Source of the DNA: a virus
IMG/VR virus record: IMGVR_UViG_3300031276_000004
Coordinates: 1-44,180 of that record
DNA: 44,180 nucleotides
Reading direction: 5' to 3' (one strand)
Part shown: positions 1 through 44,180 of the stretch, one piece after another
How the letters are laid out: each line of letters opens with the position of its first letter
How positions within the stretch are numbered: the first letter of the stretch is position 1
The notes under the pieces: model-generated
What the model was told of the DNA's origin: nothing
What the model saw: only the letters and a program-made list of their open reading frames with translations
Databases searched by the model: none
Position numbers and translations under genes: made by a program

Positions 1-24
1 GAATGTTAAAAAAACAGTATTATT
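1..24. repeat. Fold-back inverted copy at contig end
   Basis: The first 24 bases are the exact reverse complement of 114-137. Positions 1-20 are absent from the second copy of this region at the right end of the window, where the sequence continues differently (44034-44054). This is the pattern of a fold-back chimera or assembly end error rather than biology. It creates a premature stop in the HTH gene that crosses the junction. Confidence 0.8.
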
Positions 25-295
25 TTTTTAAAATATCGTTTATTACTTCATAAGCAAATTTATTTTCACTTTTTGCTTTCTTTTTTACTTTTTCGTATGT
101 AACTTTTTCTATCAATAATACTGTTTTTTTAACATTCTTTAAATTTTGATTTTTTCTATGATTACCTCTTATTCTTCCTGAACTAACCCACTGACTAATA
201 CAACTTGCTGTAACTCCTACAATTTTACCTATTTCTTTATTAGTCATTCCTTGTTTTTTATATTCCATTAGCTCGTAATATGATATTGTTTTCAT
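20..295 (-). CDS. Small HTH DNA-binding protein (crosses circular junction)
   Basis: Start chosen at ATG 295 (MKTISYYELM), just behind the stop of the M23 gene and preceded by GGAAAGAAAG. An upstream ATG at 334 would overlap the M23 gene. Residues ~15-42 form a helix-turn-helix of the kind found in small phage regulators (NKEIGKIVGVTASCISQW). The C-terminal part (strand then two helices) resembles a ribbon-helix-helix fold. The stop at 20-22 lies in the fold-back artefact. In the right-end copy the frame runs on and ends YFKL then TAG at 44042. A role as a transcription regulator is inference. Confidence 0.7.
   Translation of the reverse strand: MKTISYYELMEYKKQGMTNKEIGKIVGVTASCISQWVSSGRIRGNHRKNQNLKNVKKTVLLIEKVTYEKVKKKAKSENKFAYEVINDILKK
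21..146. repeat. Terminal direct repeat (left copy)
   Basis: 126 bases identical to 44055-44180. This shows that the contig is circular or circularly permuted and that the molecule is about 44,034 bp. It may reflect a circular assembly overlap or headful packaging. It is too short, and too neatly an overlap, to claim as a physical terminal repeat. Confidence 0.9.
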
Positions 296-296
296 T

Positions 297-1175
297 TTAA
301 TTTCTTTCTTTCCATTTATTTCCATAAGTGCCATTCATAAACGGGTTAATGTTTATCCATTTATTTGTTTTCGGATCAACTAGTTTCCATCTTTCAAAGT
401 GTAAATGACGACCACCTAAAACCCACAGTCCAGTTGAACCTATAGTTGCAATAGGATCGCCCTTTTTTACATACTGCCCTTCTTTAACATATACATTTGA
501 AATATGTCTATACCTATCAAATATCCATTCTTTTTTTCCGTTTACTTCGATATTATATTTTAACTCAACTGTGTTTCCTCCGTATTTATTATATTTAACG
601 CTCCATATAATACCGTTATAAGTAGCTAATACCTGAGCCTCTCCTTTATTGTTAATATCTGTTCCAGTGTGTATTCCTTCAAATCTATGTTTACATCCAA
701 ATTCATACCCTTTATCAGTAACATATGCGTTTTCTGGGTCTACAGGATATATAGTATTAGGAATTGATAATTTATAATTTTTTAATCCATGATCTTTTAT
801 AAGGTAATTATCAACATAAGCAAATAATAAATTTATTGGCATTTCTTTTAATTTTTTATTAAAATCGTCTTTATCCATAGAATCAACTGCAGCGTCAAAT
901 TTTTGTTGATAATCATACCCTGGATACATCGACTTCAAAAATTTATGCATCCATGTAACACGTCTTTGAATAAGGTTTATCTTTAATTTTTGATCAATTT
1001 CAAAGCTTGTTACATCTCTTGACAGTTTTTCATTTTCTGCTTTCAACTCTTTGTTTTCTTTTTCAAGCTTTAACATGTTTGGAACTAAACATATATTCGT
1101 GATAATTAACTGAAGAGTTAATCCTGAAATTATAATATAAAGCATTAACATGTGTTTTTTTGTTTCTGTTTTCAT
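297..1175 (-). CDS. Membrane-anchored M23 metallopeptidase (probable lysin)
   Basis: 292 aa. Residues ~9-31 are a hydrophobic transmembrane or signal-anchor segment and ~34-54 a Leu/Glu/Lys-rich coiled coil. The C-terminal half carries the LytM/M23 zinc site: H169-x3-D173 (GIHTGTD), H224 and the HLH motif at 257-259. M23 enzymes cut peptide cross-links in peptidoglycan, so this is the best candidate for the phage lysin or a wall-remodelling enzyme. It starts at ATG 1175 with AAGGAA 5 bases upstream. It is on the early strand, far from the holin-like gene, which is unusual for a lysis enzyme. No other peptidoglycan hydrolase was recognised. Confidence 0.88.
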   Translation of the reverse strand: MKTETKKHMLMLYIIISGLTLQLIITNICLVPNMLKLEKENKELKAENEKLSRDVTSFEIDQKLKINLIQRRVTWMHKFLKSMYPGYDYQQKFDAAVDSMDKDDFNKKLKEMPINLLFAYVDNYLIKDHGLKNYKLSIPNTIYPVDPENAYVTDKGYEFGCKHRFEGIHTGTDINNKGEAQVLATYNGIIWSVKYNKYGGNTVELKYNIEVNGKKEWIFDRYRHISNVYVKEGQYVKKGDPIATIGSTGLWVLGGRHLHFERWKLVDPKTNKWININPFMNGTYGNKWKERN

Positions 1176-1196
1176 TTCAATTCCTTAATTAAATAA

Positions 1197-1218
1197 CAGC
1201 CTCTAATTAAAGAGGCTG
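1197..1218. terminator. Intrinsic terminator-like hairpin
   Basis: CAGCCTCT and AGAGGCTG form a perfect 8-bp stem with loop AATTAA, lying between the 1269-1496 gene and the M23 gene. On the minus strand it is followed by TTATTTAATT, a weak U-tract. It may reduce read-through into the lysin. Confidence 0.55.
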
Positions 1219-1254
1219 TGTTGTTGTAGTCTGCTTAAAACCGTTTATTATTTT

Positions 1255-1269
1255 GCCCGATACACAGGC
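1255..1269 (-). other. Hairpin with conserved GTGTATCGG loop (copy 3)
   Basis: Short GCC/GGC stem whose loop, read on the minus strand, is TGTGTATCG. The 9-mer GTGTATCGG is shared with two other hairpins at 3589-3617 and 3690-3708. It lies just downstream of a gene stop. Confidence 0.45.
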
Positions 1270-1496
1270 TATTCAATAAAATATTCATAAAATAAACCAT
1301 CTGCAATATCGTCAATCTTTTCCTGGACCAACTCGTAATCATGGCTTATTTTCATTTGTATTAAATTGCCAAACTGTTTATTAACTTCAGACTGAATAGA
1401 AAGAATATCATGAACGTTTTTTTGATCATCAAGATACATAATCATGTTTTTTATCTCTTCAATCTCTTTGTTATAATCATAGTTAAAATCACTCAT
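1269..1496 (-). CDS. Hypothetical protein, 75 aa
   Basis: Starts at ATG 1496 with AGGAGCT 5 bases upstream, a good ribosome binding site. Acidic, predicted largely helical, with no cysteines, membrane segment or recognised motif. Third in a short early operon led by the 2482 promoter. Not assigned. Confidence 0.7.
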   Translation of the reverse strand: MSDFNYDYNKEIEEIKNMIMYLDDQKNVHDILSIQSEVNKQFGNLIQMKISHDYELVQEKIDDIADGLFYEYFIE

Positions 1497-1506
1497 TGAT
1501 AGCTCC

Positions 1507-1845
1507 TCAAATAAAAATTTCTATATAAATATTTAAATCGTTTCTATCTCTTTCAAAATAAATATTTCTTTCAATCTCTATTGGATCAAAATAGAAATAA
1601 TTATTGATTTTTTCATCAAAATACAGCCCATAATTATAATTAACAATTTCCATGATATCTGATTCATTAAAAACCATTAAACTGGCAATAAATAAAAACG
1701 TATATTTTTGGCCTGATATTTGACCGGATAAATAACTTTCTGTGTTTTCTACACTCGGCCAATCTTTATCAATAAACATTTCGATGTTATCTAAATAAGA
1801 TTCTATTTCTTGATATATTATATCGTCAATATTTGTACAACTCAT
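1507..1845 (-). CDS. Hypothetical acidic protein, 112 aa
   Basis: Its start at 1845 overlaps the end of the preceding gene (stop at 1826) by 20 bases, which suggests coupled translation. Rich in Ile, Asn, Asp and Tyr, with no recognised motif. Part of the 2429-1269 cluster of small early genes behind the repeated early promoter; such genes often encode host-takeover proteins, but nothing here shows that directly. Confidence 0.65.
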   Translation of the reverse strand: MSCTNIDDIIYQEIESYLDNIEMFIDKDWPSVENTESYLSGQISGQKYTFLFIASLMVFNESDIMEIVNYNYGLYFDEKINNYFYFDPIEIERNIYFERDRNDLNIYIEIFI

Positions 1846-2086
1846 CTTTTGTCACCTGCAATACAGTTTTATTATTTTCGAATTCATCTATAACTTCATC
1901 AAATGAAGTCTTGTTTAATTTATTTGAATAGCCATCACTTGATTTGTATTCTATGATCATTCCGCTTTCATCCCTGATATATTCTTCTGTGAAATCACCA
2001 GTAATTCTTTTGACTATACGATCATTATCGAATACCTCAGTACATGTAACGTCGTTATTGTCATCATAATAGTTAATTGTTTTCAT
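1826..2086 (-). CDS. Hypothetical protein, 86 aa, translated behind the twister-like RNA
   Basis: ATG at 2086 with a strong GAGGAG site beginning just after the 3' end of the twister-like RNA at 2100-2150. If that RNA cleaves itself, this would be the first gene of the new mRNA. The protein is acidic with alternating strand-forming segments and no recognised domain. Confidence 0.7.
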   Translation of the reverse strand: MKTINYYDDNNDVTCTEVFDNDRIVKRITGDFTEEYIRDESGMIIEYKSSDGYSNKLNKTSFDEVIDEFENNKTVLQVTKDELYKY

Positions 2087-2099
2087 TTCAAAACTCCTC

Positions 2100-2150
2100 G
2101 ATCACTCTGCATTACACGCGGGCTTGTGACCGCCGTTGGCTGCATTACTC
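2100..2150 (-). ncRNA. Twister-like self-cleaving ribozyme candidate
   Basis: On the minus strand the hallmark blocks of the twister class occur in order and at the usual spacing: UAAUGCAGCC (2147-2138), then GGCGGUCACAAGCCCGC down to 2118, then GCAGAG (2110-2105). P2 can form from UGC/GCA, and the L4 loop (GGUCACAA) is present. Predicted cleavage is U^A between 2147 and 2146. The closing P1 stem is not evident, and P4 has only three clean pairs. This may be a degenerate or unusual member. It sits between the first and second genes of the early minus operon. Confidence 0.65.
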
Positions 2151-2151
2151 A

Positions 2152-2191
2152 CCCAGATAGCCCGGGGCCCGAAGGCCCTAGGCAACCTGGG
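2152..2191 (-). other. Strong GC-rich UUCG hairpin before the ribozyme
   Basis: On the minus strand CCCAG, GCC and GGGCC pair with GGCCC, GGC and CTGGG around a cUUCGg tetraloop, with small internal loops. It is strikingly GC-rich for this genome and abuts the twister-like core. It could be a pause or processing element, an insulator that helps the ribozyme fold, or an added ribozyme domain. Confidence 0.6.
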
Positions 2192-2201
2192 AGGGTTATT
2201 A

Positions 2202-2429
2202 TTATTTTTGACATGTTTGTATATCATAACCATCAATATCAAAATTTCCATATTGATAATCTATTTCAATACCAACATTGTTTTCCAAATCTACTAAGCT
2301 TATTTTATTAAACCCTTTTGCTGTTAAGGATTTGTTATATTTTCTTAACAATCCTAACTTTGTATTAGCTACTGCTAACACTTCACTAAAATCATCAACG
2401 TTTACTAATCTCATTTCGTAATTTTTCAT
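2202..2429 (-). CDS. Hypothetical protein, 75 aa, first gene of early minus operon
   Basis: ATG 2429 follows GGGAGG in a leader nearly identical to that of the plus-strand gene at 15792. No recognised domain. The N-terminal half resembles a small alpha/beta protein and the C-terminal half is acidic (EIDYQYGNFDIDGYD). Being first behind the strongest-looking early promoter, it is probably expressed immediately after infection. It is followed directly by a structured RNA block. Confidence 0.7.
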   Translation of the reverse strand: MKNYEMRLVNVDDFSEVLAVANTKLGLLRKYNKSLTAKGFNKISLVDLENNVGIEIDYQYGNFDIDGYDIQTCQK

Positions 2430-2515
2430 ATTAAGCCTCCCAAGCTTTTGATGTTAAGGCATTAACTACCTTACATTATTAAGTATACTACACTTTCAAA
2501 AAAAAACAATATTTT
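2430..2515 (-). promoter_or_regulatory. Early promoter and leader, copy 1
   Basis: -10 TATACT at 2487-2482, preceded by ATTG, nine T and GAAAGTGTAG. The -35 is poor (ATTGTT or TTGTTT). The ~86-base stretch through the start codon matches 15705-15791 on the other strand with about three differences. The leader has the inverted pair TAAGG...CCTTA near the predicted 5' end, and AAGC...GCTT enclosing the Shine-Dalgarno GGGAGG. Confidence 0.75.
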
Positions 2516-2551
2516 TCTTTATTTTTTTTAAAAAATTATTTACTGTTAAAA

Positions 2552-3499
2552 TCACTCATTAAAAAGATCATTATTTGAAATTATTTTTTTATTCATATCA
2601 ATACCAATATATTTTAAAACATCATAAATTCCTAATTTATCCATGCAATAATCATATAATTTAGGATGCAATTTTTTTAAAATATCAAATCTGTTTGGCC
2701 TTTTTTCGCAATGAACACCAAACCCACAAAAAATACATCCTGTTCTTTTCAACCCCTTATCATATATTGATGAATATTTTAAATTATGTTTTTTTATATA
2801 GTCCCATATGTCTTTCTCTTTCCAGAACATAATAGGCCTTGATTGCGGGTTAGACATGTTAAAAGCATTACACCCATGTTGAATATATTGTTTCTGACGC
2901 TGTATGCTTTCATCTGCCATTATACCAATAAACGCCTTTCTGTTTGTTTCTTTTTCATATCTATGAAACGGCTCTTTTTTCATCACATTACAACATTTAT
3001 CAGAAATTTTAAAAGGTGCGTCAATTAAGTATTTCCAACATTCAGAAATTCCATAATTTTTAATCCCTGAATATTCAATTTGTTTTTCACCAAAAATATT
3101 TATAAATTCTTTTTCATCTTCATATTTTCCATTCATTCTTATTTGTCGCGTTGCAGAATCTTTTGGCGCATTTCTTGCACATTCTATATATTGTGATTGC
3201 ATTTTAGAAATTAACGGAAACCCGTATTCTTCAATAACTTTTTTAAAATTCATCTTTGGTTTTAGCCAAATCACATTATCTATCGTTTTTACAAATTCCC
3301 TTATTTCTGGATATTCCAATCCAGTATCAACAAAAACAGCAGGGATATCAGGAAATTGTTTTCTGACAAGATGCAATAAAACAGTAGAATCTTTCCCACC
3401 GGAAAATGCTACATAAGTATTGTGAAATTTCATTTTAGCTTGAAAAATTCTTTGATTAGTCAACAATTCTTTTGTTTCCAAATCCAATGATTGTCTCAT
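2552..3499 (-). CDS. PAPS-reductase/PP-loop family protein with Fe-S cysteines
   Basis: 315 aa. The PP-loop SGGKDS is at residues 33-38, followed by VFVDTGLEYPE, the signature of the adenylylating CysH/DndC-type superfamily. Cysteines 169/170, 255, 258 and 264 (CC, then C-x2-C-x5-C) suggest an iron-sulfur site, as in DndC-like and many phage phosphoadenosine phosphosulfate reductase family proteins. Such phage enzymes may act in sulfur activation or nucleic-acid modification; the substrate here is unknown. It has its own near-consensus promoter at 3646-3674 and a ~150-base leader. No other dnd genes are present, so DNA phosphorothioation is not supported. Confidence 0.85.
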   Translation of the reverse strand: MRQSLDLETKELLTNQRIFQAKMKFHNTYVAFSGGKDSTVLLHLVRKQFPDIPAVFVDTGLEYPEIREFVKTIDNVIWLKPKMNFKKVIEEYGFPLISKMQSQYIECARNAPKDSATRQIRMNGKYEDEKEFINIFGEKQIEYSGIKNYGISECWKYLIDAPFKISDKCCNVMKKEPFHRYEKETNRKAFIGIMADESIQRQKQYIQHGCNAFNMSNPQSRPIMFWKEKDIWDYIKKHNLKYSSIYDKGLKRTGCIFCGFGVHCEKRPNRFDILKKLHPKLYDYCMDKLGIYDVLKYIGIDMNKKIISNNDLFNE

Positions 3500-3501
3500 T
3501 T

Positions 3502-3534
3502 TTATTTTTTAATTGAAAATTCATTATTTTCCAT
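3502..3534 (-). CDS. Possible 10-aa leader peptide
   Basis: ATG at 3534 lies 8 bases after GGAG and encodes MENNEFSIKK before TAA, just ahead of the PP-loop gene start at 3499. The placement suggests a translated leader, but so short an ORF is easily fortuitous. Confidence 0.25.
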   Translation of the reverse strand: MENNEFSIKK

Positions 3535-3588
3535 ATTACTTACTCCACATAAACATCTACTTGTATACAAACTCCTTAATTATAATAC

Positions 3589-3617
3589 AAAGCCTAACCG
3601 ATACACAGAAAGGCTTT
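3589..3617 (-). other. Leader hairpin with conserved GTGTATCGG loop (copy 1)
   Basis: AAAGCCT and AGGCTTT make a perfect 7-bp stem. The loop on the minus strand contains CTGTGTATCGG. It lies in the 5' leader of the PP-loop gene, roughly 25-55 bases after the predicted transcription start. There is no U-tract, so it is more likely a leader element than a terminator. Confidence 0.6.
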
Positions 3618-3645
3618 ATATATATTTTAATGAAATTACATATAC

Positions 3646-3674
3646 AGTATAATAAATAAAATTCATATTGTCAA
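3646..3674 (-). promoter_or_regulatory. Consensus promoter for the PP-loop gene
   Basis: Minus-strand TTGACA (3674-3669), 17-base spacer, TATACT (3651-3646). It is located immediately after the terminator of the tRNA-like RNA upstream and drives 2552-3499. Confidence 0.85.
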
Positions 3675-3689
3675 TAGTTAAATAAAAAT

Positions 3690-3708
3690 GGCCCCGATAC
3701 ACGAGGCC
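3690..3708 (-). terminator. Terminator with conserved GTGTATCGG loop (copy 2)
   Basis: GGCC/GGCC stem with loop TCGTGTATCGG on the minus strand, followed by ATTTTTATTT. It would stop transcription from the tRNA-like RNA unit before the next promoter. It shares its loop sequence with hairpins at 3589 and 1255. Confidence 0.6.
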
Positions 3709-3736
3709 AAATTTAAGGAGTCCATAGAATGAAAAA

Positions 3737-3974
3737 ATAGTTGCTATGGTAAGGATTTGCACCTTACATGATACGTATAGATCATTCTCTTTGCGTGTTG
3801 AACCAGAATTTCACTGGCGTGGTACGCTCTATACTAACCCCCCATAGTTCTTTCGGACATTTAATCAACCTGTTAATCCCTACGGCTTCTTCGAGGATTA
3901 TCTTTTGCATTGCGTCTACCTTCCAGCAGCATTTTACCACCGCGGGTCCTACCCTGTTCCGCCATATAGCAACT
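3737..3974 (-). ncRNA. tRNA-like clamped RNA A (about 238 nt)
   Basis: Starts with GTTGCTAT (from 3973) and ends with ATAGCAAC then a T-run, giving an 8-bp acceptor-like closing stem. Before the 3' strand is a T-arm-like hairpin, TAAGG-TGCAAAT-CCTTA, identical to that of element G at 19.5 kb. A variable-arm-like hairpin (ATGAT...ATCAT) precedes it. The 5' part contains GGCGGAACAGGG and GGTAGACGC, the sequence of a Leu-type D-arm split by an insertion. Other hairpins include CCAG...CTGG and GCGT...ACGC. The promoter at 3981-4008 predicts a start at 3974/3973, exactly at the stem. No protein-coding content is convincing. Confidence 0.7.
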
Positions 3975-3980
3975 ATTAAA

Positions 3981-4008
3981 AGTATAATAAATAAAATTAA
4001 AAAGTCAA
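3981..4008 (-). promoter_or_regulatory. Promoter of RNA A
   Basis: Minus-strand TTGACT (4008-4003), 16-base spacer, TATACT (3986-3981). Predicted transcription begins at the first base of the closing stem of RNA A. The -35 overlaps the end of the HNH-like gene. Confidence 0.75.
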
Positions 4009-4343
4009 TAGTTATTTAATATTTTTGTTATTTTTTTTGGTTCAATATCTATTTGCTTGTTAATTAAGTGTACAAGAGTATTACATTTCCCTGGATTATT
4101 CCCGACGTTAAAAGAATCATTACAATTGAAAGAAAAACATGTCCATACCTTATTATAAGTATGATCAATTACTTTTTTCCCATATATTTTTGTGTTAGTT
4201 TTAGTCTGCGCTATTCTATGGGCGACATTCCCATTGTTCCAACAATATTTCCCGCAACACTGACAAATACCATTATCGCGGGACCTGATATATTCTTTTA
4301 TTTCTTTGTTTTTTTCAGTCAAAATAACCACCTTAAAATACAC
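4005..4343 (-). CDS. HNH-like zinc protein
   Basis: 112 aa with CQCC near residues 27-30, then NVAHRIAQ and a distal HTYNKV...C...NCNDSFN block. This order (Cys pair, AHR/AHI-type motif, Asn/His-rich C-terminus with Cys) resembles phage HNH-type proteins. The final His of a canonical HNH is not obvious, so activity is uncertain. The start overlaps the end of recU by 11 bases, which fits a recombination or repair operon. It might also be a zinc-binding accessory factor. Confidence 0.55.
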   Translation of the reverse strand: MYFKVVILTEKNKEIKEYIRSRDNGICQCCGKYCWNNGNVAHRIAQTKTNTKIYGKKVIDHTYNKVWTCFSFNCNDSFNVGNNPGKCNTLVHLINKQIDIEPKKITKILNNY

Positions 4344-4785
4344 TTAAATCATATTTATATCGAGTTCTTTTTATTTGCTGAGGAATAATAACCCCTATCT
4401 TTTTTGCATCTTCAACCGGCAGCGATTTTCTGTTTGAACTAGCTTTATATTCAAGATAATTTTCAATATGGATATATACGGTTGTTTCTAATTCTCGATA
4501 ATTTATAATTATCCCAGGGATTGTGTCTTTTTTGTATACCTGATTCATTAGTCCTTTTTCTTGGTGTGGCCTAATTCTGCTAAATGGCAGGCTCTTACCA
4601 AGTGCAGATTTCAATTCTAAGCAATATAGCTTGATGCCATTGAAGAAAATGAAGTCAAACGGGTTGTTTAATGTAAATCTCTCATTTGTTTCATTATACC
4701 CCTGATTATCGTTTATGCGAAATATGAAAAATTCATCAGGAACACTATTTTTAAAATCATCTTCGAACTTTTTACCTTCAGTCAT
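4333..4785 (-). CDS. recU: RecU-type Holliday junction resolvase
   Basis: About 150 aa. The core NPFDFIFFNGIKLYCLELKS has the RecU/PD-(D/E)XK nuclease signature: Asp of PFD, then E-x-K of LELKS, followed by the conserved IRPHQ helix. RecU resolves four-way junctions in recombination and late replication. Start chosen at ATG 4785, which overlaps the upstream stop as ATGA and has GGAG 6 bases upstream; the ATG at 4797 contains that GGAG. It belongs to the phage recombination set with the SSB, Rad52-like protein and exonuclease further along the operon. Confidence 0.85.
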   Translation of the reverse strand: MTEGKKFEDDFKNSVPDEFFIFRINDNQGYNETNERFTLNNPFDFIFFNGIKLYCLELKSALGKSLPFSRIRPHQEKGLMNQVYKKDTIPGIIINYRELETTVYIHIENYLEYKASSNRKSLPVEDAKKIGVIIPQQIKRTRYKYDLSVF

Positions 4786-4940
4786 TTTTTTCTCCATGAT
4801 TTATAATATCTATATGTTTTCCCACATAGAATACACCTGAAATTTTCATAATTTCTTTTGTGTTTGTTAACATGATATTCAGGCGTAGGAAGAATAATGT
4901 GATTAAACAATCTGCATAAAAAGTTAATAATACGTTTCAT
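4782..4940 (-). CDS. Small zinc-knuckle protein, 52 aa
   Basis: Start at ATG 4940 (MKRIINFLCRLF), overlapping the upstream stop as ATGA, is preferred to 4973. It has a hydrophobic N-terminus and the C-terminal pair C-x2-C (FRCILCGKTY), the half-knuckle common in small phage proteins. Basic, with no recognised function. Coupled to recU downstream. Confidence 0.6.
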   Translation of the reverse strand: MKRIINFLCRLFNHIILPTPEYHVNKHKRNYENFRCILCGKTYRYYKSWRKK

Positions 4941-5251
4941 TTTAAATCCTTTCTTAGTTCCCAATATCCACATTCAGTATGACCGCTATTATTTTTTAAA
5001 TCATCTAATGTACAGTCCATTATTTCACATTCTTTATCGCAATAACGGCAATTCTGACAACATTTTAATGAATTTATTTGTTGCTTTAGTTCTTCATTTT
5101 CTTTTTCAAGGTTTTCAATTCCCGGCAATATATCTTCACAAGTTTTTATAATTCCATTATAATAAGAAATAGAACTTGATTCAAGAATAACGTTATATCT
5201 TGTTTCTTCTGACTTTTTTTTGATTATTTTTATTTCTTCACTCAATTGCAT
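4937..5251 (-). CDS. Coiled-coil protein with C-terminal Cys cluster (family member 1)
   Basis: 104 aa. Residues ~40-66 are a Leu/Glu/Lys/Asn coiled coil (LEKENEELKQQ). This is followed by KCCQNCRYCDKEC and a C-terminal C-x-Y-W-E-L block, probably one or two zinc sites. The same architecture recurs at 13659-14129 and, shortened, at 14179-14376. Function unknown. The ATG at 5251 overlaps the end of the preceding small ORF. Confidence 0.65.
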   Translation of the reverse strand: MQLSEEIKIIKKKSEETRYNVILESSSISYYNGIIKTCEDILPGIENLEKENEELKQQINSLKCCQNCRYCDKECEIMDCTLDDLKNNSGHTECGYWELRKDLK

Positions 5252-5397
5252 TTTAAATCCTTAAGCATTTTTTTTATGTCTGGACGTTGCCTTAACTCTG
5301 ATAATTTCTTATCCCACTCAGGTAAAAATATACCAAGCTTTTTCAGGTCTGTACCATACAGAAGATCAACGATCCATTTGTCTTCATCTTTTATAAT
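5242..5397 (-). CDS. Hidden 51-aa gene with probable ATT start
   Basis: An open frame fills the gap between two genes and overlaps both by about 10 bases, as neighbours here do. It encodes a well-behaved alpha-helical protein (DEDKWIVDLLYGTDL...LPEWDKKLSELRQR). It has no ATG, GTG or TTG near the N-terminus, but AGGAG lies 7 bases before an ATT at 5397. ATT is a rare but known initiator. Alternatives are an indel or frameshift from the gene upstream. Function unknown. Confidence 0.5.
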   Translation of the reverse strand: MIKDEDKWIVDLLYGTDLKKLGIFLPEWDKKLSELRQRPDIKKMLKDLKCN

Positions 5398-5656
5398 AGC
5401 CGCGCTCCTGTTTCACGGTATAACTAGTATTTATATCTATCTTTGATACATTACAAATAAGACACCTATACCATTTATTTTTGATGTTAACAATCATGTA
5501 TGTTCCTTTTGAGTTAGTATATACCGGACAAACATCAAAGTCAATACATATTTTTGAAATCATTTTTACTTTAGAATTGCCAGCATTAAAATTTGGTTTC
5601 TTTGTAACTGACATTTTTATAAAATTACTGCTATCTTTTTTGTTAATTAACCTCAT
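5384..5656 (-). CDS. Hypothetical Cys-containing protein, 90 aa
   Basis: Starts at ATG 5656, just after the stop of the methyltransferase-side gene pair. Cysteines at CIDFDVCP and CLIC could form a zinc site around a small beta-sheet. No family recognised. Tightly packed in the early operon. Confidence 0.6.
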   Translation of the reverse strand: MRLINKKDSSNFIKMSVTKKPNFNAGNSKVKMISKICIDFDVCPVYTNSKGTYMIVNIKNKWYRCLICNVSKIDINTSYTVKQERGYYKR

Positions 5657-5659
5657 TAT

Positions 5660-6334
5660 TTATCCTCGATTAAATAGATTCTTTTCTTTTTCATCACCTA
5701 TGTAAAATTCGTTATTAAACTTTTTCTTCCATTCAAAATATCTTTTTTCCTGCGCGTCATAGTAGTCTTTATCAATCTCGCATCCTGTAAAATCAAATCC
5801 TAATTCATGACACGCAATACGGGAGCTTCCTGATCCAACATGGCTGTCAAATATTTTATACCCAGGTTTTGCGTATCTTTTCAATAACCACCTGTAAAGC
5901 TCTATTGGCTTTCCGGTCGGATGAAAATTCTTTTCTCCTCTCTCGCTATCCTTGAAGGCTCCGCACCATTGATGGTTGAAAATTCTTAATGTTCCGGTGA
6001 AACTACTCCATGCCATTTCTCCATCACCAAAAAAATTAGTGCCATTCATTTTGTTCCAGACAATAGGCTCCTTTGTATTTCCTAGATAATCAAAAAAATA
6101 ATTTCCACCCCATACAATTTGGTTTTTGCTAATCCTGAAAAGTTCATCAAAATATTTTTTGTCTGGTTTAACATCCCACCAGACATTATTACATCCTTTC
6201 CTTTTTTTCATGAAGCCACTAACAGAATTATTATATATCCCATAAGGAGGATCAACAATTGCCAGTTCAAAATATTTATCAGGGATATCTTTCATGAATT
6301 CCATGTTGTCAATGTTGTGTACTATGTTGTTCAT
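5660..6334 (-). CDS. DNA adenine-type methyltransferase (DPPYG)
   Basis: 224 aa. Catalytic motif IV DPPYG at residues 28-32, then FHPTGKP at 137-143, and the SAM-binding motif I FDSHVGSGSS at 162-171. This order (IV before I) is that of beta-class N6-adenine or N4-cytosine enzymes. It probably methylates phage DNA against host restriction. No restriction partner is adjacent. A second, different methyltransferase lies at 22301-23056. Overlaps the helicase gene by 4 bases (ATGA). Confidence 0.9.
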   Translation of the reverse strand: MNNIVHNIDNMEFMKDIPDKYFELAIVDPPYGIYNNSVSGFMKKRKGCNNVWWDVKPDKKYFDELFRISKNQIVWGGNYFFDYLGNTKEPIVWNKMNGTNFFGDGEMAWSSFTGTLRIFNHQWCGAFKDSERGEKNFHPTGKPIELYRWLLKRYAKPGYKIFDSHVGSGSSRIACHELGFDFTGCEIDKDYYDAQEKRYFEWKKKFNNEFYIGDEKEKNLFNRG

Positions 6335-7536
6335 TTCACCTCTATTTCACTCATAAATCCAGTATTTTTTTCAAAGTTAGAGAAATAATTACCAGGATTA
6401 CCATTTCTTCTTTTTACTATTGAGTGTTTTATTCTGCTGGTATATTTCCCAGGTATTTCAACATTACTCAAAAACATTATTATGTCTGCGTCCTGTTCAA
6501 TATCCCCAGAGTCTTTCAAATCTGACAATCTTGGATCAGGATTAGCCCGATTTTCTATTTCTCTATTCAATTGCGCAATGGCTATTACAGGAGTAAGATT
6601 AGTTGCAGATACAGACTTTAACGTTCTGCTTATATACCCCACCTGTTCATTACGCTTTTGACCATGTCTGCATCTTACAAGCTGAAGATAATCTACAAAA
6701 AACATTTGAATACCGTATTTTTTGATCATATTTTTCATGTCTAATTTCATTGCATCTATATCATTTATACCATCTGTCATGTCTTTTACAATGACTAATC
6801 TTTTTTCGAAAAAATATTTTGCATCTTCGATTCTTTTTTTCTCATTTTCATTAAGAAGTCCCATAGAATACATTTCATAATTCACCTGAGCTATAAGACA
6901 TACAAGTTGCTTAACGTATTTTTTCTTTGGTACTTCCAACTCATATATACAAACAGGTATCTTTTTTATTCCTGATTTTATGTTCCAGTTTCTTATGAGC
7001 GTAGTTTTCCCGACACCCGGGCGCGCAGCAATAACAATCAACTCTTCTTTTCCGAATCCATTTTGAAAGAAATCAATTCCAATATCTATATACTCGTCTT
7101 TATCTTCAAATGATTTTTCTCTGATTATATCAATAGCATTGCATTTTTTTGACTTAACATTTTTGATCAAAACGTTTTTTTCAACATTGTTTTGAAGCTC
7201 TTCTAATGTTATTTCGTTTCTCTTGTATCTGTCAAATTGAATTTTTGTATTTTCTTGAGAATAATAAGATATATATTTTTGCAAATACATATCAAAGCTG
7301 TTATATTCGTATTCAATTTCGTTAATAATTTTCATTACAAAAGAATAATCAAGTTTGTTCTTTTGGAAAATATCTGATATCATATATACATCTGAAATAT
7401 CATTATCATGTACCTCAATTAACGAATCGTAGTATTTTTGATACTTAAAGAAAATATTACCAAACTCGTTTAGCTTAAGAAAACATTCATTGCTTATTAG
7501 GCAGCATCCAAATATAATATTTTCAATGTCTTTCAT
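6331..7536 (-). CDS. DnaB-like replicative helicase
   Basis: 401 aa. An N-terminal helical domain (~1-100) and a linker precede a RecA-like ATPase domain. Walker A is ARPGVGKTT at 171-179, Walker B FFVDYLQL at 279-286. The arginine-rich C-terminal motif includes IKHSIVKRRNGNPG. DnaB helicases unwind the fork as hexamers on the lagging strand. The replisome organizer at 17328 is its likely loader or recruiter. Encoded directly after the KilAC gene. Confidence 0.92.
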   Translation of the reverse strand: MKDIENIIFGCCLISNECFLKLNEFGNIFFKYQKYYDSLIEVHDNDISDVYMISDIFQKNKLDYSFVMKIINEIEYEYNSFDMYLQKYISYYSQENTKIQFDRYKRNEITLEELQNNVEKNVLIKNVKSKKCNAIDIIREKSFEDKDEYIDIGIDFFQNGFGKEELIVIAARPGVGKTTLIRNWNIKSGIKKIPVCIYELEVPKKKYVKQLVCLIAQVNYEMYSMGLLNENEKKRIEDAKYFFEKRLVIVKDMTDGINDIDAMKLDMKNMIKKYGIQMFFVDYLQLVRCRHGQKRNEQVGYISRTLKSVSATNLTPVIAIAQLNREIENRANPDPRLSDLKDSGDIEQDADIIMFLSNVEIPGKYTSRIKHSIVKRRNGNPGNYFSNFEKNTGFMSEIEVK

Positions 7537-8109
7537 TTATGCCTCGAACAAACTTAATATAAAATCTCTTCCAATTCCAGTCCATTTACGATAATATACT
7601 ATTCTGCCGTTTTCAAGTTCATCCTGTTTAATTGATACGTATCCTTTTTCTGAATAATTAGCAGACAATACCCACGTTCCATTTACTTTATACTGCATTC
7701 CTTTTTCTTTTAGTATCAAGTTTAATTCAGCAGCCGATCTTAAATTTAATTCTTTTGCGATTTCTGAAGATGTGTATAATTTTCCTGAATGAATTAACTT
7801 TTTTATATGATTTTCTTTTTCTTCATTTTCTTTTTTAAGTGCTTTTATTTTTTCTTGTTGTAAAATAAGAGCTTGTTGTATAATCATTTCTTTTTCTAAA
7901 TCAGTTTTAGGAAGCTCGGAATTTTTTCCTAGGTTGAGCTTTATTACTGTTATTTGTTTTTCATTTAAATATGTTTTAACTCCATTTTTAAAACAATCTG
8001 GAAATAAATTTTTACCTATTTTTCTAATAGTACTTTCGTCTTTTTTAAGTATTTCAGAAACTTCTTTAACTGTCATAAATTTTTCATTATTTTTTGTTAT
8101 TTCTTTCAT
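7537..8109 (-). CDS. KilAC-domain antirepressor-like DNA-binding protein
   Basis: About 190 aa. The N-terminus has a MerR/excisionase-like HTH (MTVKEVSEILKKDESTIRKI). A coiled coil spans ~75-105. The C-terminus matches the phage antirepressor KilAC domain (GKLYTSSEIAKELNLRSA...IGRDFILSLF). Start chosen at ATG 8109, with AAAGGA 6 bases upstream; the ATG at 8124 lies inside that region. KilAC proteins control phage gene expression or replication. Here it is coupled to the helicase, so a replication role is as likely as antirepression. Confidence 0.8.
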   Translation of the reverse strand: MKEITKNNEKFMTVKEVSEILKKDESTIRKIGKNLFPDCFKNGVKTYLNEKQITVIKLNLGKNSELPKTDLEKEMIIQQALILQQEKIKALKKENEEKENHIKKLIHSGKLYTSSEIAKELNLRSAAELNLILKEKGMQYKVNGTWVLSANYSEKGYVSIKQDELENGRIVYYRKWTGIGRDFILSLFEA

Positions 8110-8120
8110 ATTATATCCTT

Positions 8121-8609
8121 TCAATTATAATCCATATTCCTTTCAATCTGCTCTTTTGTTATCTGCATATTATCACAAAAATATTGAATACAATCATCAT
8201 AGAACTTTTTGAAATCATCCTGATCCATTTCATCAAATGCAATACTGGAGACATCTTCAATCACCGTCCCGTTTGGTAATATTTTTTGTTCTAATGGAAG
8301 AAAGGCAAATTTCATAACATACACCAAAACATAAGACTCATTTTTGAATCTTTCGATAAGTTTGTCAATAACATTTTTTTCAACTGGAATAATATCAAGT
8401 ATTCCATTATCAACCATCATCCTGCATATTGCAAAAAATTTTCTATGGTGCATTAGATTCCTTGATTTTGTGATAGTAGCTCGAAACGGAGACCCAAGCT
8501 TATTGAATTGTTCAACGTCACTTGAAATCATAGGGACCGCTACGTTTACGGCCCCTTGCTCCACAGCTTCTTTAATTGTCATTTTTAAAAAAACTATTTT
8601 TTTTGGCAT
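8121..8609 (-). CDS. DUF1367-like phage protein
   Basis: 162 aa. The block SRNLMHHRKFFAICRMMVDNG matches the RN-x2-HHRKFFAL core of DUF1367-type phage proteins found in recombination/replication modules. Biochemical function unknown. ATG 8609 with AGGGTT upstream. It lies between the SSB and KilAC genes, which supports a replication-associated role. Confidence 0.7.
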   Translation of the reverse strand: MPKKIVFLKMTIKEAVEQGAVNVAVPMISSDVEQFNKLGSPFRATITKSRNLMHHRKFFAICRMMVDNGILDIIPVEKNVIDKLIERFKNESYVLVYVMKFAFLPLEQKILPNGTVIEDVSSIAFDEMDQDDFKKFYDDCIQYFCDNMQITKEQIERNMDYN

Positions 8610-8618
8610 TTTGTAACC

Positions 8619-9107
8619 CTAAAACGGTATGTCATCACTTAACTGCTGGTTATCCATTTGTTGCCAGGAAAACTGATTGTTAATATTATTAGCATTCTGC
8701 TGAGGAACACTATTTTGTGGTTGTTGATAATTTCCTGGTTGTTGTGTGTTTTGTGGATATTGTGTGTTTTGTTGCTGTCCGTTTTGTTTCGATCCTAAAA
8801 AATGAACACTAAAAGCGTTAATTTCAACTTTTGATTTTATTTGTCCAGTAGACTGGTCCTGCCATCTGTTTTGTCTAATGCTACCAGTAACAGCAATTTG
8901 ACTACCTTTTTTCAAATATTTTTCACAATTAACAGCCTGAGTCCCCCATACGTTTACATCAAAATAATTGACGTATTCTGTTTTATTAGCAATCGAATTA
9001 TTTGCTATAGAGAATTTTGTAACAGGTGTTCCGCTTGCTGTATACTTAATTTCAGTATCTTTTGTTAACCTTCCAATAAGTATAATTTGGTTTAAGTCAT
9101 TTGACAT
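8619..9107 (-). CDS. ssb: Single-stranded DNA-binding protein
   Basis: 162 aa. An N-terminal OB fold (~1-105, NQIILIGRLTKDTEIKYT) is followed by a Gln/Asn-rich flexible tail and the acidic tip DDIPF, the docking peptide of bacterial SSB. It coats single-stranded DNA and recruits partners such as the Rad52-like annealase just upstream. ATG 9107 with GGAGTAAATA upstream. Confidence 0.95.
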   Translation of the reverse strand: MSNDLNQIILIGRLTKDTEIKYTASGTPVTKFSIANNSIANKTEYVNYFDVNVWGTQAVNCEKYLKKGSQIAVTGSIRQNRWQDQSTGQIKSKVEINAFSVHFLGSKQNGQQQNTQYPQNTQQPGNYQQPQNSVPQQNANNINNQFSWQQMDNQQLSDDIPF

Positions 9108-9116
9108 TATTTACTC

Positions 9117-9587
9117 CTATTTTAGTCTAAATTGTTCTGGTAAAATTGGAGGGTTCCACGAGAACCATTTACCAGTTTTTGTTTTTGCTTTGTATTTAGC
9201 TTTACCATTAACTATGACAGCAAAGGTTGTGGGGAGTTTATAAAGATACCTTCCTATACCCCATTGAACTGCAGCCCGTTTCATACTATCAGACAAACCA
9301 CCTTTGGTACCCTCTATGTTTGTGTTGTCTGCTCCGTCCCATTTTGTGACCCATTCATTGTTTATCCGGATTGATATTCCGCATAATTGAGAGCTACCTT
9401 TCCAGTCTCTGTATTCATTTTTCCAATTTTCAGGGCCACAAACAAAATCAAGTCTATCCATTATTGCACGGTTTGTGATATAAGCTAGACATAAAGCCCA
9501 TATTTTACCACCTGACTCTCCAGATTGCCCTATCCTCCATTCAATATCATTTTCGGGAAATAGCGCGTGAAGCTGTTTTAATTCCAA
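9117..9587 (-). CDS. Rad52/Rad22-like single-strand annealing protein
   Basis: 156 aa. Contains the Rad52-family core: helix with YITNRAIMDRLDFVCG, strands around WKNEYRDW and SIRINNEWVTKWDGAD, and the SDSMKRAAVQWGIGRYLY helix. Phage members anneal complementary strands in recombination. It starts at TTG 9587, with AAAGGAG 6 bases before it. Together with SSB and the PD-(D/E)XK exonuclease it makes a recET-like pathway. Confidence 0.9.
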   Translation of the reverse strand: MELKQLHALFPENDIEWRIGQSGESGGKIWALCLAYITNRAIMDRLDFVCGPENWKNEYRDWKGSSQLCGISIRINNEWVTKWDGADNTNIEGTKGGLSDSMKRAAVQWGIGRYLYKLPTTFAVIVNGKAKYKAKTKTGKWFSWNPPILPEQFRLK

Positions 9588-9641
9588 TTTTTACTCCTTT
9601 TATTGATAAATTTTGTTTAATATATTTCCTATCTAAAACTA

Positions 9642-9893
9642 TTACTCCTCATTAAAAAATTCTACAATTACTTTTTCATCTGGAGGAAGAATTTTAACTA
9701 ATTTGTCATATGTAGATGTATTATCCCAAAAATAACCATTGGTTAAATTAAAATAATAACCATCTTTTGTTTTAAAAATATAATGATCATTAAACCCATA
9801 ATTATTATTTAATATTTTTCCAACTGAATTTTTCGGCATATCAGCCATTTTAATAATTTTTTCCGCTTCTGGGTTGTTTATAATTCTAAGCAT
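9642..9893 (-). CDS. Hypothetical protein, 83 aa
   Basis: ATG 9893 with AAAGGAGTAAAT upstream. Small, predicted alpha/beta, aromatic-rich (YYFNLTNGYFWDN), no cysteines or membrane segment. It lies between the annealase and exonuclease genes. Function not recognised. Confidence 0.65.
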   Translation of the reverse strand: MLRIINNPEAEKIIKMADMPKNSVGKILNNNYGFNDHYIFKTKDGYYFNLTNGYFWDNTSTYDKLVKILPPDEKVIVEFFNEE

Positions 9894-9904
9894 ATTTACT
9901 CCTT

Positions 9905-10633
9905 TTATTTTCTATTTTTTGCACGATTATTATTTAATCGTCTTTTTTTAACTGTGTAATAATAAGATAATAATAACAAAAAAGCTTGTAATTTGTATTT
10001 ATCTGTGACAATTTTATATTCGAGCTCTGACTCCCTGGAAATTCTTAAAATTGAACAATCATCATATTTAATTGTATCATATTTAAAGTCTTTTGTCCAG
10101 TGCGCATTATCCTGATTGAATTCAATTTTATATGTTCCAGACATTGACTCCCTGGCGTGTTTGTAGAAATTTACCTGCATTCTGTGTGTGTCATAAATAT
10201 ATCCAGACGTTTTTAAATCAACTATAACTTTTCTTCCTGAAAGATCAATAAAAGAAAAATCAAACGTTCCTGCACAACAGTCCTTTTCATGAACTATAGG
10301 CTTTTCACTTTCAAGGAATTCTTTTACATGATCTTTCTGCCAGAAAAAAAACTTCATAAACATTGATCTTATCTGCTTATCATAATCTTTTAATAACTCT
10401 TTTGTACTTCCATGTTTTCCTTTTATTTTCATCTTAATAAAACATTCAATTAAGTTATGAAGTTCAGAACCTATTGAAGCGGTACTATCTCTATTAATCT
10501 TATACCCGTCTTCTTTTCCAATCTTTATAGCTTCTCTTCCTATCCAATTATAAAAATTTTCACCTTTTGCAAGCTCGCCAAGTATAATACTAGGGGACGG
10601 ATATTCAATTCCATTGATTACATATCTGCTCAT
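9905..10633 (-). CDS. PD-(D/E)XK exonuclease (RecB/Cas4-like fold)
   Basis: 242 aa. Nuclease core: helix with SELHNLIECF, then CCAGTFDFSFIDL with the catalytic Asp, then KVIVDLKTSG giving the D-x-K pair, and a later MQVNFY-type QxxxY motif. This order is typical of phage recombination exonucleases that resect ends for an annealing protein. ATG 10633 overlaps the preceding stop. Confidence 0.85.
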   Translation of the reverse strand: MSRYVINGIEYPSPSIILGELAKGENFYNWIGREAIKIGKEDGYKINRDSTASIGSELHNLIECFIKMKIKGKHGSTKELLKDYDKQIRSMFMKFFFWQKDHVKEFLESEKPIVHEKDCCAGTFDFSFIDLSGRKVIVDLKTSGYIYDTHRMQVNFYKHARESMSGTYKIEFNQDNAHWTKDFKYDTIKYDDCSILRISRESELEYKIVTDKYKLQAFLLLLSYYYTVKKRRLNNNRAKNRK

Positions 10634-10971
10634 TTTTTATGCCTACTTGATATTTTTTCGAAATGCTTATTTCTGTACAATTTCCAGCTAGCACCAGTTT
10701 CTGTTAGTCCGTATGTAAGATGTTTACATATTCCATTTTTCCCATTACGAGGATCATAACAACTGCAATTATTTTTTCCGCATTCAGGCTCCCAGTAAAA
10801 AATATCATTACCACAATAACGATTCTCTTTGTTTGAAACTTTCATTTCAATAATAACAATATAATCTTCATCATCTTCTATATCGTCAACTTTATCAACA
10901 CATTCTTTTAGTTCTTCGCATGAATAGAAAGAATCATATTTTTTTCCGTAAAAAAACTTTTGTTTACTCAT
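10630..10971 (-). CDS. Hypothetical Cys/His-rich protein, 113 aa
   Basis: AAAGGAG lies 5 bases before ATG 10971. The second half holds C-x5-C-x-C and ICKHLTYG, suggesting a zinc site of SWIM-like spacing. The first half is very acidic. No firm family. It directly precedes the exonuclease gene with overlap, so it may be an accessory of recombination. Confidence 0.6.
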   Translation of the reverse strand: MSKQKFFYGKKYDSFYSCEELKECVDKVDDIEDDEDYIVIIEMKVSNKENRYCGNDIFYWEPECGKNNCSCYDPRNGKNGICKHLTYGLTETGASWKLYRNKHFEKISSRHKK

Positions 10972-11175
10972 TTAAACTCCTTTTTTATTATACCAGCTAG
11001 TAATAAAACATCCAGCTAATACAAGTATGTTTATCACAGGAATAAACGATAAAATTAAAAAAGTTATAATCATTGGATAAAAATATTTTTGTGTTATTTT
11101 TTTTGTTAATAAATTTAATAATAACATAACAAAAATAGAAACACAAATAATTAAATAAAATAACAATAAATTCAT
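10972..11175 (-). CDS. Small two-helix membrane protein
   Basis: 67 aa with two strong hydrophobic segments (~2-22 and ~33-58) separated by a basic turn (LLTKKITQKY). Topology is like small phage inner-membrane proteins and some holins. The position within the early operon argues against a lysis role. An overlapping frame at 10997-11245 is less likely because it lacks a ribosome binding site. Confidence 0.55.
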   Translation of the reverse strand: MNLLLFYLIICVSIFVMLLLNLLTKKITQKYFYPMIITFLILSFIPVINILVLAGCFITSWYNKKGV

Positions 11176-11396
11176 TATTTACCCCACCTTCCAGTAACAA
11201 AAAACAATATCTTATCAAAAATGTTAAAATAGTCTGATTTTTCAACCCAGGAATTTAATTGTACATTTTTCCTTTTTTCCTTAAGCAACTTAAAATTACT
11301 CATTTTGTCTTTTTTAACAGGTTTGCATGTAAAGCAAATAACCTGTCTGTTTTTGTAAGAATGAATACAATTTGAACATGATTGTATATTTTTCAT
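11175..11396 (-). CDS. Small Cys-rich basic protein, 73 aa
   Basis: SCSNCIH and ICFTCK provide two C-x2-C knuckles at the N-terminus, a likely zinc ribbon. The C-terminus is basic and aromatic. ATG 11396 follows GGAGAGAAG and overlaps the preceding gene by 4 bases. Function unknown. Confidence 0.6.
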   Translation of the reverse strand: MKNIQSCSNCIHSYKNRQVICFTCKPVKKDKMSNFKLLKEKRKNVQLNSWVEKSDYFNIFDKILFFVTGRWGK

Positions 11397-11797
11397 AATC
11401 TTCTCTCCAATATTTCGCAGGATTTTAAAATAGCCTGATATTTTGCTTCATTTTTTGATTTAAAATCATCTGTACTTTCATATACAAAATCACCTGTTTC
11501 AGTTGAAAATAATTGAAATTCATAATACATAATAACGTTTCTTATTTCAATTTCAATACCATTATTTTCAAAAAAATCTTCCAACAATCCATAAAGCATA
11601 GAAAACGGTAATACTTCATAATGTGAACTTCCATTACAATCATAACACCCGTCAAAATCAGTCTGCATATCTATTTGATCATAACAAATATCAAAATAAA
11701 AATTACCAAAACTATTATTTTTTAAATATTCTTTTATCTTTGAAAATACTTTTTGGTGATTATGGTGTATTTCTTTTGTTAATTCTGTTACTGTCAT
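11393..11797 (-). CDS. Hypothetical phage protein, 134 aa
   Basis: AAAGGAG lies 5 bases before ATG 11797. Alpha/beta composition with an acidic centre and a helical C-terminus (KNEAKYQAILKSCEILERRL), resembling conserved early phage proteins of unknown role. Overlaps the deaminase end by 4 bases. Confidence 0.65.
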   Translation of the reverse strand: MTVTELTKEIHHNHQKVFSKIKEYLKNNSFGNFYFDICYDQIDMQTDFDGCYDCNGSSHYEVLPFSMLYGLLEDFFENNGIEIEIRNVIMYYEFQLFSTETGDFVYESTDDFKSKNEAKYQAILKSCEILERRL

Positions 11798-12249
11798 TTC
11801 AACTCCTTTTCAATAGAATGTTTATTCCAGTCAATCTCAGGAAAATATTTAATAATTTCACCAGCTCGATTTCTCAAAACTACATTGAATATACCTGAGT
11901 TTATAATCATTGCCTGGCACATATCGCATACAAAGTCATGGCCTACAATATACATTGTAGACCCTTTTATACTGATTCCATTTTTCGCAGCGTTAGAAAT
12001 AGCGTTACATTCTGCATGACTCCCTACAGCTTTACATTTTTCAAGCCGTGTTCCTGAAATGATTTTGTTTTCTTCTCTATAACAAAACCCTATATCAGTA
12101 CATTTTTTCCGAAAACCAGGAGATGTGTTAAAACCTGAACTAATAATATTTCCATTTTTAACTATTATTGCTCCAACATTAGCCCTTAAGCATTTTGATT
12201 CAATTGCGATACTATCACAAATATTAAGATAATAATTGTCTGTTTTCAC
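11794..12249 (-). CDS. dCMP deaminase
   Basis: 151 aa from GTG 12249, which has AGGAG 5 bases upstream. Zinc site: H78-A-E80 (SHAECNAI) and C108-x2-C111 (VCDMCQAM). It converts dCMP to dUMP and so works with the dUTPase just upstream and the phage ThyX to supply dTMP. The same frame stays open upstream to ATG 12354 (inside the dUTPase gene), adding one transmembrane segment. A membrane-anchored isoform is therefore possible. Confidence 0.88.
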   Translation of the reverse strand: MKTDNYYLNICDSIAIESKCLRANVGAIIVKNGNIISSGFNTSPGFRKKCTDIGFCYREENKIISGTRLEKCKAVGSHAECNAISNAAKNGISIKGSTMYIVGHDFVCDMCQAMIINSGIFNVVLRNRAGEIIKYFPEIDWNKHSIEKELK

Positions 12250-12331
12250 ATAAGCTCCTTTCCTAAAAACAACCCAAAAAACCGCAAATATTAAAGACAA
12301 TAAAATCCAAAAAATTGCATAAAATATAATA

Positions 12332-12751
12332 TTAGTAATCACCGCTTGACCCATATCCTTTCGATCCTCTGTCTGATTTTGATAATTCCTTGACATGGAT
12401 AAAATCAATATCTTCAATACGAACCGGCCTAATCTGTGCGATTTTCTCACCTTTGTTAATATTAATAGAACTACCAGTCATATTATGGATAATTACCCCA
12501 ATTTCTCCACGGTATCCGCTATCAACTTCACCGCCTCCAGTAATTATACCTTGTGATGATTTGCCTGATCTTGGTCTTATTAACATACCCCATCCTTTTT
12601 CAGGTTCAATATGTATTCCTGTGCCGACAACACATGTAGAAAGGTTGTTAACATGATAATCATTGTTTGAAAACACATCATAACAATTATCAGACTTATT
12701 ATTTTTTCGAGGCATTAACGCGCCTTTTTCAAGAAAAATTTTACAAATCAA
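12332..12751 (-). CDS. dut: dUTPase
   Basis: 139 aa. All five trimeric dUTPase motifs are in order: NCYDVFS (1), RPRSGKSS (2), GEVDSGYRGEIG (3), GEKIAQIRP (4) and RGSKGYGSSG (5, the flexible P-loop-like arm). It hydrolyses dUTP to dUMP, prevents uracil incorporation and feeds ThyX. The start is TTG 12751 with GGGGGT 5 bases upstream; a later ATG would cut motif 1 short. Confidence 0.93.
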   Translation of the reverse strand: MICKIFLEKGALMPRKNNKSDNCYDVFSNNDYHVNNLSTCVVGTGIHIEPEKGWGMLIRPRSGKSSQGIITGGGEVDSGYRGEIGVIIHNMTGSSININKGEKIAQIRPVRIEDIDFIHVKELSKSDRGSKGYGSSGDY

Positions 12752-12788
12752 TTTTTACCCCCATTTTATAATAAAAAATAAATTATAT

Positions 12789-13001
12789 TCAAAAAAATAT
12801 TCTTCCTCCTCTAAATCCACTTTTTCTTCTTACTTTTTCTTCTAATTCTTTAGTTCGCGGATTATAATATATATAATGTGATTTCTGAGTATCTCCATTA
12901 TACACTTTACCACTTCCGTTTAATCTCCCGGAAATACATTTTAACTTAATTGTAACTTGTCGTTTTTTTATACGCAAAATATCAAAAAGTTTTTTGATCA
13001 T
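12789..13001 (-). CDS. Hypothetical basic protein, 70 aa
   Basis: Lys/Arg/Gly-rich, with predicted beta-strands and the end RRKSGFRGGRIFF, suggesting nucleic-acid binding. ATG 13001 follows AGGAATAATT and overlaps the end of the zinc-ribbon gene 12982-13161. Not assigned to a family. Confidence 0.6.
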   Translation of the reverse strand: MIKKLFDILRIKKRQVTIKLKCISGRLNGSGKVYNGDTQKSHYIYYNPRTKELEEKVRRKSGFRGGRIFF

Positions 13002-13161
13002 AATTATTCCTATTATTTTTCATAAATTTTAAAAAATCATTATAACATTTTTTGCATAAATAAGTGTTTGTATTTCCAGGATATATAATCCAAACACTCT
13101 CTTTATCATTATTTTTAGTTTCTTTTCCACATCTATCACAATAATAGATTATTTTTCTCAT
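12982..13161 (-). CDS. Small zinc-ribbon protein, 59 aa
   Basis: ATG 13161 follows AAAAAGGATAATTATT. The protein has two knuckles, YYCDRCGKE near the start and LCKKCYNDF in the second half, 25 residues apart: a classical zinc ribbon. Its end overlaps the next gene by 20 bases in another frame. The spacing and strong ribosome binding site make it real. Probably binds nucleic acid or protein. Confidence 0.65.
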   Translation of the reverse strand: MRKIIYYCDRCGKETKNNDKESVWIIYPGNTNTYLCKKCYNDFLKFMKNNRNNYDQKTF

Positions 13162-13196
13162 AATTATTATCCTTTTTTTTATATTTACATAAAATC

Positions 13197-13370
13197 CTAA
13201 TATCTATTTTGACTATTCCTGGTAACCGTAGGAGTTGAACACTTCCAAACACTTATTACATTGTTCCATGTTACAATACCACCGCAATTATTACATTTCC
13301 AATTATAATAATGTTCTTTAATTTCTTTTGTTATTTTAACATCATTTCCACATTTACATTTTACTATCAT
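13197..13370 (-). CDS. Small zinc-ribbon protein, 57 aa
   Basis: Start at ATG 13370 (MIVKCKCGND), 10 bases after GGAG, preferred over a GTG at 13409 that has no ribosome site. Cysteines CKCG and KCNNCGG form a two-knuckle ribbon. Function unknown. Confidence 0.6.
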   Translation of the reverse strand: MIVKCKCGNDVKITKEIKEHYYNWKCNNCGGIVTWNNVISVWKCSTPTVTRNSQNRY

Positions 13371-13392
13371 TATTTTTTCACTCCATTTCTTT

Positions 13393-13662
13393 TTATAATC
13401 TTCTTCCACAAAATGGACAAAAATTTATTTTTATTTTTTCTCCATGATCTAAACAATCACAATCTGGACCAGACAATCGCAAATAACCCCTGTCTATATA
13501 GACAAATACAGACTCGTTAAACGAATCTAATTCCCCCCATGTCATATCTATTTTATTATCAAATGAGAGCGCTATGATATCATTAATTTTTAATACTTCA
13601 TCAATTAATATGAAATTATTATTATTATTCTCTCTACAATACACACATCCAATATTATTCAT
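13393..13662 (-). CDS. Zinc-finger protein ending CPFCGRRL, 89 aa
   Basis: Start ATG 13662 lies 8 bases after GGGAG and overlaps the upstream stop. N-terminal CVYC and C-terminal CPFCG are separated by ~70 residues and probably join in one zinc site. A C-terminal CPFCGR is common in small phage and plasmid proteins of Lar-like type. Role unknown. Confidence 0.6.
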   Translation of the reverse strand: MNNIGCVYCRENNNNNFILIDEVLKINDIIALSFDNKIDMTWGELDSFNESVFVYIDRGYLRLSGPDCDCLDHGEKIKINFCPFCGRRL

Positions 13663-14129
13663 TGTTTTAGCTCCCATTTACATTTTTCTGAAACACAATC
13701 ATCTTCTATTATAGAAAAACACTTACAATTAGCGCAACATTTCATTTTTTCAATTTGTTGTCTTTGATTTTTTAAAAGTTTATTCATTTCGTGTATAGTT
13801 ACATTTTTTATTGTTAATTCTTTTAACAATTCTTCATTTTCTTTTCTCATACGTTCAAGCTTAGTCATTATCTTGCCACTTAGACTTTTATTTCTCGTAT
13901 CTGTTATATCTGAAACTAATGATCTTGCTCTTGACATATCCTGTTTTAATTCTTCATTTTCTGATTCTAATATTCTTGATTCTGAAAGCATTGCTCCTGC
14001 CATATTTTTTATTTGGGTTAAACATTCATAAGTTCCATCAAGAAGTTTTTCTTCAAACATTTTTATTCTTTTTATTTTGTTTGATAATTCTTCAAAAATT
14101 GGTTTACAAGTATCTTCACTTAACTTCAT
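13659..14129 (-). CDS. Coiled-coil protein with C-terminal Cys cluster (family member 2)
   Basis: 156 aa. Several heptad-rich helices (ESENEELKQ, RKENEELLKEL) end in MKCCANCKCFSIIEDDC...C-K-WEL, the same tail as the protein at 4937-5251. ATG 14129 follows GGAGGATATTAAAA. It is probably elongated and oligomeric with a terminal zinc site. Function unknown. Confidence 0.65.
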   Translation of the reverse strand: MKLSEDTCKPIFEELSNKIKRIKMFEEKLLDGTYECLTQIKNMAGAMLSESRILESENEELKQDMSRARSLVSDITDTRNKSLSGKIMTKLERMRKENEELLKELTIKNVTIHEMNKLLKNQRQQIEKMKCCANCKCFSIIEDDCVSEKCKWELKQ

Positions 14130-14178
14130 TTTTAATATCCTCCTTTTTTTTTAGTGCAGTCAAAACAATTTATCATCA

Positions 14179-14376
14179 TCAAATCCTTGCATCATGTATA
14201 AAAACGGAACATTTTTTCATTTTTTCAATTTCTTTTTTTAACTCTTCATTTTCTTTTTCTAATTGTTCTACTTTTGGAATATATTCCATTTCCAGTGTTT
14301 GAGATATAGATCTATCGCAACATCCACCGGTGCTTAGATAATTTGCATGTTCTTTCATTTCTTCACTTAATTTCAT
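14179..14376 (-). CDS. Short coiled-coil protein (family member 3)
   Basis: 65 aa from ATG 14376, with AGGAG 8 bases upstream and ATGA overlap with the previous gene. The N-terminus MKLSEEMKEH resembles the start of member 2 (MKLSEDTCKP), and LEKENEELKKEIEKMKKC matches the family's coiled coil, but the protein stops just where the Cys cluster would begin. Possibly a truncated paralogue. Confidence 0.6.
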   Translation of the reverse strand: MKLSEEMKEHANYLSTGGCCDRSISQTLEMEYIPKVEQLEKENEELKKEIEKMKKCSVFIHDARI

Positions 14377-14528
14377 CACAAAACTCCTTCTGGCAAATCT
14401 TCATCATCTAACATGCCTGTTTTAATATATTTATCTTCGTCAAAATAATCCAGGAAAATTTCATCAGGATCATTTTCATCTAAAATCATGTTTTTCCAGA
14501 TTTCATCTGTTATAATTAGCACGTTCAT
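14376..14528 (-). CDS. Small acidic protein, 50 aa
   Basis: ATG 14528 overlaps the upstream stop as ATGA, and its own stop overlaps the next ATG the same way. Strongly acidic (DENDPDEIFLDYFDEDK). A DNA-mimic or protein-binding role is conceivable but unsupported. Confidence 0.55.
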   Translation of the reverse strand: MNVLIITDEIWKNMILDENDPDEIFLDYFDEDKYIKTGMLDDEDLPEGVL

Positions 14529-14728
14529 TTTTTATTTCTTAAAATAACATGTTCTAAATCATTTTGATATAAAAAATAATTATAATCAATACTTTTATAA
14601 TTTAATTTAACAACAAGATTTATATCAAAGTCTAAATTACAATCATCCCATGTACCATTTGAATACATAATTTCATCAAATTCTAATTTTGTTCCGTTTT
14701 TATCTTCAAAAATATCTAATGTTTTCAT
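14525..14728 (-). CDS. Hypothetical protein, 67 aa
   Basis: Begins at ATG 14728 after AAAGGAGCTTAA and ends in an ATGA overlap. Acidic, mostly beta-strand, no motif recognised. Second-tier early gene in the cluster downstream of the 15663 promoter. Confidence 0.6.
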   Translation of the reverse strand: MKTLDIFEDKNGTKLEFDEIMYSNGTWDDCNLDFDINLVVKLNYKSIDYNYFLYQNDLEHVILRNKK

Positions 14729-15135
14729 TTAAGCTCCTTTAATTTTCCGCATGGTGTGCCGTCTAGTTTTGTGTAATAATTAAAAATTTGTTTAAAGCTA
14801 TATAAATCATCATATATTCTACACCCAGAATCATCCATACAGGCAACAGCTACACAATAAATATACTCTTTACGCTTAATCATAAATTGATCTTTTTTCA
14901 GATCATTAAAACACTCTTCCATTGTTTCATAAGGGACCCATTCTGGTTCTTTTATTTCACGCCATTGATCCCACCATTCTACATCATAATGTTCAAAATT
15001 TAAATATTTTTCTTCAAAATCAAGGTCTACGCATAAAACTGGATTACATTCTAAATCAACAGCAATTCTTTTTTCATATTTTGTATAATTATTATTTTTT
15101 ACCTCAACCCAATGTGCCTCTCTTTGTTTTTTCAT
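14725..15135 (-). CDS. Tandem paralogue 2 of MKKQR..AHWVEV family
   Basis: 136 aa. Its first ~60 residues match the protein at 15193-15552 (KRIAVDLECNPVLCVDLD...YLNF...QWRE). The two also share the ribosome-binding leader GAAAGGATAATATT. A tandem duplication followed by divergence of the C-terminal half is evident. Family function unknown; the aromatic/acidic N-terminal repeat may be a small binding domain. Confidence 0.65.
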   Translation of the reverse strand: MKKQREAHWVEVKNNNYTKYEKRIAVDLECNPVLCVDLDFEEKYLNFEHYDVEWWDQWREIKEPEWVPYETMEECFNDLKKDQFMIKRKEYIYCVAVACMDDSGCRIYDDLYSFKQIFNYYTKLDGTPCGKLKELK

Positions 15136-15192
15136 AATATTATCCTTTCAAATATTCAATTTCTGAGTCCATTATTTCTAATGCTTTTTCTG

Positions 15193-15552
15193 CTAATTCT
15201 TATGAACGGTCGTCGTTATTCGATATACTTCGTATAAACCACTACGCACTTCGCTACTAACAAGACAAACCCAATTACTGTATGATTTAAAATGCCAGGG
15301 AAATTCAAAATCATTTTCTTTTTCAATATTTTCCAGATATCTTTCTAATGCATTTAATTCTGGTTTTTCTGTTTCTCGCCATTGATTCCATTCTGTGTTT
15401 TGGTAGCCCCTAAAATTTAAATATTCTTCTTCGTCATCGATGTAAACGCATAGAATCGGATTACACTGTAAATCAACTGCAATTCGCTTTACCCATCTTT
15501 CATTGTCCTTATTTCTAACCTCAACCCAATGTGCTTTTCTTTGTTTTTTCAT
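15193..15552 (-). CDS. Tandem paralogue 1, first gene of the replication-side operon
   Basis: 119 aa, with GAAAGGATAATATT before ATG 15552. N-terminal half paralogous to 14725-15135. After its stop another frame reads ELAEKALEIMDSEIEYLKG, a plausible lost C-terminus, so the annotated end (VHKN) may result from a frameshift. The leader contains a tRNA-like 3' half. Confidence 0.65.
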   Translation of the reverse strand: MKKQRKAHWVEVRNKDNERWVKRIAVDLQCNPILCVYIDDEEEYLNFRGYQNTEWNQWRETEKPELNALERYLENIEKENDFEFPWHFKSYSNWVCLVSSEVRSGLYEVYRITTTVHKN

Positions 15553-15576
15553 AATATTATCCTTTCAAATAAAAAA

Positions 15577-15600
15577 GACTGTGCCAGGACTTGAACCCAG
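15577..15600 (-). ncRNA. tRNA-like 3' half in operon leader
   Basis: On the minus strand CTGGG-TTCAAGT-CCTGG is a canonical T-arm (15600-15584). It is followed directly by CACAGTC, as an acceptor 3' strand would be. No matching 5' acceptor strand GACTGTG or proper D and anticodon arms precede it within 75 bases. It is therefore a fragment or a tRNA-like element in the 5' leader of the minus operon. Confidence 0.5.
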
Positions 15601-15662
15601 CTACTCACAAGTGGTACTTTCAGTAATCTCCAATATAGTTTTTATAATATTAAGTATACTTG

Positions 15663-15691
15663 AGTATATAATATTATTTTAAAAAAATCAA
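15663..15691 (-). promoter_or_regulatory. Promoter of main minus-strand operon
   Basis: Minus-strand TTGATT (15691-15686), 17-base spacer, TATACT (15668-15663). The palindrome AAGTATACTT lies just downstream, over the predicted start. Divergent from the plus-strand promoter 70 bases away. Confidence 0.75.
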
Positions 15692-15704
15692 TACTTTTTT
15701 TTAT

Positions 15705-15791
15705 TTTAATATTGTTTTTTTTTGAAAGTGTAGTATACTTAATAATGTAAGGTAGTTAACACCTTAACATAAAAAGCTTGGGAGGCTTAAT
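15705..15791 (+). promoter_or_regulatory. Early promoter and leader, copy 2
   Basis: -10 TATACT at 15734-15739, with the same ATTG-T9-GAAAGTGTAG upstream block as the minus-strand copy at 2430-2515. The leader carries TAAGGT...ACCTTA, where the other copy has TAAGGT...GCCTTA (a G-U pair). The RNA stem is therefore conserved despite base changes. AAGC...GCTT encloses the GGGAGG ribosome site. Confidence 0.75.
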
Positions 15792-15944
15792 ATGAAATTA
15801 ACTGAGAATTTAAAACAAATAATTAGAAGCTTGAGTGCTCTTCAGATTGCTAGATTAAGAAAAGAAGTAAGAAGATTAAAAAAATGTGTTCTTATTGATA
15901 TGACTGACAATCTTGTTGAAATTGAAAATGTGCCCGGATTATAA
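15792..15944 (+). CDS. Small basic helical protein, 50 aa
   Basis: ATG 15792 behind the early promoter/leader copy 2. Sequence begins MKLTENLKQIIRSL and continues as an Arg/Lys-rich amphipathic helix (LRKEVRRLKK) with an acidic tail. Could be a small nucleic-acid-binding or leucine-zipper-like protein; not recognised. The hammerhead ribozyme begins 2 bases after its stop. Confidence 0.6.
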   Translation: MKLTENLKQIIRSLSALQIARLRKEVRRLKKCVLIDMTDNLVEIENVPGL

Positions 15945-15945
15945 A

Positions 15946-16000
15946 ATAGCCCTGATGAGTCTTTGAAAATTAAGACGAAACGCCTTCGGGCGTAGGTTAT
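15946..16000 (+). ncRNA. Hammerhead ribozyme (type I)
   Basis: All invariant elements are present. Stem I is ATAGCC (15946-15951) with GGTTAT (15995-16000). The core CTGATGA is at 15952-15958. Stem II is GTCTT/AAGAC (15959-15963/15972-15976). GAA at 15977-15979 is followed by A15980 pairing with T15993. Stem III is CGCC-TTCG-GGCG (15981-15992). The NUH cleavage triplet is GUA, giving cleavage between 15994 and 15995. The cut would leave a 5'-OH mRNA whose leader has AAGGAG and the ATG at 16021. Confidence 0.92.
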
Positions 16001-16020
16001 AATTACAACAAGGAGCTAAT

Positions 16021-16248
16021 ATGAGTATAAATGGTATAGTAAAGGGTAAAACAATAAGTTACAGGTTTCATAACATGAGCGGAGAACCAATAGTTATAGA
16101 TGTAAAAAATAATGGTAATGTATTAATAATTAGAGACACGCGAGTATTTATTGTCGGTGATGTAATCAGGGTTAAATTATTGCCTGAAGATAAATTTTAT
16201 CAGGTAATGGAACAAAAAGGATGTTACATTACACTATGGTCAAATTAA
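16021..16248 (+). CDS. Hypothetical beta-rich protein, 75 aa
   Basis: First gene on the RNA downstream of the hammerhead, with AAGGAG 6 bases before ATG 16021. Predicted small beta-barrel (GKTISYRFHNMSGEPIVIDVKNNGNV). Function unknown. Confidence 0.65.
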   Translation: MSINGIVKGKTISYRFHNMSGEPIVIDVKNNGNVLIIRDTRVFIVGDVIRVKLLPEDKFYQVMEQKGCYITLWSN

Positions 16249-16250
16249 AA

Positions 16251-16439
16251 ATGAGTAGAGAAGAAAAAGAAAAAAGATTTCATGAGTTAATGAAGGACCA
16301 GGCTAGACAAATGATCATAGACCTGGAAAAAGACTCAAAACTTCCCGGATACAAACTTTCAAATGAAGATTATTTTTTAGAATGGATTGATAAAAATGCT
16401 AAAAAATTCACTAAAATATGGGAAGCTGAGCATAAATAA
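16251..16439 (+). CDS. Small charged helical protein, ~62 aa
   Basis: MSREEKEKRFHELMKDQARQ start at ATG 16251, just after the preceding stop. In-frame ATGs at 16221 and 16236 lie inside the upstream gene. AAGGA at ~16215 would suit 16236 only with long spacing, so the start is uncertain. No motif recognised. Confidence 0.55.
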   Translation: MSREEKEKRFHELMKDQARQMIIDLEKDSKLPGYKLSNEDYFLEWIDKNAKKFTKIWEAEHK

Positions 16440-16450
16440 AAGGAATTATT

Positions 16451-16675
16451 ATGAGTGATATAAATAATTATGAGTATATAGGTTTTGTAGAAAAAGAATA
16501 TTTAAAAAAATATCCATTTTTAGAATTCACAAAAAAAGGACATATTGTCTATTTGTTTGGAACACCATGTTATAATGCGGCAAAACATAATATGACAAGA
16601 GATATCATTTCCGGGGCAATAGAAAAAATAATGAAAGTTTACTGTTATAAAAACCCAAAAATTATTGACAAATAA
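16451..16675 (+). CDS. Hypothetical protein, 74 aa
   Basis: ATG 16451 follows AAAAGGAATTATT. Mixed alpha/beta, basic, aromatic N-terminus. No family recognised. Its last codons overlap the promoter of RNA B. Confidence 0.6.
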   Translation: MSDINNYEYIGFVEKEYLKKYPFLEFTKKGHIVYLFGTPCYNAAKHNMTRDIISGAIEKIMKVYCYKNPKIIDK

Positions 16676-16693
16676 TTATTTTTTTAGTATATT
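16665..16693 (+). promoter_or_regulatory. Promoter of RNA B
   Basis: TTGACA (16665-16670), 17-base spacer, TATATT (16688-16693). Predicted start ~16700, exactly where the closing stem of RNA B begins. The block TTATTGACA...TTTTTTTAGTATA is repeated at 16921-16950. Confidence 0.8.
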
Positions 16694-16698
16694 TATAT

Positions 16699-16769
16699 TA
16701 GTTGATGTACAAGAGACTGTGTGGCTGTCACTTGCAGATAGTTAAAGATGGCTTACAGCAACTATTTTT
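16699..16769 (+). ncRNA. Clamped RNA B (about 66-70 nt)
   Basis: TAGTTGATGTA (16699-16709) pairs with TACAGCAACTA (16754-16764) with one mismatch, and TTTTTG follows. It has its own promoter with the start at the stem, so it is a discrete short RNA ended by a stem plus U-tract. Interior arms are not clearly tRNA-like. It shares the 3' flank GCAACTATTTTTGTTTAAT with element C. Confidence 0.6.
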
Positions 16770-16922
16770 GTTTAATTACAAGCTTGTTGGGGCGCGTCAC
16801 CGAGGCAAGTTAGAAATTAAATACGGTTTTATGTGACTGTTTTTAATGGATGATAATAGGTATTTTGAAGCATAATAGAAATACAATCGGGAGACGTGCT
16901 TTTTTTTAATACACACTTATTA
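16770..16922 (+). other. Noncoding spacer with hairpins
   Basis: No ORF. It contains a CTTG...CAAG hairpin around GGGGCGCGTCACCGAGG; the core GCGTCAC recurs in the terminator hairpin at 17257-17312. It also contains GTATTT...AAATAC and a degraded copy of the TTTAATACGCACTTA flank. Unit 1 (promoter, clamped RNA, GCGTCAC hairpin) looks like a duplicate of unit 2. Confidence 0.45.
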
Positions 16923-16951
16923 TTGACAAATAATTATTTTTTTAGTATACT
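16923..16951 (+). promoter_or_regulatory. Promoter of the large structured RNA unit
   Basis: TTGACA (16923-16928), 17-base spacer, TATACT (16946-16951). Duplicate of the RNA B promoter with a better -10. Predicted start ~16958. Confidence 0.85.
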
Positions 16952-16957
16952 TTTATT

Positions 16958-17140
16958 TTTCGGTACTTTTTGAGAGGTCGAGTTCGATTCTCGATCGCTT
17001 GTAGAGGGCTGGTGCGAAGGGAGTCAGGTTCAATTCCTGATGATTGTTTCTAATCATAGAGATTAGAATAACTCTGGAGAGACATATTACACGGCGTACT
17101 TGGTCGTTAGCTTAGCATAGGAATATGTTAAGCAAAGTAA
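16958..17140 (+). ncRNA. Ornate structured RNA with two tRNA T-arm hairpins
   Basis: No ORF. TACTTT near 16964 can pair with AAAGTA near 17134 to close the domain. Inside are GGTCGAG-TTCGATT-CTCGATC (16976-16996) and GTCAGG-TTCAATT-CCTGAT (17023-17041), both perfect T-arm hairpins. There are also a 7-bp TCTAATC/GATTAGA hairpin (17049-17067) and a 10-bp stem capped by a GGAA (GNRA) loop (17110-17133). No 5' acceptor or anticodon arms fit either T-arm. It resembles the scale of large phage ncRNAs found near tRNAs (GOLLD, ROOL), but I cannot match it to either. Confidence 0.6.
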
Positions 17141-17143
17141 TTT

Positions 17144-17220
17144 ATAGTTGCTATGTGTCAGCACAAATGCGCAAGGGTTTAGCTTAAGAAGTATAACAAA
17201 TGTTATATCATAGCAACTAT
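17144..17220 (+). ncRNA. tRNA-like clamped RNA C
   Basis: ATAGTTGCTATG (17144-17155) pairs perfectly with CATAGCAACTAT (17209-17220). A T-arm-like hairpin TATAAC-AAAT-GTTATA precedes the 3' strand. The 77-nt length is tRNA-like, but no canonical anticodon arm is evident. It follows the ornate RNA in the same transcript. Confidence 0.6.
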
Positions 17221-17256
17221 TTTTGTTTAATACGCACTTAAACAAATACTATTAAG

Positions 17257-17312
17257 AGCCTTTATTGACGGGGTGCGTCACTCTAGCGAGTGCCCGTCAG
17301 TAAGGGCTTTTT
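17257..17312 (+). terminator. Strong terminator with structured loop
   Basis: A 16-bp stem (17257-17272 with 17293-17308, two G-U pairs) is followed by four or five T. The loop includes CACTC-TAGC-GAGTG and the motif GCGTCAC, shared with the 16.78 kb hairpin. It ends the ncRNA transcript 15 bases before the replisome-organizer gene. Confidence 0.8.
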
Positions 17313-17327
17313 ACTAAGGAATTTGTT

Positions 17328-18110
17328 ATGAGTGAGAATAAAAAATATTATTATTTAAAATTTAAAGAAAATTATTTTGAACAGGATCATATAAAAGTTA
17401 TCGAATCTATGAAAAACGGATACGAGTACTCACTTATTATTTTAAAGCTTTATTTAAAATCTTTAAAATATGAAGGCCAGTTAAAAATTAACGATGCAAT
17501 CCCATACACAAGAGATAAAATTGATTTACTTTCTGGAGTTTTAGGGCATAATCCTGCAGAGGTAATGCATGCGGTAAATCTTGCAAAAGACTTGGGAATA
17601 ATTGAGTTTATTGATACCGGAGAGATATTCATGTCAGATATTCAAAGTTTTATCGGGACCGGATCAAGTGAGGGTGATAGAAAAAAAGCTTATAGAGATA
17701 AATTAGCTTATAGAAAACAATTACAATACGATTGGACAAAAGGTGGACAAATGTCCGACAAACGTCCACCAGAGATAGAGTTAGAGAAAGAGTTAGAGAA
17801 AGAGATAGATATAAAGACAGATAAAAAGCAAAAAAAAGAATATGCGGATAATGTGAAAATGACTGAAAAAGAATACAAAAAATTATTAGAAAAATATGGT
17901 GACATTCAGACAAACCGCCTTATTCAATATCTATCTGATTACAAAAAAGAAAAAGGATATAAAACAAAGTCAGATTATCTAACTATATTACGCTGGGTAG
18001 TAGATGCGGCTAAGGTAAAAGAAATACCAGAAGATGAAAAAATAATTATTTCTCAACCAGCTCCTGAAAACAACTATCTTGACCAGCTTAGAGAATCTTC
18101 ATCAGACTAA
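17328..18110 (+). CDS. Phage replisome organizer protein
   Basis: 260 aa. The first ~125 residues match the phage replisome organizer N-terminal domain (KYYYLKFKENYFEQ...YSLIILKLYLKSLKYEGQL), a winged-helix origin binder. A charged linker (ELEKELEKEIDIK) follows, then a C-terminal helical domain (KLLEKYGDIQTNRLIQYLSDYKKEKGYKT). It should bind the origin and recruit the DnaB-like helicase encoded on the other strand. AAGGAA precedes ATG 17328. Confidence 0.85.
   Translation: MSENKKYYYLKFKENYFEQDHIKVIESMKNGYEYSLIILKLYLKSLKYEGQLKINDAIPYTRDKIDLLSGVLGHNPAEVMHAVNLAKDLGIIEFIDTGEIFMSDIQSFIGTGSSEGDRKKAYRDKLAYRKQLQYDWTKGGQMSDKRPPEIELEKELEKEIDIKTDKKQKKEYADNVKMTEKEYKKLLEKYGDIQTNRLIQYLSDYKKEKGYKTKSDYLTILRWVVDAAKVKEIPEDEKIIISQPAPENNYLDQLRESSSD
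17764..17812 (+). repeat. Purine-rich direct repeats, candidate origin iterons
   Basis: Repeats of GAGTTAGAGAAA / GAGATAGA lie in tandem within the linker of the replisome-organizer gene. Many phages place their origin inside this gene. The repeats could equally be a simple consequence of a Glu-Leu-Glu-Lys linker. Confidence 0.3.
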
Positions 18111-18126
18111 CAAAATGGAGTGTTTT

Positions 18127-18963
18127 ATGAAATGTCCTATATGTGAAAAACAATTAAAAAGATTTTTATTTAATAATCCAAAAGAATATTTATTTCAGTG
18201 TAGTGATTGTAGTTTTTATATAAAAATATTAAATAAAAAAACATTATATATTATAAAAGAAAAACAAATATTAGTTAATTATAAAAAATTAAATACTTTT
18301 TGGGCTAATAAAGAATTAGAAAAAGTTAAATATTTTATAAATTTTTATAGGGGGAAAATAAATAAAAAGCAAACAAATTATAATATTCATTTTTTCAAAA
18401 AATGTCCTGTGTGTAAAAAAATTAAATTTTATTTAAGATTTTACAAATCTAAATGTAGACAGAAATTAAACACTACATATCAGTGCGTGTCATGCAGAAA
18501 AAATGTAAATAAAAAAATATCTGTAAAATATAACAATCTTATTAGACGCCGATATATAGATATTAAAAATACAAATTTGAAGAATTTTGGAATGAATTTA
18601 AATTTTAATTTCGATGAATTTAAAAAATGGATTGAAAATAATAATTTTGAAAATTATTATAATATTTTTTTAAAAAATAACAATAGTCCTGCTTATAGTA
18701 TTTGTGTTTCAAGAAAAGATACTACAAAGCCATATAAATTTGAAAATTTAAAACTCATTTTTAAAAAAGACCTTGCAAAAAAAAATAATATTGAAAAAAA
18801 ATCTAAAAATATAGTGCAAATAAAAAATGGGGAAATAATAAAGATATGGAAATCAGCAACTGAAGCCAGTAGAATATTAAAAGAATTTCGGCAGAGTAAT
18901 ATAAATAAAGCGTGTAAAGGTTATATAAAACAGTATAAAGGGTATGAATGGAAATATTTATAA
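18127..18963 (+). CDS. Homing-endonuclease-like protein with NUMOD-type C-terminus
   Basis: 278 aa from ATG 18127, 6 bases after GGAG. Two N-terminal zinc-ribbon units are visible (CPICEKQLK...QCSDC and CPVCKKIK...QCVSCRK). The middle segment SICVSRKDTTKPYKFENLKLI resembles the core of phage HNH-type homing enzymes. The last ~50 residues (VQIKNGEIIKIWKSATEASRIL...KGYEWKYL) look like a NUMOD1-type DNA-binding repeat. It is even more AT-rich than its neighbours. A free-standing mobile gene beside the RNA cluster. Confidence 0.7.
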   Translation: MKCPICEKQLKRFLFNNPKEYLFQCSDCSFYIKILNKKTLYIIKEKQILVNYKKLNTFWANKELEKVKYFINFYRGKINKKQTNYNIHFFKKCPVCKKIKFYLRFYKSKCRQKLNTTYQCVSCRKNVNKKISVKYNNLIRRRYIDIKNTNLKNFGMNLNFNFDEFKKWIENNNFENYYNIFLKNNNSPAYSICVSRKDTTKPYKFENLKLIFKKDLAKKNNIEKKSKNIVQIKNGEIIKIWKSATEASRILKEFRQSNINKACKGYIKQYKGYEWKYL

Positions 18964-18970
18964 AAAACTA

Positions 18971-18999
18971 TTGACAAATAAAGTTTTATTTATTATTAT
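18971..18999 (+). promoter_or_regulatory. Promoter of the 19-kb RNA cluster
   Basis: TTGACA (18971-18976), 17-base spacer, TATTAT (18994-18999). Drives RNAs D, tRNA-Ile, F and G. The ~80-base leader has only a two-codon ORF after ACGAGGTGATTAT. Confidence 0.7.
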
Positions 19000-19083
19000 T
19001 TAAATATACTTAAAAGATTTTTGAAATATTTAATTTTAAAACGAGGTGATTATATGGATTAGTTCTTAAAAAGAACATTTTCA

Positions 19084-19195
19084 ATAGTTGCTATTTGACA
19101 AATGTCAATGACATGAAGTGGAGAGGTAAAATCTTGGACACAAGATAAGTACGGCTTCGCCGTGTGAAGGTAACATTAGGTTTACCATAGCAACT
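19084..19195 (+). ncRNA. tRNA-like clamped RNA D
   Basis: GTTGCTAT/ATAGCAAC closing stem (19087-19094, 19187-19194). Four hairpins follow in order: TTGAC-AAAT-GTCAA, ATCTTG-GACA-CAAGAT, ACGGC-TTC-GCCGT, and a T-arm-like GGTAA...TTACC next to the 3' strand. A cloverleaf-like RNA of 108 nt whose arm lengths do not fit a normal tRNA. Confidence 0.65.
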
Positions 19196-19207
19196 GTTTA
19201 ATTTTAA

Positions 19208-19280
19208 TGGAGTGTAGCTCAGTGGTTAGAGCGTCAGTCTTATAAACTGGATGTCGATAGTTCAAATCTATCCACTTCAA
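19208..19280 (+). tRNA. tRNA-Ile with UAU anticodon
   Basis: Acceptor TGGAGTG/CACTTCA (one G-U), D-arm GCTC...GAGC, anticodon arm TCAGT-CTTATAA-ACTGG with anticodon TAT at 19241-19243, variable loop ATGTC, and T-arm GATAG-TTCAAAT-CTATC. The discriminator is A and CCA is not encoded. It reads AUA, a very common codon in this genome. Bacteria usually read AUA with a lysidine-modified CAU anticodon, so a direct UAU reader bypasses that modification. Confidence 0.93.
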
Positions 19281-19285
19281 ATAAT

Positions 19286-19454
19286 ATAGTTGCTATGTTG
19301 CGGAATAGAGACGCAAATTAACCTAGTTCATGTAGAACTAATATGTCATTATTTAACGTTAAATAATGACATACAAACTATGCAAACATAGTTAGGCCGG
19401 AATAGGTTTTTAGCAGACGTGCTTGTAAGAATCGAATCTTACCGCAGCAACTAT
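19286..19454 (+). ncRNA. tRNA-like clamped RNA F with long palindrome
   Basis: The closing stem begins GTTGCTATG (19289) and ends GCAGCAAC (19444-19451). A Leu-type D-arm TTGC-GGAATAGAGAC-GCAA follows. Then come a TAGTTC...GAACTA hairpin, a 32-base perfect palindrome (19342-19373) and AACTATG-CAAA-CATAGTT. A second D-arm-like segment (GCCGGAATAGG...AGACGTGC) and a T-arm-like GTAAG...CTTAC come last. It looks like a tRNA-derived unit expanded by insertion or partial duplication. Confidence 0.65.
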
Positions 19455-19466
19455 TATTATAAATAA

Positions 19467-19585
19467 GTTGCTATGTGGCAGGAATAGGTAGACGCCAAAC
19501 CAGAGAACACTCTATTGATCGATGAGGTAGGGTTCGGGTATCAGAGTAAGTATCATGTAAGGTGCAAATCCTTACCATAGCAACT
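19467..19585 (+). ncRNA. tRNA-like clamped RNA G (Leu-type D-arm)
   Basis: GTTGCTATG/CATAGCAAC (9 bp) closes the element. The D-arm TGGC-AGGAATAGGTAGAC-GCCA is very close to that of bacterial tRNA-Leu. The last ~35 bases, including T-arm TAAGG-TGCAAAT-CCTTA, are identical to RNA A. The ~60-base middle contains AGAG-AACA-CTCT but no convincing anticodon arm. Too long (118 nt) for a tRNA. Confidence 0.65.
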
Positions 19586-19627
19586 GTTATAATAGTGGTT
19601 ATTTTATTTGTTAAAAGGAGCAAAATA

Positions 19628-20215
19628 ATGAGCTACGCAAAGAAACAAAAAAAATGGATTAAAAAACATGATGTAAAAGTCGGTGATTTTGTTAATGTTT
19701 TTAAACAGTCAGGTAAAGATTGGGTTAACAGGATGAATGATTCTGTTGGAAAAATATATGAGGTTGTAGCTTTTGATGATCCAAATATATTTATTATACT
19801 TAAAAGCGGATTTGGTTATTCCAGGAAATCGCTTAAAAAAGTCACAGACTTAAAAGAACTTGCGCCGTTTTATGTAGAAATTGAAAACGAAGAACAATCA
19901 AGAAAAGCCCAAGAAATTTGTTTCAGTCATGGAATTGAAAAGGATTTTAATAACGATTTTAGAATAGGTACATTAGAAATACGCGCTAAAGAAGGTGATT
20001 TGATACGCTGTATACAATATAATGATATTTGTGGCCCATGGAATTTCCCAAATAAAGAAAACACAAGACAATTAACCTACGATAAAATATTAAGATTTGA
20101 AAATAAGCAGGAAGAAAAAGAACCACAAATAACAGAGCAAAAAGTAAACGAGTTAATAGATAAAAAAATTGAAGAATTAAAACAACAAATTATTAAAGGG
20201 TTTAAAAATGGATGA
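19628..20215 (+). CDS. Hypothetical protein, 195 aa
   Basis: ATG 19628 follows TTAAAAGGAGCAAAATA; an upstream in-frame start would lie inside RNA G. The N-terminal part has an SH3-like beta pattern (VKVGDFVNVFKQSGKDWVNRM) and the C-terminus a Glu/Lys helix (VNELIDKKIEELKQQ). Its ribosome site is exactly complementary over 11 bases to the candidate sRNA just downstream. Function unknown. Confidence 0.65.
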   Translation: MSYAKKQKKWIKKHDVKVGDFVNVFKQSGKDWVNRMNDSVGKIYEVVAFDDPNIFIILKSGFGYSRKSLKKVTDLKELAPFYVEIENEEQSRKAQEICFSHGIEKDFNNDFRIGTLEIRAKEGDLIRCIQYNDICGPWNFPNKENTRQLTYDKILRFENKQEEKEPQITEQKVNELIDKKIEELKQQIIKGFKNG

Positions 20216-20291
20216 ATTTGGAGTGTTTTTTTTAGGTATGATAGTTGTAATTGTATCAATTTTGATGGTTGTTGTTATTTCAATACTATGA
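20208..20291 (+). CDS. Single-span membrane micropeptide, 27 aa
   Basis: ATG 20208 overlaps the preceding stop and has AAAGGG upstream. MDEFG is followed by ~20 hydrophobic residues and the protein ends there, a typical phage membrane micropeptide. Role unknown. Confidence 0.5.
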   Translation: MDEFGVFFLGMIVVIVSILMVVVISIL

Positions 20292-20340
20292 TTATTTTAT
20301 TTAAGATTATAATATTAAAGACAATATTAAAAAATAATTC

Positions 20341-20369
20341 TTGACATATATTTTATAAAATAATATTAT
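20341..20369 (+). promoter_or_regulatory. Promoter of candidate sRNA
   Basis: TTGACA (20341-20346), 17-base spacer, TATTAT (20364-20369). No ORF follows before the terminator at 20419. Predicted start ~20376. Confidence 0.75.
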
Positions 20370-20375
20370 AAAGCA

Positions 20376-20444
20376 TACTAAAAAGTATTATCCTTTCAAA
20401 GCTCCTTTTAATTTTAAGCCAGGTGTAAAAACCTGGTTTTTTTT
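20376..20444 (+). ncRNA. Candidate anti-Shine-Dalgarno sRNA (~69 nt)
   Basis: A promoter and an intrinsic terminator bracket a noncoding stretch. A 5' hairpin TACT...AGTA is followed by TATTATCCTTTCAAA (20386-20400) and GCTCCTTTTAA (20401-20411). The first is the exact 15-base complement of the ribosome sites of the minus-strand genes at 15552 and 15135. The second is the exact 11-base complement of the site of the gene at 19628, and close to the AAAGGAG sites of many early genes. Alternative: a relic of reversed leaders. Confidence 0.55.
20419..20444 (+). terminator. Intrinsic terminator before the late promoter
   Basis: CCAGGT...ACCTGG stem followed by eight T (20437-20444). It separates the early/RNA region from the structural operon. 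Confidence 0.9.
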
Positions 20445-20445
20445 C

Positions 20446-20474
20446 TTGACTTATATTAAAACTTATTCTAAAAT
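20446..20474 (+). promoter_or_regulatory. Promoter of packaging and structural operon
   Basis: TTGACT (20446-20451), 17-base spacer, TAAAAT (20469-20474). Sits directly after the terminator and before the first small ORF and terS. Confidence 0.75.
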
Positions 20475-20496
20475 ATGAAAAAACAAAGGATATAAT

Positions 20497-20562
20497 ATGA
20501 TTATAAAAAGATTTATTGTGATTGTTGACTTGACTGGATTTGAGGGTCACTTTTATGGCTAA
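20497..20562 (+). CDS. 21-aa leader ORF before terS
   Basis: AAAGGATATAAT precedes ATG 20497; encodes MIIKRFIVIVDLTGFEGHFYG. Its end overlaps the terS ATG by 8 bases, which suggests translational coupling. No known function. Confidence 0.45.
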   Translation: MIIKRFIVIVDLTGFEGHFYG

Positions 20563-21006
20563 GCACCCAGGAGGAAGGCCGATGAAATATAATACACGAG
20601 AAGATTTAGAAAACGCCATTGATAATTACTTTGATGAATGCAAGTTAAAAAAAAAACAATTATAACAAAAGATGGTATACTTGATGTTATAAGCCCGAAA
20701 GTTCCTACTATTGCCGGATTAGCTTATGCCATAGGTGTAGACAGACAAACGGTATATAATTATGAAAAGAATCAAGAGTATTTCGACATTATAAAAAGAG
20801 CGAGAGATTATATACTTGCTGAGATAGAAAGCGCAGCTATAAATGATGATGTTAATAACGGACCTGTTATATTTGTTATGAAAAACTATGGTTACTCTGA
20901 TAAGCAAGAGATAGAACACTCAGGAGGTATAGAACAAAGACTTAATAGTGACCAGGTTAAAGAAGAGATAGATAAATTGTTAGAGCTTAGAGAAAAAGAC
21001 AAATAA
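20555..21006 (+). CDS. terS: Terminase small subunit, needs -1 shift at A10 tract
   Basis: The N-terminal part starts at ATG 20555 (MAKHPGGRPM) and runs to a TAA at 20665. The rest (KKKTIITKDG...VPTIAGLAYAIGVDRQTVYNYEK) is in the -1 frame through 21006. They join at ten A residues (20647-20656). Together they give the typical TerS order: GGRP start, helix, HTH of the LAYAIGVDRQTVYNY type, and a C-ter KEEIDKLLELR oligomerisation helix. TerS recognises packaging sites and activates TerL. Either one A is missing from the sequence or slippage is real. The internal ATG 20638 would lack the N-terminus and a ribosome site. Confidence 0.8.
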
Positions 21007-21011
21007 AAAAC

Positions 21012-22301
21012 ATGAATGATATTGAGCTTTTAAAGTTATTGATTATTGAAAACCGTACTAGGATACCAAAAAAGTTGTTGCCTTTTTGGGAAGATAAACG
21101 GTATAAGTTCGCTAGTGGGGGGCGTGGGTCCGGCAAGAGTGAGTCTTTTGCTAAGATATTATTGTATAGGTCAAATAAGACAAAAAAAAAGATACTGTGT
21201 ACAAGAGAAATACAAAACAGCATTAAAGACTCTGTACATGCTCTTTTGAAAAGATTGATAGAAGAATTACAGTATAGCGATTATGTTGTTACTGATAATT
21301 CTATTTTTCATAGAAAAAATGGAAGTGAGTTCATTTTTAAAGGTCTTTGGCAGCAAGACAAAAAACAAACGATTAAGTCAATTGATGATATTGACATTTG
21401 CTGGGTGGAAGAGGCCCAGACAGTTAGCACTAGCAGTCTTAATATACTTGATCCCACTATAAGGCGAAAAGGGTCCGAAGTATGGTTTTCTTATAATAGA
21501 CTACTTCATGATGACCCTGTTTTTGTATTTAATAACGCTATCCCGGATGATAAGAAAATAAATATAAATTCTAATTATTATGATAATGAATATGTTACTG
21601 CCGAGTTGTTAGACCAGGCATTAAGAAGTAAAAAACAATATGAAGATGGTATCAACGAGGACTACCCTCATGTATGGCTTGGCGAACCTGTACAGTTCGG
21701 GGACCAATGTATTATCCCTTATAGCAAGGTAATGCAAGCTGTTAATCGGGATATAGAATCAGACGGAGGTGTTGTTGTAGGAGCTGATATTGCTAGATTT
21801 GGTAATGATAGTATAGTGTTTTTCAAGAGAAAGGGACTTAAGGTTGTTGATTACAGAGAGTATCACCACAAAAGCGTAACTGATACTGCAGACCTGTTAA
21901 TTGATTTTGTTGGTAATGCCAAGGACCTTATTCTTATTGATGATACCGGTGTAGGCGGCGGGGTTACCGACTACCTTAAGAAGTTTGGGTATAATGCTAT
22001 TGGGATTAACTTTGGCGGAAGTCCAAAAAACCAGGATAAGTATAATAATATTATAAGTGAAATGTGGTTTGAATTTAAAGAAATGATTGATCTTGTTTCA
22101 ATACCAGACATTTCAAGATTAAAAACAGAGCTTTCAAGCAGGGAATGGAAAATGGATATTAAACAAAAACGATGTGTTGAAAGTAAAGCGGATTATAAGA
22201 AGAGAGGGTTTAAAAGCCCTGACTTTGCAGACGCTTTGTTGTTGTGTTTTTATAATCGCTCATGTAGTGATAAGCCAGTATTTTTTAAGAGGATAATGTG
22301 A
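21012..22301 (+). CDS. terL: Terminase large subunit
   Basis: 429 aa. ATPase: Walker A GGRGSGKS at 36-43, Walker B DICWVEEA at 128-135. Nuclease: GADIARFGND (Asp 259), LILIDDTGVGGG and FADALLL near the C-terminus. It belongs to the PBSX/Terminase_3 type. It pumps and cuts phage DNA at the portal. Headful (pac) packaging would fit the circularly permuted assembly, but this is inference. Confidence 0.95.
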   Translation: MNDIELLKLLIIENRTRIPKKLLPFWEDKRYKFASGGRGSGKSESFAKILLYRSNKTKKKILCTREIQNSIKDSVHALLKRLIEELQYSDYVVTDNSIFHRKNGSEFIFKGLWQQDKKQTIKSIDDIDICWVEEAQTVSTSSLNILDPTIRRKGSEVWFSYNRLLHDDPVFVFNNAIPDDKKININSNYYDNEYVTAELLDQALRSKKQYEDGINEDYPHVWLGEPVQFGDQCIIPYSKVMQAVNRDIESDGGVVVGADIARFGNDSIVFFKRKGLKVVDYREYHHKSVTDTADLLIDFVGNAKDLILIDDTGVGGGVTDYLKKFGYNAIGINFGGSPKNQDKYNNIISEMWFEFKEMIDLVSIPDISRLKTELSSREWKMDIKQKRCVESKADYKKRGFKSPDFADALLLCFYNRSCSDKPVFFKRIM

Positions 22302-23056
22302 TGTTATATTGTGGTGATTGTTTAGAAATTATGGATAAACTTATTAAAGACGGTGTAAAAGTTGACGCAATTATTACCGATCCTCCTTATGGGACTACTG
22401 CATGTAAATGGGATATAGTTATTCCGTTTGATGAAATGTGGGAACGATTAAAAGAGTTAAGAAAAGATAGAACGCCAATTGTATTATTTGGGAGTGAACC
22501 TTTTAGTAGTCATTTAAGAATGAGTAATATTAAAGAATTTAAATATGATTGGATATGGGAAAAAAATAGAGGTAGTAATTTTGCTGTATTAAAATATCAA
22601 CCAATGAAAGAGCATGAAAATATTATAGTTTTTTATAAACACGGTTATTACCCAATAAAAGAAAAAAGAAAGGGCGGAGGGTTAAATAGAACTCAATATA
22701 AATATAATCCATCAAATACGGGGAAAAGACAAGTAATGAATAACATGGAAATGAAACATGCTAATCATAATAGTAATAATAAATTAAGATATCCATCAAG
22801 TATACAAAAGTTTAACACAGAAGTTGGCAAGCATCCAACACAAAAACCAGTTGCATTATTAGAATACCTAGTAAAAACATACACAAATGAAAATGATATA
22901 GTGTTAGATTTTACTATGGGAAGTGGTACAACTGGAATTGCTTGTGTTAATTTAAATCGTAGGTTTATAGGTATTGAAAAAGATTTAAAATATTATGAAA
23001 TTGCTAAAAAAAGAATACAAAATTCAATTTTAGAAAAAAAACAATTATTGTTTTAG
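22301..23056 (+). CDS. DNA methyltransferase (DPPYG, second enzyme)
   Basis: 251 aa from ATG 22301, 8 bases after GAGG and overlapping the terL stop by one base. DPPYGTTACKWD at ~27-38, HPTQKP in the second half, then LDFTMGSGTTG as SAM motif I. This is the order of phage N6-adenine or N4-cytosine enzymes. It probably protects DNA at packaging time. It is more AT-rich than terL or portal, so it may be a later insertion. Confidence 0.9.
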   Translation: MLYCGDCLEIMDKLIKDGVKVDAIITDPPYGTTACKWDIVIPFDEMWERLKELRKDRTPIVLFGSEPFSSHLRMSNIKEFKYDWIWEKNRGSNFAVLKYQPMKEHENIIVFYKHGYYPIKEKRKGGGLNRTQYKYNPSNTGKRQVMNNMEMKHANHNSNNKLRYPSSIQKFNTEVGKHPTQKPVALLEYLVKTYTNENDIVLDFTMGSGTTGIACVNLNRRFIGIEKDLKYYEIAKKRIQNSILEKKQLLF

Positions 23057-23069
23057 TGAGGTTATTTTA

Positions 23070-24488
23070 ATGGATATTAAAGAAATTAACAAAGCAAAAA
23101 AAATATATAGCATGAGATTACAAGCTATGAACAATCAAAAAGGATTTATTAACTCTATCAGAAATATTTCTGAGAAAAACAGATTGAAGAAAAAAATCCA
23201 CGCAATGACTGAGGCTGAAAGAGACGTAACCACGACTTATATTACAAATACTCAAACTGTTAATGAAGTTGTAGATAAAAACAACTATAAGAAATACCAC
23301 GAACAGGTAAAGTTTTGTTATGATGCTTACTCAGGTGATATTGATTATGGGTCAGAGATTTTACGCGGTGTAGTCCAGACTAAAGTTGCATTCACAGGTG
23401 GTGAGGGCCTTAGTGTATTTGCTGAAAAGAAAAGTACTCAAAAGTATATAGACAAATTTCTTGAATATAATAAGCTTAATGGATCGCGGCTGATTAAGAT
23501 GTTAGAAATAGGGGAGCTAGAGGGAAAGAATTTAATATGCCTGGAAAAAGATGTTAAAAATGAAATCATGAAAGCCAGGAGTTTCTCATGGTATACAAAT
23601 CAATACAAAGTAACATGTAATGGATTAGATACAGATGATATTAAGAGTATTGTGTACAAACGGAAAGATGAAGATCAGGAGAGAAGTATAAGAACTGACG
23701 CTTCTGTTTATGTTAGGCTTGGAGGTACCGATTATGATATTGATCATACAAGCACAGATATGCATTGCGTTCTAACAGATATGGAAAACTTTTCAAGAGC
23801 TAAATATGATCTTAGAAAGAATAATCATATATTTGCAAAGCTTACACCTTTTTTTAAGACCGAAACCCAGGAAGGGGCTAATTCTATTAACAATTCTATA
23901 GATGATGGTGAATGGGAAATAGGACAAGGTTATGCTGGGACTGCTGATTTTAGTCTGGTTGGACCGGGAACTGGAGCACTTGACGCGCTAAAAGGTGAAA
24001 TGGAACTGGCACTAAAGAATATCGCAGCTACTACAGGTATCCCAATACATTGGCTTGGGTGGCCTGAGTTGATGAGTAATCGCGCAACTGCTGAAAACTT
24101 GCTAGAGGTTGTTAATGCGGCTACAAAGAAAAGACGGTTATTATGGGAAGAGGGCATAAAAGAGCTTATTAAAAAGTCAATGATACTTGCAATAGATAAT
24201 GGGTTTGAGGATAATAATATTTTAGGTGATTTTCAGGTTAAACTACCATTAATATCATTAGCTAATCTAAAAATGATAGCTGATATATGGATTCCTCTCA
24301 TGGACCTGGGTGTTATTAGTATGAGCACGTTAAGAAACAAGCTTCCTGAGATTAACCCGTCAGAAGAAAAGAAACTAGTTGAAAAAGAAAAGCAAGAGAA
24401 TATGGATAGAATGAAAGAAGGAATGATTGATGAGAACGTAGATGACAGCGAAGATGAAGATAGTCCTGATAATGAAAATGAAAAATAA
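23070..24488 (+). CDS. Portal protein
   Basis: 472 aa, directly after the packaging genes. Ends with a long acidic coiled tail (EDEDSPDNENEK). The region IAATTGIPIHWLGWPELMSNRATAENL is typical of portal proteins (wing/crown helices and the conserved Trp-Leu segment), with a preceding alpha-helical stem region. It forms the dodecameric DNA channel at the head vertex. Called from motif plus position. Confidence 0.8.
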   Translation: MDIKEINKAKKIYSMRLQAMNNQKGFINSIRNISEKNRLKKKIHAMTEAERDVTTTYITNTQTVNEVVDKNNYKKYHEQVKFCYDAYSGDIDYGSEILRGVVQTKVAFTGGEGLSVFAEKKSTQKYIDKFLEYNKLNGSRLIKMLEIGELEGKNLICLEKDVKNEIMKARSFSWYTNQYKVTCNGLDTDDIKSIVYKRKDEDQERSIRTDASVYVRLGGTDYDIDHTSTDMHCVLTDMENFSRAKYDLRKNNHIFAKLTPFFKTETQEGANSINNSIDDGEWEIGQGYAGTADFSLVGPGTGALDALKGEMELALKNIAATTGIPIHWLGWPELMSNRATAENLLEVVNAATKKRRLLWEEGIKELIKKSMILAIDNGFEDNNILGDFQVKLPLISLANLKMIADIWIPLMDLGVISMSTLRNKLPEINPSEEKKLVEKEKQENMDRMKEGMIDENVDDSEDEDSPDNENEK

Positions 24489-24502
24489 TTGTATATAATT
24501 TG

Positions 24503-24542
24503 AAAAATATCTTAACAGTTATAATTGTCAATGATATTTTTT
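24503..24542 (+). terminator. Weak A/T terminator-like hairpin
   Basis: AAAAATATC pairs with GATATTTTT and a T-run follows. All A/T pairs, long loop. It lies between portal and the methyltransferase moron and may lower read-through. Confidence 0.35.
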
Positions 24543-24560
24543 GTATAGAGGTTATAAAAA

Positions 24561-25121
24561 ATGGGAAATATTCCAGAAAGAACGGAAAAAAGTATACTTG
24601 GTTTGCATAGTATGATTATGGAGTTAGATAATAAGTATGATTTAAGCCAAAAAACTATTATAGAAATAGGTAGTTGGACAGGCATTAGCGCTATAGAGTT
24701 TCAAAAACACTTTAAATTAGTTGTATGTATTGATCCGTGGAAAGCAACCGAAGGTATTAACACTAAATTCAATATGAATGTTGTTGAAAAAATATTTGAC
24801 AAAAGGACAGAAAACATAAAAAATATTAAAAAGATTAAGATGACTTCAGAAGAGGCTGCAGCTTATTTTGATTATATGACAGACTCAGGACAATCTACTG
24901 ATAATAAGTTTAATTTTATTTATATTGACGGCTGCCATACATATAAAGCGGTAAAGCAAGACTTAATCTTGTGGAAAGATAGGATTAAAAACGCTATTTG
25001 CGGTCATGATTATTGTAGTCAATTTCCAGGAGTTGTTAAAGCAGTTGATGAAATTATAGGAAAGCCAGATTTAGTGTTTAATGACTCTAGCTGGATTAAA
25101 TATAAAAAGAGGTGTAAATAA
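24561..25121 (+). CDS. SAM-dependent methyltransferase (sugar-methylase-like)
   Basis: 186 aa. Class I Rossmann methyltransferase: IIEIGSWTGISAIEF (SAM loop), VVCIDPWKA, then FIYIDGCHTYKAVKQDL and the closing GHDYCSQFPGVVKAVDE. The DGxHxYxxVxxDL pattern is that of Methyltransf_24-type enzymes acting on sugars or small molecules rather than DNA. It sits as an insert between portal and protease with its own upstream hairpin. It could decorate the sugar made by the 29-33 kb cassette. Confidence 0.75.
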   Translation: MGNIPERTEKSILGLHSMIMELDNKYDLSQKTIIEIGSWTGISAIEFQKHFKLVVCIDPWKATEGINTKFNMNVVEKIFDKRTENIKNIKKIKMTSEEAAAYFDYMTDSGQSTDNKFNFIYIDGCHTYKAVKQDLILWKDRIKNAICGHDYCSQFPGVVKAVDEIIGKPDLVFNDSSWIKYKKRCK

Positions 25122-25291
25122 TGGGGCATGTAAAATCAAGTGATCTCGGCAATCCATTAGTTGAAATGGTGGATAAAGAATTCGCAATAACAACAAATAA
25201 TATTATACCTAACAATAGACAGATATCAAAACGTGATATTACAAAAGTTGTTAATAAGATTAAAAAACATAGAAAAGATCAGGTAAAATAA
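25121..25291 (+). CDS. Small basic protein, 56 aa
   Basis: ATG 25121 overlaps the stop of the methyltransferase (TAATG), and its own stop abuts the protease/scaffold ATG. Lys-rich C-terminus (ITKVVNKIKKHRKDQVK). Unknown; possibly a minor head or accessory protein. Confidence 0.55.
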   Translation: MGHVKSSDLGNPLVEMVDKEFAITTNNIIPNNRQISKRDITKVVNKIKKHRKDQVK

Positions 25292-26398
25292 ATGAATTCT
25301 TTTAAAAGCGATATCGTATTACAGAATTATAGAATAGAGGCGTTTTCTCAGGATAAGATACTTGCAATGATTGATCCAGAAAATCTTGAAAAAATTAAAC
25401 AGAAAGATGAACATCCTTTTTTTCAAGCTTATGTTATGATGCATGAAGGTATATCAAAGCCGCGATTATTAGGTGATGGTTATAAAAATATACACTGGAC
25501 CAAACAGGCTGTAAACAGCGTAAAAAACATTGTTACAAAAGGCGTACAATTTTTTGTTAATCATAACAATGATAATTCTACAAACAAAAGAGACTCTTTG
25601 GGTGAAATAATAGGTGATAAAGTAGAGGAAGTTAACGGAAAATTACGTCATGTAATTGTGGGTTATTTTCCTCCTGACAAAAGGGAAGAGGCTAAGAAAT
25701 ATGATGTTATTAGCCAGGAAGCTAATTGGAATTTTATAGAGCAAGCGGGACAACTGTTTGCTGATTCTATAGAAAAATTAACAGGAATTGCCTTAGGTGA
25801 TTCTAATTATAACAAACCGGCATTTCGAGAGGCGAGACGGCTCGGATTTGTTCAAGCATTTGAGAACGAGGGAAACAATATGAACTTTGATGAAATCAAA
25901 AAGGTTATTACATTTGACCAGATTAAACAATTGGTCGGAGAGAGAACAATCCGGCCATGGCAGCTTTTTTCAGAAAACGATATGCTGGATGATAGAGTAT
26001 TTGGAAAGAAATTAGCCGAATACGATACTATGAAAGCAGAACTAGACCGAATAAAAGAAGATATTAAGAAAAAAGATGCCGATATAGCTACTTTAAACAA
26101 AAAGGCTCAATTGGCTGATATTGATACCAGGATTGAAAGTATTCTGAAAGAAAAACAATTTACAGACAAGCAGTTGAATTATGTTAAAGGTGTTTTTCAA
26201 AAGAATAAAGAAAATCTTGATGATCTTTCAACCGAAGGATTAACAAAGTTTGTTGATCAGCAGCAGTCTAATTATAAAGAAGTTATGAAGTATGCTGGTT
26301 TAGAAGATGATAACCTTGATAATCAACCTCCAAAAGGTTCTGATAGCGAAGATTTCACAAAGGCAGAAAATAACGAACTATTAACAGAAGATTTATAG
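25292..26398 (+). CDS. Prohead protease/scaffold fusion
   Basis: 368 aa. The first ~190 residues look like a prohead-protease domain (FVNHNNDNSTNKRDSLGEIIGD...VGYFPPDK). The second half is a Glu/Lys/Asp coiled coil (LDRIKEDIKKKDADIATL...) as in scaffolds, ending in an acidic tail. An internal ATG at 25880 (MNFDEIKKV) follows AGGGAAACAAT and could yield a separate scaffold, as in lambda C/Nu3. Placement directly before cement and capsid genes supports the call. Confidence 0.65.
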   Translation: MNSFKSDIVLQNYRIEAFSQDKILAMIDPENLEKIKQKDEHPFFQAYVMMHEGISKPRLLGDGYKNIHWTKQAVNSVKNIVTKGVQFFVNHNNDNSTNKRDSLGEIIGDKVEEVNGKLRHVIVGYFPPDKREEAKKYDVISQEANWNFIEQAGQLFADSIEKLTGIALGDSNYNKPAFREARRLGFVQAFENEGNNMNFDEIKKVITFDQIKQLVGERTIRPWQLFSENDMLDDRVFGKKLAEYDTMKAELDRIKEDIKKKDADIATLNKKAQLADIDTRIESILKEKQFTDKQLNYVKGVFQKNKENLDDLSTEGLTKFVDQQQSNYKEVMKYAGLEDDNLDNQPPKGSDSEDFTKAENNELLTEDL

Positions 26399-26408
26399 GA
26401 GGTAAATC

Positions 26409-26798
26409 ATGGCTTTTGAACCAAAAGATACACTTGATTATAACCATTTGAGAGACGTGGTCCCTGTTGCTGATGTGACTAAGGGCGAGGCGGTTGTAAT
26501 TAACGATACATTTTGTTTCTATTTAACGGACTGGACGACAACTGGAAATCCTGATTACGCTGTCCCTGTGTATAAGATGAGACAGGTACTCGCTGATAAG
26601 GCAGTAGGAACAGGAGAAGATATCCAGGCAGGGGAAAGGGTATATTATTACCCTACAACTGATACAATCAGTGCAAACGCAGTCGGTACGGCTGGTACAG
26701 ATTATTACTATTGTGGAACCGCAAAGGAAACGGCAGCAGCCGCAACCTCTACTATTTTGATCAGATTTGACGGTACACGATATAATGAGGCTATTTAA
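26409..26798 (+). CDS. Capsid cement (DUF2190-like) protein
   Basis: 129 aa with the pattern of head decoration proteins: VTKGEAVVINDTF, DIQAGERVYYYP...GTAGTDYYYCGTAKETAAAATSTILIRFDG. These trimeric beta proteins stabilise the shell on its outer face. Expressed just ahead of the major capsid protein (AGGAGG before ATG). Confidence 0.8.
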   Translation: MAFEPKDTLDYNHLRDVVPVADVTKGEAVVINDTFCFYLTDWTTTGNPDYAVPVYKMRQVLADKAVGTGEDIQAGERVYYYPTTDTISANAVGTAGTDYYYCGTAKETAAAATSTILIRFDGTRYNEAI

Positions 26799-26809
26799 GG
26801 GGGTTAAAG

Positions 26810-27799
26810 ATGTTTCATGATCCAGATATATTGATTGATATTTTAGGTAATGCAAGAAACGGCGACAAAACTGCGTCTGCAAAATTCCTGGTAGCTTTAC
26901 AGGGGTTTATGAGCCAGCCAGTTAAACAATATCAAAAAAAGATACAGGCGTTTGGCGTGTCTACTGATTTTGATCAGCTAACAAAAGATGCTTTCAATGT
27001 GACAGTAGAGGAAGATAATTTTGATCTTAAATGGGAGCAAGCTTATAGACTTGTAGCATTAGGAAAAGGTCAGGATGCTTGGGAAATTGCTAATGTAGAA
27101 AACGGTATCACTTTCAACAAAGTTGAGGAAGGTGAAAGAATCGAAGTTAACAAAATTTCAGGAACTAAGATCACAGCTTATGTTGATTATTACGGTGGTG
27201 CACTTGGCTGGACCGATAAAATGATTAGGTTCAGAAAAATTCCCATGATGGTTGATCTTGCAATGGCTTTTCGGAATAGGTTCTATACTAACAAAGCTGA
27301 TAATCATTATGCACTATTAGCAACTGCAGCAGCATTACATGTAACTGCATACCAGGGAGCAGCAGCAGACGGGCAGTTACAAAGAGATATTCAAACAATC
27401 AACCAGGCAGCTTTTACTTTGACGAATCGAAACAAAGATAAAGGTTTCGGTGATATGGCAAACGCTCAATTATTAATGTACGCTAATCCATTAGACAAAA
27501 GAAGAATTAACGCAGCTTTTAGAGCTACAACCCAGGCAGCAGCCTCGGCTAACGCAGCAATTGCACAGCAAGTTGATTATAACATCAACGTACAGTATAC
27601 ATTTAACAGCAACGTGACGGCTGGTTCTCCAATTCTTATTTTACCGAAAAACAAAATTCAAAGAGCAGAACCAATGCCGCCAAAAACTTATAATGCACCA
27701 ACTGATATTCTTACCCTTAATGAAACCCAGGCAGTATGGGCTATTTATGGCGCGATTGTAGGCGATGACGATCAAGCAGAAACAATAACTTTAGGTTAA
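26810..27799 (+). CDS. Major capsid protein
   Basis: 329 aa, with good codon-level GC compared with its neighbours, as for a highly expressed gene. Ala/Asn/Gln-rich core (NAAIAQQVDYNINVQYTFNS) and the position after scaffold and cement fit an HK97-fold capsid. GGGGTTAAAG precedes ATG. A strong terminator follows directly. No cleavage site can be assigned. Confidence 0.85.
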   Translation: MFHDPDILIDILGNARNGDKTASAKFLVALQGFMSQPVKQYQKKIQAFGVSTDFDQLTKDAFNVTVEEDNFDLKWEQAYRLVALGKGQDAWEIANVENGITFNKVEEGERIEVNKISGTKITAYVDYYGGALGWTDKMIRFRKIPMMVDLAMAFRNRFYTNKADNHYALLATAAALHVTAYQGAAADGQLQRDIQTINQAAFTLTNRNKDKGFGDMANAQLLMYANPLDKRRINAAFRATTQAAASANAAIAQQVDYNINVQYTFNSNVTAGSPILILPKNKIQRAEPMPPKTYNAPTDILTLNETQAVWAIYGAIVGDDDQAETITLG

Positions 27800-27805
27800 T
27801 AATAC

Positions 27806-27832
27806 AGAGGGGTGAAAATCCCCTCTCTTTTT
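27806..27832 (+). terminator. Intrinsic terminator after capsid gene
   Basis: AGAGGGG-TGAAAAT-CCCCTCT, then C and five T. Probably a partial terminator that keeps capsid mRNA more abundant than downstream connector and glycosylation genes. Confidence 0.9.
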
Positions 27833-27845
27833 ATAGGGGTTATTT

Positions 27846-28277
27846 ATGGCTATAACAGTAGGGACAAATAGTTGGATCACTTTATCTGAAGCAAATCTAT
27901 ATATGGATAATAGATTTAATAATTCTATTTGGGAATCTTCAACTGAAATAAATATTAAAAAATCAATTATAACAGCCTTTAAATGGTTGTATAATTCACA
28001 AAAGTTCAATATTCCTTTGACAGCAACTTCTCAAATAGTCAAAGATGCCCAGACAGAGTTAGCTAATTATATATTAGTTAACTTTGAAGAGTTTGAAAAA
28101 AGACGATCGCTTCAAACACAGGGAGTTGAAAGTTTTAGAGTATTGAAATGGCAAGAGAAGTTTGTAAAATCTGCTGATATTCCTGAATTCATCAGTGACA
28201 TGTTAATTGATTACATTAGGAATAAAGGCGGTGTATTTTTTAATGTCAGTAGGAATTTAAGTGGCAATAGAACATAG
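27846..28277 (+). CDS. Head-tail connector (gp6/gp15-like)
   Basis: 143 aa. WITLSEANLYMDNRF...ESSTEINIKKSIITAFKWL and KDAQTELANYIL match the helical connector proteins often mislabelled DnaT-like. Located right after the capsid gene, as expected. It should bind the portal ring. Confidence 0.75.
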   Translation: MAITVGTNSWITLSEANLYMDNRFNNSIWESSTEINIKKSIITAFKWLYNSQKFNIPLTATSQIVKDAQTELANYILVNFEEFEKRRSLQTQGVESFRVLKWQEKFVKSADIPEFISDMLIDYIRNKGGVFFNVSRNLSGNRT

Positions 28278-29196
28278 AATATCAAAGCTAAAAAAAAGAT
28301 TAGATTCAATTGAAAAGAAATTAAAGTCTTATGCGGTTGAAATATCATCAGCAACTAAAACAGACCTTAAGTATTGGTCAGGTTTAAGAAAAAAAATATC
28401 AAATACATACGAAGAATCAAGAATTGCGTTTTCTAAGTGGTCAAAAATAAATCTATCTGGATATTATAACGAAGAGCTTAATTCTCAGATACAAAGGATT
28501 AAAGGGTTTACGTTTAAAACAAAAACAATAGATTTTAATACATATAAAGAAAAAAATCTTAATAAAAAATCAATATTAAGAACTACAACAAATGCAAATC
28601 AGAGATTCATAATTGGTACTATTCTTGGAGAAGAGCGATTTAATCGGGTATTAAGAACTACCCAGCAAATAAATATAAGTAATAAGAAAATAGAAAAACG
28701 TTTAACACAAACAACTTCAATAAACACTCTTAGAAAAAGAATACAAAATGATCTAATGAAAAATTTGCTTGATAATAAGTTTGTTACTGTAATTGACAAG
28801 AATGGGAAACAACGGAGTTATGATGTTAAATATTATGCTGATATGGTAGCACGCACTGAAATGAGAAACTTACAGACGGCATCTGTTCTGAACGCGGCAG
28901 CCGGAGTAGATGGGGACCTGGTCCAGGTATCTAGTCACAATACAAAGACGCCTTTTGATGCCCAGTTTGAAGGTAAGATATTCAGTTTGTCTGGCAAAGA
29001 TAAAGATTTCCCAAAAGCAGATTTTTTGCCGCCATTTCATCCTAACTGCAGGCATGTAATAACAGTTGTGTTCAAAGAAGGATTAGAAGCTAGTGGTATG
29101 CTAGAGAAAAAAATAGAAAAATCATCAAAAAGTATATATATACCAGAAAACAAAAAAGAAGATTTAAACAAACAAAAAAACTTGAGAGGTTTTTAA
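28261..29196 (+). CDS. Minor head protein (SPP1 gp7 / Mu gpF-like)
   Basis: 311 aa starting at GTG 28261 with GGAATTTA upstream. A long helical N-terminus is followed by the conserved C-terminal domain: ARTEMRNLQTASVLNA...FLPPFHPNCRHVITVVF. FHPNCRH is the signature of Mu F-like minor head proteins, carried inside or near the portal in a few copies and ejected or used in DNA release. Confidence 0.85.
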   Translation: MAIEHRISKLKKRLDSIEKKLKSYAVEISSATKTDLKYWSGLRKKISNTYEESRIAFSKWSKINLSGYYNEELNSQIQRIKGFTFKTKTIDFNTYKEKNLNKKSILRTTTNANQRFIIGTILGEERFNRVLRTTQQINISNKKIEKRLTQTTSINTLRKRIQNDLMKNLLDNKFVTVIDKNGKQRSYDVKYYADMVARTEMRNLQTASVLNAAAGVDGDLVQVSSHNTKTPFDAQFEGKIFSLSGKDKDFPKADFLPPFHPNCRHVITVVFKEGLEASGMLEKKIEKSSKSIYIPENKKEDLNKQKNLRGF

Positions 29197-30891
29197 ATGG
29201 GCATTGTTAGATTAAAAGATGTTAGAAGAATGCAAAGATTTGCAAAATATGATTTGAATAATGTTAATAAAAACTGGAATAGATTAGTTGATATTGGCAA
29301 TTTAACTCCAAATTTTAAGACTCTTGGTCCTTATGATGGAATTAAAGACGCGTGGAAAGATGAGCCTTGTTATATTGTAGGGGCAGGAAAAGAAGCTGAG
29401 TTAGTTGATTTGTCAAAATTAAATAAATGCCATACTATAGGCATAAATCATATGATTGAGTATTATGATAAGTTTGAATGGTTTTTTTTTCTTGATAATA
29501 GATTTCTTGAAAAAACAACTTATGATATCAACAAATTTAAAGGGAAAATATTTCAGAAAAATACAACCGATTTTCTATCTAATCATTTGGATTGTGTTAG
29601 ATTTAAAATCAAACAAATAAATGATTTCCCTACACTAAATATAGAAGATGGTCTATATAATGGCGCGATGTCTGGAATATCGGCATTAAATCTAGCTCTA
29701 ATTTCTGGTGCTAATCCAATATACTTAATAGGCTGTGATGTCCCGCGTTATATTAAAAGCGAAAACTATCATTATGGCGAATATAATGGAGAGATAAAAA
29801 CTGATAAAAAATTAAATAAATATATAGGTGCTCTTGGGTATTATGAAAAATTCACTCAGTGGAAAAATAGAATAATTAATGTTACAGAAGACGGAAGAAA
29901 TAATTTTTTTGAAAACATTAAATCAAAAGATATGCCAATCGTAGAAACGGATAAAAGAAAATCTATAATTGAAATAACGGGAAGAAAACCTATTATATGT
30001 CAGATAGGCGGCATGAATACAATAAATGAAATGGGTGATATATCAAGATACATATACGAAAAAACTGATGGTGTACACAAATTTTGCAATATAAATGAAA
30101 ATGTCCCTGATGCTGATCTGTATATTGTAGAATCATTTTTAAATGGTGCAGATAAATATACAAATTTTAAAAAGCCTAAAAAAGATTGTAAACTTATTAG
30201 CATTATTCATACGTCAGGGAAAACAAGCCCATCTATTGATAGCGATGCCGTTGTTACTATTACTAATGCCTGGAAAAGTATTATAAGGACAAGGGGTTGG
30301 GAATCAACTATGATTTATCCAGGTATTGACATTAAAAAATACAATCTTGAACCTGATTATAACAATAAAAATTTTGGAAGAATAACAAGATATAGCCCAG
30401 GGAAAGTGCATCCTCATTCTTATAATATTACAAACAATATCTTAAATGCCGTGCCAGGATCAAAATGTATAATGTTCATGAATAATAATGGAATATTCAA
30501 AGAGTCTGACAATATAAAAGTTTATAAATCTATTAAAATAAATGAAATAGAAAAAAAGGTTCAAAAACTTAATCAATTATCAATGTTTGTTGATATACAT
30601 AATACATTTCAAGAGACATTCAGCTTGGGATTATTAGAGGCAATGGCTTCTGGGCTTCCTATATTTTTGTACAGCAAAGTTGATCAACCAGCAATGAAAG
30701 AAGTTATATCAGACATAGGATTTTATTTTAATGATTTGTCGTTATTGGAAAAAGAGATAATTAAAAGACTACCAGATTATGAATTCAAAAAAGAATATGG
30801 GCAAAAAGCAAAGCAGAGGGCTTCAGAATTTTCTATAAAAAAAATGGTAGACTCTTATAATAAATTGTTCAAGGATGTGTTATATGGTTAA
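29197..30891 (+). CDS. Two-domain glycosyltransferase (Maf/DUF115- or GT42-like plus GT4-like)
   Basis: 564 aa. N-terminal domain (~45-250): CYIVGAGKEAELVDLSKL, TIGINHMIEYYDKF and NGAMSGISALNLALISG before PIYLIGCDVPRY. This is the Rossmann-like arrangement of DUF115 (Maf) and GT42 sialyltransferases, which use CMP-nonulosonic donors. C-terminal domain (~380-560): GT-B fold with SLGLLEAMASGLP, the E-x7-E-type donor site of GT4. It heads the CMP-sugar cassette with GAGAGG before ATG. It likely transfers the phage-made sugar to a virion or wall target. Confidence 0.75.
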   Translation: MGIVRLKDVRRMQRFAKYDLNNVNKNWNRLVDIGNLTPNFKTLGPYDGIKDAWKDEPCYIVGAGKEAELVDLSKLNKCHTIGINHMIEYYDKFEWFFFLDNRFLEKTTYDINKFKGKIFQKNTTDFLSNHLDCVRFKIKQINDFPTLNIEDGLYNGAMSGISALNLALISGANPIYLIGCDVPRYIKSENYHYGEYNGEIKTDKKLNKYIGALGYYEKFTQWKNRIINVTEDGRNNFFENIKSKDMPIVETDKRKSIIEITGRKPIICQIGGMNTINEMGDISRYIYEKTDGVHKFCNINENVPDADLYIVESFLNGADKYTNFKKPKKDCKLISIIHTSGKTSPSIDSDAVVTITNAWKSIIRTRGWESTMIYPGIDIKKYNLEPDYNNKNFGRITRYSPGKVHPHSYNITNNILNAVPGSKCIMFMNNNGIFKESDNIKVYKSIKINEIEKKVQKLNQLSMFVDIHNTFQETFSLGLLEAMASGLPIFLYSKVDQPAMKEVISDIGFYFNDLSLLEKEIIKRLPDYEFKKEYGQKAKQRASEFSIKKMVDSYNKLFKDVLYG

Positions 30892-31546
30892 TATTAGCTG
30901 TATTAGCTTGGCAAGAAAAGGATCAAAAAGAATCCATGGAAAAAATTTTAAAAGTTTTTGTGGAAAACCGTTAATTCACTACACTGCTGAAATAATGGAA
31001 AAATTAAATTTAAAGTCATATATAATGACAGATTTTGATGATATTAAAAATTATGTTTCTAATAATTTTAACAATGTAAAAATAATTGATATGCCTGAAA
31101 GGTTTGGTTTAGATAAGCACGATGTAAATGGTTCAATAAAATATATTGATAGCATTGTAAAAGCTGATATTTATATTCTATTACAAGCTACGTCTCCAAT
31201 AAGAAATTTTAATTTAGTTTCATTATGGATTGATGATTTTTTAAAAAATGATAAAGAGTCAGGGTTTTCTGTTAAAAAACTAGACAGTAAATATATATGG
31301 AATGAACATGGTAAGTGTATAAATTTTGATCAATCGTTAAGAGACGGAAACGGAACAAAAAAAAATAATATATATGCAGAAAATGGGGCTTTTTATATTT
31401 TCAAAAAAAGCGCAATAGACAAAAAGCATATTATTACAGATTCAAGGATTGTGTATTTTGATGATTATCTAATAGACTTGGATACCGTTGAAGATTGGGT
31501 AAAGGCAGAAAAATTATATATGGAGATACATAATGAAAAAAATTAA
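30884..31546 (+). CDS. CMP-nonulosonate cytidylyltransferase (NeuA-like)
   Basis: 220 aa from ATG 30884, 8 bases after AAGGA and overlapping the upstream stop. Cytidylyltransferase motifs: ARKGSKRIHGKNFKSFCGKP (nucleotide loop; canonical ARGGSKGIPGKN) and YILLQATSPIR. It ends with IVYFDDYLIDLDTVEDWVKAE as in NeuA/PseF/KdsB enzymes. It activates a sialic-type acid with CTP. Next to NeuB- and NanE-like genes, Neu5Ac or a relative is the best substrate guess. Confidence 0.85.
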   Translation: MVNISCISLARKGSKRIHGKNFKSFCGKPLIHYTAEIMEKLNLKSYIMTDFDDIKNYVSNNFNNVKIIDMPERFGLDKHDVNGSIKYIDSIVKADIYILLQATSPIRNFNLVSLWIDDFLKNDKESGFSVKKLDSKYIWNEHGKCINFDQSLRDGNGTKKNNIYAENGAFYIFKKSAIDKKHIITDSRIVYFDDYLIDLDTVEDWVKAEKLYMEIHNEKN

Positions 31547-32027
31547 ATTATTTCTTAGCGATATAGATGGAACACTCACAGACGGATATGTCTATTATTC
31601 TGAGTCAGGAGAAGAATTGAAAAAATTTTCTCATAGAGACGGGAGAGGGTTTCACTTGTTACATGAGATTGGAATTGAATGTGGCCTTATAACGTCAGAA
31701 ACAGGCGGAATAAATCGAGCAAGGTTTGATAAGTTTAAAAAACTTGGAACTGTTAACTTTTTTTCTGATTCTTCGTATGGGGAAGGGAAAGTTGAAAAAA
31801 TAAAACATATTCAAAAGATTCTTAATATATCAAATGATGAAATTTGCTATATCGGCGATGATACTAATGATTTAGAAGCCCTAAAATATTGCAAATACAA
31901 AGCATGCCCTGCAGATTCTAATTATTTGATAAAAAAAACTGAAGGAATATATGTGTGTAAAAACAATGGAGGCAATGGAGCTGTAAGAGAGTATATTGAT
32001 TATCTTATTGAAAGAGGGTTAGTATGA
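31533..32027 (+). CDS. HAD phosphatase (KdsC / Neu5Ac-9-P phosphatase-like)
   Basis: 164 aa. HAD motif I FLSDIDGTLTDG (Asp 10 and 12), motif II near LITSE, Lys86, and motif IV YIGDDTNDLEAL at ~106-117. Small, uncapped and tetramer-type like KdsC. It would remove the 9-phosphate after the synthase step. Its presence shows that the route runs through a phosphorylated sialic acid, as in Bacteroides and animals, rather than the common bacterial unphosphorylated one. GGAG precedes ATG. Confidence 0.83.
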   Translation: MKKIKLFLSDIDGTLTDGYVYYSESGEELKKFSHRDGRGFHLLHEIGIECGLITSETGGINRARFDKFKKLGTVNFFSDSSYGEGKVEKIKHIQKILNISNDEICYIGDDTNDLEALKYCKYKACPADSNYLIKKTEGIYVCKNNGGNGAVREYIDYLIERGLV

Positions 32028-32845
32028 ATACAAAAATAATAGCAGAAATTGGATATAATCACCAGGGGTCTATGCAAAAAGCTCAAATTATGATGCGTGA
32101 ATCTGCTAAGCTTGGATTATGGGCTGTAAAATTCCAAAAATGGGACATAGATAGTTTCCCGGAAAAAATTAAAAATATTAAAAGAAGCCCAGAAAATAGT
32201 CTAGGTGATACATTCTATGAACATAGAAAAGCAGTCGAATTTTCTATTGATCAGCATATAGAGCTAAAAGAAACAGCAGAAAAAAATGGATTAGTTTATA
32301 TTTGTAGTGGGAAAGATTTAAATTCTATTATAGATTTAGTTGAAAAAATTAAATGTAAATATATTAAACTACCTTCTCAGAGATATAAAGATCATGAGAT
32401 ATTCAAATATCTATGTAAAAATAAACAAAAATATGGACTTAAAATATTAGTAAGCACTGGAATGTGTCATGATAACGAAATACCTCTTTCAGCATGGCCT
32501 AGAGTTGCTGATGTTATATTTCATTGCATTAGCCTTTACCCGGCGCAATTAAATGAGTGCGATTTTGGCGTTATGAAAAAATATAGTTTTTATAATGGCT
32601 ACTCAAGCCATGAGGTCCAGGGAAAAGCTATTAAATATGCAGTAGGACAGGGAATTAAGTATATTGAACGACATTATACATTTGATAAAGAAGCCAAAGG
32701 CTCTGATCATAAAATAAGCAGTGATTATAAAGAAATGAAGCGAATAATTAAAGAAATTAAAGAAGCTGAAATGGTTTATGGCTCTGGAAATAGGGAAATA
32801 ACAAAAAAAGAACTTGAAATAAGAAAATATTACAGGGGTTTTTAA
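32024..32845 (+). CDS. Sialic acid synthase-like protein (NeuB family)
   Basis: 273 aa. TIM-barrel motifs of NeuB: AEIGYNHQGS (7-16), AVKFQKW, SGKD, LPSQRY, VSTGMC, HCISLYPA, NGYSSHE, IERHYTFDK and KGSDHKIS. It condenses PEP with ManNAc or ManNAc-6-P. The C-terminal antifreeze-like (SAF) domain of standard NeuB (~350 aa) is missing. That domain helps shape the active site of the dimer, so this is a minimal form. Overlaps the phosphatase gene by 4 bases. Confidence 0.88.
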   Translation: MNTKIIAEIGYNHQGSMQKAQIMMRESAKLGLWAVKFQKWDIDSFPEKIKNIKRSPENSLGDTFYEHRKAVEFSIDQHIELKETAEKNGLVYICSGKDLNSIIDLVEKIKCKYIKLPSQRYKDHEIFKYLCKNKQKYGLKILVSTGMCHDNEIPLSAWPRVADVIFHCISLYPAQLNECDFGVMKKYSFYNGYSSHEVQGKAIKYAVGQGIKYIERHYTFDKEAKGSDHKISSDYKEMKRIIKEIKEAEMVYGSGNREITKKELEIRKYYRGF

Positions 32846-33448
32846 ATGAAAAAAGGATTGATAGTAAGCATACAAGGATATTCACAGCCTACAACTCAGG
32901 AACTAGCTGAAAAGGCTATTTTGGGTGGTGCAGTTGCTATAAGAACAGATAGCGAAATCAAAATACAGGTGCCTATTATTGGCCTTAAAAAATTATACGA
33001 AAAAAAATATTATATGACAAATGATAGAATGGCTATAACAGATGTTATGAAATGGGCTGATTATGTTTCAATAGACTGCAGGAGCGGAAACAATCAAATT
33101 GATTTAATTGTTTCTCATTGCCATGTTAACAGTTATAAATATATTGCTGATATTGAAAATATAGAAGATTATCATAATTTAGAAAAAATACTTAATAAAA
33201 ATAAGTTAATAAAACCTTCTTATATTTCCACTACTTTTAATGTTTTTAATAATGATAGCCATGAAAAATTTATTAAAGAATTAACGTTATTAACTAATAA
33301 TGTAATTATAGAAGGTGGAATATCTCAAGAAAATGAAGTTTATTTTTATTCAAGAAATAAAAATGTTTCTAATATATGTATCGGGGCAGCAATTAGCGAT
33401 ATAGAAAAAAACACAAAAAGATTTTCTAAGGAATATTTATGCTGTTGA
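32846..33448 (+). CDS. ManNAc-6-phosphate 2-epimerase-like (NanE)
   Basis: 200 aa. NanE barrel motifs: KGLIVSIQGYSQPTTQ at the start, ILGGAVAIRTDSEIKI, VPIIGLKK (active-site Lys region), WADYVSIDCRSG, and near the end NVIIEGGIS (catalytic Glu) with CIGAAI. It interconverts GlcNAc-6-P and ManNAc-6-P, so the pathway starts from a normal cell-wall precursor. Slightly shorter (usual ~220-230). AGGGG precedes ATG. Confidence 0.82.
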   Translation: MKKGLIVSIQGYSQPTTQELAEKAILGGAVAIRTDSEIKIQVPIIGLKKLYEKKYYMTNDRMAITDVMKWADYVSIDCRSGNNQIDLIVSHCHVNSYKYIADIENIEDYHNLEKILNKNKLIKPSYISTTFNVFNNDSHEKFIKELTLLTNNVIIEGGISQENEVYFYSRNKNVSNICIGAAISDIEKNTKRFSKEYLCC

Positions 33449-33659
33449 TAGGACAACCAAAAAGCGCGACAACAATAAGTATAAATTTTTTTGTGATTAT
33501 AGAAAATGGGCACTGTGTATTGAATATGACGATTTAATAAGAAATTATGAAAAAAATATGAAAATTATCTTAACACATATTGGAGTTAATTGTAAAATTA
33601 ATCCGTTGTACAAAAAGAAGTATACAGGTGTAGGTGAAAAACGATTAAATGATAAGTAA
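33439..33659 (+). pseudogene. Sulfotransferase remnant (internal deletion)
   Basis: ATG 33439 opens MLLIGQPKSATT, matching the N-terminal PAPS-binding loop (PKSGTT) of sulfotransferases, then falls out of frame. In another frame the end reads CIEYDDLIRNYEKNMKIILTHIGVN and on to LNDK, a typical sulfotransferase C-terminus (YEDL...). About 200 residues of the normal middle are absent. It overlaps the next gene by 11 bases. Suggests that the cassette once also sulfated its product. Confidence 0.65.
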
Positions 33660-33969
33660 TTATTTGACTGATTTGTGTGATATTTATGATTATTCAGTGG
33701 ATGAGTGGGGAGTTAAAACAGAAACTGTCCAGGAAAATATTAAATGTCGTGTAGAAGATTTTAATAAATTGATAAAAAATGATCAGGGCCAGGAAGTTGT
33801 TGGAGAAATGGAAATAATATTTGATTCAGATGTTTCTATAAACCGTAACAATAAAATAGTAATTAAAACAAAATCCGGAATTACTTATGATTGTGATAAA
33901 AAGTTTATAATTCAAAAATTAAGTTCGGCTGCCATGTTTGCAAAAACTCATACTGAGGTGATTGTATGA
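33649..33969 (+). CDS. Head closure / head-tail joining protein (gp16-like)
   Basis: 106 aa. Small beta-barrel pattern (LTDLCDIYDYSVDEWGVKTETVQENIKCRVEDF...) usual for SPP1 gp16-type stoppers between connector and tail. Follows the cassette directly, so the head-gene order resumes here. ATG 33649 lies within the end of the sulfotransferase remnant. Confidence 0.7.
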   Translation: MISNYLTDLCDIYDYSVDEWGVKTETVQENIKCRVEDFNKLIKNDQGQEVVGEMEIIFDSDVSINRNNKIVIKTKSGITYDCDKKFIIQKLSSAAMFAKTHTEVIV

Positions 33970-34403
33970 TGAAATGGAAATCTGACTTGAATAAAGGATT
34001 AAAGCTATATGAGACAAAAACAATTAAATCACATAATATTGCAGCAAAAAAAGTAGGATTACAATTGCTTAATTATATTGTTAATGGATCACCAAATGAA
34101 GGTGTTACTCCTCCAATACTTACCGGAACATTACGAGGTTCAGCTAGCGTGTTTCTTGGAAACGAATTAGTACAACAAGGACCAAATGGCCCATCAAGTA
34201 CTAGTGGAAACAAAAAGGATACAATTAGAATAGTTTTCAACGTCCCTTATGCAGCAAGGATGCATGAAGAACGATGGAATCCAGGTCCTATAAGCCAGCA
34301 AGCCGGGAACGTAGGAAATAAATTCATATCAAAACACATTGATGGTGATAAAACTGATTTGATGAAAATGTACGCAAAGTTAATCAAGAAGGAAAATGGA
34401 TGA
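33966..34403 (+). CDS. Tail-completion / HK97 gp10-like protein
   Basis: 145 aa. PPILTGTLRGSASVF and VPYAARMHEERWNPG are hallmarks of the HK97 gp10 family, which joins head and tail or terminates the tube. ATG 33966 has GAGGTG upstream. Ends in ATGA overlap with the next gene. Confidence 0.78.
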   Translation: MMKWKSDLNKGLKLYETKTIKSHNIAAKKVGLQLLNYIVNGSPNEGVTPPILTGTLRGSASVFLGNELVQQGPNGPSSTSGNKKDTIRIVFNVPYAARMHEERWNPGPISQQAGNVGNKFISKHIDGDKTDLMKMYAKLIKKENG

Positions 34404-34795
34404 TATATAATTTTGTTGAATATTTAAAAACAGAATTACCTACAGAAAAAATATTCACAAATACAAAAGAAATACAAGTTCCTGAAAGATGTGTTTTTGT
34501 AAAAGAAAACGGCGGCGATATTCAGCCGTGGGTTGGGTATACTCAAAAAATGATACAAATTATAACAAGAGATATTGACGCTGTACGAGCGCGAGAGTTA
34601 AGCTATAGCGTTAAAAATAAATTACATGATAAATTCGGTCTAATATTACCGGCAGTTGCTGTTAATAGCATCCTGTATGGAGCTATACATTCCGCGCAGA
34701 TAACAGCCGAGCAGGAACCACAAAGTATAGGTTATGATGAAAATGGAAATGCGGAATATTCTACAAACTATAAAATAATTTTTAGGAGGGATTAA
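34400..34795 (+). CDS. Tail terminator protein
   Basis: 131 aa. The alpha/beta pattern IYNFVEYLKTELPTEKIF...QIITRDIDAVRARELSYSVKNKLH resembles the gpU/gp17 tail terminator family. It lies between the gp10-like and tail-tube genes, as in most siphoviruses. Confidence 0.75.
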   Translation: MIYNFVEYLKTELPTEKIFTNTKEIQVPERCVFVKENGGDIQPWVGYTQKMIQIITRDIDAVRARELSYSVKNKLHDKFGLILPAVAVNSILYGAIHSAQITAEQEPQSIGYDENGNAEYSTNYKIIFRRD

Positions 34796-34796
34796 A

Positions 34797-35339
34797 ATGG
34801 CTGCTAATCCTCCAATTGGAAATAATTTTATTGAGGGACCTCTTGGTGTATGCCGTGTTAGTTTCAACGGGGTAGACTACGGAAAAACCCTTAATAATAT
34901 TGAAATACAAAAAGACCAGGACATTAAAGAGCTTTTCTACGCTCAAGACGGAACTAAAAGAGCGGATAACACTAGAACAGGCGTAATGTATATGGTTACA
35001 TGCGAGTTCGCTGTTCCTGCAATTGCACTGCTTAACGCTATTGATTCCGGGATATCAAAATCTGGTGCTGGTAATTCTGCTAGCTTCGGGCGTAATTTAT
35101 ACACTCTTTGGTCAGAAGAAACAAGCGAACTTGTTTTGTCAAGAGTTGACTCAGAAGGCGATGCTTATGCTGATAATTTTTTCAAAATGACTTTTTATAA
35201 AGCTCACGGAGAAATAACAGGTCCTATTGTATATGGCCCAGATCAGCAAAGAACTATCCAGGTGACTTTTCATATCTATTTTGATAGCACAAAAAATAGT
35301 TTTGGCTATATCGGATATGAAACAAGCTTGGGACTTTAA
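34797..35339 (+). CDS. Major tail tube protein
   Basis: 180 aa, beta-rich with a long insertion loop. It is preceded by AGGAGG and followed by chaperone frames and tape measure, the invariant order of siphovirus tails. GPLGVCRVSFNGVDYGKTLNNIEIQKDQD is typical of tube proteins that polymerise into hexameric rings. Confidence 0.82.
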   Translation: MAANPPIGNNFIEGPLGVCRVSFNGVDYGKTLNNIEIQKDQDIKELFYAQDGTKRADNTRTGVMYMVTCEFAVPAIALLNAIDSGISKSGAGNSASFGRNLYTLWSEETSELVLSRVDSEGDAYADNFFKMTFYKAHGEITGPIVYGPDQQRTIQVTFHIYFDSTKNSFGYIGYETSLGL

Positions 35340-35360
35340 AAAATAATTTAGGGGTTATTT

Positions 35361-35642
35361 GTGAAACAATTTAAAGAAAATTTTAAAGCTGAAAAAATTC
35401 AGCTATTTGACATTGATGGAAAAGAACATATTATTGAAACAAAGTTTCTGCCGTCATCTACAATTAAAAAGATTGAAACTATTACAGAAGCGTATATTGC
35501 AGAGGAAAAAGGACATGTTGATTACATTCATAATATTATGATAATTATGTTTGGAAAAACTGTTGATTATTGGAAAAAGTTTTCGGTTGATCTTTTGGGT
35601 GAAGTTGTAAAATATGTTCGTAATCCAGAAAAAAAAAATTAG
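35361..35642 (+). CDS. Tail assembly chaperone (gpG-like)
   Basis: 93 aa starting at GTG 35361 after AGGGGTTATTT. Small alpha/beta protein between tube and tape measure. It ends at an A10 tract (35629-35638) that provides A AAA AAA for -1 slippage into the next frame, as with lambda gpG/gpGT. Confidence 0.8.
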   Translation: MKQFKENFKAEKIQLFDIDGKEHIIETKFLPSSTIKKIETITEAYIAEEKGHVDYIHNIMIIMFGKTVDYWKKFSVDLLGEVVKYVRNPEKKN

Positions 35643-35986
35643 ATGATAAATGGGTATATGATCTTGTAATTTTGAAACAAAATGGATTTTCTGTTAAAGA
35701 AATTGATAATATGGATTATTTACAAAAAGAAAGCATTATTCATATTATTAAAAAAAATAACAGAAAAAAAGACATTAAGAACCAATTGTTACTTGCTGAA
35801 TGTATCAATAATGCTTATGTAGGTAGCCAACCAAAAATAAAAGGTACCACTGGAGCACACCAACAGCAATTTGCTAGATGGAAAGAAAAAAAGATGCAAG
35901 AATTATACCAAGATTATCATAAACCAACTGTTTGGGATACTTTAAAAGAAGTCAAACAGAAAAGAAAGAAAATAATAATAAGGTGA
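35636..35986 (+). CDS. Tail assembly chaperone extension (gpT-like, by -1 frameshift)
   Basis: The -1 frame is open from the A10 tract and reads KKLDDKWVYDLVILKQNGFS onward to 35986. It therefore forms the C-terminal extension of a gpGT-like fusion. A TTG at 35672 could give a separate product but has no good ribosome site. The helical, Lys-rich domain binds the tape measure during assembly in known systems. Confidence 0.78.
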   Translation, partial: KLDDKWVYDLVILKQNGFSVKEIDNMDYLQKESIIHIIKKNNRKKDIKNQLLLAECINNAYVGSQPKIKGTTGAHQQQFARWKEKKMQELYQDYHKPTVWDTLKEVKQKRKKIIIR

Positions 35987-35990
35987 TATT

Positions 35991-38324
35991 ATGGCTTTTG
36001 ATGCTGGCAGCGCACAAGGACATTTAATTCTCGACGCAGGTCAATTTTTAGCTGAAATAAAGAAATCTCAAAAAGCTAATAATAATATGACTGCTAGCAT
36101 TTTCAAAGCCAGTGTAGCTTATGACGCATTTAAAAAAGTTCTTTCTACTACTGCCGGTGCCGTAAAACAATCTATAAATTTAGCCAAAGATTTTGCTGAA
36201 GAAAACAGTAAATTTAATACCGTATTCAAAGACGTTGGTAAAAGCGCAAACGATATGCGCAAATCTCTTGTTGATAGTTATGGGCTAAGTAAAAAAGCGT
36301 CTACAGAATTGTTAGCGTCTACAGGCGATCTTTTGAGTGGTTTTGGATTTGCCGGAAAAGACGCTTTAAAATTATCTGGTGAGGTTCAAAAACTTGCCGT
36401 TGATTTAGCTTCATTCACTAATTATTCAGGTGGAGCGAAAGGCGCATCTGAGGCATTGACAAAAGCATTATTAGGAGAGAGAGAAAGTGTAAAATCTCTT
36501 GGCATTTCAATCATGGAAGCTGATATCCAGGCAGAATTATTAGCTCAGGGGAAAGAAAATCTTACAGGATTAGCATTACGTCAGGCAAAAGCTGAAATAA
36601 CACTACAATTAGCATTACAGCAGTCAAAAAATGCAATTGGTGATTATGCCAGGACAAGCGATCAATTAGCAAATAGACAGCGCCAACTTTCATCAGTGAC
36701 AGAAGATATTCAAGTTTTAATTGGCGAGACGTTCACTCCGATTTTGAATGACCTTACAGGGGCATTATTAAAAGGCGCTCGCGGTTTTCGTGATTTTTTA
36801 AGTTCAGCAGATGGAATTGACAAAATAGCAATGACTTTCGGAATACTTTCAGGAACAATAGAAGTCGGGAAACAAGTATTTAAAGATTTGTATGATGTAA
36901 TATCAAAATCGATTAAACCGGCAATAGATAATATTAAAGAAAGTTTTTCAAAATTAACAGAAGAGTCTCAAGGAAATGTAGACGCGATGACTGTTTTCCA
37001 AGCAGTAATAAAACTTGTTGGAATGGGATTATCTATAATAATAAAAATAGTTGCCTCAATTATTCAAGGTTTCATCGATTATTATAATATCCTAAAAGAA
37101 GTCGGGTTATTGATAAAAGATTTTTTTGCGGCTCTTGCAAATCCAACAAAATGGAAACAATTTCAAAAACAATTAAAAGACAGCGCAGATGCTTTCAAAG
37201 ATTTTGGAAAAAATTTGATCGAAAATACCGCCGATGTTATAAATACAGTAAAAGAAGAATGGACAACTTTCCCAGAAGATCTAAAAGACCCTGCGAAATC
37301 ATATGCTGATATTTTTGAAAAAGCAAGTGAAGAAGCTAAAAAGAAATTCTTGAAAAATAAGCAAGAAATGGCTGAAGGTGAAGATAAGTTAAATGAAAAA
37401 ATTGCAAGCTCATCAAAAACAAAACTTCAATCATGGGTTGAAAATGTAAAGTCTGCAAACGCAAAAGCAGCCAAAGCCTTTGAAGAAAATGGAAAAGAAA
37501 TTCTTGATAATGTGAGCTTTGTAGCTGGACAAATAGCTGACGCTTATAACTCAATAGCCAGTGTTGTCCAGGATTATCTTGATAATGAAGTTAAAATAAT
37601 AGAGGCAAAAGGACAAGAAAAACTTTCAAAATTAGAATCAGAAAAAGAAGAAAGATTAACTCAGAATGAGGATTTTTTCACAACTCGTCAGGAACAATTA
37701 TTAGCAGATTATGAGAATCAACTTATTTCTGAAGAGGAATATAACGAACAAAAAGGCTTGCTTGACCAGCAAAAAGCTGATAAAGAGACAGAAATACAAG
37801 CTCAAATGGACGCGCAAATAGCAAAGCAAAAAGATCAAAATAGAAAAAAAGAAAACGCAGCAAAGAAAAAAGCCTTTGAAGCTCAAAAAGCAAATCAAAT
37901 TGCCAATATCTGGATTCAATATGCCATCGGATTAGTAGGATTGTGGGCACAGTCGATAGCTCAGTTAGGCCCTATAGCCGGGTCTGTACTCGCTGGAATT
38001 ATGACAGGTGTATTAACAGGAGTCGCAGTAGCACAAACGGCGATCATTTCACAGCAAAATTTTATTCCTGAACGTAAAATGGGAGGTATGGCCTCTGGAG
38101 TAACAAGAGTTAATGAGGATAATAGGGGAGAAATAATAACTCTTCCAGACGGATCACAGGTAATACCAAATGATATTTCACGCCAAATAGCTAATAATGT
38201 TGGTGGTGGTGGAAAAAACATAAAAATTGAAGTTAATAACCCTCAATTAAATAATAAAATGGACGTAAAGACAATGGTTGATCAAATTATTACAGAAATG
38301 ACCAGGAGGAAAGCTTTTGGATAG
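35991..38324 (+). CDS. Tape measure protein
   Basis: 777 aa. Long helical N-terminus (FLAEIKKSQKANNNMTASIFK), then the conserved region with ASTGDLLSGFGFAG and LGERESVKSLGISIMEA. Three hydrophobic stretches follow, including ~325-360 and a Gly/Ala-rich segment near 650-690. A charged coiled coil (KLESEKEERLTQNEDFF) separates them. If ~0.15 nm per residue applies, tail length would be near 115 nm. It fixes tail length and is ejected with DNA. Confidence 0.93.
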   Translation: MAFDAGSAQGHLILDAGQFLAEIKKSQKANNNMTASIFKASVAYDAFKKVLSTTAGAVKQSINLAKDFAEENSKFNTVFKDVGKSANDMRKSLVDSYGLSKKASTELLASTGDLLSGFGFAGKDALKLSGEVQKLAVDLASFTNYSGGAKGASEALTKALLGERESVKSLGISIMEADIQAELLAQGKENLTGLALRQAKAEITLQLALQQSKNAIGDYARTSDQLANRQRQLSSVTEDIQVLIGETFTPILNDLTGALLKGARGFRDFLSSADGIDKIAMTFGILSGTIEVGKQVFKDLYDVISKSIKPAIDNIKESFSKLTEESQGNVDAMTVFQAVIKLVGMGLSIIIKIVASIIQGFIDYYNILKEVGLLIKDFFAALANPTKWKQFQKQLKDSADAFKDFGKNLIENTADVINTVKEEWTTFPEDLKDPAKSYADIFEKASEEAKKKFLKNKQEMAEGEDKLNEKIASSSKTKLQSWVENVKSANAKAAKAFEENGKEILDNVSFVAGQIADAYNSIASVVQDYLDNEVKIIEAKGQEKLSKLESEKEERLTQNEDFFTTRQEQLLADYENQLISEEEYNEQKGLLDQQKADKETEIQAQMDAQIAKQKDQNRKKENAAKKKAFEAQKANQIANIWIQYAIGLVGLWAQSIAQLGPIAGSVLAGIMTGVLTGVAVAQTAIISQQNFIPERKMGGMASGVTRVNEDNRGEIITLPDGSQVIPNDISRQIANNVGGGGKNIKIEVNNPQLNNKMDVKTMVDQIITEMTRRKAFG

Positions 38325-39084
38325 ATATACACTAGTTACTCAGTCAGGGGCAGAATATAATATACCTGACAAAACAATGAGAATTCTTTCAAGGTCTTTT
38401 TCTATTGATCTGGATATAATAGAAAGAAGTTTCCGTCCTGGGGCAAATCTAATCGGTATTCCAAGACAACAAAGTACTACACTTGATTTTCAATTTCAAC
38501 AAAATTATCCTTTAGAAAAAAGTTTTAGAGATTATATGAATAATCTTTTATATTGGCTTAATAACGTTGTTCTTATTCGTGATAATGTTAATAATATTGA
38601 AACGGACATAATACTTGAGGGAAATGAAATAAATTATGATAATGGAGGTTTTAATCTAGGGACCACTGGAAATGCTATAACTTTTAGACAGCTTAAGCCT
38701 TTTTGGCGTGATGTTAATGAAACCGTTGTCACCGAGTCAGGTTCTGGTTCTAATTATATTACAGTGCAAAATAATGGATATATAGAAACACCTGGCATTA
38801 TAACATTAACAGCTATTGAGCCAACTACAAAATTTTCATTAAGAGTAGTTGAAACAGGATATGGGATATTGGTTGAGGATTTGGAATTCGGATTAAATGG
38901 GCTTAATATATATATAATTGATAATGAAACCGGTATTGTTTCGTTGTCAGGTATAAATAGGAATAATAAAATAAAAAATGGAACTGGATTCTTCAATTTT
39001 CAAGTAGGGAAAAATACTCTTGAATTTCTTTATAACGGAAATCTTGGAATAGAAGTTGAATATAAACAGAGGTATTATTTGTAA
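38317..39084 (+). CDS. Distal tail protein (Dit-like)
   Basis: 255 aa. TTG 38317 is 7 bases after AGGAGG and overlaps the tape-measure stop. The N-terminal half follows the Dit/gp19.1 plan: SRSFSIDLDIIERSFRPGA, then TTLDFQFQQNYPLEKSFRDYMN. The C-terminal half is a beta domain that may carry a sugar-binding fold. It forms the hub ring at the tail tip. Confidence 0.78.
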   Translation: MDRYTLVTQSGAEYNIPDKTMRILSRSFSIDLDIIERSFRPGANLIGIPRQQSTTLDFQFQQNYPLEKSFRDYMNNLLYWLNNVVLIRDNVNNIETDIILEGNEINYDNGGFNLGTTGNAITFRQLKPFWRDVNETVVTESGSGSNYITVQNNGYIETPGIITLTAIEPTTKFSLRVVETGYGILVEDLEFGLNGLNIYIIDNETGIVSLSGINRNNKIKNGTGFFNFQVGKNTLEFLYNGNLGIEVEYKQRYYL

Positions 39085-40790
39085 TGGCATTATTAAAACC
39101 TATTTTAAATTCTAGTTTTATATTTGGGTCTACTGTTTTAAACGGTGTTAAAACATATGTAGGCGAGGTAGAATTTTTAAAAAATTTTAGTGCAGAATTA
39201 CAATTTTTTTCTATATCTGATTCTTTTCTAGGTGATATCAGGCTTGATAATGATAGTTCTAATTATTTGAAATTAAAATTAACTGAAAATAAAATAGGAG
39301 GGTTAAAAGGGTTTCAGTTTGAAATTGATGTATTACCAAATTTTTCATTTTTTAATTTAATGAAAATAAAATTTTTCATTAATAGTATACATTCTTATAC
39401 CGGAGAATTATTATTAAGTGATCAACAAGATGATGATTCGTCAATAAAATCTTTTTCTGGAAGAGGATATGTAAAGTATCTTGATGATATTGATAATATA
39501 ACAGTTACATATGAAAATAAAACGCTAAAAGAAATTATAATTGATCAAATTGAAACAAATATTTCTCCAAATACACCTATAGAATATGATTCAGATAAAA
39601 TAAATCCTCCTGATATAACAATAACAAAAATGGAATTTTCTGATAAATCAGTTGCAAAAATATTCAATGGAATTTTAGAAATAGCAAATAAAGATTATAA
39701 TATTAAACAATATACATATGGCGTAGACAAAGATATGTTTTTTTATTTTTCTCAAATAGAGACTGAAATAAAAGACGGCTTTTTTGAGGGTTATCAATTT
39801 CAAAAACCAAAAGTAAAACAAGATGATTCTAAAATAATTAACGAATTAAATATATATCGTGCAAAAGAAAATCAATCAGATGAACTAGAATTTGTTAGCT
39901 CTGTTTCTGACGCTGAAAGTCAGTCAAGATATGGATTGAGAAAATCAAAATTAACAGTTAATGAATACATTGACAATGATACAGTTTTAAAAATTGCAAA
40001 TGCAAAATTAAATAGGTTTAAAGACCCTTTTACTCAAATTGATATAAAAGATTTAGAAATTGATAATATTTTTGAAATAGGATTTTATAAGATTTCAAGT
40101 AAAATAAAAGAATATAAAAAACTTATAAATGACTGTGAGGATTTATCATTATGGAATTTAGACATTTCGCCATCTACAATACAAATTGATAATGATAATT
40201 TTATATCTGGAAAAAATTCTTTTAAATGGGAATCCCCTGGAAACGCAGCAGGAAACACAATAAATTTAGAATTAAATGAAACAATAATGTACCCTACTAC
40301 TTTAATAGCGTATTTTAAACAAAATTCTGCAGGAACTTTAATTAACATGACTGTATATGATGAAGATAATAACGAGATAAACGCTGGTCCAGAAATGTTT
40401 TATAATATTCTAACAGAAGATGGTGGATTTTTCTTAACAGAAGATAATGATTTTATAGTTCAGGAAGATACTGAACAGTTTGGTGTTGATATAAAAATAA
40501 CTGAGGATTGGTTTTTATTTGAATTTGATATTTCTGCAATATCAAATATAAAAAAAATTGCTTATTTTATTATATCAGATGATGCTTTCATAATTAACCT
40601 TGATAGAATAGAAGTTATTTCAAAATCATATTTTACAAGGGAATTAACACTTGACAAAGCTAATTATGAACTAGATAGAACAGGGATTAAATTTAATGGT
40701 TCTTTTGGAGAAAATATAGAAACGATAATAGATGATTTGAAAAAAGTTGAAAATGAAAATAAAAATATTTTAGGATTATTTGAGAAATAG
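39084..40790 (+). CDS. Tail hub/Tal-like protein with inserted beta-sandwich module
   Basis: 568 aa. Residues ~1-340 look like a gp27/gp44-type hub (DDIDNITVTYENKTLKEIIIDQI, MEFSDKSVAKIFNGILEIA). Residues ~345-510 form a separate block (CEDLSLWNLDISPSTIQ...NSFKWESPGN...DRIEVISK) of the kind seen in carbohydrate-binding jelly-roll modules. The hub resumes after it (FTRELTLDKANYELDRTG). Such insertions help adsorption to host glycans. Confidence 0.75.
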   Translation: MALLKPILNSSFIFGSTVLNGVKTYVGEVEFLKNFSAELQFFSISDSFLGDIRLDNDSSNYLKLKLTENKIGGLKGFQFEIDVLPNFSFFNLMKIKFFINSIHSYTGELLLSDQQDDDSSIKSFSGRGYVKYLDDIDNITVTYENKTLKEIIIDQIETNISPNTPIEYDSDKINPPDITITKMEFSDKSVAKIFNGILEIANKDYNIKQYTYGVDKDMFFYFSQIETEIKDGFFEGYQFQKPKVKQDDSKIINELNIYRAKENQSDELEFVSSVSDAESQSRYGLRKSKLTVNEYIDNDTVLKIANAKLNRFKDPFTQIDIKDLEIDNIFEIGFYKISSKIKEYKKLINDCEDLSLWNLDISPSTIQIDNDNFISGKNSFKWESPGNAAGNTINLELNETIMYPTTLIAYFKQNSAGTLINMTVYDEDNNEINAGPEMFYNILTEDGGFFLTEDNDFIVQEDTEQFGVDIKITEDWFLFEFDISAISNIKKIAYFIISDDAFIINLDRIEVISKSYFTRELTLDKANYELDRTGIKFNGSFGENIETIIDDLKKVENENKNILGLFEK

Positions 40791-40798
40791 GAGGAAAA

Positions 40799-41722
40799 AT
40801 GTCTTTAATATGGGATGATGTTAAAAATTTATTATATAATTCATTCACTGGTGAATATTCTGATAATAGAATATCTGAAGAAGAACACATAATACCATCT
40901 TCTGCTCCATATATTGTACAATTATATCATAGTCCTGTTAGAAATGTTCCATCTACAGTTACTGCAAAAATTAAAGAAACAGGGCAGACGCTAATAGAAA
41001 GGAGTAAAACAACTATACCGTCAGTTAATCAGTTTAATATAAATTATGACGAATTATCAAACGGACAAGTCAGAGTTCATTCATCTAATGCTGGGAAAAC
41101 TCTTCAAATAAGCTATGATATGATAGGAACCATAATAAATAAAGAATCTTTAGAATCTTTAATTTTTACAGGCGATAGGGAATGGAATGGAGAACAAACA
41201 TTTAATTCTGATATGAATATAAATGGTGATATTAATGGAAATCAAGAAATAAACGGGAACCTAATTATTAATGGAACCTTAAACGCTCAAGATAATGTTA
41301 CTTTCGTTAAAGGGTTTAAAGGGAATTCAGCAATACCTATTACATCTATATCTGATATAAATAATATTTATTTTTACGTTGTATCTATTCCTTCCTGGAA
41401 CATGGACACAGACGCAACAAACATTATAAATATCAGATCAGGGCCTCTAGGAACTGATTACACAGAGGCAAACAAAAGAATATTTAATGTTTCAGGGAAA
41501 GTATGGGATGATTCTTTTGCAAATAATTATTTTTTTGGGCAAGGAAATAATACTGATTATAACGATATTATAGTATCAAAAACTTACTTAGATTCAGATA
41601 TCGCTAGTAGTTTTATCCGGGCAGAATTAAAAAGAAGATCAGGGTCAATATTTGATTCCTCTGATTTTAATGACGCAGGGATAGTAAGGGGATATTTAAT
41701 CGTATGGTATATTAAGGGGTAA
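40799..41722 (+). CDS. Baseplate/tail fibre protein
   Basis: 307 aa. Middle segment with short Asn-Gly repeats (MNINGDINGNQEINGNLI) typical of beta-prism or beta-helix fibre shafts, then a C-terminal beta domain. AGGAGG precedes ATG. Likely an upper fibre or adaptor between the hub and the next protein. Confidence 0.7.
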   Translation: MSLIWDDVKNLLYNSFTGEYSDNRISEEEHIIPSSAPYIVQLYHSPVRNVPSTVTAKIKETGQTLIERSKTTIPSVNQFNINYDELSNGQVRVHSSNAGKTLQISYDMIGTIINKESLESLIFTGDREWNGEQTFNSDMNINGDINGNQEINGNLIINGTLNAQDNVTFVKGFKGNSAIPITSISDINNIYFYVVSIPSWNMDTDATNIINIRSGPLGTDYTEANKRIFNVSGKVWDDSFANNYFFGQGNNTDYNDIIVSKTYLDSDIASSFIRAELKRRSGSIFDSSDFNDAGIVRGYLIVWYIKG

Positions 41723-41724
41723 TT

Positions 41725-42729
41725 ATGGCAGAAAATAAAAAAATAAGTGAATTTTCACAAGCTTTAGCTGCAAAGGGAAATTATAAAATACCCGTTGTTG
41801 ATGGGAATTCAAATAAATATATGAACTCAAACGATCTTATTATTGGGGTAACATCAAAAACATCTGATTATTCATTAACTTCAAATGATTTTGGAATATT
41901 TATTTCAAATCCAAATACTGCTAGTCAAAAAGGAACGCTTAATTGTGAATTACCATTGTTATCTTCAATATCAACCGTTTCTAAATACAGGATTGTACAT
42001 GGGAGTAATGAGGGACTTATAAAAATACGAGTCAATGATTTAGGTTCTGACAAAATACTGTATGAAAATAATCAATTAAGTTACATATTATTATATAGTC
42101 CTGGTGATTCGTTTGAATTATACAGTGATGGCTCTGCATGGTATCTCAATGGGAATACAATAATGCAAGTCGGGTGGATAAATAGATCGATTTGGACTAG
42201 TGCTAATCCTGGAAACGGTGTTACATATGATAACAAATCAGCAGCAGTTGATTGGACCGGGATGACTTTTTCAGATGGCACAAATACAGCAACTATAATT
42301 TATGATTCTGGCGGAACTGGTTCATCTGGAGAGTTATATTTTTATAATATTTCTGGCGGAACAGGAGTTTTCACAGACGGATCAATATTAACATCTGTAA
42401 ATTCAGATACAGCAGAGGTTAATGAAGTATTAGGAACATCAAAAAATGTTAATCGTAATTTGTTTCATGGGTTCGGAAACTCTGAAATAAATAATATTAT
42501 AATAGCATATAATAGTACTGCTACATATTCTGGAGCTTTTTTATTACCGACTAGCTCAATAGACCAGGATTCAATTGATAGGTGGTGGATAATACAATCA
42601 TCTATTATAGATACAAATACTATGAAAATACAAACAGGAACTTCTGGATTTAGAGTTGGAAATAATAGCGGATCTGCTGATGATATAGCTGGACAAGACA
42701 CATATTTAAATATAAAATTACGATTCTAA
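41725..42729 (+). CDS. Probable receptor-binding tail fibre tip
   Basis: 334 aa. N-terminal EFSQALAAKGNYKIPVVDGNSNKYM is a common fibre attachment motif. The rest is Gly/Ser/Thr/Asn-rich beta structure (IYDSGGTGSSGELYFYNISGGTG). Last gene before the holin, the usual place for host-range determinants. Confidence 0.7.
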   Translation: MAENKKISEFSQALAAKGNYKIPVVDGNSNKYMNSNDLIIGVTSKTSDYSLTSNDFGIFISNPNTASQKGTLNCELPLLSSISTVSKYRIVHGSNEGLIKIRVNDLGSDKILYENNQLSYILLYSPGDSFELYSDGSAWYLNGNTIMQVGWINRSIWTSANPGNGVTYDNKSAAVDWTGMTFSDGTNTATIIYDSGGTGSSGELYFYNISGGTGVFTDGSILTSVNSDTAEVNEVLGTSKNVNRNLFHGFGNSEINNIIIAYNSTATYSGAFLLPTSSIDQDSIDRWWIIQSSIIDTNTMKIQTGTSGFRVGNNSGSADDIAGQDTYLNIKLRF

Positions 42730-42735
42730 AAAGGA

Positions 42736-43002
42736 ATGGATATGGAAAAATTAACAGATAGTCAAAAAATAGAAATAATGTTCAATGAATTTCGCGAATA
42801 TAAAAAAGATTGGAAAGAATATAAAAAAGAAGATAGAGAACATAGATCAAAGATAGATATAATAGTGACACGCCATGATGAGCAGATAAAAAACCAGGAT
42901 GAAAAATTAAAAGGAATATGGAAAATTCCTGCAGCGATAAGCGGAGTAATAGGTACTTTAATTGCTGTAATAAGTTTTATTTTAAATTTACCTATAAAAT
43001 AA
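42736..43002 (+). CDS. XhlA-like holin/hemolysin
   Basis: 88 aa. Charged N-terminal coiled coil with tandem EYKKDWKEYKKEDREH, and one C-terminal transmembrane segment (~67-85, AAISGVIGTLIAVISFIL) with few residues after it. This is the architecture of XhlA/BhlA-type proteins that work with lysins at the membrane. The lysin partner may be the M23 enzyme across the junction. Confidence 0.8.
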   Translation: MDMEKLTDSQKIEIMFNEFREYKKDWKEYKKEDREHRSKIDIIVTRHDEQIKNQDEKLKGIWKIPAAISGVIGTLIAVISFILNLPIK

Positions 43003-43018
43003 TACGACAATGTCGTAT
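43002..43018. repeat. Perfect hairpin between convergent operons
   Basis: ATACGAC-AAT-GTCGTAT, 7 bp, immediately after the holin stop and before the bidirectional terminator. Could be an operator or an RNA stop element. Confidence 0.5.
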
Positions 43019-43038
43019 AAAATAACTCCTAAAAATAA

Positions 43039-43069
43039 AACAGGCCATATTTTTTATGACCTGTTTTTT
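43039..43069. terminator. Bidirectional terminator (holin/thyX)
   Basis: AACAGG...CCTGTT with inner CATA/TATG and T-tracts on both strands: CCTGTTTTTT on plus, CCTGTTTTATTTTT on minus. Ends both the late operon and the thyX transcript. Confidence 0.9.
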
Positions 43070-43090
43070 AGTGCTGTATAAATTTCCTTT

Positions 43091-43744
43091 CTAATTTATA
43101 TCATCAAACAATACCGGGACGGTACGTTTAAGATGATTCAAAAGTTTTCCCATAAGTTCAATCATTATGGGATGCGCGTCACTAGACGTTCTTAAACTGA
43201 GAATATGTCTCCACTCTGAAATATTTGTCTTAACATTGATTTCTGTTTTGATACCAATCGATAGAACATCCCTTGCTAATTGTGCCGGTAATCCGAGACT
43301 TGTCATTTTTAAATATGATCTTTCTGCGTATGAATAAGCTAAAATCCATGTTTTGATTATTTCCCATGCATTTTCACTTGATATTTTAAGCTTTTTCTGA
43401 AGATAATCTAAAGACATGTACACAGGATCACAAAAAGAAACCTCTTTGTCGAACCGGTCTTTTGAATAATTACAATATCTTGTGCTTTCCTGGTTATATG
43501 ATGCTATTCTATGTCTTACTTGCTCATGTGAAAAGCCTCTGTTTGCATAGAATTTAACAAAAATATCGCCAGCCTCTAAAACAGAGAAGTGTTTTCTTTT
43601 AATTATCATTTTGACAAATTTTTCAGCAGAACCTGCATTGATTTTATCTTCTGACTTATAAGAAGTCCTTCCAAATTCTTCTATTACTTCTAATATGTTA
43701 GGTGTAATATATTTTATCTCAAATGACGGTTTTACTAATTTCAT
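43091..43744 (-). CDS. thyX: Flavin-dependent thymidylate synthase
   Basis: 217 aa. Signature RHRIASYNQESTRY at 77-90 (ThyX motif RHRxxSxNxxSxRY) and C-terminal WRHILSLRTSSDAHPIM. It makes dTMP from dUMP with FAD and methylene-folate, completing the phage dCMP deaminase/dUTPase pathway. GAGAGGTG precedes ATG. Transcribed from the 44012 promoter through a structured leader. Confidence 0.95.
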   Translation of the reverse strand: MKLVKPSFEIKYITPNILEVIEEFGRTSYKSEDKINAGSAEKFVKMIIKRKHFSVLEAGDIFVKFYANRGFSHEQVRHRIASYNQESTRYCNYSKDRFDKEVSFCDPVYMSLDYLQKKLKISSENAWEIIKTWILAYSYAERSYLKMTSLGLPAQLARDVLSIGIKTEINVKTNISEWRHILSLRTSSDAHPIMIELMGKLLNHLKRTVPVLFDDIN

Positions 43745-43894
43745 TTAAACACCTCTCTTAAAATAATCAAAGTCCTGTTTGATTTCATGTAATTTATTAT
43801 TTATTTTTTGAACATTTCTTTTTAACTGCTCTACTTCTTTCTTTTCTTCATCAAGCTTGTTTTTAAGATCAATATTTTTATTGTTAATTTCAAT
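43745..43894 (-). CDS. Coiled-coil protein, 49 aa, with probable ATT start
   Basis: An open frame ends directly before thyX and is wholly heptad-like (KNIDLKNKLDEEKKEVEQL...). It has no ATG, GTG or TTG. AAAGG lies 6 bases before an ATT at 43894. It may be a genuine ATT-initiated gene or the tail of a gene whose 5' part was replaced by the leader RNA. Confidence 0.4.
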   Translation of the reverse strand: MEINNKNIDLKNKLDEEKKEVEQLKRNVQKINNKLHEIKQDFDYFKRGV

Positions 43895-43905
43895 TGCAAA
43901 CCTTT

Positions 43906-44005
43906 AAAAAATAACCATGGCTTATTAAATCCGCTATCATGGCTTCCACATTTCAATGATGGGGTTAACAAGCCTGGTTATTGGTATCCACTACGTGAAT
44001 ATCCT
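43906..44005 (-). ncRNA. Structured leader or sRNA upstream of thyX
   Basis: On the minus strand AATAACC (43982-43976) pairs with GGTTATT (43916-43910) and GGCTT with AAGCC, closing a ~73-nt domain with an inner ATCAT/ATGAT stem. Six U follow (43911-43906). This is a terminator fused to a structured domain: a ~100-nt stand-alone RNA, an attenuator, or a riboswitch-like leader. No known aptamer was recognised. Confidence 0.55.
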
Positions 44006-44011
44006 ATATAA

Positions 44012-44039
44012 AGTATAATGCATTTTTTATTAAATGCAA
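44012..44039 (-). promoter_or_regulatory. Promoter of the thyX leader
   Basis: Minus-strand TTGCAT (44039-44034), 16-base spacer, TATACT (44017-44012). TGCATTT and AAATGCA form an inverted repeat spanning the -35 and spacer, a likely operator. Confidence 0.75.
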
Positions 44040-44041
44040 TA

Positions 44042-44180
44042 CTATAATTTAAAATATTTTTTTAAAATATCGTTTATTACTTCATAAGCAAATTTATTTT
44101 CACTTTTTGCTTTCTTTTTTACTTTTTCGTATGTAACTTTTTCTATCAATAATACTGTTTTTTTAACATTCTTTAAATTT
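44042..44180 (-). CDS. True C-terminus of the HTH gene (right-end copy)
   Basis: Same frame as the gene at 20-295. In this copy it continues past the repeat and ends DILKKYFKL with stop TAG at 44042. Confirms that the gene spans the circular junction and that positions 1-20 are not genuine. Confidence 0.8.
   Translation of the reverse strand, partial: NLKNVKKTVLLIEKVTYEKVKKKAKSENKFAYEVINDILKKYFKL
44055..44180. repeat. Terminal direct repeat (right copy)
   Basis: Identical to 21-146; marks the overlap of a circular assembly. Confidence 0.9.

Follow-up and report, generated by a model that had tools for sequence, protein, structure and literature searches.

The locus described here raises the question of whether a phage operon carries a working self-cleaving RNA between its first two genes and what such a cut would serve. 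It lies at positions 15946-16000 (+) of a viral DNA of 44,180 nucleotides (IMG/VR record IMGVR_UViG_3300031276_000004), and this whole stretch is referred to as the window. An earlier note, made from the letters of the DNA, had described a hammerhead ribozyme at this place. A 126-nt exact direct repeat at the two window ends (21-146 and 44055-44180) suggests that the genome may be complete, either circular or terminally redundant. No host was identified via the relatives of the terminase, which are less than 40% identical and scattered.

Anatomy of the hammerhead and its operon

The stretch 15946-16000 (+) is a complete type I hammerhead with all core bases and three stems. The sequence, the fold of the isolated RNA and a covariance model place every element where the earlier note had put it. 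Stem I consists of six base pairs, including one G-U, between AUAGCC (15946-15951) and GGUUAU (15995-16000), both recovered by folding. The catalytic core CUGAUGA (C3-A9, 15952-15958), located by the core pattern, provides C3 at 15952, U4-G5-A6 at 15953-15955 and G8-A9 at 15957-15958. It is followed by stem-loop II (GUCUU-UGAAAAUU-AAGAC, 15959-15976) with five base pairs (15959-15963/15972-15976) and the loop UGAAAAUU, and by the core bases G12-A13-A14 (15977-15979), both seen in the predicted fold. Stem-loop III (ACGCC-UUCG-GGCGU, 15980-15993) has five base pairs (15980-15984/15989-15993), a UUCG loop and a folding energy of -7.8 kcal/mol; it is the predicted 3'-terminal hairpin of the upstream product. 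The remaining core positions are A15.1 at 15980, U16.1 at 15993 and A17 at 15994. A CUGANGA...GAA core with an A15.1-U16.1 pair and three helices with covariation assign the element to the hammerhead class, and the open stem I together with the loops closing stems II and III assigns it to type I. As far as sequence can tell, the NUH cleavage triplet is GUA at 15992-15994. Family homology likewise puts the predicted cleavage site GUA^G between 15994 and 15995, as had been proposed. The coordinates also bear out the proposed geometry, in which the downstream product would begin with a 5'-OH at 15995, 26 nt before ATG 16021.

The predicted fold of the isolated 62 nt is exactly this hammerhead (z = -2.5). 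The hammerhead core pattern has one match in the window and none in 100 shuffles. Eighteen other phage loci, with the window excluded, were used for a covariance model, which scores the element at 71.9 bits (E = 3e-18); its second-best match in the window reaches 16.3 bits. A chance match was considered and is ruled out by the shuffles, the E value and the covariation. At curated thresholds, Rfam reported one tRNA in the whole window and not the hammerhead. With 80 nt of flank on each side, the probability of all hammerhead pairs is about 0.004 by secondary-structure energies alone, which leave out tertiary contacts, Mg2+ and co-transcriptional folding; alternative folds that lose stem I are favoured. 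Such low values are usual for the family, in which the window ranks 70 of 126, and the poor fold in long context was therefore not counted against the element.

The plus operon is headed by a 90-nt promoter/leader repeat (15708-15797, +), of which a 97% inverted copy lies at 2424-2513. The repeat contains a TATACT box near 15734, a leader hairpin, a ribosome-binding site and ATG 15792. This start codon opens ORF1 (15792-15944, +; 50 aa), whose UAA (15942-15944) stands directly before stem I. No relatives of ORF1 were found in PHROGs, Pfam or the viral-contig scan, and the case for its being a gene is made by the shared leader and start. Its place behind this leader suggests that ORF1 may be an immediate-early gene. 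The hammerhead is followed by a short, unstructured leader with the ribosome-binding site AAGGAG (16001-16020, +) and by ORF2 (16021-16248, +; 75 aa), which has a 96% identical homolog in a related phage. The downstream leader region 15995-16035 (41 nt) folds at -0.2 kcal/mol only.

Several other repeats were observed in the window. Two copies of a strong promoter-like sequence that are 84% alike (16645-16699, TTGACA-17-TATATT, and 16903-16957, TTGACA-17-TATACT) lie within about 650 bases without a likely gene. A 160-nt direct repeat (14995-15154 and 15412-15571, 81%) lies at the starts of two leftward genes (14725-15135 and 15193-15552). Hairpins resembling tRNA T-arms occur at 15583-15601 (-) and 17023-17041 (+) (GGTTCAAGTCC and GGTTCAATTCC), outside any tRNA gene called by ARAGORN. 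A 42-nt inverted repeat pair (95%) is located at 3736-3777 and 19547-19588, the latter copy near tRNA-Ile(UAU) at 19208-19280.

A hammerhead family at phage gene junctions

The 30-nt core with stem-loop II recurs without a single change in 51 stretches of viral contigs from IMG/VR and in three crAss-like phages. The flanks of these identical cores differ, yet stems I and III re-form in nearly all of them. Relaxed patterns yielded 129 parsed type I hammerheads, 18 of which made up the covariance model, and this model produced 126 matches in 100 sources. In the alignment of these matches, which was fitted to the model and hence to a scheme that favours pairing, 95.0% of the stem cells are paired as against 64.6% after shuffling, and 28-38% are paired when the partners are slid by 1-3 columns. 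Double-changed cells number 559 compared with 148 in the shuffled data, and double changes were seen in 14 of the 17 stem pairs. The raw flanks, read independently of the model, show the same covariation of the stems. Among the 129 parsed members the cleavage triplet is mostly GUC (107), followed by GUA (18), GUU (3) and AUA (1); the GUA of the window belongs to a minority. A variable-core pattern with loop II one base shorter, which excludes the main subfamily, retrieved archaeal and Legionella hammerheads, among others. An unusual stem III, CCUAG(n)CGAUGG, is found in the hammerheads of L023, L029, L035 and L043 and recurs in several viral contigs.

In the 18 loci examined, no hammerhead of this type I family was reported at the Rfam thresholds. 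Individual members stay below them with, for example, 36.4 bits for RAGATH-1 in L005 (threshold 56.3) and 31.3 bits for Hammerhead_1 in L008 (threshold 34). Thus the family is probably under-annotated.

The hammerheads of the family sit on the coding strand between co-directional phage genes. Placement was counted for 118 hammerheads with enough flank, using ORFs of at least 40 aa and a stop window of -25 to +8 relative to C3. For 90 of these, an upstream ORF has its stop at stem I or within the core, compared with 20 of 118 on the opposite strand and 12% of random places. A ribosome-binding site with a start codon 8-80 nt after the cut is present in 79 of 118, compared with 11 of 118 on the opposite strand and 17% of random places, and the median distance from cut to start in the family is 39 nt.

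About half of those 90 upstream stops cluster at -10 to -8 and are mostly UAA; in 15 cases the UGA inside the core CUGAUGA is itself the ORF stop. Members with a UGARAAUU loop carry an A at -7 in 60 of 61 cases, and a UAA near -7 is also kept in 14 of the 16 such members that lack an upstream ORF stop. This suggests that the A's before stem I have a structural reason, probably a contact with loop II. Judging from these alignments, genes use the structurally kept A's as stop codons.

Some contigs carry ribozyme arrays. In the densest one seen, about 6 kb of sequence contains eight type I hammerheads, which lie between ORFs (L089, 1325-6904, +). Two further contigs (L038 and L136) have four hammerheads each, and in another (L021) three hammerheads and two pistol ribozymes lie between successive ORFs. 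A family hammerhead is also present between annotated genes 67 and 68 of the cultured Agathobaculum phage AB434P2/P3, with the UAA of gene 67 at stem I. Owing to this gene junction in a cultured phage, testing need not rest on metagenome DNA alone.

Two ribozyme types behind one leader

The second copy of the promoter/leader (2424-2513, -) heads a divergent operon. It is followed by an ORF of 75 aa (2202-2429, -), a GC-rich hairpin between the stop codon and the ribozyme (2152-2201, -), a Twister-P1-like ribozyme (2099-2151, -) and the next gene (1826-2086, -; 86 aa). The hairpin is kept together with the twister in relatives, and the stretch from stop codon to cleavage site folds at -31.5 kcal/mol. 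The twister matches positions 1-68 of the 68-position model with 42.7 bits (E = 3.3e-6 for the whole window), under the Rfam gathering threshold of 67.2; the twisters of the relatives score 33-40 bits. In both operons of the window, a ribozyme is thus positioned right behind the first ORF after the shared leader.

Two further viral contigs, from relatives of the window phage, possess this leader, and the three phages together have seven distinct leader copies. Behind six of these comes a single short ORF, and its stop codon directly adjoins a ribozyme, which is a Twister-P1-like ribozyme with its hairpin in five cases and the window hammerhead in one. This rule, drawn from three related phages only, agrees with the earlier proposal that the ribozyme may separate a short first gene from its operon. 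The seventh leader runs straight into the 96% identical ORF2 homolog and has neither ORF1 nor hammerhead. Compared with this relative, ORF1 and the hammerhead of the window are flanked by two copies of TAATATG, and the unit thus behaves as a cassette. The twister slot is similarly variable. Between the window and L167, the leader is about 89% identical and the block from the twister to the next gene about 95% identical, whereas the ORFs between them are unrelated and encode 75 and 62 aa, respectively. In L005 the order behind a leader is ORF, twister, ORF, hammerhead, ORF. One of the related phages also carries a DUF3800-VIII RNA (L164, 2661-2724, +) that scores 57.3 bits, above threshold.

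Sequence and comparison together establish the fold, the family, the location between a stop codon and the next start codon, and the replacement by a twister at an equivalent place. The two ribozymes at one position are unrelated and have nothing in common but their reaction, so selection likely acts on self-cleavage itself. That twister and hammerhead occur at one position after a shared leader, both within a single genome and in its relatives, argues against most sequence-specific explanations and for the cut as what matters.

Possible function and comparison with known systems

The window element probably works as a cis-cleaving type I hammerhead and delimits a leader-ORF cassette of a phage operon at its 3' end. 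RNA polymerase would read from the shared leader through ORF1 and on. After the polymerase has moved beyond 16000 and the ORF1 stop is free of ribosomes, the ribozyme would fold. The folded hammerhead would then cut co-transcriptionally between 15994 and 15995. The ORF1 mRNA would thereby acquire a stable hairpin followed by a 2',3'-cyclic phosphate, and so a 3' end resembling that of a terminator although transcription continues. ORF2 and the later genes would be carried on their own mRNA, which would begin with a 5'-OH and an unstructured leader of 26 nt. Decay and translation of the two mRNAs could be independent of each other, and first genes could be swapped with the leader of the next gene left undisturbed. 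For both ribozyme types a stable hairpin is predicted at the 3' end of the upstream product, namely stem III and the folded stretch of the twister slot. The twister cut is expected on the 5' side of the ribozyme, and the twister alone would therefore leave no 3' hairpin; the extra GC-rich hairpin precedes it. In this model, a hairpin at the 3' end and an unstructured leader would fit a first mRNA that is protected and a second that is insulated. The released mRNAs may be stabilised or insulated; the fate of the 5'-OH product, stabilisation or degradation, would depend on the host. A more general scheme is offered tentatively. A leader, a swappable first gene and interchangeable ribozymes (twister, hammerhead and, elsewhere, pistol) may form a slot in which the ribozymes act as mRNA segmenters, the tertiary-contact motif of the hammerhead carries the upstream stop and cleavage is timed by translation termination.

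Three explanations would deny the element a part in cutting the mRNA in two, or would give the cut another outcome. A stretch that matches the hammerhead consensus by chance or as a decayed copy, with no role, could account for the missed Rfam thresholds and for the other structures preferred by the folding energies in long context. This is very improbable in view of the E value of 3e-18 from an independent model, the core and stems without decay, the covariation and fixed gene-junction position of the family, and the second ribozyme type in the equivalent slot. It is scarcely credible that stem III is a bidirectional terminator hairpin mistaken for part of a ribozyme. The hairpin was scored as terminator-like on the minus strand, if weakly, but on the plus strand there is no U run after it, minus-strand transcription is not expected here as the divergent ORFs start left of 15552, and the conservation of the core and of stems I and II does not depend on stem III. 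A role in making circular or ligated RNA, in which an RtcB-type ligase would join 2',3'-cyclic phosphate and 5'-OH ends, is highly improbable as well. Arrays would yield pieces with ribozyme-made ends on both sides, but the plus operon has one ribozyme only, no RtcB gene was found in the window, and Perreault et al. 2011 searched without success for spliced or circular products of tandem phage hammerheads (PMC3088659).

Two other readings accept the cut and differ in its consequence. Ribosomes ending ORF1 could mask stem I and the core, so that the ribozyme would sense translation of ORF1 and set the expression of ORF2. The ORF1 UAA ends 2 nt before stem I, and the upstream stops of the family, including the UGA within the core, are placed as such a switch would require. 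However, there is a separate structural reason for the UAA, as seen in members without an upstream stop, and compact phage genomes push stops near any intergenic element; a switch of this kind is possible but rather unlikely. The same anatomy would also serve an element that destroys mRNA, in which the 5'-OH product is degraded fast and ORF2 expression is lowered. The 5'-OH downstream product of the glmS ribozyme of Bacillus subtilis is reported to be rapidly degraded via RNase J, and a 5'-OH end can be an entry point for decay in some Bacillota. Against this stand the ribosome-binding site and start codon kept just downstream in most members and the arrays, which put ribozymes before many genes of one operon. 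In addition, the RiboJ hammerhead raises rather than lowers expression in E. coli (PMC6206723). Destruction of the downstream mRNA is accordingly considered unlikely.

Hammerheads that flank phage genes are already known (PMC3088659). Perreault et al. 2011 described prophage hammerheads that flank single genes or short blocks and proposed that they process long phage transcripts; tandem phage hammerheads cleave in vitro, and those of A. tumefaciens also cleave in E. coli (PMC3088659). In 2017 the purpose of self-cleaving ribozymes in phages was still called open (PMC6155905). The term 'stop codon' is absent from the main text of Perreault et al. 2011 (PMC3088659). A limited literature search, with the 2014-2015 twister and RAGATH reports outside its scope, found no description of a leader-ORF-ribozyme slot with exchangeable ribozymes or of stop codons built into hammerhead stem I. 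The phage type I hammerheads of Perreault et al. share the core and the three-stem fold with the window element. Its subfamily differs from them in an almost fixed stem-loop II with the UGARAAUU loop, in the near-invariant A at -7, which is often in or next to the upstream stop codon, and in alternating with twister at the same slot.

Among the Rfam families, the RAGATH-1 hammerhead (RF03152) has the same type I topology, and a similar A-rich UAUAAAAU stretch is aligned before stem I. The window scores 21.3 bits against its gathering threshold of 56.3, and the 5' hairpin of the model is matched only partly, with two of four pairs non-standard in the window. Hammerhead_1 (RF00163) and Hammerhead_3 (RF00008) have the core and stem II in common with the window. 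The element was not reported by Hammerhead_1 at the gathering threshold (34 bits) and reaches 24.3 of the 48.5 bits needed for Hammerhead_3, whose type III topology, with stem III open, is the wrong one. Twister-P1 (RF03160) takes the corresponding place after the shared leader, both in the divergent operon and in relatives, and catalyses the same type of reaction, but it is unrelated in sequence and fold and has the extra GC-rich hairpin before it.

The RiboJ hammerhead cuts off the RNA upstream of a gene, which then has a standard leader (PMC6206723). By analogy, the window hammerhead may be regarded as a natural counterpart of this insulator. RiboJ is artificial, was derived from sTRSV, stands between promoter and gene and is followed by a 5' hairpin (PMC6206723), whereas the window hammerhead lies between two genes and has an unstructured downstream leader. 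The theta (HDV-like) ribozymes of gut phages are also phage self-cleaving RNAs for which a role in RNA processing has been proposed, as it is here (PMC10879173). They belong to another class and are tied to tRNA 3' processing and not to mRNA segmentation (PMC10879173).
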